IMG/VR virus record: IMGVR_UViG_3300043466_000781
Location: 1-28,225 of that record
DNA: 28,225 nt
From: a virus
Reading direction: 5' to 3' (one strand)
Within the stretch, counting starts at the first letter, position 1. The number at the start of each line of letters is the position of its first letter. Position numbers and translations under genes: made by a program. This document shows, piece by piece, positions 1 to 28,225 of the stretch. The notes under the pieces were generated by a model that worked only from the letters and a program-made list of their open reading frames with translations, did not search any database and was not told the DNA's origin.

Positions 1-60
1 TAAATATGCAATTAAACTACCGGGAAATATAGAAAAACAAATAATTTCAAGTTTACTCAT
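1..60 (-). CDS. Start of an unidentified gene (partial, runs off window)
   Basis: An ATG at 60-58 opens a frame that stays open for 20 codons to the window edge (begins MSKLEIICFSIF). The ATG overlaps the TGA of the sigma-like gene as ATGA, the same coupling seen at many junctions in this operon, which is the main reason to believe the start. The visible residues are hydrophobic but too few to assign a membrane segment or a family. Confidence 0.5.
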   Translation of the reverse strand, partial: MSKLEIICFSIFPGSLIAYL

Positions 61-569
61 TTGTTATTTATTAGGTTTTTTAATTGCTTTTTTGTTTTCT
101 TAACCACATCAAAAACGTGTTTATGAGGCAACCCAAAATACTTAGCCACCTTTTGGCAGTTACGCATTTCTACGTACTTAGAAAATATTATTGATTCGTG
201 CGCCTCATTTGGATTGATAGATAACTTTTTATCTAAATGCTTTGTAGCAATATCAGCCGTATCTATCCAGTCCTTAACGCTCGTTAACTTAAAATATTCA
301 ACCGCTTTCCCGATATCGTTTTTTTTGTACTTGTAATAAAATGGTGAGTTATTACTCATTCCCATATTTATTATGATCCGTAACACAAAGGCATTTATAT
401 TACCCTCACTTTTTAACTGAGTGAGTTTTTGGCAGTCATAGGATAGTAGAATTAAAGCGAGTTCCTGTTTTAAATCTTCTTGTAATTCAGATGGCTTTAC
501 TTTTGCGATTAGGTTGTTTATTTTCGCATCCTGATAAATCTCTACGATAATATCATTACAAGGATTCAC
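57..569 (-). CDS. Phage sigma-70-like / HTH protein
   Basis: A 170-residue protein that I read as a small, divergent RNA polymerase sigma-like factor of the sort common in Bacteroidota phages. The N-terminal part (about 25-75, with ELQEDLKQELALILL and AFVLRIIINMGMSNNSPFYYK) resembles sigma region 2 in that phage family. The C-terminal part (about 125-165, CQKVAKYFGLPHKHVFDVVKK) is a helix-turn-helix like sigma region 4. It probably redirects host RNA polymerase or binds DNA to time phage genes, but this is inference from family resemblance. The chosen start is GTG at 569, 9 bases after the upstream nuclease stop; there is no earlier ATG in frame. It overlaps the next gene by ATGA. Confidence 0.6.
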   Translation of the reverse strand: MNPCNDIIVEIYQDAKINNLIAKVKPSELQEDLKQELALILLSYDCQKLTQLKSEGNINAFVLRIIINMGMSNNSPFYYKYKKNDIGKAVEYFKLTSVKDWIDTADIATKHLDKKLSINPNEAHESIIFSKYVEMRNCQKVAKYFGLPHKHVFDVVKKTKKQLKNLINNK

Positions 570-578
570 GTAATAAAA

Positions 579-863
579 TTAAACTTTTATTTTTAATATC
601 TCTAAAACATCCTCAATTTTTTCTATAATATGTACCTGCCCCATCCAATTTTTATGAAACTTAATCTCTGCCTCCGTTAACTTTTTCTGCGATGCAGATT
701 TTTTGCCGTCTTTAATCTCAAACAAATAGTTTATACCTCTAAATCCTACAACGATATCAGGAAATCCTTTGCCGAGTTCGTGAGTGCTAAATACTGAGGC
801 AAATGGTATCTGCCTGATTTGGTCTATTATTTGCTTATGGTTTGCATCTGTTCTTTTGATCAT
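579..863 (-). CDS. VRR-NUC domain nuclease
   Basis: A 94-residue protein, nearly all of it one PD-(D/E)XK nuclease domain of the VRR-NUC type. The visible active-site pattern is G33-F-P35-D36 followed by E49-I-K51, and then the family's typical LT..E..FH..W.GQ stretch. Stand-alone phage VRR-NUC proteins are thought to cut branched or otherwise structured DNA, for example as Holliday junction resolvases. Its place among recombination and replication genes fits clearing of branched intermediates before packaging. The start ATG (863-861) overlaps the upstream TGA. An alternative role as a restriction-like partner of the methyltransferase at 2232-3248 cannot be excluded, but two unrelated genes separate them. 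Confidence 0.85.
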   Translation of the reverse strand: MIKRTDANHKQIIDQIRQIPFASVFSTHELGKGFPDIVVGFRGINYLFEIKDGKKSASQKKLTEAEIKFHKNWMGQVHIIEKIEDVLEILKIKV

Positions 864-1570
864 CGGTTATAGTATTCACGCACAACAATGCGCTTAAAAT
901 TAAAATCAATGTTTATTATTTCCTGTTTGCTAATGTCTGTAAATCCGTTTTTCTTAGATTTCATAAATGCGCCATATTCTTTTACATCCCCAAACTCAGC
1001 GTTTTTCCTTAACTCGCTTTCCCTCATTTGAATTGCTCTGCGGTAAAATTCTAACTTTTCATCCTCGCTGATAATCATTAACCCTAACTCAATAATCCAT
1101 TCGTAAATGTAGCCGGGTATCATATTAAAGGCAGTCGGTGTTTTACCGAAATCCTCAATGTCTTTTAACTTTTCTGCATCAGTCATTTTATACTCTATTT
1201 GTTTTGGAATCTCAACAGGAATATCTTTTGCCAGTTCGTTTACATAAACCCTGTATTTATCCATTATTTCAGTAAGGTAAGGCAGCGTAAATTGGTCGTA
1301 AACGATAACCTCAGCATCTATCTTTTTTTGTATCGCTAAATCAAATGCAATAACCAATTCATCTAACTTTTTACGCGGGTAGTATTCCCTAATTTTTTGA
1401 AACAATAATTTAGATTCAATTTCTGATGGCATATTTTTAGAGCGCAAACCGACCATAACAAAGATTTTCGCGAGCGTTTGCCCTATTTCAGCATCTGTGC
1501 AATCTGCGATCCTTTTTGAATTATTGGAATTGATTTGCCCAATTAACGACTGATTCAATACGATTTGCAT
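860..1570 (-). CDS. Hypothetical replication-neighbourhood protein
   Basis: A 236-residue protein I cannot assign. It is charged, mostly predicted helical by eye, has no signal peptide or membrane segment, and has no Walker motif. It lies directly after the DUF4373 replication protein, its first 50 bases overlapping the end of that gene, and directly before the VRR-NUC nuclease (ATGA overlap). The ATG is preceded by an A-rich leader (CCACACAAA) like those of other genes here. Position suggests an accessory replication protein such as a helicase loader or primase-associated factor, but nothing in the sequence proves it. Confidence 0.6.
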   Translation of the reverse strand: MQIVLNQSLIGQINSNNSKRIADCTDAEIGQTLAKIFVMVGLRSKNMPSEIESKLLFQKIREYYPRKKLDELVIAFDLAIQKKIDAEVIVYDQFTLPYLTEIMDKYRVYVNELAKDIPVEIPKQIEYKMTDAEKLKDIEDFGKTPTAFNMIPGYIYEWIIELGLMIISEDEKLEFYRRAIQMRESELRKNAEFGDVKEYGAFMKSKKNGFTDISKQEIINIDFNFKRIVVREYYNR

Positions 1571-2228
1571 TTTGTGTGGTTTTTAGTTCAAAAAATCCTT
1601 TCCATCCGTTTGCGATGGACTGGTTAATTATTTCAATGGCGATAGGTTCTAAATTGTTAGAAAGTTTTGATAACTGATTCAAAGATAGTTTTTCTGAGCT
1701 GTCACTTTTATATGAAAATTTGTGACAGGATTTTTTATAATCTTTCCACTCATTCCACTTTTTACTAAACATCTCAGAGTTAAACGGAAGTTTAACGATA
1801 TTAGTTTCCTTTCCTTTTATTTCCTTTCCTTTCCTTTCCTTTGTTGAACTGCGGTTCAACTGCGGTTCAACTGCGGTTGAATTTCGTTTCTCTGCTGATA
1901 ATTTACCTTTGATTGTATTAGCAAATTTCAACTCATTCATTTTTTCTAATGACTTGTTTAACCTAATGCTAAAAAACTCATCATCAACTATTTGGAATAA
2001 TTCAAATTCAGATATTACCGCTCTAACTTTTACCTCCTGTGAATGAGTTTGCATTGCCAATACAGGAATTATTTTTAATGGCAATGTACCTCCTGCATCT
2101 GCTAAATGCTCAATTAAAAACCAATAAATGCCATAACCTTCCATTCCTAACTGCTGCCTCATAAAAAGGATTTTTACATCGTTTGCAGCGTTATAATCGT
2201 GTGAAAAATAGTAAGTGCTTTTTTTCAT
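1521..2228 (-). CDS. DUF4373 (Lin1244/Lin1753-like) replication protein
   Basis: A 235-residue protein with an N-terminal DUF4373/Lin1753-like domain (about 1-95). The opening YYFSHDYNAANDVKILFMR and GMEGYGIYWFLIEHLA are typical of the family. This domain is a winged-helix-like unit found at the N-terminus of phage replication initiators (replisome organisers). A low-complexity charged linker follows (about 115-145, KERKGKEIKGKE) and then a C-terminal part (about 150-235) that may be DnaD-like. The linker region is encoded by DNA-level tandem repeats (1806-1878), including 11-bp iterons, so the gene may contain the replication origin as in other phage initiator genes. It follows the methyltransferase by 3 bases. 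Confidence 0.75.
   Translation of the reverse strand: MKKSTYYFSHDYNAANDVKILFMRQQLGMEGYGIYWFLIEHLADAGGTLPLKIIPVLAMQTHSQEVKVRAVISEFELFQIVDDEFFSIRLNKSLEKMNELKFANTIKGKLSAEKRNSTAVEPQLNRSSTKERKGKEIKGKETNIVKLPFNSEMFSKKWNEWKDYKKSCHKFSYKSDSSEKLSLNQLSKLSNNLEPIAIEIINQSIANGWKGFFELKTTQNANRIESVVNWANQFQ
1806..1840 (-). repeat. TTCCT pentamer tract next to the iterons
   Basis: A pure polypyrimidine stretch on the plus strand holds TTCCT twice at 1806-1815 and four times in a row at 1821-1840. On the coding strand this is purine-rich and gives the KGKE-rich linker. The period of five is also not a codon multiple. It may be replication slippage in a disordered linker, or a purine/pyrimidine-asymmetric duplex-unwinding segment beside the iterons. 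Confidence 0.5.
1847..1878 (-). repeat. Three 11-bp iterons, candidate replication origin core
   Basis: AACTGCGGTT occurs three times at exactly 11-bp spacing (1847-1856, 1858-1867, 1869-1878; plus-strand reading), joined by a C. Each unit has AAC/GTT inverted ends. Because 11 is not a multiple of three, the three copies are read in three frames and encode different residues, so the repetition is at DNA rather than protein level. Iterons inside an initiator gene are a known phage origin arrangement (for example lambda O), so a binding site for the DUF4373 protein is a reasonable inference. Confidence 0.5.
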
Positions 2229-2231
2229 AAT

Positions 2232-3248
2232 TTAAACATTATCAAATAAATTATTTTGTTTTAATTCTTTTTTTGCAAATCTATCTTTTGCATATTTTAG
2301 ATTTAGTTTAGCTTGTTTAAAATAACTATCTTTTAATTCTATACCTATTGCTTTTCTATTCATAGAAACAGGACTATAAACTTCACTACCAACGCCCATA
2401 AATGGAGTTAAAACAACTTCGTTAGGATTGCTATACAATTCTACTAACCTATCAATTACATCTAATTGCAGAGGATGTACGTGCTTTTCATCATCTTCTT
2501 CTTTACTATCTCTAAAAGGTAAAACATTATCTATTCTTATATCATCCCAAACACTAGATGCATAACGCTGCCAGATATAATGATTTAATTTTGAAATACT
2601 ATTATCTTCATTAATTTTATTTAGATGATCCCATAATTCAACTTCATTTAGATTTGAATTATTTGCATTATTCCACGCCTTTAAAATATTAGGTAAAATA
2701 GGTATTTCTCCTGCGTAGTTGTTTATTCCAAATGGATGTATTACAGGTGTTTTATTTTCTCCTTTTTTAGTAAAAATTAATACATAATCTGGCATTGCAG
2801 TAAAACATTTTGTACTATCTTCTACAATAAATTTATGCATTAATGATTGAACCATTGTACGCATACGAACTTTTAGAGGTTCTTTCCAAATTGTAATTCT
2901 ATTTCTATATTCAAATCCATATTTAGAATGTATCCTAATTATTTCATTTGGAAAATCCCAGAGTCTACACGTATTATCAAATACATCTGTGCAATGCACG
3001 GCAGTTATTCTACCCGGTTTTGTTACTCTTGAAATTTCTGATATTAAAAATTCATATTGTTGTAAAAATTGCTCTTTACTTTCACAATTACTAAAATCGT
3101 TTTCACTTGAACTATAATTATATAATCCTGCAAATGGAGGACTATAAATACTTAAATCTATACTTTCATTTTCAATAGTTGGCATTACTAACATACAATC
3201 TGAATTATAGATTGAATAATTTTCTGTGTGGATTTGTTCTTTTGTCAT
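2232..3248 (-). CDS. DNA methyltransferase (beta-class, N6-adenine or N4-cytosine)
   Basis: A 338-residue S-adenosylmethionine-dependent DNA methyltransferase. The catalytic motif IV is SPPF (36-39) and the AdoMet-binding motif I (PFMGVGSE, followed by AIGIEL) comes near the C-terminus. This circular order, with IV before I, is that of beta-class amino-methyltransferases. SPP rather than DPP is more common in N4-cytosine enzymes but also occurs in N6-adenine enzymes, so the base is uncertain. No cognate restriction gene of standard type is beside it, so it is probably an orphan enzyme protecting phage DNA from host restriction. It follows the helicase gene by two bases. Confidence 0.88.
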   Translation of the reverse strand: MTKEQIHTENYSIYNSDCMLVMPTIENESIDLSIYSPPFAGLYNYSSSENDFSNCESKEQFLQQYEFLISEISRVTKPGRITAVHCTDVFDNTCRLWDFPNEIIRIHSKYGFEYRNRITIWKEPLKVRMRTMVQSLMHKFIVEDSTKCFTAMPDYVLIFTKKGENKTPVIHPFGINNYAGEIPILPNILKAWNNANNSNLNEVELWDHLNKINEDNSISKLNHYIWQRYASSVWDDIRIDNVLPFRDSKEEDDEKHVHPLQLDVIDRLVELYSNPNEVVLTPFMGVGSEVYSPVSMNRKAIGIELKDSYFKQAKLNLKYAKDRFAKKELKQNNLFDNV

Positions 3249-3250
3249 TG

Positions 3251-4648
3251 TTAAATAAATTTAGGTTTGATGATTGATTGATTAAATTGTTTTGTTTGAT
3301 TATTAAATTTTTTATTTACATTTTCTGTTAAACTTTTATGAAGTTCTATCGCTTTTTGTGTTTTCTGTTCTAATGCTTCTAATACTCTTGTTTGTCCATC
3401 TGAAATTACCATATCTATTATTACATTATTTTTTTGACCAAATCTCCAAAAACGTCTAATAGCCTGATAGTATTGTTCGTAACTCCAAGTAGGAAAAAAT
3501 ACTGAATGATTGCAATGCTGCCAATTTAATCCCATTGATGTCATTTTAGCTTTTGTAATAAGACGTTTTATTTCTCCGTTTGCAAATGCTAATAGTATTT
3601 CTTCTTTTTTATCAATACTTTGACTTCCTATAATTTCAACAGCCTGATGATCTGAATTTTTTAAAATAGTACTTTCATTATTTGTATTACACCAATAAAC
3701 AGAGGTTTTGTTATTAGCTAATTCTATTGCCTTCTCACATCTTTTTTCTTCTGTTTGTTTTTGTTCGTGTCTTACTTCTGTCATTGATTTAGCAATAGGA
3801 GTAAATAATTGTATTTGACCATTTTTATCAATTAAACTCTGATTAGCTACGATGTGTTTATTTAAAATTAAATCAGGCAAATTATATCTTTCGTTAGAGA
3901 ATCCTAAATCGCTCGGCATTTTAATCATTATTGCCCATTGATTTACCCACGCGAAAAAATCTTTTTCAGCGTGTGGTTTTAAATAAAACTTTTCTCCGAT
4001 ATTTCTATTATTTGAATCTACTGAATTTTGATTATTTTTAAAAAATTTACCTAACATATCCATATAACCCATATAACCTAATGCTTCTGAACTTGTACCT
4101 AATTCAATAAAATCATTAGGAGATGGTGTAGCTGTTGACAAAAATCTATATGGTATTTTTTTTATAAAAGATGTAATTTGATTTTTTATCTTACCATCAA
4201 AATTTTTTAAAATACTACTTTCATCACAAATAACTCCTACAAAATCATTCTCATTAAAATAGTGTAATCTCTCATAATTACAAATAACTATTTTTTTTGT
4301 ATGTGATCCATCTTTTGAGTATTCTATATCATCAATACCTAATTTTTCGGCTTCTATAATAAATTGAAAAGCAACAGCCAAAGGAGTTAGTATTAATACT
4401 TTTTTATTTGTATGTTGTATTATATTTTTTGCTATTGATAATTGAATTAATGTTTTACCTAATCCAGTATCAGCAAAAATTCCTATCCTACCTTTTTCAA
4501 TAGATTTTTTAATAATAAATTTTTGAAAATCAAAAGCTATATCAGGAATATAATTAGCTTTAAATCCAAAATTTCCTATTGAATGTTTTTTTTGTTCTAA
4601 AAATTCTAAATACTTTTTTGTATTTTCTAATAAATAATTTTGTGTCAT
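3251..4648 (-). CDS. SF2 (SNF2-like) DNA helicase
   Basis: A superfamily 2 helicase/translocase. From the ATG at 4648 it is 465 residues with Walker A (ADTGLGKT, 59-66), a motif II variant CDESS instead of DEAH, motif III-like STATPSPND, and motif VI QAIRRFWRFGQKN near the C-terminus, all typical of phage SNF2-like helicases. It may unwind or remodel DNA in replication or recombination. A longer reading from TTG at 4681 or ATG at 4669 is open, but those codons lie inside the strong hairpin at 4660-4690, so 4648 just after the U tract is preferred. The leader (4649-4751) carries the two-hairpin element, so expression is probably controlled there. Confidence 0.85.
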   Translation of the reverse strand: MTQNYLLENTKKYLEFLEQKKHSIGNFGFKANYIPDIAFDFQKFIIKKSIEKGRIGIFADTGLGKTLIQLSIAKNIIQHTNKKVLILTPLAVAFQFIIEAEKLGIDDIEYSKDGSHTKKIVICNYERLHYFNENDFVGVICDESSILKNFDGKIKNQITSFIKKIPYRFLSTATPSPNDFIELGTSSEALGYMGYMDMLGKFFKNNQNSVDSNNRNIGEKFYLKPHAEKDFFAWVNQWAIMIKMPSDLGFSNERYNLPDLILNKHIVANQSLIDKNGQIQLFTPIAKSMTEVRHEQKQTEEKRCEKAIELANNKTSVYWCNTNNESTILKNSDHQAVEIIGSQSIDKKEEILLAFANGEIKRLITKAKMTSMGLNWQHCNHSVFFPTWSYEQYYQAIRRFWRFGQKNNVIIDMVISDGQTRVLEALEQKTQKAIELHKSLTENVNKKFNNQTKQFNQSIIKPKFI

Positions 4649-4653
4649 AACAT

Positions 4654-4690
4654 AAAAAAGGGAACGCATTGGTAGTAGCAACGCATCCCC
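4654..4690 (-). terminator. Attenuator-type terminator before the helicase
   Basis: The arms GGGGAUGCGUU and AAUGCGUUCCC form an 11-bp stem with three G-U or U-G wobbles and a 9-nt loop, directly followed by UUUUUU (4659-4654). In the opposite strand the same three positions would be A-C mismatches, so the structure is specific to the transcribed strand. It stands between two genes of the same operon, so it should act as a regulated or leaky terminator rather than an operon end. Confidence 0.65.
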
Positions 4691-4741
4691 TTAGTGGTTT
4701 GAAATAAATTTCTTTTCGGCTACTACTTCGTAAAGAAATCT
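4654..4741 (-). promoter_or_regulatory. Two-hairpin kissing-loop leader of the helicase gene
   Basis: In the minus-strand transcript a first hairpin is formed by 4741-4732 pairing with 4715-4706 (10 bp including one G-U), with a 16-nt loop containing GUAGUAGC (4726-4719). A second hairpin (4690-4680 with 4670-4660) has the loop GCUACUACC (4679-4671). The two loops are perfectly complementary over 8 nt (4726-4719 with 4679-4672), so they can kiss. The second stem is followed by U6. The element occupies nearly all of the 103-base leader upstream of the helicase ATG. I infer an RNA control switch; the ligand or partner is unknown and I recognise no named riboswitch class. Confidence 0.6.
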
Positions 4742-4751
4742 TAAAACGAAT

Positions 4752-5267
4752 TTACAAATTATTTGATATACTTTGTAAATTTTTTTTGATGCATTTTGTA
4801 ACTAACTCAGAAAATGTTATATCGGTTTTTTTAGACTCAACCAACATATCGTAAAACAACTGCTCAGGTATATCTATCAGGATTTTTTTAAAGTTTTTAT
4901 TTTCTTTTACACGCTTTGAAATTTCGTGATTATAAAAATCTAAATGCCTGTATACTGATAAATGCAGATGCTCTAACTTATGCCTGATTTCATCATACAC
5001 ATCCAAATACTTTCTAAGTTCATCGCGTGCGTTAATTAATGTTGAATGATGTCTACCAAATAAATAACCAGTTCTTTCTAATGTTAATTGCAAAGTTTTG
5101 TTACTTAAAAGCAAATCATAAATCAACATCCTGCCTAATAAATATTCCTTTGTTCTGCCTTTCTTAATGATACTTGAAGGATTAAGATTAAGATAGAAAC
5201 ACGCAATGTGTATTATATCTGAGGGTGTGTAAACGCTTGTATCATCTTGCTCTAATGGATGCCTCAT
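4752..5267 (-). CDS. DnaA domain IV-like DNA-binding protein
   Basis: A 171-residue protein whose first 100 residues match the C-terminal DNA-binding domain of DnaA. Helices run from about 15, with the signature GRHHSTLINA at 71-80, equivalent to the GRDHSTVIHA element that contacts the DnaA box. The DnaA AAA+ ATPase part is absent. Residues about 128-165 (ILIDIPEQLFYDMLVESK) look like a ribbon-helix-helix or other small binding unit. It probably binds DnaA-box-like sites in host or phage DNA, either to recruit replication machinery or to regulate transcription. The ATG overlaps the upstream stop by 4 bases. It lies just upstream of the kissing-loop leader, so it is a candidate regulator of the downstream genes, though this is inference. 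Confidence 0.8.
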   Translation of the reverse strand: MRHPLEQDDTSVYTPSDIIHIACFYLNLNPSSIIKKGRTKEYLLGRMLIYDLLLSNKTLQLTLERTGYLFGRHHSTLINARDELRKYLDVYDEIRHKLEHLHLSVYRHLDFYNHEISKRVKENKNFKKILIDIPEQLFYDMLVESKKTDITFSELVTKCIKKNLQSISNNL

Positions 5268-5557
5268 TTAATCATTTTTATAGTTAGTGCATCACATACT
5301 GAAACGCGATTTTTGAAAAAAGATTTATACGTTGGATTTTCTAATGCAAATAATCGTGAGTAAAAAGATTTCATTTCGTTAGCTATCTTAAATCCTGATT
5401 CTGCTTTAACCATACTTTCCCATCTTACCCGGTTAACAATCATCTCAGATGAGTAATAAGGTCGCTTTGATTTAATCGCCTGAAATGCAAATTTTTTATA
5501 CATCTCGTAAATGTGAGGATTCTTTTTGTGGTAGTCTATTCTGTTTTTTAAGGTCAT
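5264..5557 (-). CDS. Conserved phage protein of unknown function
   Basis: A 97-residue basic protein. The pattern YYSSEMIVNRVRWE, then FKIANEMKSFYSRLFALENPTYKSFF, is one I recognise from short proteins in replication regions of Bacteroidota phages, but no function is established that I know of. Its many Arg, Lys and aromatic residues would suit nucleic-acid binding. The start overlaps the upstream small ORF as ATGA and the end overlaps the DnaA-like gene. Confidence 0.65.
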   Translation of the reverse strand: MTLKNRIDYHKKNPHIYEMYKKFAFQAIKSKRPYYSSEMIVNRVRWESMVKAESGFKIANEMKSFYSRLFALENPTYKSFFKNRVSVCDALTIKMIK

Positions 5558-5727
5558 CTTTGAGGTTTTAAGTTGTTAATTGATGTACTAAATTTATTAC
5601 CTTTTTCGTTACAAACGATAACGGCAGGATGATGATTAGCGATTATGTAAACCCTATCTCCTCTCCTGCCGTATGTGGTTTTTTTGTTACAGGATATAAC
5701 GTCTTTAATTAAATACATCCAGTTCAT
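5554..5727 (-). CDS. Small protein, possibly SH3-like
   Basis: A 57-residue ORF filling what would otherwise be a gap. It starts at an ATG overlapping the upstream TGA (ATGA) and ends with a TGA overlapping the next ATG (ATGA), so it fits the operon on both sides, which is strong support for a real gene. The segment YGRRGDRVYIIANHHPAVIV followed by a NEKGNKFST stretch has the alternating pattern of a small beta-barrel (SH3-like) domain. Function unknown. Confidence 0.7.
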   Translation of the reverse strand: MNWMYLIKDVISCNKKTTYGRRGDRVYIIANHHPAVIVCNEKGNKFSTSINNLKPQR

Positions 5728-6188
5728 TTACTGATGGTTGTTTTAACTGATGATGTAGATGATTTTGATGGCGGATAAACACGTTTAACAACGCCATCCA
5801 TATCTACGATTTCAATGCCTTCTGTAGGAATAGATTTTAGGAACTTTTCACGATCCTTTATTTGTTCATCTAAACTCATTCTCTTAACGACTAACTCATT
5901 ATAAGTATCATCCTCGCAAAAAACATAATCATATTTTACCCCCACCTCTGCTAACTCCATTTTTGTACCTGTTGATGTGGTATGTGCGCTGCCATACTTT
6001 GCAACCTCGTAAGATAGGTAATTATAATACTCAGGGTTATCTTTTAACTTCTTAATAAAAAACTCCATCTTAGTTATGAACTCGTGAGTTTCTAAAATCC
6101 TGCCGTTATCTAATAACTCATTAACGCAGTTATCTGCAATCTTAGCAAGTTCCTGTTTGTTGTAATCTTTCTGAATTTGTGGTAGCAT
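5724..6188 (-). CDS. Conserved phage protein near the annealing protein
   Basis: A 154-residue protein. The N-terminal 60 residues look helical. The middle part contains AEVGVKYDYVFCEDDTYNELV, and this is followed by a charged helix with KDREKFLKSIPTEGIEIVD. This arrangement resembles a family often found beside ERF-type recombinases in Bacteroidota phages and prophages, with no known role. The C-terminus is a low-complexity Ser/Thr tail. The first 47 bases overlap the end of the small gene 6142-6321. Confidence 0.65.
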   Translation of the reverse strand: MLPQIQKDYNKQELAKIADNCVNELLDNGRILETHEFITKMEFFIKKLKDNPEYYNYLSYEVAKYGSAHTTSTGTKMELAEVGVKYDYVFCEDDTYNELVVKRMSLDEQIKDREKFLKSIPTEGIEIVDMDGVVKRVYPPSKSSTSSVKTTISK

Positions 6189-6321
6189 AGTTGAATAATT
6201 TAGTTTTTAATGATTCTTTACCTCCGTTTTTTTCAACATCTATTTCTGAGATATAGATACTGATTTGAATTTTTTTGAGATGTTTTGGGATTGGTTTTCG
6301 CCCTCTGTTTTCTGATTTCAT
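6142..6321 (-). CDS. Small basic protein with AT-hook-like N-terminus
   Basis: A 59-residue ORF, starting one base inside the upstream TAA (TAATG-type overlap). It begins with RGRKPIPKHLKK, similar to an AT-hook core, followed by a beta-strand-like stretch (IQISIYIS) and GGKESLKTKLF, a pattern like short ribbon-helix-helix proteins of Bacteroidota phages. It fills the 130-base gap between its neighbours. A DNA-binding role is a guess. The last 47 bases overlap the next gene. Confidence 0.6.
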   Translation of the reverse strand: MKSENRGRKPIPKHLKKIQISIYISEIDVEKNGGKESLKTKLFNYATTNSERLQQTGTC

Positions 6322-6722
6322 TATATTTTGTTTAGTTGGTAAACACCAGTATCTATTTTTTTATATTCTAAATTTATTTTTACAGAATCATTAAACTTTG
6401 TTGGTATGCGATAATTAAAAAAGTCAAATAAATTTGCAACTAACTGCCTATTAGAAATCATTATATTAGTTGATATTGAAAATCCATTTTCTTTTGTGCC
6501 TTCCATAATAATTAAATTGTTATTATCAATACCTATTCTAACATATTTCCAAGATAATTTTTCACTTTTAAAGAGTTGATATAAATCAACCTCAGTAATG
6601 TTATTTTTTCTTGTGTTTCCTTTTATAGAATATCTGATACCACAATTTTTATTTGTTGCTGACCTTGACCTGTAAATAGGTTTGATAAAAGTAATGTTGT
6701 TAAATTTTAGATTAGTTTGCAT
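6321..6722 (-). CDS. Hypothetical protein
   Basis: A 133-residue basic protein without recognised domain, signal peptide or membrane segment. It reads as a mixed beta-rich fold (for example SWKYVRIGIDNNNLIIMEG). It sits between the ERF gene, whose end it overlaps by 11 bases, and the small AT-hook-like gene, so it is co-expressed with recombination functions. Nothing more can be supported. Confidence 0.55.
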   Translation of the reverse strand: MQTNLKFNNITFIKPIYRSRSATNKNCGIRYSIKGNTRKNNITEVDLYQLFKSEKLSWKYVRIGIDNNNLIIMEGTKENGFSISTNIMISNRQLVANLFDFFNYRIPTKFNDSVKINLEYKKIDTGVYQLNKI

Positions 6723-7275
6723 TTTGTTTTTGTTTTAGGTTTGTTAATGATTCTTTTACTTGTTTTGATAATTTGTATTTTTTCTCAACCTCTGAGATAT
6801 TACCGCCTCCGTTGAGATATGCTATAACCTTTAAGAATGCCTCTGTGTCTTTATTCAACCATTCTCTGTTATCTGCCTCAGGTGTTGATTTGCCGTGCGT
6901 GGCTAAGTTGCCGTCATCGTCCTCGTCAATATTCAAGGACAAAACAGCGGCGATGCTGTACCTACGCATGTACGTCAAACACGACCCTCTGCCCTGTGGA
7001 TCATCCTTAGCAGGTCGCATTGAGTATTCACCTGCGATATATTCCCCTGATTCGTGCATTAGGATAGTAGTTAACCCATCTGTTCCTGTTGGAAATTGTG
7101 AGATAGATAAACCGCATTCAATTAACGGCTCATTGATTGCATCCAGTATGTTACTGAGAGATGCGTAGGTGCTTTTAAAGAAAGGATTTTTAGCATCCTT
7201 TCTGATGGTGTCGCATTTAACGTGGAACGTGATTAACGCTTTTGCGATTTGCTCAATTGATTCTGATTTTTTCAT
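6712..7275 (-). CDS. erf: ERF family single-strand DNA annealing protein
   Basis: A 187-residue recombinase of the ERF superfamily, which anneals complementary single strands in phage recombination and repair. Family features are in order: NPFFKSTYA (30-38), the strand pair around LTTILMHESGEYIAGEY, then DPQGRGSCLTYMRRYSIAAVL and the acidic IDEDDDGN. The C-terminal 50 residues form a short helical tail after a linker, as in other members. It is the best-defined recombination gene here, and with the VRR-NUC nuclease it would form a minimal recombination and resolution set. No exonuclease partner or SSB is visible in the window. Confidence 0.9.
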   Translation of the reverse strand: MKKSESIEQIAKALITFHVKCDTIRKDAKNPFFKSTYASLSNILDAINEPLIECGLSISQFPTGTDGLTTILMHESGEYIAGEYSMRPAKDDPQGRGSCLTYMRRYSIAAVLSLNIDEDDDGNLATHGKSTPEADNREWLNKDTEAFLKVIAYLNGGGNISEVEKKYKLSKQVKESLTNLKQKQNAN

Positions 7276-7285
7276 TTTGTGTGAT

Positions 7286-7501
7286 TTAGATTGTTTCTGA
7301 AATTAATATTTCTATTTTTTCTTTGTGATTAACTTTTAATTTTTCATAGGTTGTAATTGCATCGTGTAAACGTTCCTTTTTATATTGCTCAGTTGATGAA
7401 TCATTACCTCCGAATAAGGATTGAATGTGTTGTTCATCAATCAATATGCGATAAAAAATATCACTACTTAATTGAGTTTCTTTGATTAGTTGGATGTTCA
7501 T
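7286..7501 (-). CDS. Small hypothetical protein
   Basis: A 71-residue protein with a helical, charged C-terminal half (KKERLHDAITTYEKLKVNHKEK). No family recognised. The ATG follows an A-rich leader (AAAACCACATACA) and the gene ends 10 bases before ERF, so it is probably part of the early operon. Confidence 0.5.
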   Translation of the reverse strand: MNIQLIKETQLSSDIFYRILIDEQHIQSLFGGNDSSTEQYKKERLHDAITTYEKLKVNHKEKIEILISETI

Positions 7502-7512
7502 TGTATGTGGTT

Positions 7513-7605
7513 TTAAAAGTTATCAGCAAAGCAACCTAATAAAGCAATCAGGATGCAGATGATGATTAATAAGGTTTCGTTTGTTTTTGTGTTTTGTTTT
7601 TTCAT
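7513..7605 (-). CDS. Possible 30-residue membrane peptide
   Basis: A short ORF starts MKKQNTKTNETLL, followed by a hydrophobic stretch III CILIALLGC and a tail of five residues. It would be one membrane segment; LLGC matches a lipobox, but almost nothing follows the Cys. It fits the gap between the genes at 7620 and 7501. Such short membrane peptides occur in early phage regions, but chance cannot be excluded. Confidence 0.35.
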   Translation of the reverse strand: MKKQNTKTNETLLIIICILIALLGCFADNF

Positions 7606-7619
7606 TTTTTCGTTTGATT

Positions 7620-7922
7620 TTATGTGTGGTTTTGGTTATAAATCATTTGCCAGTCTATCGCTCCGAATATTTCCTCTATAATTTCATCAGAGGTAAACAT
7701 ATCAGTAACGTCAATAATACCATTTTTGCTTTGAATTATTACGCTCTCAATATCGTAGTCGTTACCATTTCTCCAATTGACAATTAAAAATGCATCATAT
7801 CCGTTGTAGTGTTTTGTTGTGCTTAGTCGCATTGTGTTTTGTTTTTGTGTGAAAAATTTATTTATTTGATTGTATTGTTGATTATACAATTCATTTGAAT
7901 ATTCATCTTTCCATTGATTCAT
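7620..7922 (-). CDS. Small phage protein with two candidate starts
   Basis: From ATG 7922 the product is 100 residues; from ATG 7832 it is 70 residues (MRLSTTKHYNGYDAFLIVNW...). The same leader of more than 20 bases precedes both ATGs, exactly 90 bp apart and in frame. The core from HYNGYDAF to the C-terminus reads like short early proteins of Bacteroidota phages of unknown role. The 30-residue extension is rich in Gln, Asn and Tyr and ends by translating the second leader, so 7832 may be the ancestral start. An upstream reading to 8027 is open but overlaps the previous gene and lacks a leader. Confidence 0.6.
   Translation of the reverse strand: MNQWKDEYSNELYNQQYNQINKFFTQKQNTMRLSTTKHYNGYDAFLIVNWRNGNDYDIESVIIQSKNGIIDVTDMFTSDEIIEEIFGAIDWQMIYNQNHT
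7830..7856 (-). repeat. Repeated A-rich translation leader, copy 1
   Basis: The transcript here reads TTTTTCACACAAAAAC, then AAAACACA, then ATG (7832). It is identical base for base to the copy at 7920-7946 and nearly identical to 8273-8299. A-rich leaders replace Shine-Dalgarno sites in Bacteroidota. Confidence 0.75.
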
Positions 7923-7946
7923 TGTGTTTTGTTTTTGTGTGAAAAA
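7920..7946 (-). repeat. Repeated A-rich translation leader, copy 2
   Basis: Identical to the copy at 7830-7856, ending in the ATG at 7922. The exact 90-bp offset keeps both ATGs in one reading frame. Confidence 0.75.
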
Positions 7947-7981
7947 ATAAGCAGTTTGAAGGATGCTGCACCCCTGTATTT

Positions 7982-8275
7982 TTAAAGTGATGTAAATAAT
8001 CCTGTTGCTTTTGTAAATAAAAAACACAATTGATCACAATAAACATCTTCAAACTTTTCCTTAGATGTTATGTTAAATTCTTTATCGGCTGTAAAAAAAT
8101 CCATAGTGTAAGTATCATTTGCATTTAAGGTTATTTTTAACCATTTTGCTTTTGCTTTATTTCTTGTTAAATTCATTCTTAAAAAATTTTCACCTGCAAT
8201 AAAGTTTTTGCTGCCTGTCATTACTACGAATTTGTTTCCGCCTAATTGTTGTAAAATTGTTTGAGCTACTTGCAT
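7982..8275 (-). CDS. First gene of the early operon, small phage protein
   Basis: A 97-residue protein beginning MQVAQTILQQLGGNKFVVMTG. The pattern GGNKFVVMTGSKNFI...LRMNLTRNKAKAKWLKITLNANDTYTM is familiar from small proteins of unknown function in phages and mobile elements. I choose the ATG at 8275 because it is preceded by the repeated A-rich leader and by a promoter 30 bases upstream. The frame stays open back to 8374, but that extension is poly-Lys encoded by poly-A and would start upstream of the promoter. Confidence 0.7.
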   Translation of the reverse strand: MQVAQTILQQLGGNKFVVMTGSKNFIAGENFLRMNLTRNKAKAKWLKITLNANDTYTMDFFTADKEFNITSKEKFEDVYCDQLCFLFTKATGLFTSL

Positions 8276-8299
8276 TTTGTTTTGTTTTTGTGTGATTGA
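8273..8299 (-). repeat. Repeated A-rich translation leader, copy 3
   Basis: TCACACAAAAACAAAACAAA directly precedes the ATG at 8275. It differs from copies 1 and 2 by one base (C to A) next to the ATG and in the bases at its upstream edge. Confidence 0.7.
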
Positions 8300-8304
8300 T
8301 AAAT

Positions 8305-8312
8305 CAAAGATA
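8305..8312 (-). promoter_or_regulatory. Bacteroidota-type promoter -7 box
   Basis: TATCTTTG on the minus strand matches the Bacteroidota -7 consensus TAnnTTTG. It lies in non-coding DNA just after the tandem terminators and about 30 bases before the first ATG of the early operon, which would give a 5' leader of roughly 20 bases. The -33 region is T-rich (GTTTTTT, 17 bases upstream) but lacks a clear TTTG. Confidence 0.65.
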
Positions 8313-8430
8313 TAATTTCTTTCCGAATTAAAAAACTTTTTTTTCTTTTTTTTTAATTTATTTTTTAGTCGCACGCTGAAAGTATTGTAAACATTGACTT
8401 ATGTAAATAAAAAAAATATTAAATAAAATA

Positions 8431-8453
8431 AAAAACCCCCATAAAAATGGGGG
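8431..8453 (-). terminator. Intrinsic terminator, second of a tandem pair
   Basis: A stem CCCCCAT / ATGGGGG (8436-8442 with 8447-8453) and a 4-nt loop are followed on the transcribed strand by UUUUU and further U-rich sequence. It stands between the late block and the early promoter. Confidence 0.85.
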
Positions 8454-8465
8454 GAAATTCACACA

Positions 8466-8492
8466 AAAACTCCCGATGTAGAAACATCAGGA
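8466..8492 (-). terminator. Intrinsic terminator, first of a tandem pair
   Basis: In the transcript UCCUGAUGU pairs with ACAUCGGGA (9 bp with one U-G) around a 4-nt loop (8471-8492), followed by GUUUUUG. The single wobble makes the stem complete only in the minus-strand RNA. It lies about 25 bases after the stop of the last late gene. Confidence 0.8.
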
Positions 8493-8515
8493 CTATTATT
8501 TAATAACCAAAACAC

Positions 8516-8794
8516 CTAATCTTCATCCTCTGATTCAAATAACTCAGAGTATAATTCGTTAATACAACATTCAATAATAAGCAACGATTTTCGCCTGATC
8601 CTTTTTATTCGCATCTCATCCGATTTACTTAATAACGCGGTATCAATATCATCAACTGCATTCATTGCCTGAAATGCTGAGGCAATGTAATCGTGCGAAG
8701 TAGTAAAATCTACCTGCAAATCTAACTCATTTTCCTCCGTTTCCTGTACAGAATCCTCTACATTTTTTTCGTTATTTTGCTCTGATGAAATCAT
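8516..8794 (-). CDS. Small acidic hypothetical protein
   Basis: A 92-residue very acidic protein (Glu and Asp at both ends, closing FESEDED). A predicted helical C-terminal half contains RIKRIRRKSLLIIECCINELY. No family recognised. It is the last gene before the tandem terminators and overlaps the end of the phosphoesterase gene by 23 bases. Confidence 0.6.
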   Translation of the reverse strand: MISSEQNNEKNVEDSVQETEENELDLQVDFTTSHDYIASAFQAMNAVDDIDTALLSKSDEMRIKRIRRKSLLIIECCINELYSELFESEDED

Positions 8795-9644
8795 AAACTA
8801 AATAATATTTTTCTTTGTTATTGATTTGCTTTCGCACATACTCAACACGCAGCCACCACGCTCCTAATGGTTTAGGCATCTTACCAGTTTCAATATGCCA
8901 TCCTCCGTAACCATCTTTATATTCATCTTTGTACGTAGGCATCCTTACGTGCCATTGTTCTTTTAAAGAAATCCTACCTGATTGATGTAGTTTCTCCTGC
9001 ATAAATGCTATGGTGTATTGTTCGTGTACGTGTCCGCTAATAACTATATCTGCATCCGGTAAATACATTGATTGCCTCGCAGATTGAATAACACCCTTTG
9101 TAACAGGACCACCGCCTCCGTGTCCGTGAAAATACTTTATGATTAAAGGCACGTGCATACCTTCGCCTCTATGAAATATTAATTTAAGATAACCACCATA
9201 GCCACCCATATACACAGGATTTTTATTGCCTATGTTTAAACGCTCAACTAATCTCTCTATTAGATTTGTTTCGTGATTCTTTAAGATAGCCGTTTCGTGG
9301 TTACCCTGTCCTATTACCGCTATTTGCTCACGATATGGCATAAGCCATTCCGCAGCAGTTTCAACTAAACTATCTAAATACTTTGCCGTTTGGTGTTCAG
9401 GTCTTACTTTACTCTTATCGCTACGCTTATCATACTTTCCCTGCATAGCGCAAAAGAAATCTCCAACAAATAACACAAGAGCATTTTTTTGTTTCGCCTC
9501 TTCTAAATGTCTTTTAATCATTGACCTATCGCAATCGGGGTTATCCCAATGATGGTCTGATGATAGTAAAAACCAATGCTCTTTTTGTTTCATACAATCA
9601 ATTTTTATTTGATGTACGTTTCTACCCAGCTCAGTTATTATCAT
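8772..9644 (-). CDS. Calcineurin-like metallophosphoesterase
   Basis: A 290-residue two-metal phosphoesterase. The five metal-binding blocks are visible in order: D30-H-H32 (DHHWD), GD (61-62), GNHE (114-117), FHGHGGGG near 175 and SGHVHE near 205. The length fits a single catalytic domain with a C-terminal extension. Enzymes of this fold cleave phosphomono- or diesters in nucleic acids, nucleotides or proteins, and the substrate cannot be read from sequence. In phages such genes are more often near replication; here it follows the lysozyme and overlaps it by 14 bases, so it is expressed late. Confidence 0.88.
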   Translation of the reverse strand: MIITELGRNVHQIKIDCMKQKEHWFLLSSDHHWDNPDCDRSMIKRHLEEAKQKNALVLFVGDFFCAMQGKYDKRSDKSKVRPEHQTAKYLDSLVETAAEWLMPYREQIAVIGQGNHETAILKNHETNLIERLVERLNIGNKNPVYMGGYGGYLKLIFHRGEGMHVPLIIKYFHGHGGGGPVTKGVIQSARQSMYLPDADIVISGHVHEQYTIAFMQEKLHQSGRISLKEQWHVRMPTYKDEYKDGYGGWHIETGKMPKPLGAWWLRVEYVRKQINNKEKYYLVYDFIRAK

Positions 9645-10083
9645 AGTATAGATTTGATTCTGCTACTCTTCTGCGCGTTAATCCTTTCAACTCAACTAAC
9701 TTACCTGCTACGCGTGCCTTATTCCATTTCATAAACTCATCGCGAATTGAAGGATCGTTAGGATTTAATTTTACTTTTTTTCTAAGTGTAGATTTGTTAA
9801 ACGCTCCAATACCTAAATTATAAATAAACGATAACAACGCATCTGCCTGATTTTGATTAACATTTAATCCTATTAATGCAATGCTTTTATTATTCAACTC
9901 CCAATGTAATAAAACCTCTGCACCTTCTTTTGTAATCTTTTCTCCCATCTTTACCTTTCTGCCATCGTTCCACATCGTGCTGCCGAAACCAATTGTAGGA
10001 ACTCCTGCCGGGCAGATGTATGATTTATCAAAGAATCCCTCAAACTCTTTAATTAAATCAACGCATTTTTGTGATGCTTTCAT
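9631..10083 (-). CDS. Endolysin, GH24 phage lysozyme
   Basis: A 150-residue muramidase of glycoside hydrolase family 24 that cuts the glycan strands of peptidoglycan at lysis. The catalytic spacing Glu15, Cys24, Thr30 matches the T4 lysozyme triad Glu11/Asp20/Thr26, with Cys in place of Asp as in several GH24 endolysins. VPTIGFGST, ADALLSFIYNLGIGAF and the C-terminal GLTRRRVAE are typical. There is no signal peptide or SAR segment, so export should depend on the holin encoded upstream. The ATG overlaps the spanin stop (ATGA). Confidence 0.92.
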   Translation of the reverse strand: MKASQKCVDLIKEFEGFFDKSYICPAGVPTIGFGSTMWNDGRKVKMGEKITKEGAEVLLHWELNNKSIALIGLNVNQNQADALLSFIYNLGIGAFNKSTLRKKVKLNPNDPSIRDEFMKWNKARVAGKLVELKGLTRRRVAESNLYYDNN

Positions 10084-10601
10084 TTTTTAAAGTTTAATAA
10101 GATTGATAATAAAAGTGCAATCATTAACGCAATAATCCACCATAACGAAATAACATAATTTTTATTGCGTTTCTTTAACTCATCATTCGCCTGATTCAAC
10201 TGATTCTGTAATGATACATTACGTGCAGAATCTACGATTGTCTTATAATAAACTATCGGCTTAATCTTAATCTCATTTGTTAAATGGTCTATCAATCGCT
10301 TTGCCCTTCCTAACTCTTTTTTAAGCGAATCGCAGCCGTTATAATATCTAATGAATGTATCTCTTAGAATTAAATTTATAGGCTCAGACTCCTTTATAAT
10401 GTACTCTAATAACGTATCACGTTTGTAGATATACTCAATCTTTTCGGATGAATCAATCTGCAATGTTTCACAGGGAAACCACTCGCTAAACTTTTGAGCC
10501 GTTAACCCTTTGTGATACACATACGCTTTATTCATTTGCCTATCCGCTTTCTGAGCGGTGTAGCATCCTGATAATAATATGAATAAAAATAGGTAGCGCA
10601 T
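10080..10601 (-). CDS. Likely single-gene spanin (u-spanin) lipoprotein
   Basis: A 173-residue protein from ATG 10601. It opens with a lipoprotein signal (MRYLFLFILLSGC, lipobox LSGC with Cys13). A periplasmic part follows with helical, coiled-coil-like stretches near 110-145 (NQLNQANDELKKRNKN). It ends with a C-terminal membrane segment (about 148-170) and the basic tail NFKK. An outer-membrane lipid anchor plus inner-membrane helix in one chain is the architecture of T1-type unimolecular spanins, which join the two membranes at lysis. Its place between holin-like genes and endolysin supports this. The 9-residue longer reading from 10628 lies within a hairpin and would precede the signal peptide. 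Confidence 0.65.
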   Translation of the reverse strand: MRYLFLFILLSGCYTAQKADRQMNKAYVYHKGLTAQKFSEWFPCETLQIDSSEKIEYIYKRDTLLEYIIKESEPINLILRDTFIRYYNGCDSLKKELGRAKRLIDHLTNEIKIKPIVYYKTIVDSARNVSLQNQLNQANDELKKRNKNYVISLWWIIALMIALLLSILLNFKK

Positions 10602-10610
10602 AATTAAAAT

Positions 10611-10632
10611 GGGGGTGCAATTAAACACCCCC
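10611..10632 (-). terminator. Hairpin between holin-like and spanin genes
   Basis: GGGGGTG (10611-10617) pairs with CACCCCC (10626-10632) around an 8-base loop. On the transcribed strand it is followed by AUUUUAAUUA, so it is a weak terminator or an mRNA stabiliser. On the plus strand it is followed by T7, but no plus-strand gene exists here. Confidence 0.55.
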
Positions 10633-10637
10633 TTTTT

Positions 10638-10865
10638 TTACTTCACATCCTTTTTGAGCATTTTGCCCTCTGTGTTTGTTAGAAGGTTTTTCATAAGGTA
10701 CGCAATCGCTGCGGTTAATGCAGTTGTTGCAATGGCTGCCCAGTCAAATGCGAGCGTGCCTGTTTGCAATGTGTTGTAAACGATTGTCAAAACTGAGGTT
10801 AATACGGCTACTGCCAAACCTTTGATGAAATCGTTAACATTCAAGTTTAGAAACGTGCTGTTCAT
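10638..10865 (-). CDS. Putative holin (two membrane segments)
   Basis: A 75-residue protein from the ATG at 10865 (MNSTFLNLNVNDF). It has two hydrophobic segments, about 12-30 (KGLAVAVLTSVLTIVY) and 43-60 (WAAIATTALTAAIAYLM), and a charged C-terminus (KMLKKDVK). Small size, two helices and position before spanin and lysozyme fit a class II-type holin that permeabilises the inner membrane. A reading extended to 10883 adds six residues and overlaps the upstream gene by 11 bases. Confidence 0.65.
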   Translation of the reverse strand: MNSTFLNLNVNDFIKGLAVAVLTSVLTIVYNTLQTGTLAFDWAAIATTALTAAIAYLMKNLLTNTEGKMLKKDVK

Positions 10866-10872
10866 AATTGGT

Positions 10873-11082
10873 CTATTTTTCAAGTTGAGAAATACGTGTT
10901 TCGTGATCCTTTACATCCTCTTTTAATTGCTCTAAATCTTTACTAACGGCAACATCACTCATCAGGATTCCCTGCACTATCTTTTCAAATCTATCTAATC
11001 TTTTAACTAATTCTTTACTCACAAAACCGATAAGTGCTATTACCACTCCGATTAAAACATTTGTTACCATTGCCGTTGTCAT
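10873..11082 (-). CDS. Small membrane protein with coiled coil (holin-like)
   Basis: A 69-residue protein with one N-terminal membrane segment (about 5-22, MVTNVLIGVVIALIGFV) and a heptad-patterned C-terminal half (DLEQLKEDVKDHETRISQLEK). The arrangement resembles XhlA-type haemolysin/holin partners. It lies immediately before the putative holin and starts by ATGA overlap, so it probably acts in lysis as a holin partner or regulator. Confidence 0.55.
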   Translation of the reverse strand: MTTAMVTNVLIGVVIALIGFVSKELVKRLDRFEKIVQGILMSDVAVSKDLEQLKEDVKDHETRISQLEK

Positions 11083-11288
11083 TGATTGTTATTTTTAAGG
11101 GTATTTAGTTCATCTATGTTATATGTTACATACTGAATATAATCAGGCAAATTTTGTTCCGAAATTTCAAACGTGTTTGGAAACGCTCCAAAAATTGGAT
11201 GCTCCTCTATAACACCATCGTAATTACTTAAATCTACAATCGTGTATGTGTTTGTGTTAACTGAATTTATTTGCCTTATATGCTTCAT
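11079..11288 (-). CDS. Small protein downstream of the tail fibre
   Basis: A 69-residue protein starting MKHIRQINSVNTNTYTIVDL at 11288, where the ATG overlaps the fibre stop (ATGA). The frame continues 20 codons further back, but that lies inside the fibre gene. No family recognised. A gene here is often a fibre assembly or lysis-related protein; neither can be shown. Confidence 0.5.
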   Translation of the reverse strand: MKHIRQINSVNTNTYTIVDLSNYDGVIEEHPIFGAFPNTFEISEQNLPDYIQYVTYNIDELNTLKNNNQ

Positions 11289-12862
11289 TGCGCTGTGTAT
11301 TGTGTTGTAATTGTTGCCTGTATTATTGATGAACTCGCAAAAGAGCACATTATTTCAAAACCATTATTGCCTGTATTGTTTCTTAAAAATGCTCTTGGTG
11401 CATTTCCTAATGGCAAACCATTTGTAGTTTGTTGTGCAACAAATGTTGCAGGATACAACATATTTAACGCTGATGATAAACCTGATGGAATTGAAGGCGA
11501 CGGGCAATCAGTTGGCAATGGAATTGCAACACCTGTTAATGTTGTTCCCAAAACCCCATAAACGAGTGTTATGTTTAGCGTAACTAATTTTCCTATGCGT
11601 GTCCAACGATATGTAAAAGTTCCTGATGTTGGCGCAACACCTGTCCAGTTCGGACTACCTGTGTATGTGCCTGATGTATCTTTAAAATAAATTGATTGAG
11701 CGTTAGCAGTCTGATAAGTTGCGTTACCCATTATTGAGTAAGCAGGTAATGACTTTTGCTGCAATAATGTTGTATCTATTAGGTAGTTTGTCGCATCAAC
11801 ACTCCCATCCGCTTTTAAAAATTGTGAAGATGTTCCACCACTTTTTACGAATGTTGTTGCATTTACTGAACCTGTAAAATAGTTTGCAGTTGTTGATGTA
11901 TTTCCTATTGTGGTTGTGTTTGAGCCGTTACCGATTGCATTGTAACCTATGACAATTTCATTTGTTTGATTGTCTAATTTTGCCTTTGAATCTCTACCAA
12001 TGTAAATGCTATTACTTGCAGTTGTGTTTGGTGTTGAGCCGTTTGTTAAATGGCTGCCTGCATTGTAACCGATTGCAGTATTGCTGCCACCTGTTGTATT
12101 ATGTTGCATTGCATCCAATCCAACAACAACATTGTTGCTTCCACTTGTATTGTATAACAATGAATTTAATCCAATTGCAGTATTCTGACCACCATTTGTA
12201 TTTGTGAATAAAGATGATTGACCAATTGCAGTATTGTATTGACCAGTTGATGTATTGTGTAAAGATTGATGACCAACACCAGTATTGTAGTTTCCAGTTG
12301 TTGTATGTTTTAATGCATCAAATCCAAGAGCAGTATTGTTGCTCAATGAATGGTTGTTACCTCTTCCAATGGTTAATGAATCAACAATCAAATTATAAGG
12401 TCCAAGATTCACACTTTTATTTGCACCTGTGTAAGGTACTTTTGTAGTATCATTTGTTGAGCCGCCACCAACAGAATCTTTAAACTGAAAAACCTCTGTT
12501 CCATTACGATATGCAAAAACTGAATCAATCCTACGCTTAACTGAATCAATTTTTAGGTTAATCCTATTGCTTAAACTTGTAGTATCTGTTGAGCCACCGC
12601 CACCGCTAACCTGCGACCACGCTTGCGTCTTAGGATTGTATTGATAGAATATATTGTTACACGAATCAAATGCAATCGCTGCTCTACGTGTTGTAAACTG
12701 CACACTCTTTAAAGTAGGTACACCGCACGTTGTAGGTATTTGCAAAGTAGAATCAAATACCATTCTGTTTGCCTGATAACCATACTGAGGCATTAGCTGG
12801 TAAACCTGTGCAAATGATTTGCTACAAATTAAAATCAGAATTATCGTTATTAATTTTCTCAT
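11285..12862 (-). CDS. Secreted tail fibre/adhesin with 17-residue repeats
   Basis: A 525-residue fibre-like protein. It starts with a clear Sec signal peptide (MRKLITIILILICSKSFAQ, likely cut after Ala18 or Gln19). A head part and Gly-rich hinge (SGGGGSTDTT) follow. Then come five consecutive 17-residue repeats of the form NTAIGxxSLxxNTxGxx plus part of a sixth, as in YadA-like trimeric adhesin heads. A C-terminal beta-rich region contains FTYRWTRIGKLVTLNITLVYG. It probably forms a trimeric fibre that binds the host. A signal peptide is unusual for a virion part and implies export, see findings. It overlaps the upstream gene by 4 bases. Confidence 0.75.
   Translation of the reverse strand: MRKLITIILILICSKSFAQVYQLMPQYGYQANRMVFDSTLQIPTTCGVPTLKSVQFTTRRAAIAFDSCNNIFYQYNPKTQAWSQVSGGGGSTDTTSLSNRINLKIDSVKRRIDSVFAYRNGTEVFQFKDSVGGGSTNDTTKVPYTGANKSVNLGPYNLIVDSLTIGRGNNHSLSNNTALGFDALKHTTTGNYNTGVGHQSLHNTSTGQYNTAIGQSSLFTNTNGGQNTAIGLNSLLYNTSGSNNVVVGLDAMQHNTTGGSNTAIGYNAGSHLTNGSTPNTTASNSIYIGRDSKAKLDNQTNEIVIGYNAIGNGSNTTTIGNTSTTANYFTGSVNATTFVKSGGTSSQFLKADGSVDATNYLIDTTLLQQKSLPAYSIMGNATYQTANAQSIYFKDTSGTYTGSPNWTGVAPTSGTFTYRWTRIGKLVTLNITLVYGVLGTTLTGVAIPLPTDCPSPSIPSGLSSALNMLYPATFVAQQTTNGLPLGNAPRAFLRNNTGNNGFEIMCSFASSSIIQATITTQYTAQ
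12083..12337 (-). repeat. Five 51-bp tandem coding repeats in the fibre gene
   Basis: Five consecutive units of 51 bp encode 17 residues each with the core NTAIG (N at the first position of each unit), and a sixth begins at 12082. The DNA units are diverged but in phase, so selection acts on the protein fold. Confidence 0.8.
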
Positions 12863-13287
12863 ATTGGGAAATCGCAGTTGTTAAATTGTCCGGTTGCTGA
12901 TATGTTAAATGTCAAAGTTACTCCGCTCAAATAATCCTCAAACTTTTCTGAGATGGCATCCCATCTAATATTCGTATCAACGCTTATAGTTCTATCTTGT
13001 CTTAATGCTAAAATAATATCATTCGCTATCTGATGTTGATCGCTAATAACCTCCTGCTCAAATTCACCTTCAACACCTGATTTATCTAGATACCAAAATT
13101 GAATCGTATAAACTAAATCACGGCCTGCGTTTAACTGCCCATTATTAATAAAAAATAATGCAACAGGAAACTGAGGCATACTAACGAACCCTATCCACTC
13201 CGTTGGAGTTGCAAACCTTACCGATTTTATTATCGGATTGCTTGTTAGCAGGTCGGTTATCTTTGTTATTATTTGGTTGTATGTCAT
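12859..13287 (-). CDS. Conserved phage tail-completion-like protein
   Basis: A 142-residue protein with the strand-rich core PQFPVALFFINNGQLNAGRDLVYTIQFWYLDKSGVEGEFEQEVISDQHQIANDIILALRQ and closing TFNISATGQFNNCDFPI split over the fold. I recognise the pattern from structural regions of Bacteroidota phages, where such proteins lie beside connectors and are presumed neck or tail-terminator parts. An in-frame stop lies shortly upstream of the ATG, so 13287 is the earliest start. It lies downstream of the connector at 13343. Confidence 0.55.
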   Translation of the reverse strand: MTYNQIITKITDLLTSNPIIKSVRFATPTEWIGFVSMPQFPVALFFINNGQLNAGRDLVYTIQFWYLDKSGVEGEFEQEVISDQHQIANDIILALRQDRTISVDTNIRWDAISEKFEDYLSGVTLTFNISATGQFNNCDFPI

Positions 13288-13339
13288 TAAACTTTTGCTT
13301 TACTTTTTCTATCCATTCCTTTTTATATCCTTTACTCAT
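13181..13339 (-). CDS. Possible 52-residue basic protein
   Basis: An ORF starts at ATG 13339, three bases after the connector stop, and reads MSKGYKKEWIEKVKQKFND, then Asn/Lys-rich sequence. It fills the 55-base gap before the gene at 13287 and overlaps it for about 100 bases in another frame. The N-terminal helix is plausible, but the C-terminal half may be only a shadow. Confidence 0.3.
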   Translation of the reverse strand: MSKGYKKEWIEKVKQKFNDIQPNNNKDNRPANKQSDNKIGKVCNSNGVDRVR

Positions 13340-13342
13340 ATT

Positions 13343-14134
13343 TTATCTGTATAAAAATGTAAATAGTTCTCCTGCCATTGCAACATCGCCTGTGGGTAAA
13401 GTAACAACCCCTCCAACGATTTGTAAATACCCGGTATCAGCAGTTGCCGTTTGTGTGATTCCTTTTGCTAATCCGCCACGACTCGCAAACAATGTAGTGC
13501 GACCTGCTAAGGTTGAAAGGCTAAATGTAGATTCGCCTCCAGTTGCCGTGTAGTAAACAATATCAGGAGCAGAGTAACCCGATGATGAGTTAACGTATTT
13601 GCTTGTTTCAGGTATGTAAGCGTTGCCTAAATAGATAGGGCAGCTATATGCTTTTTCCTCAGGAAAAATTATATCTAATCCGCTACCATAATTCAGGTAT
13701 TCAAAATAAAGCGTATAATTTTCCTGCAAATACTTTATTAATCTTGTCTTATAAAACTCTGCTAAACTCAAATACTTTTGCTCAATCAATTCTAAATCCG
13801 CTCTGCTCGGTGGTGCGCTTTCCTCTGATGTCTTTTGTAGAAAACCTTTGCTAAATAATTGGAAACCCATTGTCATCGGTAACATACTCATAGTGTACCA
13901 AATCAAACAATCGGTAATATAATCATTAAGCAAAATAACCTCATTTGCATTTAGGTTATTAGCCACAACACCACTCTGCAAACGTGTGTATAATTTGCTA
14001 CCTAATGCAGGTTGAATATACATATCGCCTGCTACCTTAACCATTGGGAAAATCTGTTTACCATCTATTTGGTTAGATGCGCCAGTTCTTTCCTTAAAAG
14101 TTTGCTCCGTAATAAATAGGATATTTTTACTCAT
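13343..14134 (-). CDS. Head-tail connector (DUF6712-like)
   Basis: A 263-residue protein. The helical first part (about 1-150, with YIQPALGSKLYTRLQSG near 39-55 and the LFSKGFLQKTSEES stretch) resembles gp6-type or DUF6712 connector proteins that sit under the portal in Bacteroidota phages. The last 70 residues form a separate Gly/Ala/Thr-rich beta domain (TATGGESTFSLSTLAGRTTLF). It overlaps the portal stop by 8 bases, which supports a portal-adjacent role. Confidence 0.65.
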   Translation of the reverse strand: MSKNILFITEQTFKERTGASNQIDGKQIFPMVKVAGDMYIQPALGSKLYTRLQSGVVANNLNANEVILLNDYITDCLIWYTMSMLPMTMGFQLFSKGFLQKTSEESAPPSRADLELIEQKYLSLAEFYKTRLIKYLQENYTLYFEYLNYGSGLDIIFPEEKAYSCPIYLGNAYIPETSKYVNSSSGYSAPDIVYYTATGGESTFSLSTLAGRTTLFASRGGLAKGITQTATADTGYLQIVGGVVTLPTGDVAMAGELFTFLYR

Positions 14135-16112
14135 CTTTCTTTTTCATTAATTTAGATGTCCAACGATGCCTGCAATATTCGCGATGTTCTCCGTTTGGTT
14201 GTGTATACCATCCGCCTCTACGATCCCAAACACTATAACCAACACGTTCTGATATGCTTTCTATATCGCTCCTGCTCCACGTCTTACGTTTACTCAACTC
14301 TAACAACTTAGCGCAAAATGGTCTATTTCTGCTATCCTCAGGCCCTTCGTATGAATAACGAATAACTAAGGTTGTAACTTTGCTTTTCTTACCCGGTAAT
14401 TCTGATTCAGGTTTTAACACCTCATAAACAGGTTCAGCATTTATTTTAGATGGTATTGATTTAATAATATTTCTCTCAATAAAATCATCTATAATATCAA
14501 TAACCAAATCTGTGTCTAATTTCAAAGTTCTTGCGATAATGATAGGCGTTATATTCTTATCCTTTGTTATCAATGTCAAAACATCCGCCTGCGCCTGATT
14601 CAAATTATCTGCGAAATACTCTTTATAACTTTCACGTGCTACCTCACTATAATTTTTTTTTTCCTCTCCGCAGTTTTCAAACTCCAAAATCAAACGCTCA
14701 TCTTCTGTTAAAGAGAACTTTTGCACCTCATCCTCAGTTAAAGGGTTATCATCTATCCCTAAAAAAGTATCTATATCAGAATCAGAAAAACCAAATCCAT
14801 TCTTTAACATCAATGATGCCTGCGCTTTGCTTAGTTTGCCGTTCCCAAACTGCCTAACAATGCGCATAACATTTTGGTATTGTCTGCCTGTTAGATTTCT
14901 TAACGCATCATTAGATTTAACCTCTACATTTTGTACAGGTATTTCCTCAGCAACTGCAACCGCACCATCCGATGTAACCTGTCCTGCATTTAACGGCTCA
15001 CGCCCCATTAATTCCCTGATTTCATTCTGTGTTAAATTAGCAGCCATAATTGCCTCGCTAAATTCAAACTTTAACGGCTCAACAGGTTGTAAATAAAATT
15101 CTCCCGATTCTCCTTTAAGATTTCTAAACTGAGTAAAAATATCGTTATACTCTGATTGCCTTTCTTGCACATAAACATTATTGAAAACTTCGTATGCCTC
15201 ACGGATTTCGTTTCTGCTACCTAACTGCCCTTCAACCTTAACACCAAATAAAGTAGGACTTACCACCTGATGGCATATCATTATTTCATTTGTGATTAAA
15301 TTATTTATGTTTGTAAAATCCTCTTTTGTAAGCATTGTATTACCGAGGTTTACAATCTCAGCAGCGTTATCTTTGCTCTTATTGAACATAATAACTAAAC
15401 GCTTTCCCTCATCGCCTGTAAATTTCTTTAATAAACCTCTTTCAACTTCGCCCTTATGTTCCTCGTTAACAGGATCGCCATTATTTAAATTAATCAAAGT
15501 GCTACCAACAAAACCCTGATTAGCATTACCTAGAATGTGTCTGCTAACCTTTATATCTGATTCAATGTAATTCAATCCCTGATAATACGATGGCAATGGA
15601 TAAATTTCACTTAATGGGTTATACTCACGATTAAAATAAATTTGTGAACCATATTTATCATTCATATTAAACGCAGGATATTCGCGCGGCTTTTCCTTAA
15701 AATCGCTCCAATCGTTTTTAACGTAATACAAACTCAAATCTTTGTTAACCCTAACCTTTGCAAAATCTATATGATAAACCTCTGCAATTTGCCCTATGCG
15801 ATTCCAAATAACCTGCATATAATAACCCCTATAAAGTTCATCATCTTTAATACATTTCTTTACAATCTGATTCCACGTTTCGCCTCTGCTATTTGCAGTT
15901 CCTGCAACCTCAAAACCTTTGCCGTAAATATATGTGCATTTGCTTTTAACTATCGCTCCGTGCTTTGGTGATTCGTTGTATAGAGATAACAAATAATTAG
16001 GATAATCGTTATTCTTACCAAATTCAACATAAGAATACTTACCCTTTTTTTCCTCAAACTTTGGCTGCTGAGCGTGGTCAAATTTGATTACTATGTGTTT
16101 GTAATTATCCAT
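14127..16112 (-). CDS. Portal protein with fused C-terminal domains
   Basis: A 661-residue protein. Residues 1-400 are a HK97/PBSX-like portal: FGKNNDYPNYLLSLYNESPKHGAIV at the start, then TYIYGKGF, HIDFAKVRVN, SRHILGNANQGF and the VSPTLFGVKVEGQ crown-side motif. Beyond about 400 it continues with a helical region, a winged-helix-like segment (about 505-560), and a distinct C-terminal domain (about 585-661) with NRPFCAKLL, DIESISERVGYSVWDRRGGWY and EYCRHRW. Conserved Cys and His pairs suggest metal binding as in minor head (MuF-like) domains. The portal forms the DNA entry ring; the tail would lie inside the head. It overlaps its neighbours at both ends. Confidence 0.85.
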   Translation of the reverse strand: MDNYKHIVIKFDHAQQPKFEEKKGKYSYVEFGKNNDYPNYLLSLYNESPKHGAIVKSKCTYIYGKGFEVAGTANSRGETWNQIVKKCIKDDELYRGYYMQVIWNRIGQIAEVYHIDFAKVRVNKDLSLYYVKNDWSDFKEKPREYPAFNMNDKYGSQIYFNREYNPLSEIYPLPSYYQGLNYIESDIKVSRHILGNANQGFVGSTLINLNNGDPVNEEHKGEVERGLLKKFTGDEGKRLVIMFNKSKDNAAEIVNLGNTMLTKEDFTNINNLITNEIMICHQVVSPTLFGVKVEGQLGSRNEIREAYEVFNNVYVQERQSEYNDIFTQFRNLKGESGEFYLQPVEPLKFEFSEAIMAANLTQNEIRELMGREPLNAGQVTSDGAVAVAEEIPVQNVEVKSNDALRNLTGRQYQNVMRIVRQFGNGKLSKAQASLMLKNGFGFSDSDIDTFLGIDDNPLTEDEVQKFSLTEDERLILEFENCGEEKKNYSEVARESYKEYFADNLNQAQADVLTLITKDKNITPIIIARTLKLDTDLVIDIIDDFIERNIIKSIPSKINAEPVYEVLKPESELPGKKSKVTTLVIRYSYEGPEDSRNRPFCAKLLELSKRKTWSRSDIESISERVGYSVWDRRGGWYTQPNGEHREYCRHRWTSKLMKKKDE

Positions 16113-16479
16113 TGTATGTTACAAATGTGTTGTTTTGTCCTGTATATTTTGTTGGCTCAAATTCACTCGCAGCACTAAGATACATCAAACCAGTTTCAAC
16201 TGGTATAGAATCCGTATCTATTGTGTTGATATTATTCGTTGGTGTTTGATATGCTTTGTAAGTCCAAAACCCTGTTTCAGCATTGGCAAAATAAGTATTA
16301 ACAACTAAACTCATTTTCATATACCTATCGGTCGTGCTGATGTTGTTAAACATAAAAGAAACAACCTCCTGCGTTATTCTATTGGTAAAAAATAAACCAA
16401 CAAAATTAGCAGAGTTATCTAAGTTTTCTTTTGCCGTGATGTAGATAGGTGTTGTTTGACCTTTTGCGATTACTATCAT
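16105..16479 (-). CDS. Small structural protein between tail tube and portal
   Basis: A 124-residue beta-rich protein (MIVIAKGQTTPIYITAKENLD). I recognise the start pattern from small conserved proteins in Bacteroidota phage structural regions, possibly a minor capsid or tail decoration protein. It follows a terminator-like hairpin and overlaps the portal start by 8 bases. The role is not established. Confidence 0.5.
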   Translation of the reverse strand: MIVIAKGQTTPIYITAKENLDNSANFVGLFFTNRITQEVVSFMFNNISTTDRYMKMSLVVNTYFANAETGFWTYKAYQTPTNNINTIDTDSIPVETGLMYLSAASEFEPTKYTGQNNTFVTYNG

Positions 16480-16483
16480 AATT

Positions 16484-16514
16484 AAAAAACCTCCGACTTT
16501 TAATCGGTCGGAGG
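16484..16514 (-). terminator. Terminator-like hairpin after the tail-tube gene
   Basis: CCTCCGAC (16490-16497) pairs with GTCGGAGG (16507-16514) around a 9-base loop, followed on the transcribed strand by U6. It stands inside the late block, so it probably lets only part of transcription through to the small structural and portal genes. Confidence 0.8.
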
Positions 16515-16537
16515 CATTTTTATTTTGAGTTAGAGTA

Positions 16538-17077
16538 TTAAGTACCCGGTGTTTCTAATGTTGCTGCGATGTTTGCAGGAACTATTAAGAAATCTTCTCT
16601 TTCCTGTGATGAAAAAGTGAGAAGGTATCCGTTCCGGTCGGCTAAATTTTGACCAGTTCCTGCTTCACTTGCTTCAAGTTGTAAACCAAATTCAGCCCCA
16701 TAGCATCTAAAACTTCCGTCACCTTCCTTTAAAATAAAGGTCAGTCGATTTTTAGCCAAAGTTGTAACGATGTTTCTAACGTCTGCACTACGGCTATTGA
16801 TAGGGAAAATTACCTGATGGGTATAAAAGAAAGTTCCGTTTTCAATAGATGATGTGATTCCGTTATTTGCAGATGCAGTCGCGCGTGGAACTTCAAATTT
16901 CCAAAAGCGTTTGCCTGAATCTTTTGTGAGAGCGGTAACAACACCTGATGCAGATGTTATACGGCTATTGCCTGATGCGTCATACAACGCAGAATTTTCT
17001 ATAAGATAAACGACCTCAACACCGCCAACTGAATCACGGCATTCAATCGCATATCCTGATGTAACTACACAACTCAT
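16538..17077 (-). CDS. Probable major tail (tube) protein
   Basis: A 179-residue beta-rich protein. Features seen are the cysteine-containing start (MSCVVTSGYAIECRDSVGGV), a middle FFYTHQVIFPINSRSADVRNIV, KNRLTFILKEGDGSFRCYGAEFGLQL, and the closing NGYLLTFSSQEREDFLIVP. I know this pattern from abundant structural proteins next to capsid genes in Bacteroidota phages, where tail tube is the usual assignment. Strong hairpins on both sides, isolating it as a highly expressed unit, agree with a major virion protein. Confidence 0.6.
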   Translation of the reverse strand: MSCVVTSGYAIECRDSVGGVEVVYLIENSALYDASGNSRITSASGVVTALTKDSGKRFWKFEVPRATASANNGITSSIENGTFFYTHQVIFPINSRSADVRNIVTTLAKNRLTFILKEGDGSFRCYGAEFGLQLEASEAGTGQNLADRNGYLLTFSSQEREDFLIVPANIAATLETPGT

Positions 17078-17093
17078 ATTATTTAGATTTAAG

Positions 17094-17122
17094 AAAAAAA
17101 AGGTGGTGTTTATTTCACCACC
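17094..17122 (-). terminator. Terminator-like hairpin after the capsid gene
   Basis: GGTGGTG (17102-17108) pairs with CACCACC (17116-17122) around a 7-base AT loop, followed on the transcribed strand by U8. It is located 25 bases after the capsid stop. Probably a partial terminator or 3' stabiliser that raises capsid mRNA over downstream mRNA. Confidence 0.8.
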
Positions 17123-17146
17123 CTTTTGTTCAGTTATAGAATTTTA

Positions 17147-18106
17147 TTAGATAGCTGCTTTGAACTTAACGCACTCGTTTGTAAACGCTACGTTAACACC
17201 AATTTTAAACGCTACTTTACTTCTGATTTCATCGTTGTCCTCTGAGTACCAAAGGCGATAATTTTGCTCCTCTCCTTCCAAATCTACTGCCATCGCGATA
17301 TTAGATACACTTAGTGCGTATGCATCTCCTGTACCATTCAATCCGTTTACAGGAACAATCTCAATGTTTGTACCCGGTAAGATAAATGATTGTGCATTTA
17401 CATCCTGAGGATTGTAAGAGAATAGATTTAACGCTCTGTAAGCCATAATCAACAAACGATACCAATCGTAACCGCACATAATCTTAACATCTCCTTTTGA
17501 CATTACTGCCGCAGGGATTGCTTTGTAGATACCTTCTGTCGCAGCCACAACATTTGATTGTGTGATTGTTGTAATTGTTGCAACACCTGTAAAACCTGAT
17601 ACGTTAGCATCAACAGGTGAACCGCCATCAATCAAAGAAATCAAACCATCAAACTTATTAAGGTTGCCATCTCCTGATGCGGTTGTACCTTGCCAAATTG
17701 CAGTTTCAAGTTGTGCAGCGATACGTGCGTTTTTCTTTTCAAGATATGCAGCTAAGAAATCAGCATTGCCGAAATCTGTGTAAGTGCTACCTGCTTTCAA
17801 TGCTTCAGCGGTAAATTTCGCCTCAAAGTTTTTAGGGCAAATTGTTTCGCTAATCATAATCTTACCCGGTGTAATTGTACGCTGAGTGAAGGTTGTAGTT
17901 CCTGATGGATTGTAACCGCAAGCATCTGTTTGAAAAAATGCATCGGTATCCATTAAAGGAATTGCTACAGGTCCTTTTGCGCCCGGTATAACAACACCGC
18001 CATCCATAATTAATTGCTGAGTTCTCGCACCGATTACGGCTGAGGTCAACAGGGGTTTAACGAGTTGTTTAGTATAATCTGCTAATGATCCTAATGATAA
18101 TGCCAT
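17147..18106 (-). CDS. Major capsid protein (HK97 fold)
   Basis: A 319-residue protein with the features of small HK97-fold capsids. There is an N-terminal helix region (LADYTKQLVKPLLTSAVIGARTQQ), and a P-domain-like stretch TPGKIMISETICPKNFEAKFTAEAL. The A-domain spans about 200-290 (VMSKGDVKIMCGYDWYRLL, and LPGTNIEIVPVNGLNGTG), and the end is beta-rich (SKVAFKIGVNVAFTNECVKF). It follows the protease and scaffold-like genes in the usual order. The leader is A-rich with no Shine-Dalgarno motif. Confidence 0.85.
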   Translation of the reverse strand: MALSLGSLADYTKQLVKPLLTSAVIGARTQQLIMDGGVVIPGAKGPVAIPLMDTDAFFQTDACGYNPSGTTTFTQRTITPGKIMISETICPKNFEAKFTAEALKAGSTYTDFGNADFLAAYLEKKNARIAAQLETAIWQGTTASGDGNLNKFDGLISLIDGGSPVDANVSGFTGVATITTITQSNVVAATEGIYKAIPAAVMSKGDVKIMCGYDWYRLLIMAYRALNLFSYNPQDVNAQSFILPGTNIEIVPVNGLNGTGDAYALSVSNIAMAVDLEGEEQNYRLWYSEDNDEIRSKVAFKIGVNVAFTNECVKFKAAI

Positions 18107-18125
18107 TGTAATTTAATTTTTGTTT

Positions 18126-18689
18126 TTAAGAAAATAGGATATCGTATTTAAATCCTTCTTTATTATTAGAAAATTTTGATTCTGATTTAATCGCTGCATC
18201 TGCTACTCCTGTAGGTGCTTCTGCTAATGTTTGAGTAAGATTTAACAAACCCTCAATTACCTGAGTTGCTTTGTTTAGTCTTGTTTCATAGTCAGCAAAT
18301 TTCTGTTCGTAGTTTGCAAACTTAGATTCGTAAGATGCGAATTTTTCGTTAGTTGAGTTTTGAAACGCTGAAAAACTATTCATCATTTCATCATCTTTTT
18401 TCTTTGCTTCAATTTCAACCTCAACCTCTGATTCTGCAGGCATTATTTCCATAATTGCCCCATTATCTCCAAGTACAATCATAGTACCATCAGATAATGT
18501 ATGCTGCCCTACAGGTGCAGGAACTCCATCAATGGTAACGATACCACCGATTGCCAGCTCAGTAACTTCTACTTTTGTGCCGTCCATTAAAGTTGCCTCA
18601 ATCATCTTTACTACTTCCTCCTGTTTTGGAGTGTTTACTAACTCATTAAAGGTTAGTCTTAATTTTTCAATGATTTCTGTTGCTTTCAT
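18126..18689 (-). CDS. Scaffold-like protein with heptad repeats
   Basis: A 187-residue acidic protein. A beta-rich N-terminal region (about 25-85, MEDATLMDG-like, TDG VPAPVGQHTLSDGTMIVLG) precedes a helical one with exact 7-residue repeats of the type KFAxYEx (about 112-137). It lies between prohead protease and capsid, the usual place of the scaffold that shapes the prohead and is then cleaved and lost. No sequence family is certain, so the call rests on position and coiled coil. Confidence 0.65.
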   Translation of the reverse strand: MKATEIIEKLRLTFNELVNTPKQEEVVKMIEATLMDGTKVEVTELAIGGIVTIDGVPAPVGQHTLSDGTMIVLGDNGAIMEIMPAESEVEVEIEAKKKDDEMMNSFSAFQNSTNEKFASYESKFANYEQKFADYETRLNKATQVIEGLLNLTQTLAEAPTGVADAAIKSESKFSNNKEGFKYDILFS

Positions 18690-18703
18690 AATAATAGATA
18701 TAT

Positions 18704-20074
18704 TTAGTCGTGAATAATTACGTTTAAAAGTTCAGATATTTTTTTGAGTGCGTTTTCCTCAGCCGTTAAAGGTTGCTCATAGTCAAACATACCCTCTACC
18801 GAAAACCCTCTAAAATCGCCTGCCTTAACTTGCTGCCAAACCTTATCGTTCTCTACATAGAATGAGCCAAACCAACTGCCATCCGCTACACCCTCGTAAC
18901 CTTTCATCGGCATTATTCCACGCTCTTTATCTGTTAACCAAGTTTCAAACATCGTAACACCTTTTACCTTTTGCTCAGGATCGTGCATTAGATTAACGTG
19001 ATTTTGGTATTTCTTTTTGGCAAATTTTATTGCTATCTGTTTAATTGTATCGGCTGAGAATTTAACGTAGTGTTCGCCCATCTTGTCGTTATTGCGATAG
19101 ATTAATTCATCTGCCAACATCAAAGGACCTGAGATTATCCGCTTTTCCTCGTTTACTATTTTAAAATCTTGCTTTCTCATTTTATCAATCTGCTCTAATT
19201 TTCTTTGCGCCCATTCTACCCCTGCATCGCCACCCCACGCTAACCACATCAATCTGCCACACCCATCCCCTAACTCCTTATCAGAGTTTTGACGTTGCCT
19301 CTCAAACGCTGCCATTCGTGCGATTGTATCTCTGCTAATCGGCTCGCCGTTTGCAAGTTGGTTCGCTCTCGCTTTTCCTACAGGTGTACCACAATCCCCC
19401 CATCCGTTTTCCTCTGCCCATCGCAAAGCAATCTTTGCATTTTCTTTTGCCTGCTCAGGGTAATCGGTATAAGATTGAAAATTTTGTGTTTGTGTTTGAT
19501 AACTTTTAACTTTTGCAAGATGGTTATACATATAATCTACATTGTGAACCATTCCTACTAATTTGTCAATCTCTCTCATTAAATCAACAAAATCATCTGT
19601 TAAAATTTCAACTTCAATAACTTGCTCAGTTGTAGCAAAGTTTTTGGCTATTACCTCCTTTTCAATACCGAAAATACTATCAGCAATTTGTGCCGCAGAC
19701 CTTACCATTCCTTGTTCATCTATTCCAACATTCATAGAAACAAGATGCGTAAAAGTAGCAACCGCACCGGGACACATATCAAAGTGTTTAGGAGTGTATT
19801 CATAAATGCTTAACTCAGCATTAAATTTATTTTGCCACTTTGAATAACAAATAGCGGCTGCCTGTTCGCTATCTTTTCCCTCGTTTATTTCATACTCAAT
19901 GCAACGAGGTATAAAATCGTTTTCCCTTTCGCCTTTTGATGGCTCAATAAATTCGTTTTTAAATGCGAGAAAATCTTTTTTTATTGCAGGTTCATCAACT
20001 AATGCGATATAAGAAACCTCTGCCTCATCGTTAAGATTCTCACTAATTTTTAATTCGTAAATTGGTAGTTTCAT
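18704..20074 (-). CDS. Prohead protease (S78_2 / XkdF-like) with inserted domains
   Basis: A 456-residue maturation protease. The N-terminus (YELKISENLNDEAEVSYIALVDEPAI) and the C-terminal part (about 310-435) form the protease, with likely catalytic His364 (in NLMHDP) and Ser425 (in GFSVEG). Between them lie two extra parts. One is at about 48-82 (IPRCIEYEINEGKDSEQAAAICYSKW), and the other at about 205-300 (ALRWAEENGWGDCGTPVGKARANQL ... GCGRLMWLAWGGDAGVEWAQRKL in pieces). Both are known as add-ons in phage head proteins of this phylum. It processes capsid and scaffold during head assembly, and lies directly upstream of them. Confidence 0.82.
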   Translation of the reverse strand: MKLPIYELKISENLNDEAEVSYIALVDEPAIKKDFLAFKNEFIEPSKGERENDFIPRCIEYEINEGKDSEQAAAICYSKWQNKFNAELSIYEYTPKHFDMCPGAVATFTHLVSMNVGIDEQGMVRSAAQIADSIFGIEKEVIAKNFATTEQVIEVEILTDDFVDLMREIDKLVGMVHNVDYMYNHLAKVKSYQTQTQNFQSYTDYPEQAKENAKIALRWAEENGWGDCGTPVGKARANQLANGEPISRDTIARMAAFERQRQNSDKELGDGCGRLMWLAWGGDAGVEWAQRKLEQIDKMRKQDFKIVNEEKRIISGPLMLADELIYRNNDKMGEHYVKFSADTIKQIAIKFAKKKYQNHVNLMHDPEQKVKGVTMFETWLTDKERGIMPMKGYEGVADGSWFGSFYVENDKVWQQVKAGDFRGFSVEGMFDYEQPLTAEENALKKISELLNVIIHD

Positions 20075-20087
20075 TTTTTGTAAAGTT

Positions 20088-22346
20088 TTATGATATACGT
20101 GCTGCTCTGTTTATTCTTTGTATGCGTTCCTGATTTCCGCTAACATCAGATTCAACAACATACGCCCTTGCTGCTGCCGAGCCTATTTGATTAACCTGAG
20201 CCTGATTGATTGTTGTGCTGCCTAATGTTGGTGCAATAGGTGCCTGTACTTGTCCTGCCTGAGATTGATTTGTAGGCAAACTACCTGCACCTGCACTACC
20301 ACCAACACCAGGTATTTTAACAGCTAATATTTTTTTGATATTAGCTACACCTGTTGCGATGGCTATACCTGCGTTTATCGGACCAATAATTGCACCTAAA
20401 CCGAAAGGTAAAGTTTGTGCAGATTCATACGCTTTTTGTGCAGAGGTAATTGTTGAAATGGTTGTAGATGCTACTGATAAAGATTTACCTACTGCGGTTT
20501 GCTCTCCAAACAATTGTGCAAGTTTACCTAATGAATCAGCGATTGCATCAGCAGCAGAAACCTGTGCATCAACCCGCGCTTTTGCTAAATCTGCCTCTGA
20601 TTTTGCTAACTGAGCGTTTATCGTTTGTGCCTGTATTGCATACTTATTACGAATCTCAATAGTTGATAACCCCGCCTGTTCTGCTGCTAATATTTCTGCA
20701 TCTCTTTTTGCATTTATCTGCTCTAATTGTACACGGCTTTCCTCTCTCGCTAATTCTATAACCTTTTGTGTTTTATCAAACGCAGATATTTTTTCAGCCT
20801 CAATTAATTGGCGTTTTAGATTAGATTCAGCTAACGCGTTTTCTAATCTTGCATTATTTTCATCTAATTCTCTTTGATTAATTATTTTTTGACGTTCAAC
20901 CCTTGCTGCATCATCAGCAATATCTAACTCCTGTTTTTTTGTGTTAAACTCAATTTCTGCATCCAAACGTGCCTGAGTTCCCTCATTTGTTGCGTTAATA
21001 TTTGCCTGTAATCTATCTAATTCTTTTTTGCGCTCATCATCTCTAATCTGCTGCAAAATGATGTTCTTTTGCAATTCATCTTTAATAGCATCCGCGCTTG
21101 CTTTTTGTCTATCCGTTGCTAATTGCTGCTCTGATGCAGTACGTGCCTTATTAAGTTCTAATAACTCTTTATCCAGTGCAATGGCGTTCACTTTCTGCTC
21201 AGATTCTAAACCTGCAATTTGCGCTAAGATTCCTGCCCTTTCATTCTGTGCTGAAATCAATGCAGCCTGTAATTCAACGCTCCCTTTATTTGCGGACAAC
21301 TCCGCCTGCGCTGCTGCTATTCTTGTATTAGCCAAAGACAATTGCGCTGCCTGTTGCTCCTGTAAAATTTGACCTAACTTGTTATTAGCTGCTATCCTTT
21401 CTGCAATACTTTTGGTATCATCATCTCTAATCTGCCTTTGTAATTCTGCCTGCCTGTCGTATTTCTCAACCAACCCTTGTAACTGCGCCTCTGCAATCTT
21501 TGCAGTATTTTTTAATGCCGTTGTTGCTTTTGCCTGCTCGTAAATGTTTTTAACGCTTATCTTAGATGCACCATCTACAACACCAGTAACAACATCTGTA
21601 ACTTGGCTAACCGCCTCTCCAAAATTGTTGTAAATATCTTTACCTGCATTTATTGCTGATTCTGCGGTATCTTCTAATCCTTTTTTTGTTTCTGCTATTT
21701 TTTCATTTAAGGATTTTATTGTTTCAGGGTTTGAATCTCCGAAAAAAGATTCCTCCCAGGCTAATTGTGCCTCCTGTATAAACAATGCAATACCATTAAA
21801 CGCTAATTTTAGCGGAGTAATTGATAGAGTAATTAAACCACTAACAACCTTACCTAGTGCCTCAAATCCATTTGATGATTTACTAACCTTATCAATAACA
21901 TTAACCACAACCTCAATAAATGCACCTAATGTATTTTGAATGGTTGTCATTATGGTATTAACCGCATCGGCAACCTTCTGATTTTTCATCAGAGATTCTT
22001 TAAATACATCAAACGCAGCAGATGCTAAACCAACAACACCTAATCCCTTAATAACTGTAATTAAGGACTTAAACCCACCCTCAGATTTCTTTGCCTGATT
22101 TTGTGCCTCTTTCTGAGCCTTTGTGTTACTTTCAGTTTCTTTCTCATTTTTATTAACCGCATCAGATAGTTTATTTTCAGCAGTCGTTAATTTTTTTAAC
22201 GCATCTGCCTGCTCCTCGCTACCTTCCGCTGCTTCGCTATATGCTTTTTTTAAGTCATTAACTTCATTGGTTAATTGTTGGATTTCTTTTGTAGAATTTC
22301 CAGTATCAACCTTAACCTTAATTTGTACCTCTTGCGTTTCTGCCAT
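20088..22346 (-). CDS. Tape measure protein
   Basis: A 752-residue tail-length ruler. The N-terminus (about 20-110) is a charged coiled coil. A hydrophobic stretch (about 115-200, with LGVVGLASAAFDVF and SGLITLSITPLKLAF) follows. Then comes a long helical region rich in Ala, Glu, Lys and Gln (about 280-640), and finally a Gly-rich hydrophobic C-terminus (LPFGLGAIIGPINAGIAIATG). At about 1.5 angstroms per residue the tail would be near 110 nm. The central part also looks like a membrane-insertion module for DNA entry. It lies unusually far from the tail assembly chaperone (about 5 kb). Confidence 0.82.
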   Translation of the reverse strand: MAETQEVQIKVKVDTGNSTKEIQQLTNEVNDLKKAYSEAAEGSEEQADALKKLTTAENKLSDAVNKNEKETESNTKAQKEAQNQAKKSEGGFKSLITVIKGLGVVGLASAAFDVFKESLMKNQKVADAVNTIMTTIQNTLGAFIEVVVNVIDKVSKSSNGFEALGKVVSGLITLSITPLKLAFNGIALFIQEAQLAWEESFFGDSNPETIKSLNEKIAETKKGLEDTAESAINAGKDIYNNFGEAVSQVTDVVTGVVDGASKISVKNIYEQAKATTALKNTAKIAEAQLQGLVEKYDRQAELQRQIRDDDTKSIAERIAANNKLGQILQEQQAAQLSLANTRIAAAQAELSANKGSVELQAALISAQNERAGILAQIAGLESEQKVNAIALDKELLELNKARTASEQQLATDRQKASADAIKDELQKNIILQQIRDDERKKELDRLQANINATNEGTQARLDAEIEFNTKKQELDIADDAARVERQKIINQRELDENNARLENALAESNLKRQLIEAEKISAFDKTQKVIELAREESRVQLEQINAKRDAEILAAEQAGLSTIEIRNKYAIQAQTINAQLAKSEADLAKARVDAQVSAADAIADSLGKLAQLFGEQTAVGKSLSVASTTISTITSAQKAYESAQTLPFGLGAIIGPINAGIAIATGVANIKKILAVKIPGVGGSAGAGSLPTNQSQAGQVQAPIAPTLGSTTINQAQVNQIGSAAARAYVVESDVSGNQERIQRINRAARIS

Positions 22347-22349
22347 TGT

Positions 22350-22742
22350 TTAGTATTTTCTGAATTCAAAAGATGTATGTTCCAATGCGTCATCCTCTAA
22401 TGTTGCACCCTTAAATGCTTGAAAAGTGTATGGATTTTCTGTTAACTGATTGTTCCCAATGTACCACCACATCTCTGTCTTGACAAAGATTGAGATGTTT
22501 GATTCAAGTCTGTATTGTCCAGCACCATCTCTGGTGATGGTAAAAGTTGCTCCAGTATTATTGAAGAATGTTGTGATGGATGGGTCTGAACCACCACTCT
22601 GTGACAACTCTCCAACAAATGACTTGTATGCAGACTTGCTTGTTTGAGTCCATCCACTCGGACCATATTCAAGACCTTGACCAGTTGTTCCAGTTATGTC
22701 AATGAATTCTCCTTCAAATTCATCAAAGTATTTTATTATCAT
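22350..22742 (-). CDS. Hypothetical tail-associated protein, foreign codon use
   Basis: A 130-residue beta-rich protein (MIIKYFDEFEGEFIDITGTT; later WWYIGNNQLTEN). No family is recognised. Its TAATG overlap with the upstream tail protein and its spacing of three bases to the tape measure place it in the tail operon. It uses TTG and CTT for Leu and AGA for Arg far more than its neighbours, the same as the last domain of the upstream gene, suggesting both entered together. It may be a receptor-binding or adhesin-accessory protein. Confidence 0.55.
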   Translation of the reverse strand: MIIKYFDEFEGEFIDITGTTGQGLEYGPSGWTQTSKSAYKSFVGELSQSGGSDPSITTFFNNTGATFTITRDGAGQYRLESNISIFVKTEMWWYIGNNQLTENPYTFQAFKGATLEDDALEHTSFEFRKY

Positions 22743-23145
22743 TAGAATGATTTTATTGGTAGTGCAAAACCACTAAAAAATGATTTTGCATTTTCAGTAT
22801 AATTTGTTCCAGTTCCATCTGTGTAAATTAAATATGCAGATACTGAAGAAAATTCTGTAATTGTCCAAAATGCTTGATTTGAAAAATTTGGAATATATTG
22901 TTGATTTACATCAATCAATCTCATTTCTTCAAGTGTTCCAAGTCTCCAGTCTACATATCCATTGATTGTGTATGAATCACAATATGCAACTGCACCTCCC
23001 CAATTTAAATATAAACTTTGTTGAACATCATCATAATCTGGAGCAATCAATCCATGTCTTCCAGAACCATCAATGTATACAATGTAACCACCATTCAATT
23101 CTTGACCAAGAACATACTGCTCATAATAAGGTGCGCCATATTCAA
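22350..23145 (-). other. Compositional island: probable acquired host-range cassette
   Basis: From about 23145 to 22350 codon choice changes: Leu TTG/CTT, Arg AGA, Gly GGA, Pro CCA and Thr ACA dominate, whereas genes on both sides mostly use Leu TTA and other Arg codons such as CGT. The island covers the C-terminal domain of the 832-residue tail protein and the whole next gene, and stops at the tape measure. By-eye comparison only. Confidence 0.5.
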
Positions 23146-25240
23146 GATAATTAACCCTTAATAATTCTACACTACATAATTCATTATCGGAATAATCTTG
23201 AATCTTTGACAAGCGATATAATACTCCATCTATGTAAATGAATCTGCCAAAATCTAAATTGTAAATATCTTTTGCAGTAAACTTCATTTTGCAAGTAACT
23301 AACCTGCTGTCCTTATCTGTTATTTCAGCGAAATATCCTGAATAAAAAATATTAAATAGATTCCTACTCATTAAACCCGATGTTAAATTGAAATATAATT
23401 CCTTAGGTACACCGAAACTCAAATCATTATAAGGAGAAAATGGGTTATCTAAATGCCCTGCATATCCATAGGATGTTAAACCTGATACCAACGCTATATC
23501 AAATTGATTATATATTTTCCATGCTGTTCTACTAGTTATTTTCTTTGTAAACATAATACGGATATTATGCTCAACCATTTCCTCGGTATCGTTTGTTTTT
23601 TTATAGATGGCAGGGAAAATCTTATCTCTATCTGTATATCCTACTAAAACCGAATTAGAAAATATAACCTCAGTATTTGACGTATCTTTTGTAAACTCTA
23701 ACTCATTATCATAAATTCTATCTCCATAGTTCTCAGCATATTTTTTACGATAATCCTCATTGTAAAAATCGTTATCCGCTTTAAATTTAAACGTGTAATA
23801 TCTCGCGTTAATCTCAGACATTGGCTTAATTCTAATAACCTGCGACCTGTCAACCTTATCCGACCAGTCTAAAAAAGTATCTCTACTTTGCTGATAGAAA
23901 TCTACATACGGTGTGATTATTAAATGTTTTTCAGTAACCTTATCCTCAGTAACCATTAAGTTAAACATCTTCAAAATGGATGTAAAGAAATCTTTTTGCA
24001 AAATGTTTGCAGGTAGTGTGCCGTTAACTAACAAATCATCTCCATATTGAGCAGATACCAAAACAGGGTTTTCGGTTGTGATGCCCATCCCTGAGTTAGA
24101 TAGTGTTACATTAATCACTGCACCATCTGTATCAAATATCTCTAACCTAATTTCAAAGGTATCATTTTGAGCAAATGTAATTGGCACATTAAACCAACGT
24201 AGATTAAATGAATAAGAAGGAGGTGTACTTATACCTAATGTAGTTGCAAATCCTCCAAATCTTTTGTTTTGGTCTTGATAAAATAACGAGCCATTCTTAT
24301 AAATGCTCATCGTTGCAAAAGCATATCTAAACTGCGTATCTCCTATATCCGAATTTTCAATCTTGTAATTACCTCTTAAAGAGATATTCATTGCTCCGGT
24401 AAATGCTGTTGATGGTGTGTAAGTAAATACTTCGTTGGATGCATTCGTGAATAAATCGGTGTAAACCGATGAATGCGTCAAAGTATCATTAAGGGTATAG
24501 TTACCTAATAATCTACTTTCAAATATTGTTGCCCTATTGAATTTTAAACGTGATTGATTATTAGGTATTATAAGCGATTTGAAATAATCTGAATCCATAA
24601 ATTCAGATTCCCAGGTGTATCCTGCATTTGTAATTATCTTATTAATATATTCCCTAACGAAAAATGCAGGTCTAAACGCTGTAAAGTAAAAGTTTACTTT
24701 TGAGAAATTAGCACCATTAATTGGCGATGTATTGCCATAATCTATAAGAGGGTAATAATAACCGCTGCCTTGATTATTCCAACTTGATTGAATATTAGTT
24801 ACGTTATACGTGTGGTTATACTCACTAAAATCTAAATCAGTTAACTTATTAGCACCAATGGATGATACAAATCCTCCTAGTTCCCCGAATAACGCTACCT
24901 CATACTCTATAAAATCTTCATCTATAAGAATCTCTAATAATCTTATAACTCCCTTCATAACAGGCAAACCATCTATTTCTATCCGGGCCTGTGCTGATTT
25001 AGCCGCATTGAAATTATACCCAACATTTGGCTGAGAATCTATTGTAAAATTAGAGTTTGCAAATTCAAAGATATTACCCAATAACCTGTTATTGTTTGCC
25101 GTGCCAGGTAAAACAATTGTTTTAGTAAATGACGTTGCTTTACTATCCATATTCTGCAAATCATCAACAGCATAAGTTATCTGCTGTGAGAAATACTGCG
25201 AAATATCTAATTCGTTATTTTCTATGAATATTCTTGTCAT
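22742..25240 (-). CDS. Large tail-tip protein with C-terminal adhesin-like domain
   Basis: An 832-residue tail protein. The N-terminus (ISQYFSQQITYAVDDLQNMDSKATSFTKTIVLPG) is the conserved start of a large baseplate or tail-tip protein of Bacteroidota phages and prophages. A beta-rich middle follows (about 150-560). The last 130 residues (NGGYIVYIDGSGRHGLIAPDYDDVQ, DWRLGTLEEMRLIDVN, then AFWTITEFSS) resemble DUF1566-type, C-type-lectin-like domains found in adhesins and phage receptor-binding proteins. This tail is encoded in different codon usage, so it may have been exchanged. It overlaps both neighbours by a few bases. Confidence 0.65.
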   Translation of the reverse strand: MTRIFIENNELDISQYFSQQITYAVDDLQNMDSKATSFTKTIVLPGTANNNRLLGNIFEFANSNFTIDSQPNVGYNFNAAKSAQARIEIDGLPVMKGVIRLLEILIDEDFIEYEVALFGELGGFVSSIGANKLTDLDFSEYNHTYNVTNIQSSWNNQGSGYYYPLIDYGNTSPINGANFSKVNFYFTAFRPAFFVREYINKIITNAGYTWESEFMDSDYFKSLIIPNNQSRLKFNRATIFESRLLGNYTLNDTLTHSSVYTDLFTNASNEVFTYTPSTAFTGAMNISLRGNYKIENSDIGDTQFRYAFATMSIYKNGSLFYQDQNKRFGGFATTLGISTPPSYSFNLRWFNVPITFAQNDTFEIRLEIFDTDGAVINVTLSNSGMGITTENPVLVSAQYGDDLLVNGTLPANILQKDFFTSILKMFNLMVTEDKVTEKHLIITPYVDFYQQSRDTFLDWSDKVDRSQVIRIKPMSEINARYYTFKFKADNDFYNEDYRKKYAENYGDRIYDNELEFTKDTSNTEVIFSNSVLVGYTDRDKIFPAIYKKTNDTEEMVEHNIRIMFTKKITSRTAWKIYNQFDIALVSGLTSYGYAGHLDNPFSPYNDLSFGVPKELYFNLTSGLMSRNLFNIFYSGYFAEITDKDSRLVTCKMKFTAKDIYNLDFGRFIYIDGVLYRLSKIQDYSDNELCSVELLRVNYLEYGAPYYEQYVLGQELNGGYIVYIDGSGRHGLIAPDYDDVQQSLYLNWGGAVAYCDSYTINGYVDWRLGTLEEMRLIDVNQQYIPNFSNQAFWTITEFSSVSAYLIYTDGTGTNYTENAKSFFSGFALPIKSF

Positions 25241-26427
25241 CTTCTATATCCGTATCGGGTTTGGTTAATATCTACATTTATTTCAAACGCTCTTAACTGA
25301 TTGTTTTGATTCTTACTAAATTCGTAGTTACTTTCCTTTATGCTAACAGGATAATAACTTCCATCTAGTTCCATAAATATCTGAGGCGATACAATCAATT
25401 CAGATAGCCATTGATATTCTGCATCGGTCGGGAAATCCATCGTTAACTTATACGATAAATTCGCTTTGCTGCCGTAGTTTATTTTTGTTTCACGATAAAC
25501 ATTTTTAGCATCGTAATAATTAACCGATGATGTACCGAATCCAAAATCTCTTTGCTGATATGTTTTGCGCTCTACATCCATAGAAAGGCGTGAGGACTTA
25601 CTAAAACAAGCGGTTTCAAACACCCCATAGGCATTGATAAAATGTAGGTTAATCGGTGTATAACGATTATCACACGTAAGATAAACTCTGAATGATTCTG
25701 ATTCGCCACCTCCGTTGATAAAATATACATCGTAATACGCAACGGCTGAGGTTATCGGTGTTGCACCTGCTGAGGCATTTAACGCATCGCTGCCTATATC
25801 CAGTTGCATAAAATTGTTAGAACTCGTTATAGTTATATTTGTCGCAGTTGATGTTGTAGCTATTAACGCATTCGCTGCGTTATACGTTCTAAATCTCAAA
25901 ACATATGTTTCACCTACAACACCCTTAAACGGTATCATTAACTTATCGCCTAACTTAATTTTAGCAGACTTAGGTCTATTCGTTAAATACTTACCATCAA
26001 ACGCTGATATAGTTTGTTGCCTGCGTTTAAATACAGGCGGAGTATAATTGTATGCTTTAACATTACCTGATGCCATATTGAGCGTGGTAATGCCTGAGTA
26101 ATCTTCACCTACTCTGATGTTATACGTTTGTGCAATCTGCCCCGATGTTGACGGCTGCGATAACAGATATTCAGGTTGAGTTGTAGATACAGGTGTAAAC
26201 CAATCAAAGGTTATCTCGTTCCTCACTACGTTAGATGCGTTAAAATATCCTTTGCCATTTGTAGGATCGGGAAATACTTTTGTTCTTACCAATTGCAAAC
26301 CATTAACGAAAACATCAAACACAAACTTAAAATCTGTTTGCCCTGAGTTATCAGATGAGGCAATATGCCAAAGGTCATCCTGTACGCTTATTTCGCCTGA
26401 TGGGTTTATTAATGTTGTTATACTCAT
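25237..26427 (-). CDS. Conserved tail protein (distal-tail-like)
   Basis: A 396-residue beta-rich protein (SITTLINPSGEISVQDDLW, later TACFSKSSRLSMDVERKTYQQRDFG). I recognise it as a conserved tail component of Bacteroidota phages, perhaps equivalent to a distal tail or hub protein since it is immediately upstream of the tail-tip protein. Its C-terminal third (ESNYEFSKNQNNQLRAFEINVDINQTRYGYRR in part) fits a strand-rich ring protein. It overlaps both neighbours by four bases. Confidence 0.55.
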   Translation of the reverse strand: MSITTLINPSGEISVQDDLWHIASSDNSGQTDFKFVFDVFVNGLQLVRTKVFPDPTNGKGYFNASNVVRNEITFDWFTPVSTTQPEYLLSQPSTSGQIAQTYNIRVGEDYSGITTLNMASGNVKAYNYTPPVFKRRQQTISAFDGKYLTNRPKSAKIKLGDKLMIPFKGVVGETYVLRFRTYNAANALIATTSTATNITITSSNNFMQLDIGSDALNASAGATPITSAVAYYDVYFINGGGESESFRVYLTCDNRYTPINLHFINAYGVFETACFSKSSRLSMDVERKTYQQRDFGFGTSSVNYYDAKNVYRETKINYGSKANLSYKLTMDFPTDAEYQWLSELIVSPQIFMELDGSYYPVSIKESNYEFSKNQNNQLRAFEINVDINQTRYGYRR

Positions 26428-27053
26428 TGAAATATATTTATTACAATCTCTTTGCCTAAAATGTCGCTCAATTCTTTTGCCGCTCCGTCCAATGTTTCAT
26501 TTAATACCGGGTTAATGAAATCCCTTTTTTTAATACCATATTTTTTGATGTTGTAAATCAGCGTGTTTAACTTACTATCTGCCTCACTTATCTTACTAAA
26601 TTTCTTTTCACCTCCCACGCTGCCGTATCTCTTAACATCCGTTGCCGTTACTTTTGCCTTTCCCGAATCTAACCACCTTTTTACGGATGCTCTGCCCTCT
26701 GCATTCATTCCGTAGTTCTTAAACTGGTAAGGAGAATCAGGCGCATTCGCTGAGGATTTAACACCCTTTACACCCTTATCTACAAACTTTGCATAATAAG
26801 GAAATAAGATATTGAGCGTTACTCTATTCGCATCCGTTTCATCAATAACAAACTCTACCTTATCAATCCCACCTGAGGCAATAATCTTTTTTGCATTTAT
26901 CGTTTCTATCCAGTTATCCTTAAACTTATTTCCTAACTCAGCTAAAAACGCCTCAATAGTTGAACTTACTTTATCGTTAAAGTTTTCTGCACCTGTTCCC
27001 TCTAAAAACTTATCCTGCAAAACTATCTTTTGCCTTGCTGTGATATTAGCCAT
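26424..27053 (-). CDS. HK97 gp10-like tail completion protein
   Basis: A 209-residue protein. Its pattern of an N-terminal helix, FPYYAKFVDKGVKGVKS and a closing helix (RDFINPVLNETLDGAAKELSDIL) resembles the HK97 gp10/tail-terminator fold, where the fixed FVDKGV..v element and a proline-rich C-terminal helix recur. It likely helps finish the tail or its junction with the head. It starts within the frameshift extension (overlap of 8 bases). Confidence 0.6.
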   Translation of the reverse strand: MANITARQKIVLQDKFLEGTGAENFNDKVSSTIEAFLAELGNKFKDNWIETINAKKIIASGGIDKVEFVIDETDANRVTLNILFPYYAKFVDKGVKGVKSSANAPDSPYQFKNYGMNAEGRASVKRWLDSGKAKVTATDVKRYGSVGGEKKFSKISEADSKLNTLIYNIKKYGIKKRDFINPVLNETLDGAAKELSDILGKEIVINIFQ

Positions 27054-27334
27054 TCAGTTTGTGTTTTTGCATCATCTTTCTTTCTATATCTGCCTCAACC
27101 TCACGTTTCATTTTTAAACAACTCAAATCGTTTAGGAATTGAATTGTAGGTAATTCCCACACCTCGTTTATACTGATATTTTCAAATTTTGATACCATTT
27201 CGCCATTACTGAGCCATCCAAAGTTTCGCATAAATTCTGCACTACTTGCTCCACTCTCACCCCATCCTCCGCTATCGTCTTGAAATAAGTAATTGAATTT
27301 TGAATTGATTTGGTGAAAACTGCGTAAAAAAAAA
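27046..27334 (-). CDS. Frameshift extension of the tail assembly chaperone
   Basis: This frame has no start of its own that I trust; it is reached from the upstream gene by a -1 shift, best at the T9 run (27334-27326). Beyond the shift it reads FNYLFQDDSGGWGESGASSAEF, FGWLSNGEMV and LPTIQFLNDLSCLKMKREVEADIERKM, which looks like real protein. The complete shifted product would be 253 residues. A G/GT pair with a -1 shift is the classic arrangement of siphovirus tail chaperones. It could instead be a homopolymer error joining one gene. Confidence 0.6.
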
Positions 27335-27806
27335 GACAGGAATGATAAACAACACCGAAATCCATTTCTAACATATCGTTTGCTATTTGTTCGTGATCCT
27401 TCTTTTTCTTTGGCTTTAAACCCATCCACGTTAACCTCATAGGTGTTGCCATCGTTGCCATAATCAAATGCATATTTCCGATTACATCGTTTGAAAAAGT
27501 GGCAATCTCTACATATTTTCCCGCGTTCATTGGGGGTTTAGCTACATTATAACTAAGGAAATACAATCTACGTTTTACCCACACCCAGTTTTTCGGCTTA
27601 CCTAAATTCATTTGCCCCGTGTATTTGGCAAACTCTGAGTTAATCTTTTGACATAGTTCGTTGTACTTACCTATCGGCATTTTATCTACCTCATCCTGAT
27701 TCTTACCCGTCAAACATTGCACCAATAACGATGATTTTTCAGCCTCATTTGTTTCTATGTTGCTGATAGAATAGAGTTCCTGAAACTTCTTAACTGAAAT
27801 CTTCAT
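27168..27806 (-). CDS. Tail assembly chaperone-like protein
   Basis: A 212-residue protein starting MKISVKKFQELYSISNIETNEAEKS. The N-terminal 160 residues are helical with a region RRLYFLSYNVAKPPMNAGKYVEIATF and then HEQIANDMLEMDFGVVYHSC. I know this type from the spot after the terminase or connector genes in Bacteroidota phages, where it is presumed to chaperone tape measure assembly. The unshifted C-terminus after the T9 run looks less conserved, see the extension. The start at 27806 is ATG with an A-rich leader. Confidence 0.6.
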   Translation of the reverse strand: MKISVKKFQELYSISNIETNEAEKSSLLVQCLTGKNQDEVDKMPIGKYNELCQKINSEFAKYTGQMNLGKPKNWVWVKRRLYFLSYNVAKPPMNAGKYVEIATFSNDVIGNMHLIMATMATPMRLTWMGLKPKKKKDHEQIANDMLEMDFGVVYHSCLFFYAVFTKSIQNSITYFKTIAEDGVRVEQVVQNLCETLDGSVMAKWYQNLKISV

Positions 27807-27837
27807 ACTAATAAATATAAAATTTTGAAATTATTTT

Positions 27838-28225
27838 CTAAATAAATCGGTAAACGCCTGAATACTTATGTTCATTTCTACATTTAACCGCCAAAGCCAA
27901 AGCGTTCACGCAGTCATCGTGGAATCCTGATGGCGCGTTATACCTTACCCCTGTTGCAGTAAACTGATACTCAAAGATATCTAACTCCTGCCGTATTAAC
28001 CCATCAGGGAAACCCACATCCTTTTTATGAATTGTGGATGCTAATAACTCCATCAGCTGCTGTTTGCTTGCTGAGGTATATTTGAATCCGTGCATTGAAT
28101 TAAAATGCTTTTGCAAATCCTCAGTAATCGCATCTCCTACGCCTGTGCTATCTATTATGATAGGTCTGTTTTTATCAATCTGTAAAATAGTTTCTTTTGT
28201 CTGTTTCCAATCTTTTTGAAATCTC
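27838..28225 (-). CDS. terL: Terminase large subunit, C-terminal nuclease part (partial)
   Basis: The frame is open from the window edge (28224) through 27838, 128 codons plus stop. Residues visible include the nuclease motifs IIIDSTGVGDAI, with its catalytic acids, and FHDDCVNALALAVK at the C-terminus, together defining the RNase H-like nuclease of phage TerL. The TTG at 28116 that could be read as a start is internal. The enzyme cuts concatemeric DNA during packaging; the ATPase part lies beyond the window. Confidence 0.9.
   Translation of the reverse strand, partial: RFQKDWKQTKETILQIDKNRPIIIDSTGVGDAITEDLQKHFNSMHGFKYTSASKQQLMELLASTIHKKDVGFPDGLIRQELDIFEYQFTATGVRYNAPSGFHDDCVNALALAVKCRNEHKYSGVYRFI

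Follow-up and report, generated by a model that had tools for sequence, protein, structure and literature searches.

What do two hairpins with complementary loops do at the head of a phage replication operon? The question is raised by the 28,225-nt stretch of viral DNA analysed here (positions 1 to 28,225 of IMG/VR record IMGVR_UViG_3300043466_000781; hereafter the window). The main genes of the window are all on the minus strand, so the leader in question is the reverse complement of positions 4654–4754. It lies between a gene for a DnaA-like protein and an operon in which a helicase gene is followed by genes for an N6/N4 methyltransferase and a Lin1244-like replication protein, a setting given in a preliminary description of the locus and upheld by Pfam and PHROGs. 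On the minus strand the order is a TAAATTCG box (4754–4747), a first hairpin, H1 (4741–4706), a 13-nt linker, a second hairpin, H2 (4692–4658), a U6 tract reaching to 4654, and the helicase start codon, an ATG at 4648 that is also favoured by relatives. The features are as follows.

4752–5267, minus strand: upstream gene, encoding a protein like the DnaA C-terminal helix-turn-helix (Bac_DnaA_C, E = 2.9e-7, slightly under the Pfam cut-off); its end overlaps the presumed promoter
4747–4754, minus strand: −7-like box TAAATTCG (consensus TAnnTTTG), from the sequence, 5 nt 5′ of H1
4706–4741, minus strand: H1, the hairpin presumed to open the transcript at its 5′ end, from the minimum free energy fold and the scanner
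4719–4726, minus strand: segment X of the H1 loop, GUAGUAGC, complementary without mismatch to 8 nt of the H2 loop
4693–4705, minus strand: 13-nt linker AUUUCAAACCACU, unstructured and unpaired in the fold (class median 15–16 nt)
4658–4692, minus strand: H2, predicted intrinsic terminator hairpin, from the RNA fold
4672–4679, minus strand: H2 loop segment X′, GCUACUAC, partner of X by complementarity and by covariation in the class
4654–4659, minus strand: U6 tract of the terminator, from the sequence
3251–4648, minus strand: DNA helicase (SNF2/DEAD, Helicase_C), the controlled gene, from Pfam and PHROGs

The leader-strand RNA folds into exactly H1 and H2 (−26.9 kcal/mol, z = −4.4, equalled in 0 of 200 shuffles), and the plus-strand fold of the leader region gives no signal (z = −0.95). 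The H1 stem pairs AGAUUUCUUU (4732–4741) with AAAGAAAUUU (4706–4715) in 10 A/U-rich base pairs and encloses a 16-nt region. The fold and the exact complement of X and X′ bear out the two hairpins with loops complementary over 8 nt that had been described in the helicase leader, together with the three wobbles and the U6 tail (4659–4654) of the second. The H2 stem, AAGGGGAUGCGUU(G) with (C)AAUGCGUUCCCUU, is longer than the 11 bp first ascribed to it, with 14 bp predicted (13 bp and a G-C closing pair), three of them G·U. Because G4679 and C4671 can alternatively close the H2 loop, the kissing helix in the window comprises 7–8 bp. The fold energy of H2 is −18.6 kcal/mol on the leader strand and −8.5 kcal/mol on the other strand; H2 being so much stabler on the leader strand, its three G·U pairs point to RNA, the level at which selection had been proposed to act. 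By its predicted stable stem and the U tract before the start codon, the second hairpin has the attributes of an intrinsic terminator. When the 75 nt upstream of H2 were shuffled, an exact match of at least 8 nt to the H2 loop arose 2.5 times per 10,000, near the figure of about 3 in 10,000 reckoned beforehand, and such a match located within a stem-loop arose 1.5 times per 10,000.

The TAAATTCG box lies where some 100 homologous elements have their −7 boxes (the start of the box precedes H1 by a median of 13 nt), and from its sequence we infer that the TAnnTTTG-type box is a promoter. A good −33 TTG is absent from the window leader, where the near-identical contig L001 has TTTGC. An in-frame TTG is found at 4681, inside H2, with AAGGGG five bases 5′ of it; if this codon were used as the helicase start, translation would initiate within the terminator. 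The window H2 is without the internal loops that define the two subtypes described below, and was missed by the covariance model of the second. The window loop pair is common only to L001, whose leader differs from that of the window at two positions, one of them a change from U·G to U-A that keeps the pair. Consequently, the case for the window locus rests on the class, and the covariation reported below comes from the class rather than from the window lineage.

The class is seen first in homologues of the helicase from viral contigs (80 loci, proteins 83–100% identical). Their leaders are mostly unrelated in sequence, and many have the same anatomy with other loop pairs, for example GCUUCGAC, CUGGAAC, GUACGAG, CCGCCAAG, GUAAGGC and CGGGCAGG, each complemented in the loop of the terminator that directly precedes the helicase gene. 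Some homologues are without the leader, their gene being placed within an operon or preceded by a different leader; among leaders of the kissing type, no homologous leader without the complementarity arose. In two helicase leaders (L002:3880-4000 and L011:3880-4000) the terminator loop and a 5′ segment are complementary (GGTGAAG/CTTCACC; AACCGCCAAG/CTTGGCGGTT), but the H1 stem is weak, so that the 5′ partner may act as an open strand.

About 100 instances of the element were found among related viral contigs and cultured phages of Flavobacterium and Cellulophaga. It consists of a TAnnTTTG-like box, H1 at the presumed 5′ end of the RNA, a linker of about 15 nt, a terminator with a complementary loop, and a start codon. 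A scan that did not require the promoter returned many chance matches in coding sequence (1078, against 748 in shuffled sequence), and because of this noise the count was restricted to those that combine a promoter, H1, a terminator and an ORF. Such complete elements, with the kiss included, numbered 148, where a shuffled replicate gave 8.5; a stricter energy threshold left 122, where shuffling gave 2. With later loci added there were 117 unique elements, of which 98 passed the spacing filters, a few of these sitting in coding sequence and probably due to chance. Spacing from promoter to H1, terminator and ATG is regular across the class: the medians are 13 nt from box to H1, 5 bp for the H1 stem, 8 nt for its loop, 15–16 nt for the linker, and 18 nt from the end of H2 to the start codon. 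The linkers show a recurrent AAANATTATT-like composition right before the CC of H2, possibly a mere reflection of A/T richness. Cultured carriers are the Flavobacterium phages hattifnatt, mumin and FCL-2 and the Cellulophaga phage phi10:1. A single phage has several elements, each with a different loop pair, as in hattifnatt, where three elements, with H1 starting at about 9372, 13312 and 14346 of NC_048832, lie 5′ of the helicase gene, an endonuclease gene and gp44. No complete promoter-bearing element was found in the phage MW202426, which has a distant helicase (L215, a G+C-rich locus). A long variant with an H2 of about 65 nt, a long apical arm and the box TAACTTAG is found 5′ of a replication-type gene in three contigs (L007:2837, L008:6400 and L021:6399), where the leaders are otherwise alike and there are three versions of the loop pair.

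Two subtypes are distinguished by internal loops of H2, which allowed the class to be searched blind to the terminator loop. Subtype A is defined by a UGAA/GGAU internal loop. When its stem was sought in the viral contigs with any loop allowed, seven loci with five different loop versions were obtained, and all seven had, upstream, a complement of 7–9 nt to their own loop. The UGAA and GGAU sides are swapped in some loci (L135, L006:2680-2732). Subtype B contains an AGUA/GAA internal loop of the loop-E (S-turn) type, seen as an invariant GAGUAG...CGAAA internal loop at L231:5990-6030 and at about 30 other loci. The open-loop pattern for subtype B gave 31 distinct outer-stem matches, representing 19 different loop sequences; 29 of the 31 had, in their own upstream sequence, at least 6 nt complementary to the loop, compared with 11.4% when leaders were swapped, and the two exceptions are closely alike and lie in coding-like sequence. 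A covariance model from which the kissing pairs had been omitted retrieved further elements; of 29 matches checked, 28 have their own complement of 6 nt or more, the weakest of them, L254:435, being probably spurious, with a complement that arose by chance.

Covariation provides additional evidence, as the preliminary description had anticipated in proposing that compensatory changes be counted. In an alignment of 14 subtype B leaders all seven kissing pairs have changed on both sides, every cell remains paired (100%), and none of the changes is one-sided. The covariation score of the whole structure is 0.416 in this alignment, against 0.106 for shuffled and at most 0.065 for slid alignments, and the stems of H1 and H2 covary as well. 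Among 87 close leader pairs, picked by their flanks alone and not mutually independent, 125 kissing pairs are double-changed and still pairing, eight are changed on one side, and one is broken, a count biased downward since elements were chosen for having a match. In the same comparison the kissing bases differ at 20.7% of positions and the flanks at 8.5%. Near-identical flanks can enclose different keys: hattifnatt has GUGAGACG where mumin has GUGGAACG, each with its own matching partner. Within one phage the loops do not cross-match, self matches being 6–9 nt and cross matches at most 6 nt and mostly 3–4 nt; as a measure of avoidance of cross-pairing within genomes, the mean of 2.98 versus 3.13 is too weak for a claim. 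Loop pairs are private to each leader. On this sequence evidence the elements form two RNA hairpins, one a terminator by its sequence, whose loops are held complementary by selection.

The genes downstream of the elements are mostly of replication or recombination type. The largest cluster is that of replication initiation proteins (32), followed by the helicase (14) and a conserved 81-aa protein (12); other downstream genes encode ParB/methyltransferase fusions, NUMOD4/HNH endonucleases, a primase-polymerase, RecT-like proteins and RNase H. No evident structural gene was found downstream among the clusters examined, part of which are unannotated. Between the terminator and the ATG of the conserved gene of about 81 aa, a second conserved hairpin-like stretch, AATAGTTATCGGTAATCTTTAAACCGTTATATTATGGC, is found at L213:14443-14488, and a similar stretch directly follows the element in L067, L068, L140, L218, L223, L227, L250, L274 and L318. 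In the corresponding place, L186:1376-1408 matches Rfam DUF805b (RF02914).

This distribution narrows the original interpretation. What stands is a kissing-loop leader at the level of RNA, with a predicted intrinsic terminator ahead of a phage replication gene. The device is not peculiar to the helicase operon, since it also precedes replication-initiation, primase, RecT-like, methyltransferase and homing-endonuclease genes. Sensing of the DnaA-like protein, which had been offered as an example of autoregulation, loses its basis in the absence of a consistent linkage, the elements preceding many operons: two of the three elements of hattifnatt do not adjoin the DnaA-like gene, and four small genes intervene between that gene and the helicase element. 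The term riboswitch is likewise unsupported, as loop bases that are not conserved make a fixed ligand pocket there impossible.

In the cellular genomes searched, no complete element was encountered. The subtype B pattern gave 50 matches in 84,980 cellular genomes (257 Gb), none with the outer stem and the kiss together. The covariance model, run with strict filters and without a positive control, retrieved nothing from 299 genomes belonging to a single bacterial family, and the phage helicase is itself nearly absent from these genomes. The muminphages, the group of hattifnatt and snusmum that carries the element, are without lysogeny genes (PMC7077304). The element is so a phage device, at least partly of strictly lytic phages.

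No Rfam family matched at gathering or permissive thresholds, the only hits being sub-threshold (e.g. RsaA, 22 bits against a cut-off of 50), in keeping with the earlier remark that no phage riboswitch of such form was known. In the open-access literature we found no described phage kissing-loop terminator. The element is apparently a class of structured leader RNA undescribed in Rfam and in that literature. Among systems studied by experiment, its nearest precedent is the guanidine-IV riboswitch (mepA or GGAM-1 motif), in which likewise one hairpin follows another, the latter is an intrinsic terminator, and a kiss between their loops controls read-through at the start of a gene. There, the kissing loop between the 5′ hairpin and the terminator is reported to promote antitermination, and when the stem of the terminator grows longer, less linker is left and the kissing loop comes under strain (PMC7736828, PMC11611296). 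The bases of guanidine-IV are, however, highly conserved across phyla and bind guanidine, and the motif lies upstream of sugE/mepA transporter genes in cellular bacteria, whereas the loop bases of the phage element may vary provided that they match, its carriers are phages, and the guanidine exporters (sugE/mepA) are replaced by replication and recombination genes as its associates. Identity with guanidine-IV was rejected on the lack of an Rfam match, the 19 different subtype B loops and the lack of association with sugE/mepA.

The P4 CI RNA, the c4 RNA of P1 and P22 (RF01695) and IsrK of Gifsy-1 are also phage leaders with complementary segments in the same transcript, and control premature termination before replication or antirepressor genes. 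These RNAs confer immunity in temperate elements and act in trans once cleaved from the leader; in contrast, the present element has lytic carriers, occurs several times per genome and has its target in the apical loop of an intrinsic terminator, and no Rfam match to the c4 family was obtained. In the antisense RNAs of plasmid copy control (ColE1 RNAI/RNAII, pT181/pIP501), specificity is set by the kissing of variable, co-varying loops, and the attenuation in pT181 and pIP501 is a further likeness. The plasmid partners come from opposite strands of one locus, while those of the phage element come from the same strand and one transcript. The put antitermination RNAs of phage HK022 resemble the element in that a structured phage RNA near the transcript start affects downstream termination, but they act on RNA polymerase and on many terminators, without terminator-loop complementarity.

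That the element is a kissing-loop transcription attenuator is well supported, and the best explanation, which on complementarity and predicted structure we judge somewhat better than even, is an attenuator acting in cis. Host RNA polymerase would start at the TAnnTTTG-type promoter, H1 would be the first RNA structure to form, and about 80–90 nt further on the polymerase would meet the intrinsic terminator H2. The emerging H2 loop could then dock on the waiting H1 loop through 6–9 Watson-Crick pairs, as complementarity and covariation indicate, and the contest between kissing and full closure of the terminator stem would set how much transcription enters the replication operon. The balance might be shifted by a phage or host factor bound to H1 or to the conserved internal loops of H2, by transcription speed, or by an RNA in trans.

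As to the sign of the effect, we infer, by a slight preference, that kissing promotes read-through, by analogy with guanidine-IV: the short linker (median 15 nt) would tether H1 to the base of H2, so that a docked, stacked H1–H2 rod would strain closure of the terminator base. The slack of the linker against a collinear stacked-rod model has a median of 16 angstrom and is negative in 21% of elements. Such short linkers are compatible with a guanidine-IV-like competition and are not proof of it, as kissing complexes bend, and linker length shows no correlation with stem length (r = −0.10) of the kind expected under tight geometric tuning. The opposite sign, kissing in favour of termination, is nearly as likely, especially in subtype B, whose 3-bp inner (apical) helix looks weak alone, which could mean that kissing helps the terminator. 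The window H2 is predicted to fold strongly without kissing, and kissing may have little effect on termination there.

An RNA acting in trans, in the manner of P4 CI or P1 c4, is an unlikely alternative to the cis attenuator. Here a terminated leader, or H1 cut from it, would pair with the H2 loops of nascent leaders of the same specificity and terminate them, as a copy-number, timing or superinfection-exclusion switch for replication genes. A precedent exists in P4, where the CI RNA anneals to matching segments of the leader from which it derives and so, through termination, shuts off replication genes of the phage itself (PMC4825925). The faster divergence of the loops than of their flanks, almost only by double changes, is as would occur under divergence of specificity groups, and the leaders of one phage do not cross-match, although cross-matching within genomes is not clearly below the level between genomes. 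Set against this reading are the muminphage carriers without lysogeny genes, the lack of any complete element among the pattern matches in cellular genomes, the near absence of the phage helicase from the 299 genomes of one family, and a cis partner that is always near and should outcompete an RNA in trans. Cis and trans action are inseparable by sequence alone; we rank trans below cis on the grounds that the carriers known so far are lytic and that a leader always has its cis partner.

Equally unlikely, in our estimate, is a kissing-stabilised terminator or RNA clamp, in which docking improves termination at H2 or nuclease resistance and nothing is switched. A 5′ hairpin is a known stabiliser of mRNA, in most elements the linker has just the length needed to accommodate both structures, and the apical helix of subtype B has only 3 bp. 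Such a clamp leaves unexplained why a constitutive terminator should stand at the start of replication genes, and why the loop sequences turn over so fast and in pairs.

Still less probable is a switch responding to a ligand or protein, such as the DnaA-like protein or another factor, through the conserved internal loops. The invariant AGUA/GAA loop of subtype B and the UGAA/GGAU loop of subtype A are typical recognition motifs, and in some subtypes these conserved loops might yet bind something. They are absent from the window H2, however, the elements precede many unrelated operons rather than DnaA-like neighbours alone, and the bases of the loops that kiss vary from leader to leader. A chance match between two unrelated hairpins of an A/T-rich leader, to which we give almost no weight, gains something from a single-case probability that is small and not negligible over a search of the whole window for a pair picked after looking, and is refuted at the level of the class by the element scan, the loop-blind searches and the covariation, with the shuffle test also opposed to it.

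Tentatively, the elements could constitute a phage-specific class of regulatory RNA in which private, fast-changing matched keys avoid interference among leaders and gate the entry of polymerase into replication operons. Non-interference would then extend to rival phages in one cell, with action in cis and possibly in trans between co-infecting genomes. The occurrence of the element in cultured phages (muminphages, FCL-2 and phi10:1) makes it testable at once. Its loop pairs are natural RNA keys, matched within pairs and mutually non-matching, of 6–9 bp and coupled to a terminator, and are useful for studies of kissing-controlled termination and as parts for RNA circuits. That paired loops outpace their flanks raises the question of selection for orthogonality, and the element offers an entry to how phages of the Bacteroidota time their replication genes.
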